Assembly (NCBI GenBank): GCA_039961635.1
Contig: JABRWB010000084.1
Location: 1-46,625, forward strand
DNA length: 46,625 nt
DNA from: a bacterium
GTDB lineage: Bacteria; 4484-113; JAGGVC01
Direction: 5' to 3'
The position numbers and the translations under genes were made by a program. Of the stretch, positions 1 through 46,625 are shown piece after piece. The notes beneath the pieces were generated by a model. The model was given only the letters and a program-made list of their open reading frames with translations, was not told the origin of the DNA and did not search any database. The number at the start of each line of letters is the position of its first letter. Position 1 is the first letter of the stretch.

Positions 1-1474
1 GCCTTGCAGGCATATTTATTCCGGGCATCATGCTAGAAACGATTTCGGCGCAATCCGCGGCCGAAAGCGGATGGAGTTCCATCGAGAAGAATCCCGCGAA
101 TTCCTTCCAATCCTCCGGAACCGGCGTGTCGTTGCGGGAAAGCGCCAGCAGAAATACCGGAAGCGAAGATTCAACTTCCGAGGCGATTGTAAGCAGCCCC
201 GACAACGATGCGTCATCCGCCCACTGGATGTCGTCCACGATGATCAAAAGCGGGCAAGCGGAAAGTGATTTTTCTCTTTCCGCGATCGCCGAAAACAAAT
301 GCTTAAAAGCGATTTTCCGCTCCGTTTCGAGGCTCGCCGCATCCATTTTTAGCCTTGGATCATCGTATTCCAAGCCAAGAAGATTGCCTATAATCGGCAA
401 CGTGGATGCGCAGGCCGCTTGATCCGCCGAATAGCGCGCAAGCTCCTCTATGCCCAGAGTGAGTTTTTCCCGCGTCACATCGGCTTTTTCAAGTTCGTCC
501 ATCTCCCAATACTGGCGCAGCAGGCCCGTTATCGCGTAATACGGCCGGGTCGTGTAGGAAGGATTGCCAGTTTTTAACGCCCGCAATCCAGGCCGGGAGC
601 GCTCCTTCAACACCTGGCGGAATTCATACGCCAGCCTGCTCTTGCCGATTCCGGGAACACCTTCAATCAAAACAAGCTGGTTCCCTTCCCCGCCGCGCTC
701 GCACTTTTCATAAAGGGAAATAAGCAGCTCAATTTGCTCGGAGCGGCCGACGAATTTGGTTCTTCCCGCGAAGGCCGATCGCTGCCATCTTTCAACAGAG
801 CAGTGATTAATCCCACGGACAACCGCAACCTCAACAGGCTCGGCCTTGTTTTTAACATATATCGGATCGCGGTCTTCGTATATGAATATGTCGCCCAGAT
901 ATTTTTTCGTACCTGCGGTAATGAGCAATCCGTTGACAGGCGCATTGGCCTCCATCCGCTGGGCGGTGTTCACCGTGTCGCCCATTACGGTAGTGTCCTT
1001 GTCTCTGCCCTCTCCTACGGAGCCGTAAACAACTTCGCCGTAATTTACTCCAATACGCAGCCCCAGCTCAATCCCCTTCGGTTTCAGCAGCGAGTTGATT
1101 TGTTCGAGCCGGTCAAGCATCGAAAGCCCGGCCCGGATCGCAAGTTCGCTGTCGTTGTCCCCCGCGACCTCGCTGCCGAAAACGGCCATGATGCAGTCGC
1201 CGATGTATTTGTCCACTAGGCCGTTGTACCGCTTGATTTCCTGGGTGAAGATTTTGAAGCTGTGGTCGATTATGAGCTTCACCTCTTCCGCGCGCAGCTT
1301 TTCCGAAAGCGCGGTGAATCCTTTGATGTCGGCAAAAAGCACAGCGCAATTGCGCACCTCCCCCACGGCGAGCTGCGTTATTTGGTCCTCTGCGACAGAC
1401 TCCTCACTCTGGCTCGATATCTGCGCGAGGCCCGAAAGCAGCTCGTCAAAGCCCGATTGGAGGTCCAAACTCAA
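1..1474 (-). CDS. Class III nucleotidyl cyclase fused to an AAA/STAND-type ATPase (3' end cut by window)
   Basis: About 491 codons are visible and the frame is still open at the left edge, so the C-terminus is missing. The N-terminal cyclase domain carries the two metal aspartates with the usual 44-residue spacing (D49 in FADIKGFT, D93 in IGDCIMAVFG) and the purine/transition-state pair N169 and R173 in DTVNTAQRM. It is followed by an ATPase module with Walker A GVPGIGKSR near residues 269-278 and Walker B IIVDDIQWAD near D414-D415. This is the known architecture of soluble adenylate cyclase-like regulators with a large NTPase/TPR tail; cAMP synthesis is inferred, cGMP not excluded. I chose TTG at 1472-1474 because AAGGAAG lies just upstream and no in-frame ATG fits the domain start. 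An extended -10 box lies about 40 nt upstream. The gene diverges from the GT2 gene at 1579. Confidence 0.85.
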   Translation of the reverse strand, partial: MSLDLQSGFDELLSGLAQISSQSEESVAEDQITQLAVGEVRNCAVLFADIKGFTALSEKLRAEEVKLIIDHSFKIFTQEIKRYNGLVDKYIGDCIMAVFGSEVAGDNDSELAIRAGLSMLDRLEQINSLLKPKGIELGLRIGVNYGEVVYGSVGEGRDKDTTVMGDTVNTAQRMEANAPVNGLLITAGTKKYLGDIFIYEDRDPIYVKNKAEPVEVAVVRGINHCSVERWQRSAFAGRTKFVGRSEQIELLISLYEKCERGGEGNQLVLIEGVPGIGKSRLAYEFRQVLKERSRPGLRALKTGNPSYTTRPYYAITGLLRQYWEMDELEKADVTREKLTLGIEELARYSADQAACASTLPIIGNLLGLEYDDPRLKMDAASLETERKIAFKHLFSAIAEREKSLSACPLLIIVDDIQWADDASLSGLLTIASEVESSLPVFLLALSRNDTPVPEDWKEFAGFFSMELHPLSAADCAEIVSSMMPGINMPAR

Positions 1475-1513
1475 ATGCGATCTTCCTTTGCGCCCGCGGT
1501 TCGGCGAACCGCG

Positions 1514-1522
1514 ATTATAACA
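1514..1522 (-). promoter_or_regulatory. Extended -10 promoter of the cyclase gene
   Basis: On the minus strand the sequence TGTTATAAT reads as TG-n-TATAAT, an extended -10 element. The predicted start of transcription is about 1507, giving a leader of roughly 33 nt that contains the AAGGAAG ribosome-binding site. No good -35 box is visible, as expected for extended -10 promoters. Confidence 0.6.
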
Positions 1523-1558
1523 CCGCCATTTTTCCAATCCCGCGCCGGATTGCGTTTT

Positions 1559-1567
1559 TGCTAGAAT
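1559..1567 (+). promoter_or_regulatory. Extended -10 promoter of the GT2 gene
   Basis: TGCTAGAAT reads as TG-n-TAGAAT. The predicted transcription start (about 1574) is only about 5 nt before the GTG at 1579, so the messenger would be nearly leaderless. This argues against the upstream in-frame TTG at 1558 as start codon. Confidence 0.5.
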
Positions 1568-1578
1568 CCAGGCGTCCT

Positions 1579-2451
1579 GTGTTTAGTTACGCGTCGCCAA
1601 AGGAGTGGACGATTGTCATACCGCATTACACGAATGCGGAAAGGACCCTTGGGCTCATCGGCGCGATTCGAAGCGCATCTCCTGAAAATTCAAACCCCGA
1701 AGTCGTCGTTGTAGATGACTGCAGCCCCGACGGAAGCGGCAAAATCCTTGCCCAAGCACAAGAGACACTTGATTTCAAGTTGATTGTAAACAGTAAGAAT
1801 CTCGGATTCGGGCCGGCGCTCAACAGGGGAGCAGCAATCGCGATGGGAAGGCTGATCGCGTTTTCAAACTCGGATATCGAATTCGACGCAGAATACCCTT
1901 TATGTAATGTGCTGGATGCACTATCGAAAGCACTCGCGGAACCCGATATCGGAGCCGCGATGCCATTGATATTCAACTCCGCGCTTGCCGAAATCGAGAA
2001 CCTGAACGAAATATGGGCGAACCGCGGCCTGCTGTGGCTGAAACGGAAACCGAAACGGGAGGTCAATGCGGATCTGGAGGATTCGGTTTTATGCGGCGCT
2101 TTTTTTGCTATGCGCAGGCAGGATTTCCAGAAGCTTGGCGGATTCGATCCGATTTTCGCTCCATATTTCTGGGAGGATGTCGAACTTGGCGCAAGGATCG
2201 AGGCCGCCGGAATGCGCGTCGTCGCCTGCGGAGAGTCCATGGTTTTGCATCGCCACGACGGCAGCATCGGGCCAAGCGCCGGCTCAAAAAAAAAATGGGA
2301 AGTAATGCGCAGCAATCAGCTTAAGTTCACCCGAATGTGGGGCGCGGAATACGGAGTCAAAGCAGGCGGATTCTGGAGATCGCTGCGCGCTTTTCGAAGC
2401 TTTGCAAAGCGGGAATTTGGACTTGGACTTGAATATATCGGTCTTAGATGA
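1579..2451 (+). CDS. Family 2 (GT-A fold) glycosyltransferase
   Basis: A 290-residue protein with the GT2 layout. A beta strand TIVIPHY near residue 11 begins the nucleotide-binding half, D46-D47 in VVVVDDCSP contacts the nucleotide, NLGFGPALNRG near residues 74-84 is the helix typical of rhamnosyltransferase-like GT2 enzymes, and NSDIEF near 97-102 occupies the DxD position. The acceptor half has GGFDPIF and WEDVELGARI, the ED acid motif. It probably transfers a sugar from a nucleotide donor to a surface polysaccharide or glycan on the cytoplasmic side; donor and acceptor cannot be read. GTG 1579 is preferred because a TAGAAT -10 box sits just ahead of it; TTG 1558 would lie upstream of transcription. 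The aldolase gene follows after 72 nt with its own ribosome-binding site. Confidence 0.85.
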   Translation: MFSYASPKEWTIVIPHYTNAERTLGLIGAIRSASPENSNPEVVVVDDCSPDGSGKILAQAQETLDFKLIVNSKNLGFGPALNRGAAIAMGRLIAFSNSDIEFDAEYPLCNVLDALSKALAEPDIGAAMPLIFNSALAEIENLNEIWANRGLLWLKRKPKREVNADLEDSVLCGAFFAMRRQDFQKLGGFDPIFAPYFWEDVELGARIEAAGMRVVACGESMVLHRHDGSIGPSAGSKKKWEVMRSNQLKFTRMWGAEYGVKAGGFWRSLRAFRSFAKREFGLGLEYIGLR

Positions 2452-2458
2452 TTCTGTT

Positions 2459-2485
2459 TTGAGCGTGTTGTAAGATATGCATACT
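2459..2485 (+). promoter_or_regulatory. Candidate sigma70 promoter of the aldolase gene
   Basis: TTGAGC and CATACT are separated by 15 nt just after the GT2 stop codon. Both hexamers are one to two positions from consensus and the spacer is short, so this is only a candidate. Confidence 0.3.
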
Positions 2486-2523
2486 TGCGGCGGGCCGACC
2501 GCCGCAAAAGAACGGAGGAATAT

Positions 2524-3432
2524 ATGAGCGAGTATTACAAGCGTCCGAAACTTGATGAACTTGATCTGCCGCTTGGCAAGCGCGTCAGGCTGCACAGGAT
2601 GATGTATGAGCATGGCCCCGGCAACGGGAAGCTGCTTATCCTGCCGATAGATCAAGGCTTGGAGCACGGCCCGATTGATTTCGTTTCGAATCCGGAATGC
2701 AAGTTCCCGAAGTACCAGTACGAGCTTGCGAGACGCGGAGGCTATTCCGCCATCGCTTTGCATTACGGGCTGGCCTCCAAGTACCTCAAGGAGTACGCAG
2801 GGGAAATTCCCCTGGTGCTGAAAATCAACGGAAAAACTTCCATCCCCGGCGACGCACAGGCATTCAGCCCGCTGACAGCAACGGTGGAAGACGCTGTCAG
2901 GCTGGGTGCCGACGCCATAGGCTATACGTTGTTTGTTGGCAGCCCAGCGCAGGGTGACGACATCGGCCAGTTAACCGATGTCCGGTGCGAATGCGATCGG
3001 TATGGAATGCCGTTGATCGTCTGGGCGTACCCGCGCGGCGAAGCAATCGAGCGCAAGGGAGGTCGCGATCACTTTTATGCTGTTGATTACGCGGCCCGCG
3101 TCGCGGAAGAGTGCGGTGCCGACATCGTAAAAGTAAACCTGCCCAAACTGAAGTACGATTCGGCAAAAGTCGGCGAGCCTCCGCAGGAATACCGGAATCT
3201 CGACATACACGAAGCAGAAGCATTCAAGCGCGTGGTTCAAAGCGCGGGCCGAGCTTTCGTGTTGGTTAGCGGCGGCAGTAAAGTGAGCGACGACGATCTG
3301 CTTACAAAGGTTCGATGGAGCATGGAAGCAGGCGCCACCGGCCTCATTTTCGGGCGCAACATGTGGCAACGCCCCATGGAAGAAGCGCTCGCCATAACCG
3401 CCAAAGTCAAAGAAATAATGGCCAACAGCTAG
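2524..3432 (+). CDS. fba: Class I fructose-bisphosphate aldolase, archaeal/DhnA type
   Basis: A 302-residue TIM-barrel enzyme of the DeoC/LacD/FbaB family that cleaves fructose 1,6-bisphosphate to dihydroxyacetone phosphate and glyceraldehyde 3-phosphate through a Schiff base. LLILPIDQGLEHGP near residues 37-50 is the signature of the archaeal-type class I family. The likely Schiff-base lysine is K203 in ADIVKVN, and LVSGGSK plus ATGLIFGRNMWQ form the phosphate-binding C-terminal strands. ATG 2524 is the start because GGAGG lies at the right distance (2514-2518); a longer in-frame TTG start at 2485 would swallow that site. It is followed convergently by the pilin genes. It may work in glycolysis or gluconeogenesis alongside the malate dehydrogenase at 6855. 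Confidence 0.93.
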   Translation: MSEYYKRPKLDELDLPLGKRVRLHRMMYEHGPGNGKLLILPIDQGLEHGPIDFVSNPECKFPKYQYELARRGGYSAIALHYGLASKYLKEYAGEIPLVLKINGKTSIPGDAQAFSPLTATVEDAVRLGADAIGYTLFVGSPAQGDDIGQLTDVRCECDRYGMPLIVWAYPRGEAIERKGGRDHFYAVDYAARVAEECGADIVKVNLPKLKYDSAKVGEPPQEYRNLDIHEAEAFKRVVQSAGRAFVLVSGGSKVSDDDLLTKVRWSMEAGATGLIFGRNMWQRPMEEALAITAKVKEIMANS

Positions 3433-3474
3433 CGGCGCGAAACCACTTTGAAATTGCAGAACGCCAAGATACCG

Positions 3475-4464
3475 CTAGGCTTGGTCGCCGGGTGACAAGG
3501 TTTCACTGCCTCCCGAGGAAAGTACAACTATGGCTCCGTCGCGGGTGCCGTCCTGGCCGCCCGGACCGGCATTTACCGGCGCGTCCGGGCCGGTTCTTGT
3601 TGTTCGGCAATGCTCCTCAAATTCACCATAAACGTCGTAGACGTCCGTTCCTTTGTTCCAGAGCGCGCCGTAGCCAACCAGCTTATATCCAATAACCCAA
3701 ATCGGCGGATCTTGAAGCGACGGATCCACGGTTCGATCCACCGAGTTCGGATTGTAGTCGCCCCAACTTTTGTTGTCGCGGTTAACCGTATAGTAATAAA
3801 AGTTACCGAGAAGTGCGGTGGATGTTTCTCGCACGCCGCCGGGATTTAGCTGATTCGTCGCCTGATCGTGCGGGTAAACCGGATACAAATACTTCCAACC
3901 GGGATGTCCCAACGGCCGCAGACCCTGGTTTTTCGGCGGGCCGCCCGATATTTCCCACATCAGGTTGTTGTTTCTTCCGCCTGTATCTCTCTGGGATGTG
4001 ACTCCGTCGCTTCTTTGATTGATCGGGCCGCGAGCCGGAGCGTTGTTGCGATCTACGTTATTCGTGAGCGTAAACGGATTGCGGGGATATTCGCCCAGGT
4101 AGCCGTATTCCAAAAGCGCGTCACCGTCGCCGGGACCGGCGGGCTCACACCAGCCGGGCCGGGAAGTAACCATTTGGCCGCCCAATTCAAAGCCGTCATC
4201 CGCAGTGAGCTTGTCCCAGGATTCCTGGCTGATGGTCCAAGAGTCCGTAAAATCCCCCCCGTATATCCATGGGGGATAAACGCCTTGATTGTCGGTTGAA
4301 TATTGCTCAAGGGCGAGCTGAAGGGAATGCAAGTTCTGTTTGACCTGCGATTCCTTGGCTTTGTCCTTGATGCGCTGGAAGTTAGGTATTGCAAGGCTCA
4401 CCAGGATACCTATGATCCCAACAACCACCAGCATTTCAACCAATGTAAATCCACGGTTTTTCAT
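3475..4464 (-). CDS. Type IV prepilin-like / GspG-like protein, third in a tandem array
   Basis: A 329-residue protein with a short leader (MKNRG) and a class III prepilin signal GFTLVEMLVVVGIIG, with the conserved Glu at mature position 5. A transmembrane/assembly helix running into IPNFQRIKDKAKESQ follows, then the GspG-like LALEQYSTDNQGVYP. A prepilin peptidase should cut after Gly5 and N-methylate Phe. The C-terminal 250 residues are large for a major pseudopilin (usually about 140 residues) and hold several Trp, Asn and Gly-rich stretches, ending in IVVLSSGGS. It could be a minor pilin or a fibre subunit with a special head. The gene lies 102 nt after the second pilin and seems to have its own -10 box. 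No pilus assembly ATPase or PilD is visible in the window. Confidence 0.85.
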   Translation of the reverse strand: MKNRGFTLVEMLVVVGIIGILVSLAIPNFQRIKDKAKESQVKQNLHSLQLALEQYSTDNQGVYPPWIYGGDFTDSWTISQESWDKLTADDGFELGGQMVTSRPGWCEPAGPGDGDALLEYGYLGEYPRNPFTLTNNVDRNNAPARGPINQRSDGVTSQRDTGGRNNNLMWEISGGPPKNQGLRPLGHPGWKYLYPVYPHDQATNQLNPGGVRETSTALLGNFYYYTVNRDNKSWGDYNPNSVDRTVDPSLQDPPIWVIGYKLVGYGALWNKGTDVYDVYGEFEEHCRTTRTGPDAPVNAGPGGQDGTRDGAIVVLSSGGSETLSPGDQA

Positions 4465-4479
4465 GGCTATCAGCCCTCG

Positions 4480-4485
4480 ATTATA
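4480..4485 (-). promoter_or_regulatory. -10 box upstream of the third pilin gene
   Basis: TATAAT on the minus strand lies 15 nt before the ATG and is followed by GAGGG. A TTGTCC element lies about 19 nt further upstream, a long spacer. This suggests the last pilin of the array can be transcribed separately. Confidence 0.45.
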
Positions 4486-4566
4486 GTGCCGGGGAACTGC
4501 CCTCGGACAAATCCTAAGGACAATTCCCCGGTCAGAAGTGCTTAATTGAAGTATCCGGATCGAAGC

Positions 4567-5571
4567 TTACTGACCCGCGTCGTCAAGGTTCGTGCTCTTT
4601 GCGTCGCCGCCTGAATCGAGAACGACGATCACACCGTCCTTGATACCGTCCGGGCCTCCGCGGGACTGCGTAGAAGTATTCGGAGCGTTCGGCGTAGTCG
4701 GACAAGGCAGGCCTACTGGCGGGGTGCCGTATTCGCAAGATGCGGTACGCGCCTTATCCGGCCAGTTTGCATTGCGGTCGTAAACATCCATCGCCGCATT
4801 CAGCTTCATACCGAATGCGCACAAGTGGTACCCCGCCGGCTCGCCGGTAGCGTTGTACCAAATCCAGTTGTACTTCGTCGAAGCGAAGAACGTGTAATAC
4901 AGGAAGTTGCCAACCAGAAGCGGCTGGCCCACCGACGTGAACGAAACCGGCCACCTGTCCGGGTCGGTAAGACCGCCGGTAATGGTGTAAACCGGTATCA
5001 CATATTCGTCACCACTGAAATGGAGACGTTGGGCCATCGGCGGACCGAGAATTTCAACCATAAGGTTGTTTTCGATACCGCCGATTTGGTCTCTGCGCAT
5101 TCCCGATGGATCGGCGCAGAAGCTGCAGGCCGGATGGTAGTGCTGAATCCGGCGGCTGGCTACCGCCTCGCCCTTTCTGGTGGTAATGATGAACGCGTTC
5201 CTTGGGGAGCGTTCGAGATAGCCCTCCATAATGAGCGTGTCGCCGAAACCGTTCGGCGCAATTTGAAGATTCCTCTTTGAGGGAGGAAGCTCGTTAATAT
5301 CTTCATCCGTGATGTTCAGATCGTAATAGCGCTGGTTGATGGTCCAAGAATCTGACCAGTCGCCGCCGGCAATCCAGAAAGGATATTTGCCGCTTTCGTT
5401 GTCCGCGGAATATCTTTCCAGAGCGATCTGAATCGCATGAAGATTCTGTTTGGTCTCGGCCTCGCGGGCCTTGTCCTTGATCTTGATGAAGTTCGGCAGC
5501 GCAATCGCCACCAAAACGCCGATGATCACTATGACCACCAGCAATTCAATCAGCGTAAATCCTCTCTTCAA
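4567..5571 (-). CDS. Type IV prepilin-like / GspG-like protein, second in a tandem array
   Basis: A 334-residue prepilin. The leader is only MKRG, then FTLIELLVVIVIIGVLVAIA with Glu5, IPNF-like junction LPNFIKIKDKAREAE, and the GspG-type IALERYSADNESGKYP. The middle contains DSWTI, shared with the third pilin, and a variable head with four cysteines (CSFC plus two further Cys) that may form disulfides; the end is GVIVVLDSGG. The start codon is TTG at 5569-5571: a GGGGGTGA ribosome-binding site lies 6 nt ahead and the residue numbering of the prepilin leader fits only this start. It is downstream of the first pilin by 63 nt and probably shares its transcript. Confidence 0.85.
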   Translation of the reverse strand: MKRGFTLIELLVVIVIIGVLVAIALPNFIKIKDKAREAETKQNLHAIQIALERYSADNESGKYPFWIAGGDWSDSWTINQRYYDLNITDEDINELPPSKRNLQIAPNGFGDTLIMEGYLERSPRNAFIITTRKGEAVASRRIQHYHPACSFCADPSGMRRDQIGGIENNLMVEILGPPMAQRLHFSGDEYVIPVYTITGGLTDPDRWPVSFTSVGQPLLVGNFLYYTFFASTKYNWIWYNATGEPAGYHLCAFGMKLNAAMDVYDRNANWPDKARTASCEYGTPPVGLPCPTTPNAPNTSTQSRGGPDGIKDGVIVVLDSGGDAKSTNLDDAGQ

Positions 5572-5634
5572 CCTAGGTCACCCCCTGGTGAACTAAACAA
5601 CCAAAACACTATCCAAGCGGAAATTACCCAACCG

Positions 5635-6633
5635 CTAACCTGCGTCAGCTTCACCCATTCCGGGCTTGACGTCAAGTCCGCCGTTCAGGTAAATGATGTA
5701 GAAGTCTCCCCAGCCGTCGCCTTCAGTCCAAGGCTTGTACTGATTGGCAGCGTTGTAGGGGTTACGCTCTTGGCCGTTCGTCAGATATCCGCAACGCATT
5801 TTGTGCGATGCGGCCGAGTTGAACGGACTTGCATTGGGTGTATCCCTGTCAACGTCGAATCCCTTGTTTGTCGCGGAACCGACGCATCCAAGGTCGTAAC
5901 CGGTAACGTCATTGGAGAAAATCTCGTAAGCCGTGTCGATTTGGCCGCCAAGCCACTGGGTAACTGTTCCCCATCCGTTACCAGTGTCTCTCCACTGCCA
6001 ATAAAGGTGCTCCCCGTTAGTCGCCTGGTCGCCGAAACGCGGGTGGTACCAAAAGCCTCCGGGATAGTTGAGGGCGACTTCGTTCTGCTGTGTAGTCAGA
6101 ACCATGTTGATCAGCACGCCTTCACCGTACGGGTTGAGGCCGAACATCAACTTGCCGTCAACTCCGCCGTAGGCGTACCACCATTGCCATCCCCGTTCGG
6201 CGCCGTTTTGGCCGTATTCCCAAGCCTGGCTGTCGCCGGTGAACGGATTCTTGGGATACTTGGTCATGTAGCCCTCAAATATAAGGGCGTCGCCCATTGG
6301 AACGTTCCTATCGGTCCCGTACACGAAGTTGTCATACGGGTTGCGGCCGTTTGTACTCCAGCCACCGTAGTACTTGCCATACCGGGCCCAGACCGTGCCG
6401 ATGTTGATTAGCGCGTCCCCGCCGTAAAGATAGAAGGGGTAAAGACCCTCGTTGTCCGTGGAGTAACGCTCCAGGGACAACTGGATGGAGTGAAGGTTTT
6501 GCTTCACTTCCGCTTCCTTGGCCTTTTCCTTAATCTTCAGAAAGTTGGGGAGGGCGATGGCAACCAAAATCCCGATGATGACGATCACCACCAGGAGTTC
6601 GATTAGTGTAAAACCGTTGCTACGCTTGAACAC
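5635..6633 (-). CDS. Type IV prepilin-like / GspG-like protein, first and promoter-proximal in a tandem array
   Basis: A 332-residue prepilin with leader MFKRSNG, then FTLIELLVVIVIIGILVAIA, LPNFLKIKEKAKEAE and the ordered SLERYSTDNEGLYPFYLYGGDA. The head is rich in Trp, Tyr, Asn and Gly (for example GWQWWYAYGG) and ends with YIIYLNGGLDV. GTG 6631-6633 is the start: AGGAGG lies 10 nt upstream, and longer frames reach back into the leader RNA. It is the first gene after the strongest promoter seen in the window and a folded 5' leader, so it is the best candidate for the abundant subunit. Its relation to the two following pilins is clear in the N-terminal 60 residues and weak in the heads, as expected of paralogues with diverged surfaces. 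Confidence 0.87.
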   Translation of the reverse strand: MFKRSNGFTLIELLVVIVIIGILVAIALPNFLKIKEKAKEAEVKQNLHSIQLSLERYSTDNEGLYPFYLYGGDALINIGTVWARYGKYYGGWSTNGRNPYDNFVYGTDRNVPMGDALIFEGYMTKYPKNPFTGDSQAWEYGQNGAERGWQWWYAYGGVDGKLMFGLNPYGEGVLINMVLTTQQNEVALNYPGGFWYHPRFGDQATNGEHLYWQWRDTGNGWGTVTQWLGGQIDTAYEIFSNDVTGYDLGCVGSATNKGFDVDRDTPNASPFNSAASHKMRCGYLTNGQERNPYNAANQYKPWTEGDGWGDFYIIYLNGGLDVKPGMGEADAG

Positions 6634-6676
6634 TTGACCCTTCACCTCCTGCAAAATGTAGGGATTGGATGGTTTA

Positions 6677-6739
6677 GTTGCCCACCAACACCCAGCCCGA
6701 GACCGGATTCGGGCTGCTTCCCCGGTGGCACAAGGCAAC
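6677..6739 (-). promoter_or_regulatory. Folded 5' leader of the pilin transcript
   Basis: On the minus strand an outer stem GTTGCC/GGCAAC (6734-6739 with 6677-6682) encloses an 8-bp perfect inner hairpin CAGCCCGA/TCGGGCTG (6709-6716 with 6693-6700, loop of 8 nt). It starts immediately after the predicted transcription start and ends about 45 nt before GTG. It has no U-tract, so it is unlikely to be a terminator. A messenger-stabilising 5' structure or a regulatory switch are both possible. Confidence 0.5.
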
Positions 6740-6746
6740 TCATCTT

Positions 6747-6775
6747 ATTATATCGGACACTTTCGGGTTTGTCAA
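6747..6775 (-). promoter_or_regulatory. Full-consensus sigma70 promoter of the pilin array
   Basis: Minus-strand TTGACA (6770-6775) and TATAAT (6747-6752) match consensus at all twelve positions with an ideal 17-nt spacer. Transcription should start near 6740, giving a leader of about 107 nt. It lies right behind the mdh terminator. Confidence 0.85.
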
Positions 6776-6787
6776 ATATCATGGCCC

Positions 6788-6824
6788 AAAAAAGCCGCCA
6801 AAAAGAAAAATTTTTTTCGGCGGC
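6788..6824 (-). terminator. Rho-independent terminator of mdh
   Basis: On the minus strand GCCGCC (6819-6824) pairs with GGCGGC (6794-6799); an A-rich and a T-rich stretch inside can extend the stem, and six T follow. It lies about 30 nt after the mdh stop codon and insulates the pilin promoter. Confidence 0.75.
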
Positions 6825-6854
6825 CCTGACGCCCGCCAAGCTGTTCCCTCAAGC

Positions 6855-7769
6855 CTAGATGGTGTCGTACGTTTCCTTCAAAACCTGCGCCGCCTTGGCC
6901 AGACCGTCCATCTCGGCGGCTTCGATTTCGAAATCCAAGTATCCCTCGACTCCGCTCTTCCCCACCACCGTGGGCAAAGACAGGGCAATACCGGAGATTC
7001 CGTACTTGCCATCTGGATCCGTGGAAATGGGCAACACGGCCTTGCTGTCGGTGGCGATGGCTTTTACCACCTCGGTTATGCTGATTCCGACGGCCCAGCC
7101 CGCTCCGCCTTTCTTTCTGATGACCTCCGCGCCGCTTTTTTTTGTCTCTTCAAACACCGCTTCGATGTCGGACATCGAAACGCTCCTTAAGCAGCGGAAC
7201 AGAATGCCGCCGTAGGAAGCCTGGCTCCAAAGAGGTACCATTGCATCGCCGTGCTCGCCGACTATGTAGGCATTAACGTCCAGGGGATTCCATCCAAACT
7301 TCGCCGCCAAAAGGCTCCTGAACCTGACCATGTCCAGGACATTTCCAAGGCCGAATACCTTTGTGCGTGAAACGCCGCTTTTCACCAAAGCGCGGTAGGT
7401 TAAAACATCCACGGGATTCGAGACGACGAAAATCATCGCGCCGGGGGCGTACTTGACTATACCCTCGATCGTTTCGTCCAGAATTCCGACATTGACCCGG
7501 ATCAAGTCCAAACGGCTTTGGTCGGGCTTTCGCCGACTCCCCGCCGTGATAACGACTATATCCGCCCCGGCAACCTTGGAAATGTCGCCGCTGTCGAAAG
7601 TGACATTACCGACCAGCGAAGTGGCATGCCTCAAGTCCAGCGCTTCGCCGTCAGCAACGTCGGTCAATACATCTACCAGCACAATTTCGCGGGCGTAGCC
7701 GGAAAGAAAAAGCGAAATCGCAAAGTTGATTCCGACGCGCCCTGCGCCTCCAACAATCGCAACTTTCAT
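6855..7769 (-). CDS. mdh: Malate dehydrogenase, LDH-like type
   Basis: A 304-residue NAD(P)-dependent 2-hydroxyacid dehydrogenase that interconverts malate and oxaloacetate. The Rossmann loop VAIVGGAGRVG is at residues 3-13. Specificity can be read in AGSRRKPDQSR: Arg stands at the position that is Gln in lactate dehydrogenase, with the second Arg downstream. The catalytic Asp/His pair lies in the NVLDMVRFR region and VGEHGDAMVPL. NPVDVLTYRALV and VFGLGNVLD resemble the archaeal (Methanocaldococcus-type) enzymes more than the classic TCA enzyme. The start ATG 7767-7769 is where the Rossmann fold begins; longer in-frame starts run through the promoter. A -10 box embedded in a perfect inverted repeat precedes it, suggesting a repressor. 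Confidence 0.9.
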   Translation of the reverse strand: MKVAIVGGAGRVGINFAISLFLSGYAREIVLVDVLTDVADGEALDLRHATSLVGNVTFDSGDISKVAGADIVVITAGSRRKPDQSRLDLIRVNVGILDETIEGIVKYAPGAMIFVVSNPVDVLTYRALVKSGVSRTKVFGLGNVLDMVRFRSLLAAKFGWNPLDVNAYIVGEHGDAMVPLWSQASYGGILFRCLRSVSMSDIEAVFEETKKSGAEVIRKKGGAGWAVGISITEVVKAIATDSKAVLPISTDPDGKYGISGIALSLPTVVGKSGVEGYLDFEIEAAEMDGLAKAAQVLKETYDTI

Positions 7770-7786
7770 TTCAAGCCCCAAAAAGT

Positions 7787-7820
7787 GGATTTGCCACCGC
7801 ATTATACTTCGGGCAAATCC
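7787..7820 (-). promoter_or_regulatory. mdh promoter -10 box inside a 9-bp inverted repeat (candidate operator)
   Basis: GGATTTGCC (7787-7795) and GGCAAATCC (7812-7820) are perfect inverted arms 16 nt apart, and TATAAT (minus strand, 7801-7806) lies in the gap. Transcription would start inside the gap, so the RNA could not form this hairpin. The symmetry is thus better explained as a protein-binding site. No good -35 box is visible. Confidence 0.55.
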
Positions 7821-7848
7821 TCCCTTGCAGCAGACATGCCAGTTCGTG

Positions 7849-7876
7849 AAAAAAATCCCCGGGTTTCCCCGGGGAT
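7849..7876 (-). terminator. Rho-independent terminator of the M30-like protease gene
   Basis: On the minus strand an ATCCCCGG/CCGGGGAT stem with a 6-nt loop is followed by seven T. It sits about 27 nt after the stop codon of the gene at 7903. Confidence 0.85.
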
Positions 7877-7902
7877 TGATGAATACATAAGCAAGCCTGA
7901 AA

Positions 7903-9990
7903 CTACGGAATAAATACATCCGTATCAATCTTAGTTTCGGTGGTTGCGGGGTCGTAGTGGACCGGCAGGACAAACGTACGGTAATTAGCATCGGCATCAA
8001 CGAAGATCCTAAGATCGCCGCCGTTGCCGTTCTCGAAGAGCACGTATTGAGCGCACCAAGGCTTCACGATTTGAGGAGGCGAATCCACCGGATAGTATTC
8101 AGGGGTCCGTGGGAAACGATGAACGTTTACGCCGGGCAAAACATCGCTTGTTTCGCCGATACGCCCCTTCATGTCAAAGGTGGCATAGCGGAACCTCGGG
8201 TCTCCAAGCGGAACCCTTTCGATGTACTCATCCAAAGTTTCATCATCGTTCATCGGAGGCACATCAAGCCCGTCTATATAGTTCGCCAGAATCCACTTTT
8301 CAAAAGTGAATCTCGGGGTTTCGCCGGTTGCCTGCTGAAGCCTGTCGAGAATGTTGCCGGGCGTAGTGTAAAAGTACCGGATGGTGCCCGGTCCGTAATG
8401 TTCGAGAACGTAAAGCATGTAAAGGAACCAAGTGGCGTATAGAGTGCTTTGGTTCTGGTCGATCGAAACGTCGTTGTACATCGCGTTGACTTCCGGATTG
8501 GCCATGAACTCCTCGAGCTGGTTGCGGAAAAAGCCGATGACGTTGTTCTTTTCGATCGAATACCCGTTCAAGTAAATGGACAACATTGAAAATCCCTCGT
8601 TCAGCCAAGTCGAGTTGCTGACCGAATTGTCGGCATGAAGTTTGTGCTGAAACTCGTGGGCGAGAACGGAAAATGCTCCGGACCAATCGTCGCTGTCATC
8701 CGGGAAGTTAGCGGGATCGAGATATATAGTGCTGAAAGCGTCCCAGTTGATTTCCGGGGCGTCCTGATACGGGCTTGATTGGTCGGGATCTTCCTGCGGA
8801 CGGTTTTGGGGAGAGATGAAGAATCCGCCGCCGCCCGGTGCGACGCCGTTCAGAATCGCAATGATGATCCTGTTATCTTTCTCGATTTGGTCGTCGCGCC
8901 TGGGCTCTTCAAAACCAATCAAGTTGCCGTCGTCGTCGAAATCATCGGGAGTCAAACGGATGGACCGATCTGGCGCGAAGTATATCGTTTCCTCGTTGTA
9001 TGTACGGACCGGGCCGAACGCCGCTTGGGTAACCGGGAAAATTTTCGAATCGAACTCCTGGATCAAAGATTGAATTCTTTGATGGGTGAACTTGGTGCCA
9101 TCCGGGTAACCGTTATTGATTTCCGTGGAAAGGAAAACATAGCAATGTGCTCCGACGCCAATCAGGCGGCCGTCCTGGAATTGATAAATCCACGGCCATT
9201 GAAGCGGTTCTTCCGGCGGCTGGGTTGCCGTGGGATCGTCAATTGGCGGCATTTGTATGGTGGCTTCAACTGCGGTGAACGTGCGCACAACTCCTTTGGA
9301 AAGCGTTGATGGCCGCCGCGTAACTTCGGTAACCTGGTCGAGGTAACCGGTCTGCCGCGCATATTCCAGTTCGCGCTCACCCAAAATGCTGGGATCCAAT
9401 TTTTCGTCGGGACCGAATTTAATTCCCTTATAGGGAGTGGCCGAAACGTCGAACACTTCCGGGGCGGGCGCCGAATCGGTGCTGCTTGTAACTTTTTGGA
9501 GATTGTCCGCAGTGAAGTAATACGTTGAGTTCGGTAATTGAAATCCCAAACCCTTTGATGAACCGACAGTGAAGTTCAGGTAAAACGGATCGAGGTTGGT
9601 CGTAACCAAAACCGCTTTCTGCCCTGCCTCGAAATTCTTCAACACCAAAGTTCCGAGCCCGGAGCTGTTTTGAGGCAGCACAAGGATTGAACTGCCGAAC
9701 TCCTCCTCTGCGACCTCATCGTCGCGCGGGCCGGAAATGACAGGAGGTTTAAAGGGACTCGGCCTGCCGTCGTACTGGTCGACTCCAGAAATCTCGGGAG
9801 GAACCCCGCCGTTATCGTAGATATTTATGTTGCCCGGAGGATTTGTGCCGGGATCGGTCGGAGCCTGGCTGGGACCGCCGGTGTCCGGAGGCGCGGTAGG
9901 CGCGCCGGAGCCTCCGCCACACGATGCCAGAGCAAACGTTAACACGACAACGCAGATGACGACCAACGCACTCAAGTTAGCCCGATTCAT
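7903..9990 (-). CDS. Lipoprotein zinc metalloprotease, M30 (hyicolysin)-like
   Basis: A 695-residue exported lipoprotein. The N-terminus has a hydrophobic signal and lipobox LASC followed by a Gly/Ser/Pro-rich linker, so it should be anchored to a membrane by a lipidated Cys. The zinc site is HEFQH at 445-449, followed by WLNEG with E465 as likely third ligand, the arrangement of gluzincins such as M30. About 420 residues precede the catalytic part; they include an acidic Pro-rich linker and a beta-rich region without a known domain that I recognise. The C-terminal 180 residues look like a beta-sandwich. ATG 9988-9990 is the start because GAGGTG lies 6 nt ahead and the signal peptide begins there. 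Substrate unknown; degradation of external protein is an inference. Confidence 0.75.
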   Translation of the reverse strand: MNRANLSALVVICVVVLTFALASCGGGSGAPTAPPDTGGPSQAPTDPGTNPPGNINIYDNGGVPPEISGVDQYDGRPSPFKPPVISGPRDDEVAEEEFGSSILVLPQNSSGLGTLVLKNFEAGQKAVLVTTNLDPFYLNFTVGSSKGLGFQLPNSTYYFTADNLQKVTSSTDSAPAPEVFDVSATPYKGIKFGPDEKLDPSILGERELEYARQTGYLDQVTEVTRRPSTLSKGVVRTFTAVEATIQMPPIDDPTATQPPEEPLQWPWIYQFQDGRLIGVGAHCYVFLSTEINNGYPDGTKFTHQRIQSLIQEFDSKIFPVTQAAFGPVRTYNEETIYFAPDRSIRLTPDDFDDDGNLIGFEEPRRDDQIEKDNRIIIAILNGVAPGGGGFFISPQNRPQEDPDQSSPYQDAPEINWDAFSTIYLDPANFPDDSDDWSGAFSVLAHEFQHKLHADNSVSNSTWLNEGFSMLSIYLNGYSIEKNNVIGFFRNQLEEFMANPEVNAMYNDVSIDQNQSTLYATWFLYMLYVLEHYGPGTIRYFYTTPGNILDRLQQATGETPRFTFEKWILANYIDGLDVPPMNDDETLDEYIERVPLGDPRFRYATFDMKGRIGETSDVLPGVNVHRFPRTPEYYPVDSPPQIVKPWCAQYVLFENGNGGDLRIFVDADANYRTFVLPVHYDPATTETKIDTDVFIP

Positions 9991-10048
9991 CAAGTTCACC
10001 TCGATTTGTACAATCCGCATTCGGGGCAAGCCCCGCTTTACCAGTACC

Positions 10049-10054
10049 AGTATA
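10049..10054 (-). promoter_or_regulatory. Candidate -10 box of the M30-like protease gene
   Basis: TATACT on the minus strand lies about 60 nt before ATG. A small CGGGG/CCCCG hairpin lies between it and the ribosome-binding site. No -35 box was recognised. Confidence 0.3.
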
Positions 10055-10083
10055 CCCAATTGGAGCCGAAAACTTACCCGAAT

Positions 10084-10617
10084 TCAGGCATCGGGAGCAT
10101 TATCCGCGCTTTGTGCCGAAATCTGGGCAAGTTCCTTCTCCAGCAGTTGTTTTCCGTTCTTTACCGTGTTCAAAGATGCCGTGAACTGGCGTTCCAGCTC
10201 TTCCATCTTGACATAAACGTATTCAAGCGCCTCGAGCCTGATTTGGCCGCCTCTCACCTCGGCATCCCGGATGATTCTATCGGCTTCTCTGTGTGCTTGG
10301 CGGACAATTTCCTGCTCGCTCGTCATCTCGTCAAGCCTGCGCTGGGCAGTCTCAAGCACGTGCTGGGCTTCCTCGTGCGCATTCCGGAGTATGTCGTCGC
10401 GCCTGGCGAGAATCTTTCGGGCCTCCATCACTTCTTCGGGCTGGGATTCGACTAATTCGTTGCAAATATTGATGAAGTCCTCTTCCGGTATGATGGCTTT
10501 GCCGCCGGTCCAAGTAATCCAAAACGAGGGCCTGTCGGCAAGCTCGGTGAGCTTGTCCACCAGCTGCTCGATCCTGCTTTGCGGACGATCGTGCTCAGAT
10601 TTCCCTTCTTTCGCCAT
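10084..10617 (-). CDS. Coiled-coil protein, DivIVA/F0-b-like, coaD neighbour
   Basis: A 177-residue soluble protein. Residues about 16-60 hold a folded N-terminal part (FWITWTGGKAIIPEEDF), and residues about 60-165 form one long charged alpha-helix with regular heptads (EEVMEARKILARRDDILRNA, EADRIIRDAE), similar to DivIVA and ATP synthase b subunits. No transmembrane segment is seen. Small coiled-coil proteins of this kind often lie next to coaD in Firmicutes, where they are annotated as ATPase or DivIVA-like without tested function. The ATG lies 6 nt after the coaD stop, and GAGG sits in the overlap of the two genes, so translation is probably coupled to coaD. Confidence 0.65.
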   Translation of the reverse strand: MAKEGKSEHDRPQSRIEQLVDKLTELADRPSFWITWTGGKAIIPEEDFINICNELVESQPEEVMEARKILARRDDILRNAHEEAQHVLETAQRRLDEMTSEQEIVRQAHREADRIIRDAEVRGGQIRLEALEYVYVKMEELERQFTASLNTVKNGKQLLEKELAQISAQSADNAPDA

Positions 10618-10623
10618 TCGAGG

Positions 10624-11151
10624 TTAACCTCCACCCTCACCGGAAAGATTTGTTCCTCCGTCGGATTCACCTGCGGAACGGAACTTCCTTTGCAGTGCCG
10701 TCAAAACATCGGGCGGGACCAGTCCGGAAACATCTCCGCCGAGCGCCGCGACTTCCTTGATCAAGCTGCTCGAAACAAAGTAATAATCGCTGCATGTACT
10801 CAAAAACACGGTCTCCACTTCCGGCGCAAGCTTGCTGTTCATCACGGCCATTTGGTACTCATACTCGAAATCACTGATTTCACGGAGACCTCTGATGATA
10901 ACTTTGGCCCCCATACGGGATGCGAACTCCACAAGAAGGCCGCTGAAACTTGCCGCCTGCACGTTTGAAAACTTCGCCGCCGCATGCTCGATGAAGCCAA
11001 GCCTTTCTTCGAGTGAAAACGTCAGCGACTTGCGGCCCCCCGACGAAGCAGCCACGATCACCTTTTCAAACAAATTCGCCGCGCGATTTAGAATGTCCAG
11101 GTGGCCGTTGGTAAACGGGTCAAAACTGCCGGGGTAAACCGCAACAATCAT
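10624..11151 (-). CDS. coaD: Phosphopantetheine adenylyltransferase
   Basis: A 175-residue nucleotidyltransferase that transfers AMP from ATP to 4'-phosphopantetheine, the fourth step of coenzyme A synthesis. The nucleotidyltransferase signature GSFDPFTNGHLDIL (residues 8-21, with the TxGH motif) is at the N-terminus. VIIRGLRE in the middle and SSSLIKEVAALGGDVSGLVP near the end are the standard CoaD motifs. Residues after about 160 form a Gly/Ser-rich tail not usual in the family. A TTGACA promoter lies about 75 nt upstream, and the coiled-coil gene follows in the same transcript. Confidence 0.96.
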   Translation of the reverse strand: MIVAVYPGSFDPFTNGHLDILNRAANLFEKVIVAASSGGRKSLTFSLEERLGFIEHAAAKFSNVQAASFSGLLVEFASRMGAKVIIRGLREISDFEYEYQMAVMNSKLAPEVETVFLSTCSDYYFVSSSLIKEVAALGGDVSGLVPPDVLTALQRKFRSAGESDGGTNLSGEGGG

Positions 11152-11202
11152 TCAAATTCCGCCAAGAAAATGCCGGCGCGCAGGCGACCGGAACAAGTTA
11201 TA

Positions 11203-11231
11203 TACATATAATATTTCTGCGGTTTTGTCAA
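11203..11231 (-). promoter_or_regulatory. Sigma70 promoter of coaD
   Basis: Minus-strand TTGACA (11226-11231) is perfect. With a 17-nt spacer the -10 is TATGTA (11203-11208); the neighbouring AT-rich register offers alternatives. The leader is about 45 nt. Confidence 0.6.
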
Positions 11232-11290
11232 CTTTTGCCGGATGAACCAGCGCGGCGGTTTTCAAAACTGCCAATAACAAGGGTAATTTG

Positions 11291-13135
11291 TTAGAACCTA
11301 ACAATAACCAGGTAATTGCCGCCCGGCTCGCAAAGTTCGGGCAGACCTTCCGCCACCGCGTCGCCCGGGAACGGATCTTCCGGGTCGGAAAGCGAGCTTT
11401 TCAGCACCACGAGACGGTATCTTCCTCCGGTGAAGCTGTCGAACACCGCTTCGCCCAAGGAATCCACTTTGCGGAAGGAAGTCAGTAAGTCTGATGGATT
11501 GTCTACCGGAGCCTCGCCTATTGTGCTGTTATCGACACTTGCGGCGGAGTGCCCCAAGCATTGAAGGCCGACAAGCGCGGTCCAAACCGGGGTTGAATCG
11601 TCAAGAACGCGCACGCGTAAGGTAAAGGTGCCCGCGCCGAACTCTCTTGCAGAAGCGAGTTCTTCCTCTGCCGCCGACAGTCCGGCTTCGTTGATTTTGC
11701 TTTTCAGATTCCCGCGTTTCAAAAACAGCTCGGTTTCGGCGCGAATGGGATTCAGCAGTTCCTCCGCCATTACAAACTGTCCGCGGTGTGTAAGTTGCTT
11801 TGCCAGCTCGATTTTCAAAGCCGTGGGGGGGAAACTCATAGCGCCGATCGCTTGGGATAAATGGTTCAAGCCGTTCTCGTCCACGATGCCGTGCACAAAC
11901 CAAGGCAGCGCAAAACTGACGGCAGTTTCCCTGTCGGCAGCTCCCAGCCACTTGAGGGAAGCAACGGGCCATTGCCAAAGTTCCAAATCCACGTTGTTCA
12001 TCGCTGATGAAAGCATATCTGCGCCTGCAAGCGAATCGAAATCGGTAGGCAACGGCCCAGTCAATCCCCCTTTTAATCCACCAATCCGGCTTTCCAGTAA
12101 TTCCCGCAATCGCGGCTCTATCTCCAGCTCAAGTTTGGATGTACCGCGGTGCGAGACGATGTACGCCGTTCGGCGATATGAATGTTTTGAAGGGGGTGGA
12201 ACTTGAAAATGCCGCGCCACGCCGCCATAAACCTTGGGAGCGTCTGCGGAAGCAACAGCGTATTCTCCCGCGCTCTGGGCATCCCAAAGCAGGTACGCTG
12301 CGGGAATCGCTACGACTATGAGCATAAAAACAATGCCTTTAACTTGAACGTGACCGCTGTAAAATGCAAGCGATTCCATCAAAAGGACAAGCCCGCCCAG
12401 CAATAACAATCCGGAGACAAGTTCGTTAAGGGCGGCGTATTTTGCGCCCAAATATGGGAACGCATAAGAGGCATTTTCGATCGAATATTCCACTACCAAC
12501 CTTGCCAAATAGGAATACTGTATTTCAAAGAAGACGAACGCGGCGCAAAAGTAAACTATAAGCGTGCGGCCGAATCGAAACTTTTCGCCCATCCAAATCG
12601 CGAACAGCGCGACCATCGCCGCTCCGAGAAGAATGTGGATTATATTTGGCTCAAGCATCAGGGGATTCAGGTTTTCTTGTTCTCCGTGTACATCCATAAT
12701 CCAGCTCATCGCGTTCACGAAAAAGCCGATTACAAGCAAGCCGAACAAATAAACAATCCAACGCCACGTGAAACGCTTGAAAAGCGAAAAAACACAGAGC
12801 AGCAAAAGCACGCCCGCGCCTGCAAAAGTTAGATTGGAGGTGAACGAAGGCGAACTGCCATATACTTCGGCCAAGTCCAGCAGCCATCCGGGAGCCGACG
12901 GAGCGTACGAGAGTGGATCGTATTGTGTAAGTGCTTTCCAAGCAGCCTCGGAGCCGGCGATGTATGAAGAAAACAGACTGAAAATGAGTATCGCGATGAC
13001 AATCCAAACCAAGTGCCCGGTCGTGTCCGGCTTCTCGGCAGCCTTGGCTACTTCGGTGCGAAGTTCGCCGATATCCGACCTGGCGCCCGTTGCGTTTTGC
13101 TCGTCCGAATCGGTTTCAAACTTATCGCTACGCAT
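11291..13135 (-). CDS. Seven-TM membrane protein with large C-terminal domain, unknown function
   Basis: A 615-residue protein I do not recognise. A charged N-terminus (1-38) is followed by about seven hydrophobic helices (near 41-59, 103-117, 123-141, 166-181, 190-208, 234-253, 262-280). The C-terminal 330 residues are probably extracytoplasmic or cytosolic and fold in two parts: a helical region (about 330-500) and a beta-sandwich-like end (about 505-615) with VPVWTALVGL and GRYRLVVLKSSL, reminiscent of carboxypeptidase-regulatory or Big-like domains. Start ATG 13133-13135 has GAGGAAGG 6 nt upstream. It ends in an inverted repeat (TTGTTAG/CTAACAA) that includes the stop codon but lacks a U-tract. 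It stands alone between the coaD pair and the PseG-like gene. Confidence 0.7.
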   Translation of the reverse strand: MRSDKFETDSDEQNATGARSDIGELRTEVAKAAEKPDTTGHLVWIVIAILIFSLFSSYIAGSEAAWKALTQYDPLSYAPSAPGWLLDLAEVYGSSPSFTSNLTFAGAGVLLLLCVFSLFKRFTWRWIVYLFGLLVIGFFVNAMSWIMDVHGEQENLNPLMLEPNIIHILLGAAMVALFAIWMGEKFRFGRTLIVYFCAAFVFFEIQYSYLARLVVEYSIENASYAFPYLGAKYAALNELVSGLLLLGGLVLLMESLAFYSGHVQVKGIVFMLIVVAIPAAYLLWDAQSAGEYAVASADAPKVYGGVARHFQVPPPSKHSYRRTAYIVSHRGTSKLELEIEPRLRELLESRIGGLKGGLTGPLPTDFDSLAGADMLSSAMNNVDLELWQWPVASLKWLGAADRETAVSFALPWFVHGIVDENGLNHLSQAIGAMSFPPTALKIELAKQLTHRGQFVMAEELLNPIRAETELFLKRGNLKSKINEAGLSAAEEELASAREFGAGTFTLRVRVLDDSTPVWTALVGLQCLGHSAASVDNSTIGEAPVDNPSDLLTSFRKVDSLGEAVFDSFTGGRYRLVVLKSSLSDPEDPFPGDAVAEGLPELCEPGGNYLVIVRF

Positions 13136-13213
13136 GGCCAACCTTCCTCTAAATCGCTGCCATATGCAGTCTAGGCAGGATATCACAGCCGAGCATCCCG
13201 CAAGAACTCCCGA

Positions 13214-14239
13214 TTAGCGAAACAGCCCGCGAATGAGTTCCCATATCCTATCCGCGCCGCGCCCGTCCACGACCGCGGGGCCGGCCTTAGCCATCGCTTC
13301 AAGTTTGCCTGTCGATAATAGAAACGAATTTATCGCCAAGTCTAGTTTTTCGGGAAGGTCTGGATCAAATACAGCCGCGCATCCCCTTTCAGCGAGCAAT
13401 TCGGCCGTGCGCCGCTCGTGGTTCCTTGCAGGAATTACCAGAGATGGAACCCCTGCCGATGCGCACTCGAGCGCGGTCATTCCTCCTCCCGTTATCGCCA
13501 AATCCGCCCATCGCAAAACCGACACGATATCCACACCCCAGCCCAGGTTCCATCCAAAACGCCGCATGCGCTCGCAAATTACAGCGTAATCCGGATGATC
13601 GCGGGACGCTAGCACGAGCACTGACAACCGGTGCATTCCTTGCGGTGATATTCCTTCTGAATCCTGCAATGACCTTTCAAGTGCCTGTAACACCCGCAGC
13701 GTGGAACGGGTTGGATCCGCTCCGCCAAGCGAAACAAGTAAATTAATCCCTTTCGAAAAGCTTCGCTTTCTCCTTGCGGCACCAATCCCCTGCGGAATGA
13801 CTACGAACTCAGGGCCCGTCGCGACTATTCCATTGTCCTGCCTGGATATACCTCCGTTCCAGTCGCCCAACACCGCGTTCACCAAAATAGATATTCCATC
13901 GCAGCGACGCGAATCGTCGTCGAAAACGATTGTAGGAATCTTTTTTGCAATTTCAGTCTTTAAATCCGCAAGCTCGCTTAGACAGTCGAACAAAACAGCG
14001 TCCGGATTTGCCTTTGCGATGGTTCGAGATAAGTGCAAAGAGGCGGATGCCACCGAGTCGAAAGGAATCAATTCCGGCTTTCCAGAGCCGGGTGGCAAAG
14101 GAAGATTTTCAAGATCTGTAACAATCGCGAGGTCGGTCGAAAACTCTTCGGGCGCTTGCTGATAGAGGTTGACCAGCCTTACGGCGTGTCCGGTATGAAA
14201 TTTGCCCCCGGCAAGCGCAATGCCCAAGATACGGAACAC
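13214..14239 (-). CDS. PseG/MurG-like GT-B fold sugar-nucleotide protein
   Basis: A 341-residue GT-B protein. The N-terminal lobe has HTGHAVR near residues 15-21, which matches the GxGHxxR motif of PseG (CMP-pseudaminate pathway hydrolase) and relatives; H18 is the likely catalytic His. The C-terminal lobe has the nucleotide-sugar pocket GGGMTALECASAGVPSLV followed by NHERRTAELLAERG. PseG releases UDP from a UDP-trideoxy sugar, but many GT-B relatives are glycosyltransferases, so the exact reaction is open. No other pseudaminate genes are nearby. The start is GTG 14237-14239, directly behind a TATACT box, so the messenger is predicted to be leaderless. Confidence 0.65.
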   Translation of the reverse strand: MFRILGIALAGGKFHTGHAVRLVNLYQQAPEEFSTDLAIVTDLENLPLPPGSGKPELIPFDSVASASLHLSRTIAKANPDAVLFDCLSELADLKTEIAKKIPTIVFDDDSRRCDGISILVNAVLGDWNGGISRQDNGIVATGPEFVVIPQGIGAARRKRSFSKGINLLVSLGGADPTRSTLRVLQALERSLQDSEGISPQGMHRLSVLVLASRDHPDYAVICERMRRFGWNLGWGVDIVSVLRWADLAITGGGMTALECASAGVPSLVIPARNHERRTAELLAERGCAAVFDPDLPEKLDLAINSFLLSTGKLEAMAKAGPAVVDGRGADRIWELIRGLFR

Positions 14240-14245
14240 GCACCT

Positions 14246-14254
14246 AGTATACCA
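14246..14254 (-). promoter_or_regulatory. Extended -10 promoter placed for a leaderless GTG start
   Basis: Minus-strand TGGTATACT is TG-n-TATACT. Six nt separate TATACT from the GTG at 14239, so the predicted +1 is the G of GTG. No ribosome-binding site fits in the gap. Confidence 0.65.
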
Positions 14255-14318
14255 GCGCCTTTATATCCAAGAGCCGGATATATCAAGCATCGAAAACAAA
14301 TAATCAACGGACGTCCCT

Positions 14319-14327
14319 TGTTATAAT
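14319..14327 (+). promoter_or_regulatory. Extended -10 promoter of tnaA
   Basis: TGTTATAAT reads as TG-n-TATAAT. The leader would be about 17 nt and holds the AAAGGAGAG ribosome-binding site at 14338-14346. No -35 box is seen. No tna leader peptide or Trp-rich tnaC-like ORF fits in this short leader. Confidence 0.65.
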
Positions 14328-14350
14328 CAGCCCGACCAAAGGAGAGTTTG

Positions 14351-15712
14351 ATGCCAATCGAACCTTACCGCATTAAAGCAACCGAGCCCGTGCGTCTTTT
14401 GACCAGAAGCAGGCGGCTTGCAGCCATCAACAGGGCTGATTTCAACCCTTTCAACCTCCGCTCGGAGGATATTTACGTGGATTTGCTCACGGACAGCGGA
14501 ACCGGCTCGATGACCGACAGACAGTGGGCCGCACTTCTGCGCGGCGATGAATCCTATGCCGGCAGCAGGAGCTTTTACGCGTTCAAGGAAACGGTAAGCG
14601 ATCTATTCGGATTCGATTACGTTCTTCCCGCACATCAAGGAAGGAGTGCGGAACTTGTCGTGATGACACATTTCATCAAGAAAGGAATGGTCAGCCCCGG
14701 CAACATTCATTTCGATACGACAACCGCGCATATCGAATTCCAGGGCGGAATCGCAAAATCGTTTGTAGTAAGCAACGCCATGGATATTGACGACCTGTCA
14801 CCTTTCAAGGGCAACATTGACACAGGTCGTTTGGGCGCTTTCCTGTCGAAGAACTCGGCGAACACCGGATTGGTGGTTTTAACTTTGACCTGTAATTCCG
14901 GTGGAGGCCAGCCGGTTTCCCTTGCCAACATCCGCGAGGTCTCAAAAACCGTACGAAAATTCGGAGTCCCGCTGTTTTTCGACGCCGCACGAATTACGGA
15001 GAACGCTTATTTCATAAAAACCAGGGAATATGGATACGCAGGCAAATCTATACGCTCGATACTTCGGGAGTGCTGCAAATACGCCGACGGAATGTGGATG
15101 AGCGCCAAAAAAGACGGCCTTGGCAACATCGGCGGTTTCATTGCGGTCAGGGATCCTGCCCTATACGACGAGCTTAAGCAGTACACGATTTTGTTCGATG
15201 GATTCGTGACTTACGGAGGGCTGGCGGGCCGAGATCTCGAAGCCTTGGCAGTCGGCCTTCGCGAAGCGACTGACATAGATTACCTTCGATGGCGCACCGG
15301 ACAGGTCGCCGCGCTCGGAGCAATGCTTGAGGACGGCGGCGTACGCTGCATGAAACCGTTCGGCGGACACGCAATTTATATTGATGCAAGCAGCTTTCTT
15401 CCCCATATACCCCCTTCGAAATATCCCGGACAGGCGCTTGCGGTGTACGGATACATCGAAGGCGGCGTCCGAAGCTGCGAGATCGGGCCGATATTGCGGG
15501 GGCGGGATCCCAAAACAGGCAAAGACAGGCCGGGATTGGACTTGGTTCGGCTGGCGATTCCGCGCAGGGTTTACACGATGAATCATCTTGAACATGTGGC
15601 GGAAACGTTTATAAAACTTCGGCAGAAATCGAGCTTGCTGCGCGGTATGAAATTCACGTACGAAGCTCCCCGACTGCGGCATTTTTCAAGCAAATTCGGT
15701 TGGGCTGACTAG
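14351..15712 (+). CDS. tnaA: Tryptophanase (tryptophan indole-lyase)
   Basis: A 453-residue PLP enzyme of the beta-eliminating lyase family that splits tryptophan to indole, pyruvate and ammonia. The PLP lysine is K254 in SAKKDGLGNIGG. Features that separate it from tyrosine phenol-lyase favour tryptophanase: CEIG (Ile where tyrosine phenol-lyase has Arg381), LRHF near the C-terminus (His where tyrosine phenol-lyase has Phe), and Asp in FDTTTAH. LTCNSGGGQPVS and FFDAARITENAYFIK are typical family blocks. It differs from the E. coli enzyme in the loop after the lysine (GLGN instead of AMVP), which is closer to the tyrosine phenol-lyase sequence, so substrate range should be viewed as probable. 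ATG 14351 has a strong ribosome-binding site; no tnaB permease is adjacent. Confidence 0.88.
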   Translation: MPIEPYRIKATEPVRLLTRSRRLAAINRADFNPFNLRSEDIYVDLLTDSGTGSMTDRQWAALLRGDESYAGSRSFYAFKETVSDLFGFDYVLPAHQGRSAELVVMTHFIKKGMVSPGNIHFDTTTAHIEFQGGIAKSFVVSNAMDIDDLSPFKGNIDTGRLGAFLSKNSANTGLVVLTLTCNSGGGQPVSLANIREVSKTVRKFGVPLFFDAARITENAYFIKTREYGYAGKSIRSILRECCKYADGMWMSAKKDGLGNIGGFIAVRDPALYDELKQYTILFDGFVTYGGLAGRDLEALAVGLREATDIDYLRWRTGQVAALGAMLEDGGVRCMKPFGGHAIYIDASSFLPHIPPSKYPGQALAVYGYIEGGVRSCEIGPILRGRDPKTGKDRPGLDLVRLAIPRRVYTMNHLEHVAETFIKLRQKSSLLRGMKFTYEAPRLRHFSSKFGWAD

Positions 15713-15755
15713 CCGCAATCCCGCCACGGCCGCAGCGTGCCCGGCCCGGATGCTT

Positions 15756-15764
15756 TGTTATACT
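15756..15764 (+). promoter_or_regulatory. Extended -10 promoter placed for a leaderless GTG start
   Basis: TGTTATACT is TG-n-TATACT, followed by six nt and GTG 15771. The predicted +1 falls on the start codon. The GGAG in the gap is too close to GTG to serve as a ribosome-binding site and would be untranscribed. Confidence 0.6.
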
Positions 15765-15770
15765 TCAGGA

Positions 15771-16469
15771 GTGACCATAAAACGTGCTAGCTCGGCCTTC
15801 AAATATTTCAGCTCGATCGTCTTGATTGGAGTATGCATCGCCTGGCGCGCGGCCGCGGCCGCAAACCCAAATTTCTGGCCGATGCCCGTAGGTACCGTTT
15901 GGGAGTATTACGACGCCAAAGGCAGAGTCGTTCGAATAAGCTCGATCGAGAAGGTCTCAAGAACGATACAAACGGAAAACGGCAACAGAATTGCGCCGGT
16001 CTATATTTTGATAACGGATATTGACGGCGAAAAGGTAAAGGAAGAGCACTTCGCCGTATCGGACGGAAGGATATACAAAACTTATACGATGCAGCTGCTG
16101 GAAGGTTATGTCACCAGATATATCCCTCCGGCCATGGTGATCTTTGATGGATGCGAAGTGGGAGACAGCTGGAGCTATTCAGGCATTGCCGAGGTTTCAA
16201 GAAGAGGCAAAAGCGAAATAACCAGATACGGCCTGGTTTTGACAAGCAAAGTGGTTGCGGGCGGAGCGCGCGTTCTCAACGGAGAGGAGCGGACGTCGCT
16301 TACCATTGTCAGTGATATGACCTATTTGAATGAAGAAGGCGAACCCATGCTGGAAGGCAAAATCACCACGCAATTCGTAACGGAAGTGGGGCCATGGCGC
16401 ATTGTTCAGGAACCGCAACTGCCTTCAATAAACCTTGTATTGCAGACATTCAGCTTTCCTGAAAAATAG
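15771..16469 (+). CDS. Exported protein of unknown function
   Basis: A 232-residue secreted or periplasmic protein. A signal peptide with Lys/Arg, a hydrophobic core (SSIVLIGVCIAW) and an Ala-rich cleavage region ends near residue 27. The rest is a beta-rich domain beginning NFWPMPVGTVWEYYD, a short pattern seen in uncharacterised exported proteins of lipoprotein/DUF type, with GDSWSYSG and TQFVTEVGPWRIVQ later. I know no function. GTG 15771 is preferred to ATG 15750, which lies upstream of the predicted transcription start. WaaA follows after a 96-nt gap with its own promoter. Confidence 0.65.
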   Translation: MTIKRASSAFKYFSSIVLIGVCIAWRAAAAANPNFWPMPVGTVWEYYDAKGRVVRISSIEKVSRTIQTENGNRIAPVYILITDIDGEKVKEEHFAVSDGRIYKTYTMQLLEGYVTRYIPPAMVIFDGCEVGDSWSYSGIAEVSRRGKSEITRYGLVLTSKVVAGGARVLNGEERTSLTIVSDMTYLNEEGEPMLEGKITTQFVTEVGPWRIVQEPQLPSINLVLQTFSFPEK

Positions 16470-16549
16470 CGCGTTTGCGGGCCATTGGAGTGTACTTGGT
16501 TTCGGGTTCTCGATTCGCGCCCTTTCTGCAAACTAAACATGGATGCTGA

Positions 16550-16558
16550 TGTTAGAAT
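16550..16558 (+). promoter_or_regulatory. Extended -10 promoter placed for a leaderless GTG start of waaA
   Basis: TGTTAGAAT is TG-n-TAGAAT (hexamer 16553-16558), followed by seven nt and GTG 16566. The predicted transcription start is 16565 or 16566. Confidence 0.6.
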
Positions 16559-16565
16559 TCACGCC

Positions 16566-17876
16566 GTGCTTTGGCTTTACCGCTTTCTTTCCTCGACAAT
16601 CGGCCCGGCGGTTGCGCGCCTTGCAATTTCACGGGATTCCAAACTAGATGCCGCAACGTTTCCGGAGAGAATGGCCAAGCGGGGTCTGCCGGAGAGTTTG
16701 CCGCCCGGAAGGCGGATATGGCTGAACGCCGCAAGCGTCGGAGAAACCGTAGCCTTGTCCACATTCGTTAAGGAATGGCGCAAGCTCAATCCGGACGACG
16801 TTCTGTTCGTGACCAATACAACGGCCACCGGACACGAACGCGCTTTGAAGCTGCTCTCCCGCGAGGCATATTGGATTGGCTATCTTCCGCTCGACATACC
16901 GGCGGTTGTTTCGCGCGCTGTGGCCGCGCTCAAGCCGGCGGCATTTATCACGGTCGAGGCCGAAGCCTGGCCGAATCTGCTGGACGAGCTGGGCAAATCA
17001 GGAGCCAAACGCGTGCTCATCAACGGCAGGATGACGCTTGCCAACAAACAAGGACTCAAGCGCTATATTACTGCACGGATTTGGAGGAAATTCGATTTTG
17101 TTGTTGCCAGAAGCGAGACCGACAGGAGTTCGTTCGAGCAGCTTGGGGTGGCAGCGGAAAAACTCGCGGTTTGCGGCGAAATCAAGCTGGATGTGGAAAT
17201 GCCAAGGCTGCTTGAATCGCAGCTTTCGGTATTGCGCTCGGATTTCGGACTTGCGGAAAGGCATTGTTGGATAGCGGCATCCACTCATCCGCGTGAAGAA
17301 GAACTTGCGTTGCGCGCACTTATGTCGGCTCGGGAGGTGGAGCCGCAAACAAGGCTTGTGCTTGTCCCGCGGCATCCGGAACGTTTCGGCGAAGTTGCGG
17401 AACTTGTCAAATCAAATGGCTTGGAATGCTGGAAGTACTCAAATGGACCGGGCGGCTACGGGGCGCCTGTCTTGCTACTCGACGCGATGGGCAAGCTTAC
17501 GGATTTCTACCAGGCATGCGGGCTTGCCGTTGTCTTCGGCAGCTTTTACGGGCCGGGAGTGCACAGCGTAATAGAGCCTGCGTCCTATTCGAGACCGATA
17601 GTCGTCGGGCCGCGGACTTTTAACACCGACCTTCCCGAACGAATGGCTCGTGAGGCCGCGTTGATAAGGCTGGAAAAGGCAGAATTTCTGCAGGAAGCAG
17701 TCCGCTCATGGGCCACCGGCAATCGAAGCAAATACTCCCCCGTAGATTTCGTTCAACTTGGCGGAAACGCGGGGGCTTTCGTCGAAACGAACAAAGGAGC
17801 TGCGCAAAGAACCGCGCACAAAGTTCACGAATTTCTGACCAGCGCTGCAATCCAGACCCAAATCAGCCCCAGATAG
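16566..17876 (+). CDS. waaA: 3-deoxy-D-manno-octulosonic acid (Kdo) transferase
   Basis: A 436-residue GT-B enzyme that adds Kdo from CMP-Kdo to lipid A precursor at the inner face of the inner membrane. The N-terminus MLWLYRFLSS is the membrane anchor usual in WaaA. IWLNAASVGET, TNTTATGHERA, the DIPAVVSRAV and TVEAEAWPN blocks, STHPREEE (glycan-binding) and the C-terminal FGSFYGPGVHSVIEPASYSRPIVVGP are all family signatures. The catalytic acid is the Glu of the SVGET block. Length agrees with the family. GTG 16566 aligns with family N-termini better than the upstream ATG 16539. It overlaps folP tail to tail by 14 nt. Its presence argues for lipopolysaccharide with a Kdo core. Confidence 0.93.
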   Translation: MLWLYRFLSSTIGPAVARLAISRDSKLDAATFPERMAKRGLPESLPPGRRIWLNAASVGETVALSTFVKEWRKLNPDDVLFVTNTTATGHERALKLLSREAYWIGYLPLDIPAVVSRAVAALKPAAFITVEAEAWPNLLDELGKSGAKRVLINGRMTLANKQGLKRYITARIWRKFDFVVARSETDRSSFEQLGVAAEKLAVCGEIKLDVEMPRLLESQLSVLRSDFGLAERHCWIAASTHPREEELALRALMSAREVEPQTRLVLVPRHPERFGEVAELVKSNGLECWKYSNGPGGYGAPVLLLDAMGKLTDFYQACGLAVVFGSFYGPGVHSVIEPASYSRPIVVGPRTFNTDLPERMAREAALIRLEKAEFLQEAVRSWATGNRSKYSPVDFVQLGGNAGAFVETNKGAAQRTAHKVHEFLTSAAIQTQISPR

Positions 17877-18693
17877 CCCGCGCTACTTTCAGCGCATCAA
17901 CCGTGGCCTTCACGTCGTGCACTCTAATTACGTGCGCGCCGAGCTTCGAGGCGGCAACCGCGACAGCAATCGAACCCGCGAGCCTGTCGTCGGGCGCGGC
18001 GCCGGTTAACGCTCCAATCATTGATTTACGGCTTGCGCCGATTACGACCGGCCGCCCGAGCGCCGCAAACTTCGGTATTGCCTTTATAAGTTCGATGTTG
18101 TGCCCCAAAAGCTTACCGAAACCAATGCCGGGATCGAGAGCGATTCGTTCCGCGGCGACACCGCATGAGACAAGCACATCCAGCCTATCTTGAAGATATT
18201 CGGCAACCTCTTTCACCACATCCTTGTAGTCCGGATTAGACTGCATCGTTCGCGGCACGCCGAGCATGTGCATAGCGATGTATCCGCAGGCTGTGCTCGC
18301 CAGCAATGGAATCATTTGCGGATCCGAACAGGCGGACACGTCGTTGACGATGCTTGCGCCGGCGGCGATCGATTCGGCAGCTACATCTGCCTTGGAAGTA
18401 TCCACGCTTATCACAGCATTTGGTTTCAATTTCGATAACGCTTCTATCACCGGAACCACGCGTGCGATCTCGATTTCCGCCGCAACGCCTTCACTTCCCG
18501 GCCGGGTGGATTCGCCCCCTATGTCAAGGATGTCCGCGCCTTCACTTAGCATCGAAAGTGCTAGGGAAACTGCTCTGTCGGTTGAATTGTGCCGGCCGCC
18601 GTCGTAAAACGAATCCGGGGTGACGTTGATTACGCCCATAACCAGCGTCTTGTCCGGCTCGAAAACGTGCTGACCGCATTTCCACTTGGGCAC
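17863..18693 (-). CDS. folP: Dihydropteroate synthase
   Basis: A 276-residue TIM-barrel enzyme that joins p-aminobenzoate and dihydropterin pyrophosphate in folate synthesis. LVMGVINVTPDSFYDGG (first signature, near residues 18-34), ILDIGGESTRPG, ISVDTSKADVA, INDVSAC-like VNDVSAC, IALDPGIGFGK and VIGASRKSMIG are all present, so it should be active. GTG 18691-18693 is the start; a CATAAT box ends six nt before it and the frame before it is not transcribed. The last 14 nt overlap the end of waaA on the other strand. The five-heme cytochrome gene lies upstream but is separated by a strong terminator. Confidence 0.95.
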   Translation of the reverse strand: MPKWKCGQHVFEPDKTLVMGVINVTPDSFYDGGRHNSTDRAVSLALSMLSEGADILDIGGESTRPGSEGVAAEIEIARVVPVIEALSKLKPNAVISVDTSKADVAAESIAAGASIVNDVSACSDPQMIPLLASTACGYIAMHMLGVPRTMQSNPDYKDVVKEVAEYLQDRLDVLVSCGVAAERIALDPGIGFGKLLGHNIELIKAIPKFAALGRPVVIGASRKSMIGALTGAAPDDRLAGSIAVAVAASKLGAHVIRVHDVKATVDALKVARAIWG

Positions 18694-18699
18694 GGGCCT

Positions 18700-18705
18700 A
18701 TTATG
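18700..18705 (-). promoter_or_regulatory. -10 box placed for a leaderless GTG start of folP
   Basis: Minus-strand CATAAT is followed by six nt and GTG 18693. Neither a -35 box nor an extended -10 TG is visible, so the call rests on the spacing shared with other genes here. Confidence 0.5.
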
Positions 18706-18732
18706 CCCCAAACCGCAAACCGGCAGCAAGGC

Positions 18733-18769
18733 AAAAAAAAATCGCCGGAACCAAAGGCTCCGGCGATTG
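18733..18769 (-). terminator. Rho-independent terminator of the cytochrome gene
   Basis: On the minus strand ATCGCCGGA and TCCGGCGAT pair (arms 18759-18767 and 18741-18749, loop of 9 nt), followed by a run of nine T. It begins 19 nt after the cytochrome stop codon. Confidence 0.9.
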
Positions 18770-18787
18770 GATTACGAAACCTAAAGA

Positions 18788-20428
18788 TTAGCTAATTTCC
18801 AAAGCGTATCCGGCAATCCGAACCGGATAATCCGCGAGATTGAACATCTCGCCGAACTTGGAATTGGCCTGGCGGTAGAAGAGCTGGGCCGAGACGAACA
18901 CGCTTCCAGGAACCTCCTCGACGGGGATTCTGAAGTGGAATTCACGAGTTTCGTTTGCCTTAAGCCGTGTGTCGGAAATCACATAATCCGCCGACCAGAA
19001 TGGGACTTCCTCGCCGTCCTTATATGGATTGGGCACTGAAGAACCGACGACTCTCTGAAATACCGGGTAATCGCCTTGCGTCTTCCAGTAACCATCGGGA
19101 AGCGCGGAAAGGTAGCCCGGTTCGGCGTTGATCTGCCGTGCATCCCAGAAAACCGTACCGGATTCGTCTTCCGCGCGGACCACAAGTACCAGCCTCCGGA
19201 ATGGCTTGCCCGTCGGCAGGCTGTGGCCGGTTCCGTTGTTTATTACGCGCACAACTGCGTCAACGTAATCATCGTAGCGCTCGCCCTCGACTTCCACATC
19301 GGCTGCCGTCTGCATGAACGCCAGGTCGCCAACTCCGAGCATGCTGTGGTTGTGGGCATCCGAGCGCTCGGGACCGTGCTTGGAAACTACCGAGCGGAAT
19401 TCCGGCATGTGGCAGTTCTGACAAGTAATGCCGTCCCTGGCCCACTGGCTGTACTTCCACTCATTGTAAGTGTCCATCACCTTTACGCCGAAATCGTTGA
19501 CGGCTTGGTGGCAGGATGCGCAGAACTCGCTTTGCTTGTAGACGGGGCTGAACTGAATCGTGTGACTTGCGGTCGGCGTTTCCTCAATGCTTCCCCATTT
19601 TTTCATGCCGAACCTGTGTTCGAAGTTCAGGCTGTAATTGAGGTTGTGCATCCGGTGAAGGTCGTCCCCGCGTTCGTTGACGTGAGACAAACGGGTCACC
19701 GTATGGCAGAAGTCGCAGGAAATTCCGTCTTTGGTGTAATCGCTTATCCTTTGCATGAACCGCACCTGCTTGCGCATTGCGATGTCAAGCGAGGGCTCTT
19801 CCTGCAACTCGTCGTACCTTGTGCTGCCTTTGTCAAACCGCAGGCTGTCGTCAACGCGGCCGCTGACGATATCTTCCCATTCAGGGATGTAGCCTTCCCT
19901 CATCGCTAAGAGGATATTCCGCAGCTCAAGATCATCGGTGTATTTGATTGTCGCGTTGATGGAGGGAGCGTGGCAAGAAAGGCAGTCCGTTTTGGAAATC
20001 GCGAGCGCCCGCTCGGGCTGCTCGTGCATTCCTTTCTTGGATGACCCGTCAATCTTCCCCATTTTCGCCCAATCTTTCCTGGTGGAAGTTTCGTGCAACC
20101 ACCACTCCCGGTAATACTGCCAGGCGTCCTGGAAAAATTGATTGTTGTAGGACTGGGAGTGCCCGGAATTCCACCACTGTTCGTAGTACAGATTGTGGCA
20201 GAGCATGCAATCCTGGGAGTAATCCAAAAGCGGCGCCGTGGGCAGGTCGCCTTTCTGGACGAAGTACTTCTCCAAGTTTTCTCGCCCCTTGTACCAGGGC
20301 TTGTCCTTGTCTCCGATCGGTTTCGGATCCTTCCTCTTTGCGGCGAGGCCAACCGAAACGATCAGGCCTAGAAGAAAGAGGGCAACGAGCAACCGCCCGA
20401 AGAATCTCTTTCCGCTGGAACTATGCAT
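18788..20428 (-). CDS. Five-heme c-type cytochrome with C-terminal beta domain
   Basis: A 546-residue exported protein with a signal sequence (hydrophobic core LLVALFLLGLIVSVGL). Five CxxCH heme sites are visible, with Cys-Cys-His at 74/77/78, 149/152/153, 238/241/242, 303/306/307 and 336/339/340. The layout resembles the cytochrome c-554 family of multiheme proteins. The C-terminal 180 residues have no heme sites and look like a beta-sandwich (NGTGHSLPTGKPFRRLVLVV), a domain seen attached to such cytochromes. It probably moves electrons in the periplasm; partner enzymes are not in this window. ATG 20426-20428 is the start since GAGGTG stands 4 nt before; an ATG 12 nt earlier lies just upstream of that site. 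A near-consensus promoter and a 100-nt leader with a hairpin precede it. Confidence 0.82.
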   Translation of the reverse strand: MHSSSGKRFFGRLLVALFLLGLIVSVGLAAKRKDPKPIGDKDKPWYKGRENLEKYFVQKGDLPTAPLLDYSQDCMLCHNLYYEQWWNSGHSQSYNNQFFQDAWQYYREWWLHETSTRKDWAKMGKIDGSSKKGMHEQPERALAISKTDCLSCHAPSINATIKYTDDLELRNILLAMREGYIPEWEDIVSGRVDDSLRFDKGSTRYDELQEEPSLDIAMRKQVRFMQRISDYTKDGISCDFCHTVTRLSHVNERGDDLHRMHNLNYSLNFEHRFGMKKWGSIEETPTASHTIQFSPVYKQSEFCASCHQAVNDFGVKVMDTYNEWKYSQWARDGITCQNCHMPEFRSVVSKHGPERSDAHNHSMLGVGDLAFMQTAADVEVEGERYDDYVDAVVRVINNGTGHSLPTGKPFRRLVLVVRAEDESGTVFWDARQINAEPGYLSALPDGYWKTQGDYPVFQRVVGSSVPNPYKDGEEVPFWSADYVISDTRLKANETREFHFRIPVEEVPGSVFVSAQLFYRQANSKFGEMFNLADYPVRIAGYALEIS

Positions 20429-20502
20429 CGCACACCTCATTTTTTAGGTACTGCACACAAGCACTGCACCCGCAGCTAAATTTACCCGAATGCTAACCGA
20501 TG

Positions 20503-20527
20503 CTCGGCCGCACCCGGGCGGGCCGAG
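20503..20527 (-). promoter_or_regulatory. Hairpin in the cytochrome leader RNA
   Basis: Minus-strand CTCGGCC and GGCCGAG form a 7-bp stem with an 11-nt loop in the long leader, 75-100 nt before the start codon. There is no U-tract. A stabilising or regulatory structure is possible. Confidence 0.35.
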
Positions 20528-20536
20528 AACGCAGCG

Positions 20537-20565
20537 ATTGTATATTAAATCGGCCGGTGTGTCAA
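20537..20565 (-). promoter_or_regulatory. Sigma70 promoter of the five-heme cytochrome gene
   Basis: Minus-strand TTGACA (20560-20565), a 17-nt spacer and TACAAT (20537-20542). Only one of twelve positions departs from consensus, so strong expression is expected. Confidence 0.8.
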
Positions 20566-20661
20566 GCAATCTCCCCATTTATACAATCACGCGGCTCGTA
20601 CAGCCCGGTTTGGAATTCGAGTGTTAATAACTGGAGGCATTTTGGGGGCTTATCGCAAAAT

Positions 20662-22524
20662 TCAAGCGGATGCCGCTCCGAAGTTCTTCATCAGGTTTTC
20701 GAACTCTTCCCGCCCCAGATGCTCCTTTTCAAGCAGAATCTTGGCGAGCTTGTCCAGATAGCCCATAGAGCTGACCAGAATGCTTCGAGCCCTGTCGTAA
20801 CATTCACTTATTATGTGTTTCACTTCCAGGTCGATGTCATAGGCGATCTGCTCGGAATAGTTACGATCCTCCGACAAGTCGCGCCCCAAAAACACGCTTT
20901 CGTGCTTCTTGCCGAAGGTCAGCGGGCCGAGCTTTTCGCTCATCCCGTACTGGGTAACCATCGCGCGGGCAATCTCCGTTGAGCGCTCAAGGTCGTTTGT
21001 CGCACCCGTCGAGATCTCGTGGAACTTCAGCTCCTCCGCAACGCGGCCGCCGAGCAGTCCCGAAATCCTCTCCAGCATTTGCTGCTTTGTGGCAAGGAAT
21101 CTGTCTTCCTCGGGCAGCTGGAGTGTGTATCCAAGGGCCATGCCGCGGGAAAGTATGCTTATTTTGTGAACGGGATCAGCGGAAGGCAGGTGGTATGCAA
21201 CAACGGCATGCCCCAGCTCGTGGTAGGCGATGATTTCCTTTTCGCGCTCGCTTATTACACGGCTCTTGCGCTCCGGACCGGCGATAGTTTTGTCTATCGC
21301 TTCCTCGAATTCCGCCATTGACACGACTTTTTTGTTCTGCCGGGCGGCCAGCAACGCTGCTTCGTTGCAAACGTTGTACAGATCCGCACCGCTGAATCCG
21401 GGCGTCCGCCGTGATAATACGTCGATATCGACATCCGGAGTTACGGCCTTGTTGCGGAGGTGAATCTTAAGTATGCCCTTTCTCCCGCCCAAGTCCGGAC
21501 GATCAACGACCACCCGGCGGTCGAACCTGCCCGGCCTCAACAAAGCCGGATCCAAGATGTCGGGACGGTTGGTTGCAGCCAGAAGGATAATTCCGCTATT
21601 GGGCTCGAAGCCGTCCAATTCGACAAGCAGCTGGTTGAGCGTCTGTTCCCGTTCATCGTGACCGCCGCCGAGCCCTGCCCCGCGCTGCCTTCCCACGGCA
21701 TCGAGTTCGTCCACAAAAATCAAACAAGGTGTTTGTTTTTTGGCCTGTTCAAAAAGGTCGCGCACCCTGCTTGCTCCCACGCCCACGAACATTTCAACGA
21801 AATCGGAGCCGCTGATGTATAAGAAAGGCACTCCCGCTTCGCCCGCGATGGCTTTTGCAAGAAGAGTCTTGCCACAACCCGGCGGGCCAATCAGCAGTAT
21901 TCCCTTGGGAATCTCCGCACCGATCTCCTGGTATTTGCGCGGATTCTTAAGGAAGTCAACTATTTCTTGGAGCTCTTCGATTGCCTCGTCCACGCCGGCA
22001 ACGTCGGCGAAAGTCACCCTCTTGCCCTTTTCATCCGCAATCCTGGCTTTGCTTTTGCCAAAAGTAAAGGCCTGGTTGCCCCCGGAAGACTGGATTTGGC
22101 GCGACAGCAACATGTATACAAACAGTATCGGCAGGGCGAACAGAAGAAGCATAAACAGCGTGGTCGGCGAAAAAAGCGAAGACCAGGCGCTGACATGCTC
22201 GACTTCAACCTTCACCCCGTTGTCAACCAACAGCGCCACCAGCGTCTCGTAGTTGGGAGGCAGGTTCGTTTTGAATTGATTTCTGTCCTTGAACTTGGGA
22301 TTGCTTGGCTGAAGCGACTCGCCCGGTACAAGCTCTCCAAAAATCTGCGATGCGTCAGGTTTAATTACAACGCTCGCAACTTTGTTTTCCTTGATTAATC
22401 CAACCAAATCGCTGTAGCTGATGTCCGTCACAGCCGCGCTGAACAAATAGCCGGAGATCATCCACAGCACCAGGATGAGCAATGCTACAAAAAGTATGTT
22501 TCCAAGGCGCGAACCTCGCGTCAT
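20662..22524 (-). CDS. ftsH: ATP-dependent zinc metalloprotease FtsH
   Basis: A 620-residue inner-membrane AAA protease that extracts and degrades membrane and cytosolic proteins. Two transmembrane helices (about 9-30 and 118-137) flank a short periplasmic domain. Walker A is GPPGCGKT at 213-220 (Cys where Thr is usual), then Walker [15 protein letters not shown], the second region of homology [20 protein letters not shown], and the zinc site HELGH at 435-439 (Leu where Ala is usual) with the third ligand Asp in TNDLERST. Length is normal. ATG 22522-22524 has GAGGTGA in front. The leader has a perfect palindrome GGCTTTT/AAAAGCC at 22562-22577. A TG-n-TAATAT box lies further upstream. It is monocistronic here. 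Confidence 0.96.
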
Positions 22525-22561
22525 TCACCTTCACCTCAAAAAGCTTGTACCGCCCGTCCAA

Positions 22562-22577
22562 GGCTTTTGTAAAAGCC
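22562..22577 (-). promoter_or_regulatory. Palindrome in the ftsH leader
   Basis: GGCTTTT and AAAAGCC are perfect arms with two nt between, about 40 nt before the ATG. It could be an operator or a small hairpin; nothing further can be said. Confidence 0.3.
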
Positions 22578-22718
22578 AGATTTGGCGGAATGAATATATT
22601 ACCATTTACTAGGACAAAGCTGCACTGGTTGCATTTGATTGGACTTCGCGACAAATTATAAATTCGCAAAACGGGTAGCTTTCCACGGCCCTCCGGCGTT
22701 TAAGGTCATGCGGCTTTG

Positions 22719-22727
22719 TGGTATATT
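22719..22727 (+). promoter_or_regulatory. Extended -10 promoter of tRNA-Ser
   Basis: TGGTATATT is TG-n-TATATT, with a predicted transcription start about 7 nt before the mature tRNA 5' end. Confidence 0.6.
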
Positions 22728-22740
22728 GTCCGCCCCCTTT

Positions 22741-22828
22741 GGAGAGGTGGCCGAGCGGTTGAAGGCGTCGGTCTCGAAAACCGATTGGCGGGTTTCCTGT
22801 CACGTGGGTTCGAATCCCACCCTCTCCG
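22741..22828 (+). tRNA. tRNA-Ser (anticodon CGA)
   Basis: The acceptor stem GGAGAGG pairs with CCTCTCC (22821-22827), followed by discriminator G. The anticodon loop CTCGAAA gives CGA at positions 34-36, reading the serine codon UCG. There is a long variable arm (type II tRNA) and a normal T arm GTGGG-TTCGAAT-CCCAC. The 3' CCA is not encoded, so a CCA-adding enzyme is needed. It lies between ftsH and pspA on the opposite strand to both. Confidence 0.97.
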
Positions 22829-22850
22829 CGGAACTTCCGCCCATAGCGGT

Positions 22851-23591
22851 TCACTCCGCCTGCTTTTCCTGCTCTTTCGGTTGCGCCATTCCCAGAGTTT
22901 TATCCGCGGCCTTTTGTTCCTGAGACAATCCCCATTCCACGCGAAACTGGTCTAGTATCTCCTTCGCCTCGATTTCTTCGGCGCGTCTGTCGATTTTGTA
23001 CTGCTCCGCGTCTATTCCGGTCATGGCGACCTCCAGCCTCGCCTCCGCCTCGGCCGTTCTGCGCTTTAGTTTGTCCATCATTTCCTTGTAAGTGTAATCC
23101 GCATCGCCCACCTGGAAACTTTCGAAGGCGCTCGCCACCTCCTTTTTGAATTCCGCCAGCCGCTTTTCATCCACTGCCCTCTCGAAATCGCGGGCCTTTT
23201 TTTCAATCTCCTTCTTGTATTCGTTCCTAAGGTCGATAGCCTGATTGAACGCCATTTGCGCCTGCTCTATCTGCGCCTTTGTGCGCTCCATGGATTCGAG
23301 AGTGGACTTCAGCCTCACGGCGTAATTCGCCGCCACTATCTCGTCGCCGGCTTCAAGGGCCGCCTTGATTGTCGCTTTCATTTTGGCGCTATCAGCTTCG
23401 TATGTTTTGAGCTCGTCTTCGAGAAGGACTATGCCGCCTTTCATCTTCGCAAGGCTTTCATTCATTCGCGGGATCTTGGCGCGCATGTCATCGATCGTCT
23501 GTCTGAGCATCATTTCCGGATCTTCGACCGCGCTCATCGCGCCCCCAAAGAGCGCCCGGAAAAACCTGCCTAGTCTTTTCCAAAATCCCAT
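22851..23591 (-). CDS. pspA: PspA/Vipp1 (IM30) family membrane-stress protein
   Basis: A 246-residue ESCRT-III-like protein. The N-terminal amphipathic helix MGFWKRLGRFFRALF binds membranes, and the rest is the long coiled coil of the family, with EDPEMMLRQTIDDM near residue 23-36 and LRNEYKKEIEKKARDFERAV. It should assemble into rods or rings on stressed inner membrane. The typical Psp regulator PspF and the membrane partners PspB/C are absent. ATG has GGGAGCTG ahead. It lies 50 nt after a PAS-only protein on the same strand and might be co-transcribed, though a small hairpin with five T sits between. Confidence 0.9.
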   Translation of the reverse strand: MGFWKRLGRFFRALFGGAMSAVEDPEMMLRQTIDDMRAKIPRMNESLAKMKGGIVLLEDELKTYEADSAKMKATIKAALEAGDEIVAANYAVRLKSTLESMERTKAQIEQAQMAFNQAIDLRNEYKKEIEKKARDFERAVDEKRLAEFKKEVASAFESFQVGDADYTYKEMMDKLKRRTAEAEARLEVAMTGIDAEQYKIDRRAEEIEAKEILDQFRVEWGLSQEQKAADKTLGMAQPKEQEKQAE

Positions 23592-23618
23592 TTTTCAGCT
23601 CCCTGCAGCCCCGCCCCA

Positions 23619-23640
23619 AAAACAGCGGAAAAGCCGCTTG
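23619..23640 (-). terminator. Weak terminator-like hairpin between the PAS gene and pspA
   Basis: On the minus strand AGCGG and CCGCT pair over a 5-nt loop and are followed by GTTTTT. The stem is short, so it may attenuate rather than stop transcription into pspA. Confidence 0.3.
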
Positions 23641-23641
23641 A

Positions 23642-25162
23642 TCATTTCACCGACTTAAGAACGAAAACCGCACCGTCGATTACCCCTTCGTGCATCAAAG
23701 GCGCGTACTTCAGTATAAGCGGCAAAGAATCAGAGCCGTTGCCGAGTGTGATCGTGGACGTTCCGTCTTTTCCGCCAAGCGCCTTTTCCAGTATTTCTTT
23801 CATTGGCGCGCTTGCGGAACCGCCGAAAACATCCGTCAGGCTCTGCTCGATTATTTCAAGCTCGAGCATGTCGAGCAAATCCGGAACGCGCTGGTTGATT
23901 ACGCGAATCTTTCCCTGATTATCCGTTGCAAGGATTGCGTCAGGAATTTGATCTATTACCGCTTGGAGACGATCCCTGAGCTGAATCGTCTGATTTTCCA
24001 ATTCACGCTCCCGCGTCATATCGTGCGCGGTGGCCACCACGTAAATCAGCCCTTCTTCCTTGGTTTTAAGACCGGACAGCACAAGATCAACCCAGAATAT
24101 CCTGGCCGGTACCGGGCAAAACCGGAAAGTCAACTTGACGGTATCGGTTGTCCGCAAATCTTGCAAAGCACTCTTTACAATACCTTGATCATCGGGGTGA
24201 ACAAGGGTTTGCAAAGGCTCCGATGGTATTTCGCCCGGCCGCAAGCCGAATGTTGTGCAAAATGCGCCGTTGACAAAAATGAACTGACCTTTCGCATCGG
24301 AGATCCAGGACGGCGCGCCGATTTTCTCAAGCGTTTCCCGGTACGGAGCGGTTGGATCGGGAAGGGCGCTTTCGGAAATTATTTCCCCCTCTCCGCGCGA
24401 ATTCCCTATGAAAAATTGAATCGCACCTTGCGACGATCTGACGGGCCGTATCACGAACTTCTGAGATTCATTCCAGCCTTCCCGCTTTCGGAACTCAATT
24501 TCCACCTCCGCGTTTTCCTCGCCTTCCACCAACCTTTTAATCGAAGCATCCAGCAAATCGCGCGATTTATCATTGATCAGTTGCTCTATTGTTTTTCCCA
24601 CAAGCTCTTCCTGCGAAAAGCCTACATAAAGGTTGAAAGCAGGATTGGAGAAGACAAAATTCCTGGCGATGTCAACCACCCACACCGGCGTGGCCATGCC
24701 CATAATCACCAGCTCGAAGGGAATGTCCGGCGCGCCAGGGAGTGCCTGCTGTTTCGCCCCCGACGCAAAATCAACTCCGGAATACCCCGCGGATTCCGCG
24801 CTTACTTTGCGCGACGTACCCACGTAATACTGAATTTGCCTGGCCGAATCGCGAACCGCGGTAACTACGCTGGAAACCCAAACATCCACGCCTTCCCGGT
24901 GGATTAGGCGATACCTAAGTTCGATCATTTCGCCGGCTTTTTTGAGCTGCTCGAAGCCCTCCGCGACCGAACCCTTGTCATCCGGATGGATATAATCGAA
25001 AAGCGCGTGGGAATAGACTTCGTCGGCCTGGATGCCGATGAATTTGGCGAACGTCGGGTTGACGAATACCCAGTGGCCGGTCGGCCCGATTACCCAGATG
25101 GCTTCTCCAATCTGGGATATTATCTCCGAAAAGGATGGTATCGCAGCGAATTTAGGCGACAT
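23642..25162 (-). CDS. Four-PAS-domain sensor without an output domain
   Basis: A 506-residue soluble protein built of four PAS folds, near residues 9-125, 148-262, 275-390 and 400-506. Each of the first three opens with the same kind of phrase (EAIWVIGPTGHWVFVNP, TPVWVVDIARNFVFSNP, APSWISDAKGQFIFVNG), followed by HPDD in the first and third. A short coiled coil (ERELENQTIQLRDRL) links the third to the fourth. No kinase, GGDEF, EAL, HTH or methyl-acceptor part follows; the stop comes right after the fourth PAS fold. It must act through a partner. ATG 25160-25162 is chosen over an upstream in-frame ATG because GGAG lies 8 nt ahead. An extended -10 box is 50 nt upstream. Confidence 0.82.
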   Translation of the reverse strand: MSPKFAAIPSFSEIISQIGEAIWVIGPTGHWVFVNPTFAKFIGIQADEVYSHALFDYIHPDDKGSVAEGFEQLKKAGEMIELRYRLIHREGVDVWVSSVVTAVRDSARQIQYYVGTSRKVSAESAGYSGVDFASGAKQQALPGAPDIPFELVIMGMATPVWVVDIARNFVFSNPAFNLYVGFSQEELVGKTIEQLINDKSRDLLDASIKRLVEGEENAEVEIEFRKREGWNESQKFVIRPVRSSQGAIQFFIGNSRGEGEIISESALPDPTAPYRETLEKIGAPSWISDAKGQFIFVNGAFCTTFGLRPGEIPSEPLQTLVHPDDQGIVKSALQDLRTTDTVKLTFRFCPVPARIFWVDLVLSGLKTKEEGLIYVVATAHDMTRERELENQTIQLRDRLQAVIDQIPDAILATDNQGKIRVINQRVPDLLDMLELEIIEQSLTDVFGGSASAPMKEILEKALGGKDGTSTITLGNGSDSLPLILKYAPLMHEGVIDGAVFVLKSVK

Positions 25163-25214
25163 CGGGTTCTCCACCGGCCGACGGAGGCATGCCACCGCCC
25201 GTCCAGGAAAGTGG

Positions 25215-25223
25215 ATTATAGCA
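25215..25223 (-). promoter_or_regulatory. Extended -10 promoter of the PAS gene
   Basis: Minus-strand TGCTATAAT is TG-n-TATAAT; a TTTGAT element lies 16 nt further upstream. The leader is about 45 nt. Confidence 0.6.
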
Positions 25224-25260
25224 GTATCGGCAGGCAATCAAACTCCGTCATACCACGCCG

Positions 25261-26427
25261 CTAAGATTCCGCCGTTAAAACCAGTCTGGTTCCGGCCAGA
25301 CCATCAAGTTCAAAGTACTTGCTGCCGTCTATGTGATCCAGGAATTCAACGGTCAAGGAGCCTTTGGAAGGATTCGCCGGAGCATAGAACACAGCCACCG
25401 CAGCCGCGTCGTGAAACGGAATCAAGTCTTCGACTTTGTCGAACCGGTCCATCGTTATAAAGAATTCGCCCACAAGAGTAGGATTTGGAGCGAAAAGACG
25501 GGCCTTGTATGTTTGGACGAAAACCCCCTTGTCCGCGTCCCCATCCGGCGCCCCCAACCTCATCCAGTAGTACGCTCCTCCTGCAGGTTTAGGAACCGAG
25601 ACAATCCATTCACCCGATGTTTTGTAAGTAACCGTCCAGGATGTTTGCTTTCCCGGCGTATCGACATCCATCAGAACTGCGCGAAATTCCGGAAACCCGC
25701 CCATTGAGGAATCCGAAACCAACACCAACAGCTGCCTTGAATCCAGCCAAACGAAATCTTCGACCGACTCGCCGAAATAGGTTTCCCAATACTCTCTTAT
25801 GCCGACAAGTATTGCGGTTTTCTTTGTTTTAAGCGAGTACACGGCAAGCCCGACAGTATCCGAATCCTGGCTCTTTATACCGATTGCCAGCGCATCGCCC
25901 GATGGATTGAACAAAATCCTGTCCGGCTTTTCTCCCTTGGGAAGCGATTGCAGCGTTATCCTTTCCTTGTAGGAGCCGTCAAGCGACTCTATCCAAACGC
26001 CGTCGAGCGGGGGATTCGCAACCGGATCCCTGGAAATGAACCCGACTTTCAGTGTTGAGCCTGCAAATCTGGGACATTCATACGAAAGCTCCGTCCTTGG
26101 CCGCGTGCCGCCATCTTCAGTAAGCCTGACCAGCGTCTTCGTGACCCTGTCGTATAAAACGACATTGCCTTTGTAGATGCCAACAATCCTGCCGCCATCA
26201 ACGGAAATATCAAAATCCTCCAGCGTAGACTTTTTGTCGCCAAGCGACAGCACGGTTTGGCTCTCCATCACGGGGTAGCTGAACCTTGCGATACCGCCGG
26301 GAACTTGGTAATAGACATAATACTGTGCGGCTGCTGCGGGCAAAACCGCCATAATCAGAAATACCGCAGCCGCCAAAAAACCCGCAGTCCGCCTAACGCC
26401 CGAAGTAAACGTCGAATCGTCTGACAC
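25261..26427 (-). CDS. Exported beta-propeller-like protein of unknown function
   Basis: A 388-residue protein with a signal peptide (FLAAAVFLIMAVLPAAAAQ). The mature part is beta-rich with repeating strand-turn-strand units such as ISVDGGRIVGIYKGNVVLYD and ILFNPSGDALAIGIKSQDS, which look like TolB/PD40-type propeller blades. No catalytic motif is seen. GTG 26425-26427 has AAGGAG 7 nt ahead, and this start overlaps the end of the upstream gene by 35 nt, so translation is probably coupled. Third gene of a three-gene operon of exported proteins (27986 to 25261). Confidence 0.65.
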   Translation of the reverse strand: MSDDSTFTSGVRRTAGFLAAAVFLIMAVLPAAAAQYYVYYQVPGGIARFSYPVMESQTVLSLGDKKSTLEDFDISVDGGRIVGIYKGNVVLYDRVTKTLVRLTEDGGTRPRTELSYECPRFAGSTLKVGFISRDPVANPPLDGVWIESLDGSYKERITLQSLPKGEKPDRILFNPSGDALAIGIKSQDSDTVGLAVYSLKTKKTAILVGIREYWETYFGESVEDFVWLDSRQLLVLVSDSSMGGFPEFRAVLMDVDTPGKQTSWTVTYKTSGEWIVSVPKPAGGAYYWMRLGAPDGDADKGVFVQTYKARLFAPNPTLVGEFFITMDRFDKVEDLIPFHDAAAVAVFYAPANPSKGSLTVEFLDHIDGSKYFELDGLAGTRLVLTAES

Positions 26428-27397
26428 GTTTCAACTCCTTTAAATCCCTTATTCTGCGTTCGTATGATTTCCTGTCGAGTTCCGAAATCCTCCATCGTTC
26501 AGGCTCTTCCAACACCACGTAAGTTTCATCCTCGAACATCGGCTCCCGGTTTTCCCCGTATCTTTCGTCAAAAATCAACCCTTGGGCGGGCTCGGAGAAC
26601 TTGATCTCGTCGTCGAAATCGAGCACCGCAATGATCCTGAAGTAGTGCCGCTCGCGGTAGAAGTCGGCGAATTTTTCCGGAAGGCTGCCCACCGCTTCCA
26701 CTTGGTAAAAGCCCGGTTCCGAAGACATCGCAATCTCACCCCAGAAAGGATCGGACAACCGCGCGTCGTCCAAGCGGAAGCTTTGCGAATCCATCACCGC
26801 GTACAACTTCAATTCAAGCGGCATCCCGCCCTCGTTCTCTTCAATCCTGAAAAAGAAGTTGAACAGGAAGTCCTCGCCCGGAACGAATTCGATGTAATAC
26901 TGCTCGTCCCTCGGCCTGACTTCTATATAATCCACCATCGCTTTCGGCGCAGGCAAGCCTACGAATGAAAACACGCGCTGCGAGAGCGCGGTCGCCGCGC
27001 TTTTTGCGGATGCTTCAACGTTCAGTTTGACTTCGTGCTCCCCATAAAAGTTCTCGAGCAACAGAAAGCGCTCGATTCTGATTTCGGATTCGCCGGGCTC
27101 GACGGTTTTTTCCGCCTTTGCTTTGCCCATACGTAACCCGTCTTGATCGAAAGCGGAAACGAATACAGTCACCTTTTTCTCCGCGGCGGATTCAAGCAAT
27201 ATTCGAACAACAATATCGAGCGACTCCACGTCGGGATACTTGAAGTGCGCCGTTCCTTCCGATTCGAATTCTCCCCTCGGCACCGCGGACACGGAAAGTA
27301 TGGACAGCCGCGTTTCCGCGGCGTACGCATACTGCGGCCTCATCAAGAAAAGGACCTCGAGAATCAAAAGCAGCGACAATATGAGACGATATTGCAT
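26393..27397 (-). CDS. Exported protein of unknown function, middle gene of operon
   Basis: A 334-residue protein with a signal peptide (LILSLLLILEVLFLM then AYAAE). The mature part appears to be two or three beta-sandwich domains (VTVFVSAFDQDGLRMG, LYAVMDSQSFRLDD) with a basic C-terminal helix (YERRIRDLKELKRVRR). I do not recognise the family. ATG 27395-27397 follows the stop of the coiled-coil gene by 7 nt; its end overlaps the next gene by 35 nt. The tight packing shows the three proteins are made together and likely work together in the periplasm. Confidence 0.62.
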   Translation of the reverse strand: MQYRLILSLLLILEVLFLMRPQYAYAAETRLSILSVSAVPRGEFESEGTAHFKYPDVESLDIVVRILLESAAEKKVTVFVSAFDQDGLRMGKAKAEKTVEPGESEIRIERFLLLENFYGEHEVKLNVEASAKSAATALSQRVFSFVGLPAPKAMVDYIEVRPRDEQYYIEFVPGEDFLFNFFFRIEENEGGMPLELKLYAVMDSQSFRLDDARLSDPFWGEIAMSSEPGFYQVEAVGSLPEKFADFYRERHYFRIIAVLDFDDEIKFSEPAQGLIFDERYGENREPMFEDETYVVLEEPERWRISELDRKSYERRIRDLKELKRVRRFDVYFGR

Positions 27398-27404
27398 GAC
27401 TCGC

Positions 27405-27986
27405 CTACTTTGAGACGTGGCTTGCAACCTGCTTGCTCATTTTTTCGCTGACCGCCTGCAAATTCGTCCAGTTGGCATCCGTCCTGTAGTCTATGTACGC
27501 GTTCAGCATGTCGATGTATGTCCTACCCGTGGCGCATATCATCCTGTTTTCGGCGAATTCTCCCTGGATGGGCCAGCCTGGATCGGTTATATCCGCAAGC
27601 GAATCGGCTATTTCCATGCCGCGCTTTGACAAATGAACATAGCCGTTCAACTGGTTGCGTGCGGCGTTGGCCGAAATAGACTTTTCGCGCACGCCGAACT
27701 TCACGGAGTCAAGACCTGTTTTGAGGGTTATCGCAACCAGATCGCCGTATTGCCTGTTGAATTCCTGATAGGCCTCGATTTGGTCGAAAAGCTCCGCTTT
27801 TTCGGCTTCAAGTTTCAAGATTTTTGCTTCAAGCTCCGCGATTTTGCCGCTTTCACCGCCCTGCTCGATTCCGCTTGGCTCTCCTTCCGAAAATTCCCCC
27901 TGGGAAAGCGCGACCGAAACCCAAACCAAGCAGCATATCGTCATTCCGACTGATGCGGCCGCCAACTTTATCGTTGCAGACTTCAT
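27405..27986 (-). CDS. Exported coiled-coil protein, first gene of operon
   Basis: A 193-residue protein with a signal peptide ending near ALSQ, a Gly/Ser/Glu-rich linker, and a coiled coil near residues 50-77 (KIAELEAKILKLEAEKAELFDQIEAY). A helical part follows (GREKSISANAARNQLNGYV-like helices), with one Cys at MICATGRTY. No known family. ATG 27984-27986 has AAGGTG before it, and a TACAAT -10 box lies 25 nt upstream. It starts the operon that continues with genes at 27397 and 26427. Confidence 0.62.
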   Translation of the reverse strand: MKSATIKLAAASVGMTICCLVWVSVALSQGEFSEGEPSGIEQGGESGKIAELEAKILKLEAEKAELFDQIEAYQEFNRQYGDLVAITLKTGLDSVKFGVREKSISANAARNQLNGYVHLSKRGMEIADSLADITDPGWPIQGEFAENRMICATGRTYIDMLNAYIDYRTDANWTNLQAVSEKMSKQVASHVSK

Positions 27987-28010
27987 TTCAGCACCTTCAA
28001 AGAAAGCAAT

Positions 28011-28016
28011 ATTGTA
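28011..28016 (-). promoter_or_regulatory. -10 box of the exported-protein operon
   Basis: Minus-strand TACAAT, 25 nt before the ATG of the coiled-coil gene. No clear -35 box. It lies between the VWA stop codon and this gene, so the operon can be expressed apart from the VWA gene. Confidence 0.4.
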
Positions 28017-28086
28017 CCCTTTCGGCACAAGCCCCGTCGCTTGCCTTGGAAATCCGGTTGTCGCACGCGATGGATTTTGGATGTTC

Positions 28087-29910
28087 CTAGATGCCGCGCC
28101 GGTGAAATACGTACCATTCCCCCAAAAGAAGCACAAGCGCGCAGAATATCAGGAAGCCCCAGATTTCCCGGTTCGCGCGCGCCTTTTTGCCTCCTACAAC
28201 CGTTGTTTCCCCAGCCCTGAACGCCTCGCGGAATTCAAGCTTGCTTTCCTCATCGTCCGCCAGGTTGACCGCTATCAACTCGGTCGCGCTTCCGACGGTC
28301 AGCCGCCAAATGCCAAGCTTGTTGAGCTCGACACCTCCTATTTCCCCTCCCTTGGGAACCAGCGAATATTCCCTTCCCGATGGATCCCTGAGCACGGCAA
28401 TGCTTGCATCCTCGGGAACCTTGAATTTCCACGGCTTTCCGACCGACGCGTTGTACGGATCCGCGCCCTGCGCCGTTTTCGAAAGCCAGACGATGCTGTT
28501 GTGCAGGAAAATCGGAAACGACGGGCGAAACGGGAAATCGCTTTCGGAAGGATCGAAAAGCGTGGCGATGAACCGGGTGAAATCCGCTTCTCCCGCCACG
28601 ACAAGCGGCCCGCCGCTTCCCTCCACGATCACGGAAGAGCCGGAACCCGTCCTTGCCGCGCGGGAGCTTGAGAACACAAGGTTCGCTGGATTGACAAATC
28701 GAAGGACCGGATGGTTCACGTCCCAATCCACGACTCGCGGACGCTCCACCTTTTCGCCCGGGACGATTCCAAAAACGGGCGCGCCGGGATTTAAAACAAG
28801 CGACGGGGAAGAAAAACCGTCCGGCGGCTGCACGCCGTTCCAGATAAACACCCCCCCTCCGGCCGCGCCCGATTCCACCCTGGAAACGTCGATATCCGCA
28901 TCGATCGCGAGCGCGCTTTCGAGTATCACGTCCGGTTTCGAAACCAGCGTCACATCGATTCTCGTTTTGGGCGGCTGCACAATCGTGCATTCGTCGTCAG
29001 GCGGGAAATCATCGCCGCCGACGAGCGAGAGCTCAAGCGGCTCGTCCGCTTCCGGAATCGGCGCGATCGTAAGCTCGGTGCGCCCGCCCGCGGGCAACTG
29101 TACCGTCCTCTGGTCGATTACGTAGTCCCCAGATGTCAGCCTCAAAGTGCGCTCGACGGATTGCGGAAAGGTGGAAGATATCGCCGCAAACAGCTCGAAA
29201 CCGTCTCCGCCGATTTCCTTTGACAGCGAAATGGCCGAGATGCCCGCATTGTAAACAGGCCGCCCGACCGGAAAATACTCCAGCGACACCTGCGGTGGAA
29301 GCTCGTACCCTCCGCCGTCGTCGAATCCGCCGTCCGAAACGACCGCGATCCTGACTCCCGACGAAAGCATCGGCCCCAGGATTTTGAGCGCGGCGGCCAG
29401 ATCGGCGCGCCCACCCAACCTGTCTTTGAGTCCACCGACAGCCTTGTTCAAATCCGCCTTGTCGGGCGTGAATCCGGTGAGGGCTTCGGGCCGGTGGTTC
29501 ATCGCGACGATCATCGCCTGGTCGCCGCGGGCGATTCCGCCTGCCAGCTCTCGCGCACGCTCCATCGCCCGGTCCAGCCTTGTTTTTCCGCCGTCTCTCG
29601 CCAGCATCGAGTAGCTCGTGTCCACGATAATCACGGTTTTGCGGCCGGCGGATACCTTTCCTTTGAAATACGGACGCGACAATCCCAGCACCAGCAATAG
29701 AAACAGCAGAAGCTGCAACAGCAGCAGCAGGTTTTTCTTCAGCCACTGGAACGGAACGTTCGCCTGGAATTCCTCCAGCGCCTGCGTCCATAAAAGCGTG
29801 GAGCTTACTTCAACCCGCCTGCGCTTGAGCCTTAGCAGGTACAAAGACAAAATCGCCGCGGAAAGCGTCAGCAGCCAAAGCGAAGCGGGATTTAGGAAAA
29901 GCCTGTCCAC
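28087..29910 (-). CDS. BatA-like membrane protein with von Willebrand A domain
   Basis: A 607-residue inner-membrane protein. The N-terminus has the BatA layout: helix 1 near 7-25, loop RRRVEVSSTLLW, helix 2 near 61-76, then a VWA domain with the metal-site motif D97-T-S99-Y-S101 and IAVVSDGGFD further on. The middle 300 residues are beta-rich, and a final helix (IWGFLIFCALVLLLGEWYVF) anchors the C-terminus. BatA/BatD-type proteins are linked to envelope stress and MoxR-ATPase chaperoning, but no moxR is present here. The GTG at 29908-29910 lies six nt behind TATAAT and is predicted to be leaderless. Orphaned VWA proteins of this kind are common in candidate phyla. Confidence 0.8.
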   Translation of the reverse strand: MDRLFLNPASLWLLTLSAAILSLYLLRLKRRRVEVSSTLLWTQALEEFQANVPFQWLKKNLLLLLQLLLFLLLVLGLSRPYFKGKVSAGRKTVIIVDTSYSMLARDGGKTRLDRAMERARELAGGIARGDQAMIVAMNHRPEALTGFTPDKADLNKAVGGLKDRLGGRADLAAALKILGPMLSSGVRIAVVSDGGFDDGGGYELPPQVSLEYFPVGRPVYNAGISAISLSKEIGGDGFELFAAISSTFPQSVERTLRLTSGDYVIDQRTVQLPAGGRTELTIAPIPEADEPLELSLVGGDDFPPDDECTIVQPPKTRIDVTLVSKPDVILESALAIDADIDVSRVESGAAGGGVFIWNGVQPPDGFSSPSLVLNPGAPVFGIVPGEKVERPRVVDWDVNHPVLRFVNPANLVFSSSRAARTGSGSSVIVEGSGGPLVVAGEADFTRFIATLFDPSESDFPFRPSFPIFLHNSIVWLSKTAQGADPYNASVGKPWKFKVPEDASIAVLRDPSGREYSLVPKGGEIGGVELNKLGIWRLTVGSATELIAVNLADDEESKLEFREAFRAGETTVVGGKKARANREIWGFLIFCALVLLLGEWYVFHRRGI

Positions 29911-29916
29911 CGGAAA

Positions 29917-29922
29917 ATTATA
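29917..29922 (-). promoter_or_regulatory. -10 box placed for a leaderless GTG start of the VWA gene
   Basis: Minus-strand TATAAT (perfect consensus) is followed by six nt and GTG 29910. No -35 box or TG extension. Confidence 0.6.
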
Positions 29923-29932
29923 CCTTTGGCTG

Positions 29933-30019
29933 CTATTCCGCTCCGATTGCCTCCAATTTGCGCTGGAGAATCCGGCCTTCTGCCCGGCCGCGCAGGATTA
30001 GCAAATCCGCGAGCTTCAT
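29933..30019 (-). CDS. Possible 28-residue micro-ORF upstream of the VWA gene
   Basis: ATG 30017-30019 opens a 28-codon frame (Met-Lys-Leu-Ala-Asp start, amphipathic, Leu/Arg-rich) that stops at 29933, just before the VWA promoter. Its ATG overlaps the stop of a 4-codon GTG frame (30030) in an ATGA junction, and that GTG stands six nt behind its own TATAAT. It could be a small peptide or a chance frame; no homologue is known to me. Confidence 0.25.
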   Translation of the reverse strand: MKLADLLILRGRAEGRILQRKLEAIGAE

Positions 30020-30036
30020 CCGGCGGGCACGGCGGA

Positions 30037-30042
30037 ATTATA
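30037..30042 (-). promoter_or_regulatory. TATAAT box six nt before a GTG (leaderless arrangement)
   Basis: Same spacing as at the confirmed genes: TATAAT, six nt, GTG 30028-30030. The GTG frame codes only Met-Pro-Ala-Gly before TGA, and TGA overlaps the ATG of the 28-codon frame. Confidence 0.35.
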
Positions 30043-30162
30043 GCCTCCCGCCGTGGCGGGATTTCAATAATATGGCGGGTGCGAGCGGGGGGAGGAAAGG
30101 AAAGGAGTTAATTCCGGGCGGCGAGCGTGAGTTGTGCCTCCTTTAGCGCGACTCACACAATG

Positions 30163-30189
30163 GGGCCGCCTTGCCCTACAAGGCGGCCC
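30163..30189 (-). terminator. Terminator-like 11-bp hairpin after the dockerin gene
   Basis: GGGCCGCCTTG (30163-30173) and CAAGGCGGCCC (30179-30189) are perfect 11-bp arms over a 5-nt loop, 17 nt after the stop codon of the gene at 30206. No U-run follows on the minus strand, so it may need Rho or act only as a 3' end stabiliser. Confidence 0.5.
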
Positions 30190-30205
30190 TTGCTTAATAA
30201 CGTAT

Positions 30206-32629
30206 TTAGCTTCCTTGGGCCGGGTCAACCCTGTACAGCAATCTAAGCCGTCGATTGCCATTCCCGGCATCACCTCCTGTTTCAGAAATCAAAACGTAAG
30301 AGTTGTTTGGTCCGAATGCGCAATAATCCGAAACTACACCGTTTGAATCCCAATCGGCGCTTTTTGGAGCGTATATGGTCTCGATATGAAACCAGTCCGA
30401 TTCAAACGTGCATATGCGTACATTCCAGGATTTTGGTTCTGTGGTCTGGGACGGGGAGTTATCGTCCCTGTACATGAGGCTGGGCGTTTCATTGACGTTC
30501 ATCGGATACAACATGACGCTTTGCACAGGGTAATCCGGATTTGTAAGATCATAGGTATTTGAACCGGTCGAGCCAACACTGAGAAGCTGCAATCCATACC
30601 CATCCATTATTCCATCCCAGGTCTGTATTGGCACCCAAGCTGTCTGATCGGGGCCAAATATCAATTTGAAATATCTAATGCTATCGAAGCCTTCAAATTG
30701 CCCTGAATCCCACCTTTCTCTCGTCCACTCCCCGGAGCCATTCGAAACGGCGATCCAAACTTGCATTTGGTCTCCATTTTGACTGTGTCCCAAATCAAGC
30801 GGTGCCCCAATGCCTCCATCGGGAAAAACGCTTAGGTCACCCAAACGAGCGTCCTGTTCCTTGGTGTCCCAGTTTGCGTCCAGAACCGTCCAATTGCCGT
30901 TGTCGTATGTAAGGAAATAGTACTTGTAATTGGCAGTTTCGCCATCCCCGGAATACTGATCAGCGGCAAGGATTGTGAAGTGCCCTGGGCCATATTCAAT
31001 ATGCCAGTTATATTTCGAACCTCTAGGTGTTGTAGGAGGTTCTGAATAACCTTCAAATACAAGTTTCAATTCCCATTGTCCCAAACCGTCCTTTCGGGCA
31101 GATAGAAGCCTGCTCACGCCCAGGCTTTTCGCCTCAATAAGTACTAGCGGTTTGCAGTTTTCATCCCAGAATACAGCCACCTTTTGAGCTCTGCCGTAGT
31201 CCTTGCCTTCGGCATACGACCATTGAGGATCGTTTTCCCCAATCACTTTTTCAAATTCCCATACTCCAAATCCATGCCGCCAAACGAGCCACGCCCCACG
31301 TTCAAGTGGCGGATAATTGTTGTTCCAAACAGGCCCGGCTCCAACCGTTTCGCCTGAAGATGGATCAAGGGAAAGTGACATAGGACCAAAAGGCGCGCCA
31401 GATCCTGTCCACGAATAAAACGCATCCCCCAACCATCCCGCCACGCCTAGCCTATTTCTTATACTGCTTTCCTCCGCCTTGTCGTCAACTACCGTCACCT
31501 TTGGATAGAAGTAGTTTTCATTACCCGTTCGGCACTTCCCGGTGACAATGCCGGGAGATGCGCCAATTGCTATATCCTCCACCAGCCCGGCACTTGATTC
31601 CGCTGGCGGTTCTGGATCAAGCGTGGAATAATCCTGTAGTCCGTCGCCGTCAAAATCGAACCTATGCTCGGCAATCGTTCCATCCGGATCGTTGCTAAGC
31701 GACGCGTCGAATGTCACATCGAATGGCGCTGCGCCGTAGTCAGGTGTTATTTTTAATCGGGCTATAGGCGACTGGTTGATTTCGCCTGTCGCCGGGTTTA
31801 CCGACACTGCGGGTGAGGCAGGCCCATCCTGGTTGGTTGCTTCATCGTAAGAAGCAACATAGAAACTCACAATCCCGTCTGTGACCGAGCCGTCCTCGAA
31901 CGCGTATCTGACCGGCAATGCGTTGCCGGGTACTGAGGAACGCGGAATTGTCACCGGCGAAGCCAGATCGTCAGGATTCGGGACGAGGGAGTACGAAACC
32001 TCTCCCGGCCCTTTGCGGTAAATCCGCCAGCCGTCGAGGCGCTCCATCCAGTGCAGCGCGATAGGCGTCACGTCCTGCATCCCCACTTCTCCATCCGCAT
32101 TGCCGTCTATACGCGCTTTGCGCCAGTTCGCGGCTTCCGCGCCGTCAGGATCGCCAATCGGCCAGTAATCGTATCCCGCGGCTTCAATCGGTAGACGGTA
32201 AGTAACGGATGCAAGCCAATTGAGTGCAATAGGTGTAATGTCGGATATCCCTACTTCGCCGTTTTGGTCGTAATCGCCAAGCATCCGCTCCGTCCACGAA
32301 AGCGACACGCCTTCGGGCGGCAGCGGCCCCGCCGGGCCGTCGGGATCAATAATGGAGGCGGAAAGGTCGAACACCGCGTTGTCGTTTCCGGTGGGAGCGG
32401 ATGCGGGCTTGCGCTCCGGGTCTATTCCCAGGCGGGCGAATTCGCTTTGGAGTGACGAGCGAAGCTCGTCTATCCTACCGGCTGCGGATGCCGATTCCGT
32501 TTCCGGCGATTTTCCCGCCGACGGAGAGCCTAGGCGGGATTTGCCGTGGCATGAAACGCACAACCCCATGAGCGCAACGAACAACAGCGCTCCGGCCGCA
32601 ATGCTCCCAAATGCTTTTCCCGTTGCCAT
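30206..32629 (-). CDS. Exported dockerin-like/PKD-like multidomain protein
   Basis: An 807-residue secreted protein with an N-terminal hydrophobic signal (AAGALLFVALMGLC). Near residues 115-185 there are two dockerin-like calcium loops, GDYDQNGEVGISDITPIAL and DGNADGEVGMQDVTPIAL, each with the Asp/Asn positions of an EF-type loop; a fibronectin-like part (WRIYRKGPG) follows. Near 290-380 is a PKD-like fold (FDASLSNDPDGTIAEHRFDFDGDG). The last 400 residues have several Trp-rich beta repeats (blade-like). No catalytic motif. Dockerin-like loops of this DITPIAL kind recur in MAGs of candidate phyla without cohesins, so the partner is unknown. ATG 32627-32629 has GAGGA before it. A hairpin follows the gene. 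Confidence 0.7.
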   Translation of the reverse strand: MATGKAFGSIAAGALLFVALMGLCVSCHGKSRLGSPSAGKSPETESASAAGRIDELRSSLQSEFARLGIDPERKPASAPTGNDNAVFDLSASIIDPDGPAGPLPPEGVSLSWTERMLGDYDQNGEVGISDITPIALNWLASVTYRLPIEAAGYDYWPIGDPDGAEAANWRKARIDGNADGEVGMQDVTPIALHWMERLDGWRIYRKGPGEVSYSLVPNPDDLASPVTIPRSSVPGNALPVRYAFEDGSVTDGIVSFYVASYDEATNQDGPASPAVSVNPATGEINQSPIARLKITPDYGAAPFDVTFDASLSNDPDGTIAEHRFDFDGDGLQDYSTLDPEPPAESSAGLVEDIAIGASPGIVTGKCRTGNENYFYPKVTVVDDKAEESSIRNRLGVAGWLGDAFYSWTGSGAPFGPMSLSLDPSSGETVGAGPVWNNNYPPLERGAWLVWRHGFGVWEFEKVIGENDPQWSYAEGKDYGRAQKVAVFWDENCKPLVLIEAKSLGVSRLLSARKDGLGQWELKLVFEGYSEPPTTPRGSKYNWHIEYGPGHFTILAADQYSGDGETANYKYYFLTYDNGNWTVLDANWDTKEQDARLGDLSVFPDGGIGAPLDLGHSQNGDQMQVWIAVSNGSGEWTRERWDSGQFEGFDSIRYFKLIFGPDQTAWVPIQTWDGIMDGYGLQLLSVGSTGSNTYDLTNPDYPVQSVMLYPMNVNETPSLMYRDDNSPSQTTEPKSWNVRICTFESDWFHIETIYAPKSADWDSNGVVSDYCAFGPNNSYVLISETGGDAGNGNRRLRLLYRVDPAQGS

Positions 32630-32711
32630 GCTTATCCTCTTTTAATGCCGTCACACCATTATAACGCCGCTGTCCGGCTAATGCAAAGAAAAACCACTCA
32701 AATATATATAC

Positions 32712-32731
32712 CGCCGATCTCCAGATCGGCG
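32712..32731 (-). repeat. REP palindrome, copy downstream of the RAYT, inverted orientation
   Basis: CGCCGATCT and AGATCGGCG are perfect 9-bp arms around CC. On the minus strand it continues into GGTATATATAT, the same tail seen in the three plus-strand copies on the other side of the RAYT gene. It lies 26 nt after the RAYT stop. Confidence 0.75.
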
Positions 32732-32756
32732 TATCCCCGGATACAATCATGTTCCC

Positions 32757-33221
32757 CTACTTCATCCCGGCCGTCCAAACGTACGGATACTCCTCCCATC
32801 TTCTCGCCAGCTTCGCCTCAACCGGATTCATCAGAATGTATTGCCACGCCCTCGCAAGCGCTTTTTCGCTTACGATCACCCGGCTGAAGTAGTTGTCCAG
32901 CCACAGGCTGCCGGTCTGCCCCGCGGCGGCGTTGATTTTGCGCGCCGAATACTTCTTGATCGACGCGACGATTTTGCCGATGTCGTGGCGCCGGTTCGAA
33001 TCGGGCAGAAAGCAAGGCTGCAGAAGCATGTGGAAATGGTCGGGCATTACAACCGCCGCATAAAGGGCGAACCGCTCCCCGCGGAAAAACTTTATCGAGT
33101 CGAGGGCGATCGCGCGCTCTAGCCCGGTGAGCTTCCGATCCTTGCCTGCGGATGACGTGATGAAGTATGCGCCTCCGTCGTTCTTGATTCTGGAAAGCCT
33201 TGGGAATTCGGTTTCGGGCAC
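32757..33221 (-). CDS. REP-associated tyrosine transposase (RAYT, Y1/HUH family)
   Basis: A 154-residue transposase of the TnpA-REP/IS200-like group that nicks and rejoins single-stranded REP palindromes. The HUH motif is H62-F63-H64 in VVMPDHFHMLLQP, and the likely nucleophile is Y91 in SIKKYSARKIN. YILMNPVEAKLA near 128-139 and the YPY end are typical of RAYTs. Length fits the family. No TnpB is present. It is bracketed by REP palindromes: one inverted copy 26 nt downstream and a tandem of three upstream. GTG 33219-33221 stands six nt behind TATAAT, a leaderless arrangement, and this box resembles the tail of the REP unit. Confidence 0.9.
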   Translation of the reverse strand: MPETEFPRLSRIKNDGGAYFITSSAGKDRKLTGLERAIALDSIKFFRGERFALYAAVVMPDHFHMLLQPCFLPDSNRRHDIGKIVASIKKYSARKINAAAGQTGSLWLDNYFSRVIVSEKALARAWQYILMNPVEAKLARRWEEYPYVWTAGMK

Positions 33222-33227
33222 GGATTG

Positions 33228-33233
33228 ATTATA
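33228..33233 (-). promoter_or_regulatory. -10 box placed for a leaderless GTG start of the RAYT
   Basis: Minus-strand TATAAT, six nt, GTG 33221. A CTGACT element 16 nt upstream lies in REP-unit-like sequence and could serve as -35. The same CTGACT and TATACC spacing occurs inside each REP unit. Confidence 0.5.
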
Positions 33234-33246
33234 TGACCTATTTGGC

Positions 33247-33382
33247 TTAAGTCAGCACGCCGATCAGGAGATCGGCGGTATATATTTTGATTATATTTAA
33301 CTCAGCACGCCGATCAGGAGATCGGCGGTATATATTTTGATTAGGTTTAAGTCAGCACGCCGATCTGGAAATCGGCGGTATA
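33247..33382 (+). repeat. Tandem array of three 50-bp REP units
   Basis: Three units begin at 33247, 33297 and 33347, a strict 50-bp period. Each has TTAA(G/C)TCAGCACG, a palindrome CGCCGATC...GATCGGCG, then GGTATATATTTTGATT. The first two palindromes (33258-33277, 33308-33327) have 8-bp arms and loop AGGA. The third (33358-33377) is diverged (CTGGAA core, 7-bp arms) and the unit is cut short after GGTATA. No spacers of unrelated sequence are present, so it is not CRISPR. Confidence 0.85.
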
Positions 33383-33413
33383 AGACCAAATGAAATCGCG
33401 GCTTGCCGCTTGC

Positions 33414-36400
33414 TCAGCGAATCTCCTTCAGCAGTTCTCTGACCGCGGCTTCAAGCTGCGGGTCCTGCCCGGCGCGGACGTCGTCGGGATTGTTCTCGAC
33501 AAGGATATCCGGCTGCACCCCGCCGAATCCGCCGGTCCCGCTGACTTCCATGTTCTTCTTGTCGGAATAGAACCAGCCCTCCAGCGGAAGCCGGAATCCC
33601 GTGCCGTCCACAAGCATCCACTCGATCGTTCCGATGACGCTGCCGTTGGTTGGCACGCCTACCAGCTTGCCAAGCCCCAGCGACTTGAACGCCATCGGGA
33701 ATATTTCCGCGTCTGAATACGAGGACCCGTTGATCAGCACGCACATCGGTTTCTTCCAGCTCATCGCCGGCTGGGAATAAAACTGCCCGCCCCTGACCTT
33801 CGCGAATCCGTAGGTCTTCCACATCAGGTAGGACAGCACCTGGTCGTGCGTGTATCCGCCGCCGTTGAACCTGACGTCGATCACGACCGCATCCTTGTCG
33901 TTGTTCAATCCGAACAGATCGGCCTTGAATTTGTCCAGGCTGGGCATGTCCATCCCCTGGATGTGCAAGTAACCGACCTTGCCGTCGGACAGTTTTTCCG
34001 CCATCTGCGCGCGTTGGTGCACCCATTCGAGATAAGAAAGCTGATACCAGCCGAACGATTCCATCGGAATCAGGTGCACGGTTCTCTCTTCGCCGTCCGC
34101 GCTTCTGACGAGCAAGTCCACCTGGTCGCCGGGCGTGTCTTCGAAATATTCGTAAGGATCGCGGGACGAATCCACTTTGTTGCCGTTTACAGAAAGGACG
34201 ATTTCGCCTTCAATTATTTTGCTCTCGTCGCGGTCCGCCGGACCGTCCCGGAGCACGTGCGAGACGCGCAATCCATCGCCCGAATAGTTCGGATCGAAAT
34301 CGAGTCCCACCATGCCCGAATACTCCGGAATCCCCTCGAAACTGGACGAGCCGTATATCCCCAGGTGGCTTCCCTTGATCTCGCCCAGCAGATCGAACAC
34401 GATGTAGTTGAATTCCTCCGGCGTCGCTGCCTGCTCGACCAGCGGCAGGTACTTTTTGTAAATTGCATCCCAGTTCTTCAGTGCGCCGTGCAAGTTCGGA
34501 TCGTAAAACTGCTCTCGCAATAGCCGCCAGCATTCCGTGTACATCTGGCGCAGCTCCGCACGCCGGTCTACCTTCTTCTCAGCAACGAATGGCACGCCGC
34601 CCATGCCGGTTACCTGCGGCCCCATCACCCCAACCCATCCGATGGATCCGCCCGGATCGAGGAAGTAAATCTTGTCGCCGTTCGCGGTAAACTGCATGTC
34701 GCCCATCGGCACTCCGACGCCCATGGGCATAACATCGCCTTCCTCGATGTTTGCCGCGACCAGATCAACGCCGGTTCCGCTCGCGACAAGAAAGTAGACC
34801 CACTTCGAATCCAAACTCACACGCGCAGATACGGCGGATGAATATCCCTGCGCAAGGGGCCTTACACGTTCCCAGATGCGGTCGAAATCTATTTTAATCT
34901 CCGGCACGGTGGGAGATTCGGATTGCGCCTGCTCCCCGCCGCCATCCGCACCGGCCTGCGCGCTTTCTTCTCCGTTCGGAGCAGGCTGCTGACTGCCGGC
35001 CGGTTCCTCGGGATCCAGGATGAATCCTTCGGTGAATTTCTTTTCCTTCTTTTTCAGTTCCAGCAGGTAAATCTCGGATTCCCCGGAGCGCTCGCTTGTG
35101 AAAACGATTCCGCTTCCGTCGGGAACCCAAGTGAATTCGTTTATCCAATCCGGATGTCTGGTAACGTTAACCGGCTTTTCCGAGCCGTCGGTTTTCACCA
35201 GAAACAGGTCGTCCTGGAAACCGTCCAGAAATTTCAAATATGCAACCCATTTATCATCGGGGCTGAATTCGTACCATCCGCTGTACGGCCCCCAGCTAAT
35301 TTCGCCTTCGTCGAGGACGCGGCTCTTGTGGGATTCTATTTCGAGCCAAACAATCTCGCCGACGCCACGCGTATAAACAACCGATTTGCCGTCTCGGCTG
35401 AACTTCGGCCACGAATCGTCCTTCGGACTGTCGGTCAGCCGCGTTTCCGACATGGTGCGCAAATCTGCGATGTACAAGTCCTGCTGGCCGCCGTTCCGGT
35501 CGCTCGCGTAAACCAGCTTGTCGCTGTTCGGATGCCACCAGATCTGCCACTCACGCGCCGGATCCGACGTTACTCGCCTCGATTTTTCGATAATCCTGTC
35601 GGGCTTAGTGCCGGGCGCGAACGCGTCTTCGGTGTAAACGACATAGATGTCGCCGCGCGCGACAAATGCGACGTACTTGCCGTTCGGCGACACCTTGAAT
35701 TCGTCGGTAGTGCGGTAAACGTCCTTGAAAAGCAAATTCTCCTTTTCGTCGGAGCTTATCGTTATCCTAATTTCAGACGCCGGGCCGCCGGCAGGATCCT
35801 GGCGGTAAAGTCTTCCTGCATTCTCGTATACAAGAATGCGCCCGTCCGCGCTGACCGACGGCGAGGTTGCCCCGTCCTCTCCCACATCCGTCACCTTAAC
35901 GGCGTCTCCTCCTCCCAGCGGCATCCTGTATATGTCGAAAACACCGCCCCTGTCGCTGGCGAAATACACGAATCCGCCGCCAACCGCAGGATAATAGTCG
36001 TTTCCGTCGTAATTGGTCAGCCTTTTCGATTTAAGCGACTCTCTGTCGAGCAACCAAAGCTCGTAATTGCCGCTTCCCTTGTAGCCTTTCCTGTACCACT
36101 CCGCTGTCCCCCGCGCGTAAACCACATCGCCTTCTTCCGTATAGCAAGAATAGCTTGTGTCCATATCGTCCAAGGTCAACGGCGCGGCGAGTCCCCCGTG
36201 GTCGGGCACCTCCAACAACTGGAATCCACGCCAGTTGCGGAAGCTGTAAAAAAGCACCTTTCCGCCTTTGCTCCATCCGCTGACGTAATCGTTGGCGTCG
36301 TGGTAGGTCAATCGCACCGGAGCGCCGCCGGCGGCGGGCATCGTGTACACGTCGTAATTGCCGCGGCGGTTGCTGCAAAACGCGATTTTGGTGCCGTCCG

Positions 36401-36632
36401 GCGACCAGACTCCGTTCCGCTCGTACGCCGTGTTGTCGGTCAGCCGCTTCGCCTCCCCCCCCGTTGTCGGGACTGTCCACAGGTCGCCGTTGTAGCTGAA
36501 TAAAACCTTTGTTCCGTCGGGCGACACCTGGGGAAGTCGCGCCCCAAGAACTTCAACTGCACCCGCGTTAAACGGAACAGCCGCAATAAACGCGATAACA
36601 AATGAAGCGACAATTGATCGGAAAAAAGTCAT
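33414..36632 (-). CDS. Tricorn-like S41 protease with beta-propellers and PDZ domain
   Basis: A 1072-residue exported protease. A signal peptide (IVASFVIAFIAAVPFNAGA) is followed by WD40/PD40-type propeller repeats (VSPDGTKVLFSYNGDLW, WSPDGTKIAFCSNRRG, ADGRILVYEN and more) up to about 540, an acidic Pro/Gln/Glu-rich linker, a second propeller part, a PDZ domain near 770-860 (DGPADRDESKIIEGEIVLSVNG) and the S41 peptidase domain near 870-1060. The nucleophile is probably S973 in SSYSDAEIFP. Its full length and order match bacterial tricorn homologues that trim peptides made by other proteases. ATG 36630-36632 has GGAAGTG ahead and begins the signal sequence. The signal peptide places this one outside the cytoplasm. 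Confidence 0.88.
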   Translation of the reverse strand: MTFFRSIVASFVIAFIAAVPFNAGAVEVLGARLPQVSPDGTKVLFSYNGDLWTVPTTGGEAKRLTDNTAYERNGVWSPDGTKIAFCSNRRGNYDVYTMPAAGGAPVRLTYHDANDYVSGWSKGGKVLFYSFRNWRGFQLLEVPDHGGLAAPLTLDDMDTSYSCYTEEGDVVYARGTAEWYRKGYKGSGNYELWLLDRESLKSKRLTNYDGNDYYPAVGGGFVYFASDRGGVFDIYRMPLGGGDAVKVTDVGEDGATSPSVSADGRILVYENAGRLYRQDPAGGPASEIRITISSDEKENLLFKDVYRTTDEFKVSPNGKYVAFVARGDIYVVYTEDAFAPGTKPDRIIEKSRRVTSDPAREWQIWWHPNSDKLVYASDRNGGQQDLYIADLRTMSETRLTDSPKDDSWPKFSRDGKSVVYTRGVGEIVWLEIESHKSRVLDEGEISWGPYSGWYEFSPDDKWVAYLKFLDGFQDDLFLVKTDGSEKPVNVTRHPDWINEFTWVPDGSGIVFTSERSGESEIYLLELKKKEKKFTEGFILDPEEPAGSQQPAPNGEESAQAGADGGGEQAQSESPTVPEIKIDFDRIWERVRPLAQGYSSAVSARVSLDSKWVYFLVASGTGVDLVAANIEEGDVMPMGVGVPMGDMQFTANGDKIYFLDPGGSIGWVGVMGPQVTGMGGVPFVAEKKVDRRAELRQMYTECWRLLREQFYDPNLHGALKNWDAIYKKYLPLVEQAATPEEFNYIVFDLLGEIKGSHLGIYGSSSFEGIPEYSGMVGLDFDPNYSGDGLRVSHVLRDGPADRDESKIIEGEIVLSVNGNKVDSSRDPYEYFEDTPGDQVDLLVRSADGEERTVHLIPMESFGWYQLSYLEWVHQRAQMAEKLSDGKVGYLHIQGMDMPSLDKFKADLFGLNNDKDAVVIDVRFNGGGYTHDQVLSYLMWKTYGFAKVRGGQFYSQPAMSWKKPMCVLINGSSYSDAEIFPMAFKSLGLGKLVGVPTNGSVIGTIEWMLVDGTGFRLPLEGWFYSDKKNMEVSGTGGFGGVQPDILVENNPDDVRAGQDPQLEAAVRELLKEIR

Positions 36633-36741
36633 TTCAACACTTCCAGTAAAATTCAATGACCATCAAAGCATTTACATGCGGAACAAGAAAATCAAGTCAA
36701 TTCTGATGGCCCGGCTAAAGCAAGGTAAAGCGGAATCGAGC

Positions 36742-37890
36742 CTAGCCTTTTGATTCTGCGCCGGAATCTTTCGACTTAGAACCGCCGAACAGGTTGCCGA
36801 CAAAGGACAAGCCCAGCTGGTACTCGGTCGCGGACAAGTCGCTGTCGCTGTCGCTGTGCAAGCCGTAGCCCGCGGTTACCTCCAGCCAGGGCGTCACCAT
36901 GTAGCATAGACCAACGTTTACATGCGTCACGCGCGTAGCTGAAAAACTCGTTTGTCGGAAGTTGTAGATGTCTAGAGAGCCGTCGAGGTACATCCTAAGC
37001 TTATCTCTTTCGGGCAGGATGTCGTAATCGAGTCCGGCCCCGAGCGTGTTCATCGTACCGGATAACAGATCGCCGGTGAAACGGCCGGTGGAAAAATATG
37101 TGTGAGTCGCGAGCTGCGGATTCAAATATGCGGAATAAGACAGATAGCCCGTAAGCATCCGCAGGTCGTCGTCGTTGTCCTCACGCGACAGCGTTGAATC
37201 TTGGTGGCTCACTCCGACGGTGAACGCGTTCGGAAGCTTGTCCGCGGGGATCGGGCCCGGCTCCGGCCGCGGCGAACCCGACAGGTTTATTCTTACGTCG
37301 GTCTCCCAAAGATCCGCGGTGATGGTGTCGTCCCAGAACGGCACAACTATCGCCCTTCCGTTGTTTGTGTCGTTCTGCCACAGGCGAAGGCTGACCTGTA
37401 CCTTGTCGGTCAGTCCGTAGTCAAGTTTGAATCCGGACGACTCGATGCTTCCCTGGCTGGCGATGCTGTCCTCCTCGAACGAGCGGCGCAAATAGGAGAA
37501 CGAAAGCCATTTTTCAGGCAGTAGAAAAGCCTCCGGAATGCCGCGCCTGGACGGATGCGTGAACGCAAGCGGCGGTGGCGGAATCTTTGCGACCTCGGCT
37601 TCCTCCAACACGGCCGCGACCGGCTCTTCTGCCGCGGTTTCCTCCGCCGGGATTTCCTGGGCGGGCTGCGCATTTTCCGCTGGCGGTTCTTCGGGCTGCG
37701 CCTGCTCTTGCTCCGGAGGCGCGGATTCCCCTTCTTCGCCTTCCTGCGCGAATGCAGGATTTCCACCCATCAAAGCGCGAATCTGCCCCGCCTCGGTGAC
37801 AAACTCGATACCGAGAGCCGAAAATAAAAGCACAGATAAAACGCAAAGGGCGAGCCGGACGCACGGTTCCATCCGCCTTCGAGACATCAT
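36742..37890 (-). CDS. Probable outer-membrane beta-barrel protein with Pro/Glu-rich N-terminal linker
   Basis: A 382-residue exported protein. A signal peptide (ALCVLSVLLFSALG) is followed by a low-complexity linker of Glu, Pro, Gln and Ala (about 60-115) and then a barrel-like domain with alternating strands: SSGFKLDYGLTDKVQVSLRLW, LGAGLDYDILPERDKLRMYLDGSLD, VNVGLCYMVTPWLEVTAGYG and the C-terminal YQLGLSFVGNLFGG. About ten strands can be guessed. It may be a porin-like or surface protein; no homologue name is claimed. ATG 37888-37890 has GGAG 6 nt ahead. The promoter -10 overlaps that of the divergent gene at 37940. Confidence 0.65.
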   Translation of the reverse strand: MMSRRRMEPCVRLALCVLSVLLFSALGIEFVTEAGQIRALMGGNPAFAQEGEEGESAPPEQEQAQPEEPPAENAQPAQEIPAEETAAEEPVAAVLEEAEVAKIPPPPLAFTHPSRRGIPEAFLLPEKWLSFSYLRRSFEEDSIASQGSIESSGFKLDYGLTDKVQVSLRLWQNDTNNGRAIVVPFWDDTITADLWETDVRINLSGSPRPEPGPIPADKLPNAFTVGVSHQDSTLSREDNDDDLRMLTGYLSYSAYLNPQLATHTYFSTGRFTGDLLSGTMNTLGAGLDYDILPERDKLRMYLDGSLDIYNFRQTSFSATRVTHVNVGLCYMVTPWLEVTAGYGLHSDSDSDLSATEYQLGLSFVGNLFGGSKSKDSGAESKG

Positions 37891-37918
37891 TGGCCGCTCC
37901 GGGAAATGAAGGTGGGCG

Positions 37919-37927
37919 ATTATATCA
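37919..37927 (-). promoter_or_regulatory. Overlapping divergent -10 boxes
   Basis: On the minus strand TGATATAAT is an extended -10 (TG-n-TATAAT) for the beta-barrel gene, with a leader of about 20 nt. On the plus strand the same bases read TATATC (37921-37926), a -10 for the gene at 37940 with a leader of about 7 nt. RNA polymerase cannot use both at once. Confidence 0.5.
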
Positions 37928-37939
37928 AAAGAGGGTAAA

Positions 37940-38317
37940 ATGGCTTTGTTGACCGAATACATCCTGTCATCGGAAGATTTTTCCAAGCCGCGCGGCCGGG
38001 ATTACGGCATCGAAAATCCGAGGCTTGTCCTGTTCGGCCCGGCTCCCGACCGCGCCGTCCGGCTGACAGTGCTCGAATCACCCGAAAGCCTGGTTGAAGC
38101 GGAAATAAGGGCTGGCTGGCTGGGCGCGAACGAAATTACTTGTTTCGTCACCAACAACACTTCCTGGATAGTCGGCGCTATGCCCGTTTCGGAACTAATG
38201 CGACCCAGAATTTTGGTTCCGGAAGACAGGCTTGAAGAAGCACGTGAGCTGTTGGAAGTGCTCGAGGCGGGGGGCAATCTTTCCCTCGCAGAGGCGGAAT
38301 ACTTGAACGAGGAGTAA
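37940..38317 (+). CDS. DUF2007-like small protein
   Basis: A 125-residue soluble protein. A ferredoxin-like alpha/beta pattern with LVEAEIRAGWLGANEITCFVTN and MRPRILVPEDRLEEARELLEVLE resembles DUF2007 (proposed signal-transducing protein), which usually has an aligned VPEEDAEEAREIL-type stretch. Residues 1-40 (LTEYILSSEDFSKPRG) are extra. Function unknown. The ATG follows GAGGG by 4 nt and the leader is very short. The GH114-like lipoprotein gene starts 4 nt after its stop, so both genes are probably translated from one messenger. Confidence 0.6.
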   Translation: MALLTEYILSSEDFSKPRGRDYGIENPRLVLFGPAPDRAVRLTVLESPESLVEAEIRAGWLGANEITCFVTNNTSWIVGAMPVSELMRPRILVPEDRLEEARELLEVLEAGGNLSLAEAEYLNEE

Positions 38318-38321
38318 TCCA

Positions 38322-39383
38322 GTGAGAAACTCATTGAAAAAGTCGCTCGTTGAAATCCCAGGCCTTGCGGCCTCGTTCGCCGCGGCGTTGTTTGTGCTGA
38401 TTTCGTGCGGAGGTGGCGGAGGAAAGCCGCCGGACGACTGGCCGCCGATAAATCCTCCTCCCCAACCCGGCCCCGCGGATTTGCGAAAGGAAAGGATGGA
38501 CGCGGTTCAATCCTGGGGATACGTTTTGCAGTTCGGCGAGGACGCGACTCTTGAAGCGCTTGCGGCAACCTCGTTCGACCTGCTTGTGATTGACTACAGC
38601 GCGGACGGCGGCGACGATGGAGCGTTCTCCGCGGACGATATTGCGACGCTAAAGTCAGGCAAGGCAAACAGGATCGTACTTGCTTATTTAAGCATCGGCG
38701 AAGCAGAAGACTACCGCTGGTACTTCGATCCCGCGTGGGTGGACGAAGACGGGATGCCGCGGCTTTCCGCACCAGATTGGCTGGGTCCGACAAATCCTGA
38801 TTGGCCCGGCAATTACAAGGTGCGCTATTGGGACGGCGACTGGCAGGCGCTTCTTATGGGTGACGGCGGCGGCGAAGGATACCTGGATCGGATAGCGGTT
38901 GCGGGATTCGACGGCGTGTACCTTGACATAGTTGACGCCTACGAATACTGGGGGCCGGACGGAGACGCATACGAACGCGACGACGCTGCGTTCCTGATGG
39001 CGCAGCTCGTTGCGCGGATTGCCCAGCGCGGCAGGCAACTTCGGGGCAATTCGTTCCTGGTCGTGCCCCAAAATGCGACGCATCTTTACGCGGAGCTTGA
39101 GACGCGATATCGTGACGAATACTTGGAAGCGATTGACGGAATCGGCGTGGAGGACGTTTTCTTTTTCGGAGAGCTGGACATGGACAACCCGCTTAACGTC
39201 CAAAATGACATCCTGGCAGACCTGCGCGCGCTAAGGCAGGCAGGCGAGAGAATCCTGTCCGTGGAATACCTGTCGAATCCAACGCTTCTTAACGCGTATT
39301 TCCCGCTTGCTCGTGCCGAAGGATTCGTCCCGCTTGCGGCCGGACGGGAGCTGGACGCCATCCCCTCGCCCCCGCCTTCGTAA
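38322..39383 (+). CDS. GH114-like lipoprotein (endo-alpha-1,4-polygalactosaminidase family)
   Basis: A 353-residue lipoprotein. Signal and lipobox (LFVLISC, then five Gly) end near residue 29, followed by a Pro-rich linker. The remainder is a TIM barrel of the TM1410/GH114 kind: SWGYVLQFG, FDLLVIDYSADGG, NRIVLAYLSIGEAEDYRWYF, FDGVYLDIVDAYEYW, FLVVPQNA and ILSVEYLS match the family's conserved strands, with acidic residues at the strand ends (D in VIDY, D in YLDIVD). Family members cleave polygalactosamine-type exopolysaccharides such as Pel. GTG 38322 has GAGGAG in front, 7 nt away. It may process surface sugar made by neighbours such as the GT2 enzyme; this link is inference. Confidence 0.78.
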   Translation: MRNSLKKSLVEIPGLAASFAAALFVLISCGGGGGKPPDDWPPINPPPQPGPADLRKERMDAVQSWGYVLQFGEDATLEALAATSFDLLVIDYSADGGDDGAFSADDIATLKSGKANRIVLAYLSIGEAEDYRWYFDPAWVDEDGMPRLSAPDWLGPTNPDWPGNYKVRYWDGDWQALLMGDGGGEGYLDRIAVAGFDGVYLDIVDAYEYWGPDGDAYERDDAAFLMAQLVARIAQRGRQLRGNSFLVVPQNATHLYAELETRYRDEYLEAIDGIGVEDVFFFGELDMDNPLNVQNDILADLRALRQAGERILSVEYLSNPTLLNAYFPLARAEGFVPLAAGRELDAIPSPPPS

Positions 39384-39385
39384 TC

Positions 39386-39394
39386 TGATACAAT
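39386..39394 (+). promoter_or_regulatory. Extended -10 promoter of the NYN-nuclease gene
   Basis: TGATACAAT is TG-n-TACAAT, starting 3 nt after the stop codon of the upstream gene. The leader is about 24 nt and has AAGGGG before ATG 39424. Confidence 0.55.
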
Positions 39395-39423
39395 TGTTCC
39401 GAGACCTTCTCAAGGGGTGCGTG

Positions 39424-40344
39424 ATGGAACATACCTTTCCTGAAAAAGACATTGCCGTCGCAGCCAAGCTGATTGGAAAGCTCGCCGCGGCCCAAGCCGA
39501 ATTCGGACGCATCAAAGAGGATTTCGAAAACGTCAGCGCGGAATACATCGCAGCCAAGAAGAAAACCGAGGTTCGCGGCGCGTACATCGATGTTCTCGCT
39601 GAAATCGCGCAGGAAATTGGGGAAGAGATCGACCCGCACGAGAATGAATCCTTGGGAGAGCTTGAAAGCCGCATGGAGAAATCTCGTGAGGTCCATGATG
39701 CCCTTCAAAAGGAAATCTCACGCTTGACCGAGCTCGCGGACAAATTGAAGTCCAATTCGCCCGAACTATACGAGCTTGCCGCATCATACGGCAAAGGGGA
39801 AGAATCGCCGCAGAAACCAAAGAAAGAGGCGCCAGCTCCGGAGCCCGCGGCGCCGCGCCCGCAGGTCGACCGCAATCCGGCAAAGCTCAAGGAAGTGTTC
39901 GAACTCGACCGGCTGAAGGCCAACCGCCAGCTAAAGAAAAGGGGCAACGTTTCCCCCACTCTCGTTTTCGACGCGTTCAACGTTATCCAGCTTGTAAAGC
40001 GCTACCAACCCAACGCGTTCCGCTCACTCGACGAATGCCGCGACGTGCTGGTTTGCGACCTCGATTATCTCGCGGGCCAGCTCGGCATCCCGATTTCCGT
40101 CGTTTTCGACACGGCATACGCGACGCAGGAGAAAATCGAAAACGAACTTAAAATACTCGCTTCGAACAGCCGCACCAGCCCGGACAAATCCGCCGGCGAC
40201 CGTCAGATCATCAGGCTGCTGGAGGAAGCGCAGCTTGAGCGCAAGCCGATGGTTTTGGTTACGAACGACGCTTCGCTTACGCGCGACGCGCATCCAACCG
40301 GCGCGATCCTCTTGACACTGCAGGAAGTGTTCCGGGACGCGTAA
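39424..40344 (+). CDS. Coiled-coil protein with C-terminal NYN/YacP-like RNase domain
   Basis: A 306-residue protein. Residues 1-115 are a charged coiled coil, 115-150 a Lys/Pro/Ala-rich linker, and 178-306 a PIN-like NYN domain of YacP/Rae1 type. The acidic metal residues are visible: D183 in LVFDAFNVI, D259 in AGDRQIIRLL and D282 in LVTNDASLT, with a VVFD strand in between. Such domains cut RNA; YacP relatives act on ribosome-bound messenger or rRNA. The coiled-coil fusion is not the usual single-domain YacP (about 170 residues). ATG 39424 follows AAGGGG; GTG 39421 is an alternative. Confidence 0.7.
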   Translation: MEHTFPEKDIAVAAKLIGKLAAAQAEFGRIKEDFENVSAEYIAAKKKTEVRGAYIDVLAEIAQEIGEEIDPHENESLGELESRMEKSREVHDALQKEISRLTELADKLKSNSPELYELAASYGKGEESPQKPKKEAPAPEPAAPRPQVDRNPAKLKEVFELDRLKANRQLKKRGNVSPTLVFDAFNVIQLVKRYQPNAFRSLDECRDVLVCDLDYLAGQLGIPISVVFDTAYATQEKIENELKILASNSRTSPDKSAGDRQIIRLLEEAQLERKPMVLVTNDASLTRDAHPTGAILLTLQEVFRDA

Positions 40345-40383
40345 TTCATTGCATTCGCTGAACGTGGTGCAGTTCCGAATATT

Positions 40384-40557
40384 CTAAACCTGGCATTGAA
40401 AGGCGTTACTTCGCCGTTTTTCCCGCGCGGCCTCGGACTTGAGCTTCACAATCCATTCATGAAACTCTTCGGAGCGCTTCCGCCAGTAAACGGCTCTCTC
40501 TACGTAGGACAACGCCATTAGCTTTTCGCGCAACTGTGCCGCTCCGCGGCGCTTCAT
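40384..40557 (-). CDS. Possible small protein, 57 residues
   Basis: A 57-codon frame in the 309-nt gap between the NYN gene and the cPGS-like gene. It is basic and helical (LREKLMALSYVERAVYWRKRSEE then EFHEWIVKLKSEA), with one Cys near the end. A GGAATGCGTGAG stretch precedes the ATG but is a weak ribosome-binding site. The charge pattern looks protein-like, not random; no family is recognised. The rest of the gap (40558-40653) shows nothing I can name. Confidence 0.35.
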   Translation of the reverse strand: MKRRGAAQLREKLMALSYVERAVYWRKRSEEFHEWIVKLKSEAAREKRRSNAFQCQV

Positions 40558-40653
40558 TCTCACGCATTCCGCTTTTTCTTATTTCTTAGCGCGTCACCGC
40601 CGACCTTCGCTGACAAATAGAAACTCTACCCGGTGCTGGGCCGGGGAAATTCC

Positions 40654-41988
40654 CTACCCCGCCCCGGCGCCTTCCTTCCCCAGCGCGCCCAGCACCGCGG
40701 CCTCCAGCGCAGCCGTGCCCTTCTCCGCAAGCGAATAGCGCACGCGCACCGTCGGATGCTTGATATTGATCACGCGCGACAAATCTATCGGCGTGCCGAT
40801 AAGCACCGCGTCGCACGGCGCCGCGTTTATCGTCGCCTCCAGCTCCTCGAGCTGCGTCTTGCTGTACCCAAGCGCGGGCACGACGTCGGAAAGCTGCGGC
40901 CATTTGATGTACGCGTCGCGCATCGTTCCGACCGCGTACATCTTCGGGCGCACTATTTCCGCCGCTCCGAAATGCCGCGCCGCGACGTGCCCCGCGCCGA
41001 TGCTCATATTCCCGTGAGTCAGCGTCGGCCCGTCCTCGACGACGAGCACCCGCTTGCCCGCGACCGCGGCGGGGTCGTCCACCGTGACCGGACTCTCGGC
41101 CTCGATGATTTTCGCCCTCGAATTGCGCGCCGCGATATTTGCTTTGACCGTTTCCACTTGCTCACGCGTCGCGGAATCCACTTTGTTGATCACAACCAAA
41201 TCCGCGATGCGCATGTTCACCTCGCCAGGATAGTGCGACACCTCGTTGCCTGCGCGCAGCGGATCGGTTACGCAGATGGTCAAATCGCTCTTGAAAAACG
41301 AGAAGTCGTTGTTCCCGCCGTCCCACAGTACGACCTCGGCTTCCTTTTCCACCTCGCGGATGATGTCGCCGTAGTCCACGCCCGCCCATACCGTGTTGCC
41401 CGCGGCGATGTGCGGCTCGTACTCCTCCATCTCTTCTATCGTGCACTTGTGCTTCGCCAGATCCTCGACCGACCCGAACCGCTGAACGCGCTGCGCTTCG
41501 AGGTCTCCGTACGGCATGGGATGCCGGATGACCGCGATTTTCTTCCCCGCGTTCTTCAGGATTTCAGCGACGCGCCGCGTGGTCTGGGATTTGCCGCAGC
41601 CGGTGCGCACCGCGACGACGCTTATTACCGGAATGTTAGCTTTAAGTTGCGTCTGCGCCTGCGACAGCACAGCGAAGTTCGCACCCGCAGCCAGCACCCG
41701 GCTGCCGATCCCCATCATTTCAACGTAAGAGACATCGCTGTAGCTGAAAATGCAAAGCGTGACGCCGTGTTCGGCAATCAGCTTTTCCAGATTCTCGAAA
41801 TCGGTAATCTGAATCCCGTCGGGATAGAGCTTCCCCGCAAGCGACGCGGGATAGCGCCGGTCGTTTATGAACGGGATTTGGCTCGCGGTGAACGCGACAA
41901 CGTTGTAGCGCTCGTTGTTCCGGAAATAAACGTTGAAATTGTGAAAGTCCCTTCCCGCCGCACCAATGATTATTACGTTTTCCTTCAT
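40654..41988 (-). CDS. Cyclic 2,3-diphosphoglycerate synthetase-like P-loop protein
   Basis: A 444-residue protein of the cPGS family (ATP-dependent cyclisation of 2,3-diphosphoglycerate in methanogens). Residues 1-115 are a Rossmann-like domain (VIIIGAAGRDFHNF), then a P-loop AVRTGCGKSQTTRR near 126-139, LWDGGNNDFSFF, VVINKVDSA and ATRE blocks, and a C-terminal part with VLVVEDGPTLTHGNMSIGAG. This order matches bacterial homologues annotated as cPGS or GTPase, whose reaction has not been shown. Start ATG 41986-41988 has CAGGAG 6 nt before it. A strong promoter lies 150 nt upstream, divergent to gdhA. Confidence 0.75.
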   Translation of the reverse strand: MKENVIIIGAAGRDFHNFNVYFRNNERYNVVAFTASQIPFINDRRYPASLAGKLYPDGIQITDFENLEKLIAEHGVTLCIFSYSDVSYVEMMGIGSRVLAAGANFAVLSQAQTQLKANIPVISVVAVRTGCGKSQTTRRVAEILKNAGKKIAVIRHPMPYGDLEAQRVQRFGSVEDLAKHKCTIEEMEEYEPHIAAGNTVWAGVDYGDIIREVEKEAEVVLWDGGNNDFSFFKSDLTICVTDPLRAGNEVSHYPGEVNMRIADLVVINKVDSATREQVETVKANIAARNSRAKIIEAESPVTVDDPAAVAGKRVLVVEDGPTLTHGNMSIGAGHVAARHFGAAEIVRPKMYAVGTMRDAYIKWPQLSDVVPALGYSKTQLEELEATINAAPCDAVLIGTPIDLSRVINIKHPTVRVRYSLAEKGTAALEAAVLGALGKEGAGAG

Positions 41989-42143
41989 TGCAAACTCCTG
42001 GCAGATGGTTTTTCGATCCCCTTTCAGCCGCAAAGCGCGCGTTCGCCCGTAATCAAAGCTAAATCTCAACGCTATTTGGCGGATCGGGGATATCCACCCG
42101 CCTTCGTTCGGCTCCTGCCAGGGGAAAGCGGCACCCGTCCTGG

Positions 42144-42172
42144 ATTGTATCTTTGGAACCGGCGCTGGTCAA
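42144..42172 (-). promoter_or_regulatory. Sigma70 promoter of the cPGS-like gene
   Basis: Minus-strand TTGACC (42167-42172), 17-nt spacer, TACAAT (42144-42149). Two of twelve positions differ from consensus. The leader is about 150 nt, long for this window. Confidence 0.7.
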
Positions 42173-42192
42173 CTTGCGAAAGTAAGAACGTA

Positions 42193-42229
42193 TATAATCT
42201 TGGCCGGATTGGAACGCCGCATATGCGGC
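42193..42229 (+). promoter_or_regulatory. gdhA -10 box and downstream palindrome
   Basis: TATAAT at 42193-42198 is followed near +12 by the perfect 14-bp palindrome GCCGCATATGCGGC (42216-42229). It could be an operator in the early transcribed region or a hairpin with an ATAT loop. The leader is about 83 nt and the ribosome-binding site GGAG lies at 42277-42280. The promoter faces away from the cPGS-like gene. Confidence 0.5.
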
Positions 42230-42287
42230 TAATGTCGGGGATATGCTCCGGCGGTGCCAATTCGACAGTTTCGCTTGGAGATTGTGA

Positions 42288-43631
42288 ATGCCCAAAACCG
42301 TTGAAGAATTTATGCAGCCCATCGAGGCGAAACATCCGGGCGAGCCGGAGTTTCACCAGGCCGTGCGCGAGGTCGCGGGTTCGATCCTGCCTATACTTGA
42401 CCGCCACCCGAAGTTCGTCGAAGAGCGGATATTCGAAACTATGACAGAGCCGGAGCGGATCATCATTTTCAGGGTGCCCTGGGTCGACGACGAAGGAAAA
42501 GTGCAGATCAACCTCGGCTACCGCGTCCAGATGAACAGCTCGATCGGCCCGTATAAGGGCGGACTGCGGTTTGACAAAAGCGTCAACCTGTCGATCCTCA
42601 AGTTCCTGGCGTTCGAGCAGGTGCTCAAGAACTCGCTCACGACGATGCCCATCGGCGGCGGCAAAGGCGGCGCGGACTTCGACCCGATCGGCAAAAGCGA
42701 TCGAGAGGTTATGCGCTTTTGCCAATCATTTATGACCGAGCTTGTCCGCTACATCGGCCCGGACATTGACGTCCCCGCGGGCGATCTCGGCGTCGGCACG
42801 CGGGAAATCGGCTACCTCTTCGGTCAGTACAAGCGCGTCGGACGCGCGTTTCACGGCGTCCTGACCGGCAAAGGGCCGGAATGGGGCGGCAGCCTTATCC
42901 GGCCCGAAGCGACGGGCTACGGCGTCGTATATTTCGCCGGCGAAATGCTGCGCTTGAAAGGCGACGGAATCGACGGCAAAACGTGTCTTGTGTCCGGTGC
43001 GGGAAACGTGGCCCAGCACACCGTAGAGAAGATCATCCAGCTCAACGGCAAGGTTATCGCGATGAGCGACATCCGCGGCTCCATTCACGACAGGGACGGA
43101 ATCGACCAAGAAAAGCTCGAATGGATCAAGAAGCTGGTTTTCGAGCGCCGAGGCTTCCTGTCGGAGTATGCGGAAAAATTCAAGTGCGATTATTACCCCG
43201 GCAAAAACGTCTGGCATATTCCCGGCGCGCAGCTGGCATTTCCCTGCGCGACGCAGAACGAACTCGGCCTGGACGACGCGAAAGCGCTCGTCTCCAACGG
43301 CGTTTTTCTCGTCTGCGAAGGTGCGAACATGCCCACGACGCTTGAAGCGACCCGGTATCTGCAGTCAAACGGAGTCCTTTTCGCACCAGGCAAGGCGGCC
43401 AACGCCGGCGGCGTCGCGGTGAGCTGCCTTGAAATGGCGCAAAACGCAGAGCACATGATGTGGCCGCGCCAGGAAGTCGAAACCAGGCTGTTCGAAATAA
43501 TGACCAACATTCACCGGAACGTCGTCCGCACGGCGGAGGAATACGGCAGGCCCGGCAATTACGTGGACGGGGCCAACATTGCAGGCTTCCTGAAGGTCGC
43601 AAGCGCCATGTTGTCACAAGGCGTGGTTTAG
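42288..43631 (+). CDS. gdhA: NADP-type glutamate dehydrogenase
   Basis: A 447-residue hexameric enzyme that makes glutamate from 2-oxoglutarate and ammonia. The N-terminal substrate domain contains YRVQMNSSIGPYKGGLRF and the catalytic PIGGGKGGADFDP with K126, then DIDVPAGDLGVG. The Rossmann domain begins with VSGAGNVAQHTVEK. Length and the GxGGK motif fit the small bacterial NADP enzyme (GdhA) and not the 500-residue NAD type. ATG 42288 has GGAG 7 nt upstream. It is divergent from the cPGS-like gene and carries a palindrome near its transcription start. Confidence 0.95.
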   Translation: MPKTVEEFMQPIEAKHPGEPEFHQAVREVAGSILPILDRHPKFVEERIFETMTEPERIIIFRVPWVDDEGKVQINLGYRVQMNSSIGPYKGGLRFDKSVNLSILKFLAFEQVLKNSLTTMPIGGGKGGADFDPIGKSDREVMRFCQSFMTELVRYIGPDIDVPAGDLGVGTREIGYLFGQYKRVGRAFHGVLTGKGPEWGGSLIRPEATGYGVVYFAGEMLRLKGDGIDGKTCLVSGAGNVAQHTVEKIIQLNGKVIAMSDIRGSIHDRDGIDQEKLEWIKKLVFERRGFLSEYAEKFKCDYYPGKNVWHIPGAQLAFPCATQNELGLDDAKALVSNGVFLVCEGANMPTTLEATRYLQSNGVLFAPGKAANAGGVAVSCLEMAQNAEHMMWPRQEVETRLFEIMTNIHRNVVRTAEEYGRPGNYVDGANIAGFLKVASAMLSQGVV

Positions 43632-43713
43632 CCCCAATTGGTTGCGCCCGCTTGCGGCGCGGCTTATCTTGAACCTGCCGTCCGGCTGGCGGCAGGTGAC
43701 AGGAGTGATTGGA

Positions 43714-44091
43714 ATGTCGAAATTAATCGGTTATCTGGATGGGGCGGATTCCTACTGGCTTACCGCCCTCGCGGTGGCGGGCTGCTACGCGCTGCCGCTG
43801 TCCAACGGCTGGGACGGGCACGGACTCAACATCCAGCTCCTTCACGGTGAGCGCAAGCCCGACCTTGTTATCGGATATCTGCACAAGTTGATTCCCACCC
43901 CCGACGCGGATATGACGATAAACGACCTTCTTTACAGAACGAAAGTATTCAACATCCCGGTCTTCATCGTCTGCCCGAAGGAGCTTCACGAGAAGGCGCG
44001 CGAAATCGCCCCCGACCTGCCGCCGAATGCGGAGCTAGTAGACCCGTTCGACGTCGTGGAGAAGGCCCGCGCGCTCCTCTGCAATGAGTAA
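43714..44091 (+). CDS. Small conserved-looking protein of unknown function
   Basis: A 125-residue soluble alpha/beta protein (ERKPDLVIGYLHKLIPTPDADMTINDLL, VFNIPVFIVCPKELHEKAREI). Two Cys are present. No signal or membrane helix. It does not match a family that I know. ATG 43714 has AGGAG 8 nt ahead. A 7-bp hairpin CCTGCCG/CGGCAGG lies upstream in its leader. The methyltransferase gene follows 39 nt later and may be in the same operon. Confidence 0.55.
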   Translation: MSKLIGYLDGADSYWLTALAVAGCYALPLSNGWDGHGLNIQLLHGERKPDLVIGYLHKLIPTPDADMTINDLLYRTKVFNIPVFIVCPKELHEKAREIAPDLPPNAELVDPFDVVEKARALLCNE

Positions 44092-44130
44092 TTCCCCGCG
44101 CCTCGAGCACGCGAAAACGGGCGGTGCCGG

Positions 44131-44880
44131 ATGACCGAGTGGTGGAAAGCGCTGTACGAACGGCCCGTATACCTCGAGGTCTATCAGGCCGAGGACATCG
44201 AAATCGCCGCGGGCGAAATCGAATCGCTCGTTTCCGCGTTCAAAATTTCCCCGCCGCTTTCGATTCTCGACTGCCCCTGCGGATACGGCCGCCACGCTCT
44301 CGAACTCGCAGCCCGCGGCTTCGCCGTTTCAGGCGCGGATCTATCGCCGCTGCAAATCGAAGAAGCGAACCGCCTTGCTTCGGAGCGCGGCCTTTCCGCG
44401 GACTTCCGCGTCGCGGACGCGCGCGCCCTGCCCTGGCCCGACGGTACTTTCGACCTTTCGCTGAACATGTTCCTCTCGCTCGGATACTTCGACATCGAAT
44501 CCGAGAACCAACGCCAGCTCGACGAACTCGTGCGCGTCACGAAGCAGGGCGGAAGGATCGTCATCGACCAGTGGAACCGCGAGCACGAGATCCGCTCGTT
44601 CGGAAACGAGCAACAGGAAGTGACGGATGCCGGCGTCAGAATCAGGAAAGAGTGGCGGTTCGACCCGATCCCCGGCCGGATTTACTGGAAGAACACCGCG
44701 CACTTCCCGGACGGCCGCATCGAGGAATGGGAGCATTCCGTCCGCGCGTACTCCGTGCGCGAACTGTGCGATATGGTTGCGGCGTCGGGTGCATCTGTTG
44801 CAGCGCTCTGGGGCGACCTGGACGGCAGCCCGTGGGAACTGGACAGCCCGCGAACGGTTATCGTGGCGGAGAAGGATTAG
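44131..44880 (+). CDS. Class I SAM-dependent methyltransferase
   Basis: A 249-residue Rossmann methyltransferase. Motif I ILDCPCGYGRHALELA near residue 45, then the acidic loop GADLSPLQ, DARALPWPDGTFDLSLNMF (motif II/post II) and VRVTKQGGRIVIDQWNRE (motif III). The C-terminal part (EWRFDPIPGRIYWKNTAHFPDG) resembles methyltransferase-25 proteins that act on small molecules. Substrate is unknown. ATG 44131 follows a weak GGGCGGTG. It ends 16 nt before the convergent gene at 44897. Confidence 0.85.
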   Translation: MTEWWKALYERPVYLEVYQAEDIEIAAGEIESLVSAFKISPPLSILDCPCGYGRHALELAARGFAVSGADLSPLQIEEANRLASERGLSADFRVADARALPWPDGTFDLSLNMFLSLGYFDIESENQRQLDELVRVTKQGGRIVIDQWNREHEIRSFGNEQQEVTDAGVRIRKEWRFDPIPGRIYWKNTAHFPDGRIEEWEHSVRAYSVRELCDMVAASGASVAALWGDLDGSPWELDSPRTVIVAEKD

Positions 44881-44896
44881 ATTAACACTCGAATAA

Positions 44897-45889
44897 TTAC
44901 CCCCCTCCCCATTCCATCGCAGCCACCTTCTCCAGCACATCCATCGCCGCCGACTCAGCGTCCCGCGCCACTGCCAGCGCGTCGCATGCTTCGCCAATAG
45001 CATTTTCGTCCGTCACCGGCGTCCCCCAGCTTCCGGGGAACGGGAACAGCTTCGCGACCTTCGCCATCGCTTCCGCGGCCTTCGCATACTCGCCCGCGGC
45101 GCCGTTCAGCTCCCCGCCGACGCCCGGATTCCGCTCCGCCGCCCTTGCCAGAAACGCCGCCGCGAACCGCCTGCCCTCCGCATAGCACGCCGCGTTGTAC
45201 GCGTTCCCTCCGCCGTCCGCCCGCTTCGCATTGAGCGATTCCATCCACAGATCGTACGCATCCCTTCCGAACGCGTATTTCCCCCTCGGCCTTCTCCACA
45301 GCTCCAGCGCGCGGAACACGGCATGCTTGTCTCCGTCGGATTGCTTCAGCTTAACCTCGTCGGGGAACGCCAGCACGTATGCCCCCCCCGGCGCGTCCAG
45401 TTCGTCGAATTTGATCGGCGGCTGCTCCTGCCCCATGCAGCTTTTGAAGCTCTCGACAATATAGCTTTCGCCCTCGATTCCAGTCACGATGCAGAATTCG
45501 GGGATGTACGCGCCCCACAGCACGCACGGCCTGCCCGCCTCCACCTCCGCCCGCGCCAGCTCGAACGCCGTCCTGCAATGACCGCGCGTCATGTCGCTTA
45601 TGAAATCCCCCGTGTGGCACTGCCCGCTGTGATACGCCAGCGTGCTTCGCCCCAGGAACCTCGCGCCCCAGCCCAGCGATTCCCAGTCCAGGATCGTCGG
45701 CCCGGAAGGGCAAAGCGTTTCGTGCGCGCACAGGTGGAACGCGTACCCGCTGTACCCCGCGACGTCCGCCGGATCGCAGGAGGCGCCCAGCGCGCGCAGG
45801 CAGCCGGTCGTCGCCGCCACCCACGAAATCCACCCGGCGGCGTACTCCACCTTCATCGGGACCTTGATTCCTTCAGGCCTGGCTTCCAT
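44897..45889 (-). CDS. Cys-rich protein, possible papain-like/BtrH-like fold
   Basis: A 330-residue protein. The N-terminal 200 residues start with GWISWVAATTGCLRALG and go on with YAFHLCAHETLCPSG and later GRPCVLWGAYIPEFCIVTGIEGESYIVE. This Cys...His order looks like papain-fold or BtrH N-terminal-type proteins, though a Cys nucleophile can not be fixed with confidence. Eight or so Cys fall in the first 160 residues. The C-terminal 130 residues are helical and Ala/Glu-rich, with helices that resemble a HEPN-like bundle (YNAACYAEGRRFAAAFLARAAE). ATG 45887-45889 has GGAGG 7 nt before. No signal peptide. Confidence 0.5.
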   Translation of the reverse strand: MEARPEGIKVPMKVEYAAGWISWVAATTGCLRALGASCDPADVAGYSGYAFHLCAHETLCPSGPTILDWESLGWGARFLGRSTLAYHSGQCHTGDFISDMTRGHCRTAFELARAEVEAGRPCVLWGAYIPEFCIVTGIEGESYIVESFKSCMGQEQPPIKFDELDAPGGAYVLAFPDEVKLKQSDGDKHAVFRALELWRRPRGKYAFGRDAYDLWMESLNAKRADGGGNAYNAACYAEGRRFAAAFLARAAERNPGVGGELNGAAGEYAKAAEAMAKVAKLFPFPGSWGTPVTDENAIGEACDALAVARDAESAAMDVLEKVAAMEWGGG

Positions 45890-45921
45890 CTCGTTCCTCC
45901 GGAAAAGTACGACCGTCCGGG

Positions 45922-45927
45922 ATTATA
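45922..45927 (-). promoter_or_regulatory. -10 box upstream of the Cys-rich protein gene
   Basis: Minus-strand TATAAT, 33 nt before the ATG, in an AT-rich patch (CATATATGTATAAT). No -35 element was recognised. Confidence 0.45.
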
Positions 45928-45943
45928 CATATATGGTTGTAGG

Positions 45944-46198
45944 GGCGCACTGCGTGCGCCAGTTATATGGAGTGCGCCAATTTATTGGCGCTTTGGAAGG
46001 AGGCCCGGCGGCCCCCCGGGATACCTTATCTCCCCAGCGATGAATCGCCGGAATTAAGGCGGAATTGAAATTCCGCACTCCCATATTTGGACTGGCCCGC
46101 GCAGCGGGCCTTTGTATCGGCCGCGGAATCACGCGGACTCCGTAGGCCGGGCGCTCCGCCCGGATACATCCTTCCATATAGCGACGGTCTCCAGACCG
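45944..46198. repeat. Cluster of eight short palindromes in an intergenic region
   Basis: The 317-nt gap between the genes at 45889 and 46207 holds, in order: GGCGCAC/GTGCGCC (45944-45960), GCGCCAAT/ATTGGCGC (45974-45991), CCCGG/CCGGG (46004-46020), GCGAT/ATCGC (46037-46048), GCGGAATT/AATTCCGC (46059-46076), GGCCCGC/GCGGGCC (46094-46110), CCGGGCG/CGCCCGG (46147-46163) and CGGTCT/AGACCG (46185-46198). Most have loops of two or three nt. None is followed by a U-tract. They look like decayed REP/BIME elements; no ORF is seen. Confidence 0.65.
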
Positions 46199-46206
46199 GC
46201 GCGAAT

Positions 46207-46602
46207 TCAAATCCCGATGCTTTCCACGCGCCACGCGCCCCGGCGAAAAACAAGCCTGGCCCACGTTCCCGCAAAGTACTCGGACAGCGTCCATTCCGCG
46301 ATTGAAACAACAGCCGTTCCTTCCTTCAGGTTCACGCCCGGCGCGTAAAGGCTGTAAATCTTGTCCTTCAGGCCAATTATGTCCGAGATTTCACCCGCCA
46401 TGAAATAGCGGCCGCGCCTGGCGATTTCCTCGATAACAACTGGAGCACCAGCCGGGAAGAGCGGTTCGATTTTGTATTCGAATGAATTGCGCTTCAAAAA
46501 GTCCTCCATCGCGGGAGCGAACTTTTCGGGATAGATCCTGATCCTTTTCTCCAGCAAATAATGCGTGAAAAACGGCGCGGTGAAATACCGGTTCTTTTTC
46601 AT
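46207..46602 (-). CDS. Small protein of unknown function
   Basis: A 131-residue soluble protein: a helical N-terminal part (THYLLEKRIRIYPEKFAPAMEDFLKRNS) and a beta-rich C-terminal part (AVVSIAEWTLSEYFAGTWARLVFRRGAWRVESIGI). No signal sequence, membrane helix or known motif. The ATG follows a G-rich stretch that can act as a ribosome-binding site. It starts 24 nt from the right edge, so its promoter is mostly outside the window. Confidence 0.5.
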   Translation of the reverse strand: MKKNRYFTAPFFTHYLLEKRIRIYPEKFAPAMEDFLKRNSFEYKIEPLFPAGAPVVIEEIARRGRYFMAGEISDIIGLKDKIYSLYAPGVNLKEGTAVVSIAEWTLSEYFAGTWARLVFRRGAWRVESIGI

Positions 46603-46625
46603 CCCGCCCCCCGTCTCCCCCGCAA

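Follow-up and report, generated by a model that had tools for sequence, protein, structure and literature searches.

Few repeats in bacterial chromosomes are as common as REPs, which are chosen and spread by the REP-associated tyrosine transposases (RAYTs). The REP tag is usually described as nearly fixed as GTAG, and classical REP families often exceed 100 copies per genome. The close known systems for the locus described here are the REPtrons, or TnpAREP-REP systems (RAYT group 3, Quentin subclass 2.5), including those of S. maltophilia and the Marinomonas Mb system of PMC8266576. They combine a short RAYT (median 151 aa) bearing a DHFH motif with short perfect-palindrome REPs that have a small loop and stand in the order REP-rayt-REP, and with dispersed intergenic copies and head-to-head dimers (PMC6006769, PMC3733652, PMC2817692). 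The locus which we analyzed, part of a 46,625-nucleotide stretch of bacterial DNA (the window), shares all of these features, its RAYT being 154 aa long. It departs from REPtrons in that the tag is ATATAC rather than GT[AG]G, the W-Q motif of the enzyme reads W-L, the counterparts of E100/D and R104 have been lost, and the host belongs to a small, little-sampled phylum. The GTAG-contacting residues of the E. coli enzyme are Q95, E100 and R104 (PMC6006769, PMC8266576), with which L, S and V are aligned in the window RAYT. A switch from GT[AG]G to ATATAC implies an altered guide-recognition region in the enzyme.

Two other described groups deserve comparison. The atypical REPs of TnpAY1 subclass 2.6 and class 3 are likewise REP-like hairpins that adjoin the gene and lack GT[AG]G, but they are described as weaker in structure, whereas the window hairpin is strong; furthermore, subclass 2.6 proteins carry NH[LIV]H and YIH[QN]NP where the window RAYT has DHFH and YILMNP (PMC6006769). 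TIRYTs, within their TIRtrons, are likewise tyrosine transposases between inverted non-GTAG repeats. TIRtrons, however, possess long terminal inverted repeats, many with GGGGWSAS, in place of the short self-complementary hairpins seen here, and TIRYT subclass 2.1 has a C-terminal HTH-like extension which the window RAYT lacks (PMC3733652). The original prediction, made from the window sequence, placed RAYTs with REPs in the Proteobacteria. They are indeed known there, but are not restricted to that group: tagged REPs have been reported in 8 phyla (PMC3733652), and several RAYT subclasses occur across phyla (PMC6006769).

The RAYT gene and its product

The features of the locus, and one further REP copy in the window, are as follows.

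32704–32731, plus strand: downstream REP, 5' tag ATATATAC then hairpin CGCCGATC-TCCA-GATCGGCG; inverted relative to the upstream array, tag outward; ssDNA fold z = -4.7
32757–33221, minus strand: RAYT gene (REP-associated tyrosine transposase), 154 aa, GTG start, HUH motif DHFH, tyrosine motif YILMNP
33228–33255, minus strand: promoter-like CTGACT-16-TATAAT, 10/12 consensus matches (0.3 expected)
33247–33396, no strand assigned: three direct 50-bp units containing REP copies 1–3, starting at 33247, 33297 and 33347
33258–33285, minus strand: upstream REP copy 1, nearest the RAYT start, tag outward; ssDNA fold z = -5.6
33308–33335, minus strand: upstream REP copy 2, hairpin identical to that of copy 1
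33358–33385, minus strand: upstream REP copy 3, one stem pair broken, consensus loop, tag TATAC; ssDNA fold z = -3.8
46174–46201, plus strand: fifth, dispersed REP copy, between other genes

In a profile search the RAYT scored 89.6 bits against NCBIfam NF047646 (REP-associated tyrosine transposase), above the cut-off of 80, and it also matches Pfam Y1_Tnp (PF01797). Its HUH motif DHFH and its class-2 tyrosine motif Y-x3-NP (YILMNP) are both intact. An AlphaFold model built from five sequences (pLDDT 88, pTM 0.83) had as its best PDB chain 4er8_A (E 4e-9, probability 1.00), which is E. coli TnpAREP in complex with a REP hairpin; the next-best fold matches were the ISDra2 and IS608 transposases. 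A single-protein sequence search of the PDB gave no match, whereas the fold search did. Profile, fold and catalytic motifs thus bear out the identification of the HUH transposase as a RAYT.

The promoter-like sequence ends 6 nt before the GTG start codon and overlaps the edge of the first 50-bp unit. Judging from its consensus match, it would give a leaderless RAYT mRNA. The gene is flanked by a 1080-aa PDZ/tricorn-like ORF and an 807-aa lipoprotein-like ORF, with no TnpB beside it. The 807-aa ORF (30206–32629, minus strand) displays dockerin-like repeats (YDQNGEVGISDITPIALNWL ...).

REP copies at the locus

One inverted REP downstream of the gene and three direct 50-bp units upstream had been predicted, and the coordinates agree. 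The downstream palindrome (32712–32731) lies close to the RAYT stop codon as proposed, though the gap is 25 nt and not 26; the three upstream palindromes (33258–33277, 33308–33327 and 33358–33377) are in the opposite orientation to it. A pattern search of the whole window allowing up to 3 mismatches returned 9 matches against 0.05 expected, and the ssDNA folding of the REP copies exceeds that of all shuffles.

As predicted, the first two tandem palindromes are identical. The third, which had been called decayed, differs from them at 2/20 positions: one change breaks a stem pair, but the other gives the loop the T that is consensus across the genome, and this copy is therefore not clearly decayed. 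Over their full length the second and third units are 94% and 78% identical to the first, the lower value being largely because the array ends there. The three units have in common a flank, TTAAGTCAGCA, which is absent from the dispersed REP copies, and this argues that the array grew by local tandem duplication and not by three insertions. Head-to-tail REP repeats have been reported as rare (PMC3733652).

The genome-wide REP family

The genome comprises 2.78 Mb in 100 contigs, for which reason the REP copy counts given here are lower bounds. The palindrome pattern matched 18+14 times across it, against 1+1 for the reversed pattern. A covariance model built from the aligned copies recovered 25 with E < 0.01 together with a few lower-scoring ones, or about 26 genome-wide. 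This number is low compared with classical REP families, which in many genomes have more than 100 copies.

The REP unit is a sharp-edged 26 nt consisting of ATATAC followed by CGCCGRTC-TCCW-GAYCGGCG, that is, an 8-bp hairpin with the loop TCCW. GTATAT 3' of the hairpin (equivalent to ATATAC 5' on the REP strand) is kept in nearly all dispersed copies. This tag, which the original prediction had overlooked, lay outside the search pattern, and information content is near background beyond it. The tetranucleotide GT[AG]G was absent from the hairpin foot, where nearly all copies have ATATAC instead. In the stems 92.8% of cells are paired, with 8 double changes, a value which none of 500 shuffles reached. 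The dispersed copies were also examined for a fixed dinucleotide at which cleavage might occur, either 3' of the hairpin or 5' of the tag, and nothing beyond multiple testing emerged.

By codon-usage gene calls, 22 of the 27 REP sites examined are intergenic, and several dispersed copies lie no more than 30 nt from a stop codon or in the gap between two convergent genes. Pairs on contigs C5, C12 and C21 are arranged head-to-head with tags outside, as in REPIN/HH dimers; such dimers predominate among REPs (PMC3733652). The phylum sample comprised ten genomes including the window's own, and in the other nine the covariance model found nothing better than E = 0.18. Nor was any member of the family present in the 1.5 kb to either side of the genome's other four RAYTs. 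The search for further REPs that had been proposed therefore yields about 26 copies, with only the window's RAYT, among five, having the family nearby.

Nature of the locus

We interpret the locus as a REPtron, in which a single-copy RAYT and the REPs that belong to it form a source-like locus for the hairpin family of about 26 copies, and would put the probability of this reading at roughly 85%. The gene lies between inverted copies of one hairpin family, and this family is dispersed and mainly extragenic. Each part of the source-like locus that had been proposed is present: a RAYT, REPs in both orientations as its substrates, and tandem units that grew by local duplication. The term "domesticated" would also suit a gene with intact catalytic motifs and no near-identical second copy. 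The locus is filed as a RAYT and a REPtron and not as a GTAG-tagged REP family, because the GT[AG]G tag which defines the latter was looked for and not found. The kind of system is already known, but here it has the tag ATATAC in place of GT[AG]G.

A decayed REPtron, in which the RAYT is inactive, the REPs are fossils and the tandem units arose by slippage only, is the strongest of the alternatives, though we think it unlikely. The modest copy number, the broken stem pairs of several dispersed copies, and the flanks common to the tandem units, which point to ordinary duplication, would all be accommodated by it. However, the ORF is intact with both catalytic motifs, the locus hairpins and several dispersed copies are near-identical, and the stems vary with compensation.

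That the hairpins are intergenic transcription terminators or RNA-stabilising elements, with the RAYT merely among them, appears very improbable to us. Two of the tandem copies do score as terminator-like on the plus strand, and several dispersed copies stand a few nucleotides past stop codons or between convergent genes. The genes here, however, are on the minus strand, on which the hairpin is followed by TGCTGACT and not by a T-run; what is conserved is the loop and the sharp-edged GTATAT tag without a U-tract; the hairpin family is missing from all nine sister genomes examined; and the inverted, tag-outward layout is common to RAYTs with unrelated hairpins. An IS200/IS605-type element with subterminal hairpins, mobile as a unit and with solo ends or MITEs scattered about the genome, would share the HUH fold class and the Pfam Y1_Tnp match, but we give it very little credence since the score against NF033573 (IS200) is 22.3 bits for a cut-off of 55 whereas NF047646 passes, the gene is present once and has not multiplied as an IS does (identity to the genome's other RAYTs does not exceed 44%, the nearest being 38–44% identical, and hence not recent copies), the hairpins are inverted and not in direct LE/RE order, the tyrosine motif is Y-x3-NP (class 2) and not Y-x3-Q, and no TnpB adjoins the gene.

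If the locus is a REPtron, the most likely mechanism is the following. When the locus becomes single-stranded, for example as lagging-strand template, the strand carrying 5'-ATATAC-hairpin would fold, and the RAYT would bind the hairpin, with the conserved TCCW loop and the ATATAC foot as its probable contacts. The tyrosine of the enzyme would then cut and rejoin the single-stranded DNA beside the repeat, and in this way REPs or head-to-head REP pairs would be copied or moved into intergenic sites. The RAYT gene itself would stay put while the REPs spread without it. Cutting, strand choice, tag recognition and mobilisation by the window RAYT are thus proposed by analogy; the mechanism of REP recognition and cleavage comes from in vitro work on three other RAYT/REP pairs (PMC8266576).

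Other RAYT/REP systems in the same genome

Besides the window RAYT the genome carries four further RAYT-like genes, 28–44% identical to it. All except that on contig C1 have their own hairpins in the same inverted, tag-outward order. The C1 relative (G000:C1:91293-91592; L027) has lost its N-terminus, its second HUH histidine is replaced (NHFL), and an automatic scan found weaker flanking hairpins; from its sequence this locus appears to be a decayed REPtron, and is the closest to the window RAYT in the tree.

A second REPtron surrounds the C38 RAYT (G000:C38:29439-29879; L026), with hairpins CGCGGCC-TTCA-GGCCGCG and the tag CCGGGAAG in most copies. Its pattern gave 54 matches with up to 3 mismatches (11 in the control), 27 of the 54 having no more than 2. 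Many of these REPs lie within 350 nt of contig ends (C4, C24, C38, C41, C44, C47 and C67), and it is probable that longer repeats containing them broke the assembly. Several CCGGGAAG REPs (L093, L100, L112) are followed by a common string like TTCAATCCCAATCGGG, which hints at a longer dispersed repeat. The third REPtron is that of the C91 RAYT (G000:C91:307-594; L029), with the tag TGGGAGT and 35 pattern matches against 1 in the control. Its copies are dispersed, some of them in tandem clusters (C59:782-968, C5:40397-40738). At least three RAYTs of this genome therefore have a REP population of their own, none of them with GTAG.

In a likelihood tree the window, C38 and C1 RAYTs form one supported group (98/97) with L063, a RAYT from a sister genus. 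The tags within this group are ATATAC, CCGGGAAG (CCAGGAAG beside the gene), AGGAG and AAGAGA. Rewriting of the tag may have taken place in three or more RAYT/REP systems of the genome (ATATAC, CCGGGAAG and TGGGAGT), the window RAYT, its two genome-mates and the sister-genus RAYT making up one four-tag clade, so that the tag would evolve freely with the enzyme and the systems would be mutually orthogonal. We regard the odds on this proposal as about even.

Tags in a wider set of RAYT loci

Our survey covered 179 RAYT loci from the window's phylum, the Verrucomicrobiota, the Planctomycetota and a few others. A matching inverted pair of tag plus hairpin on both sides of the gene was present at 81 of these, against 0–1 in partner-swapped controls. 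The tags of the 81 were GT[AG]G in 41, GGAG in 18 and neither in 22, the last group including some doubtful calls; non-GTAG tags are thus common among the surveyed loci.

A one-residue code, in which Gln at E. coli position 95 would specify a GTRG tag, was considered and rejected as a general rule. Gln95 went with the tag in a first set (19/19 GTRG vs 8/25 others, p = 1.6e-6). A phylogeny-aware test gave 3–4 concordant pairs and none opposite (p >= 0.125, with few pairs), and a second set of 80 loci, whose tags were called by a slightly revised script, showed no such link (12/7 vs 8/8, p = 0.5).

RAYTs inside larger genes

Forty-four of the 179 RAYTs are embedded in frame in a larger ORF that stays open for 100 codons or more to either side; where the host profile was searched, it often fell into two segments, one before and one after the RAYT. 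In six Verrucomicrobia genomes a RAYT splits the only copy of alaS at one site, TIGR00344 position 373 / 378–380 (L030:555-4076(+), L140, L141, L144, L159 and L142). Five of the six are uninterrupted frames of 1099–1316 aa, the sixth (L142) being split over contigs. The embedded RAYTs have intact HUH and tyrosine motifs, and inverted GGGGAGC-type hairpins were recovered for most of them. To judge from these reading frames, the transposase apparently forms an internal domain of an essential synthetase.

Other in-frame hosts include recG (L139, L143), leuS (L145, L172 and, called by eye from sequence, L129, L156, L161 and L162), valS (L171 and, also by eye, L173), ispG/GcpE twice (L132, L237), the metH activation domain twice (L135, L217), alaS at another site (L186, L261), restriction/methylase genes (L148, L155, L163, L182, L196) and a creatininase. 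An SNF2 helicase in the window's own phylum (L073) also hosts an in-frame RAYT. REPs inside genes, including those of tRNA synthetases, were already known (PMC3733652), and long RAYT proteins have been noted and then discarded as fusions or annotation errors (PMC6006769). A partial literature search turned up no account of RAYTs that retain their catalytic motifs inside essential synthetases.

Implications

Surveys which search for GT[AG]G alone miss REP families in under-sampled phyla. The four-tag clade of related RAYTs would offer a natural set for enzyme/substrate swaps, through which guide recognition and the choice of cleavage site could be approached.
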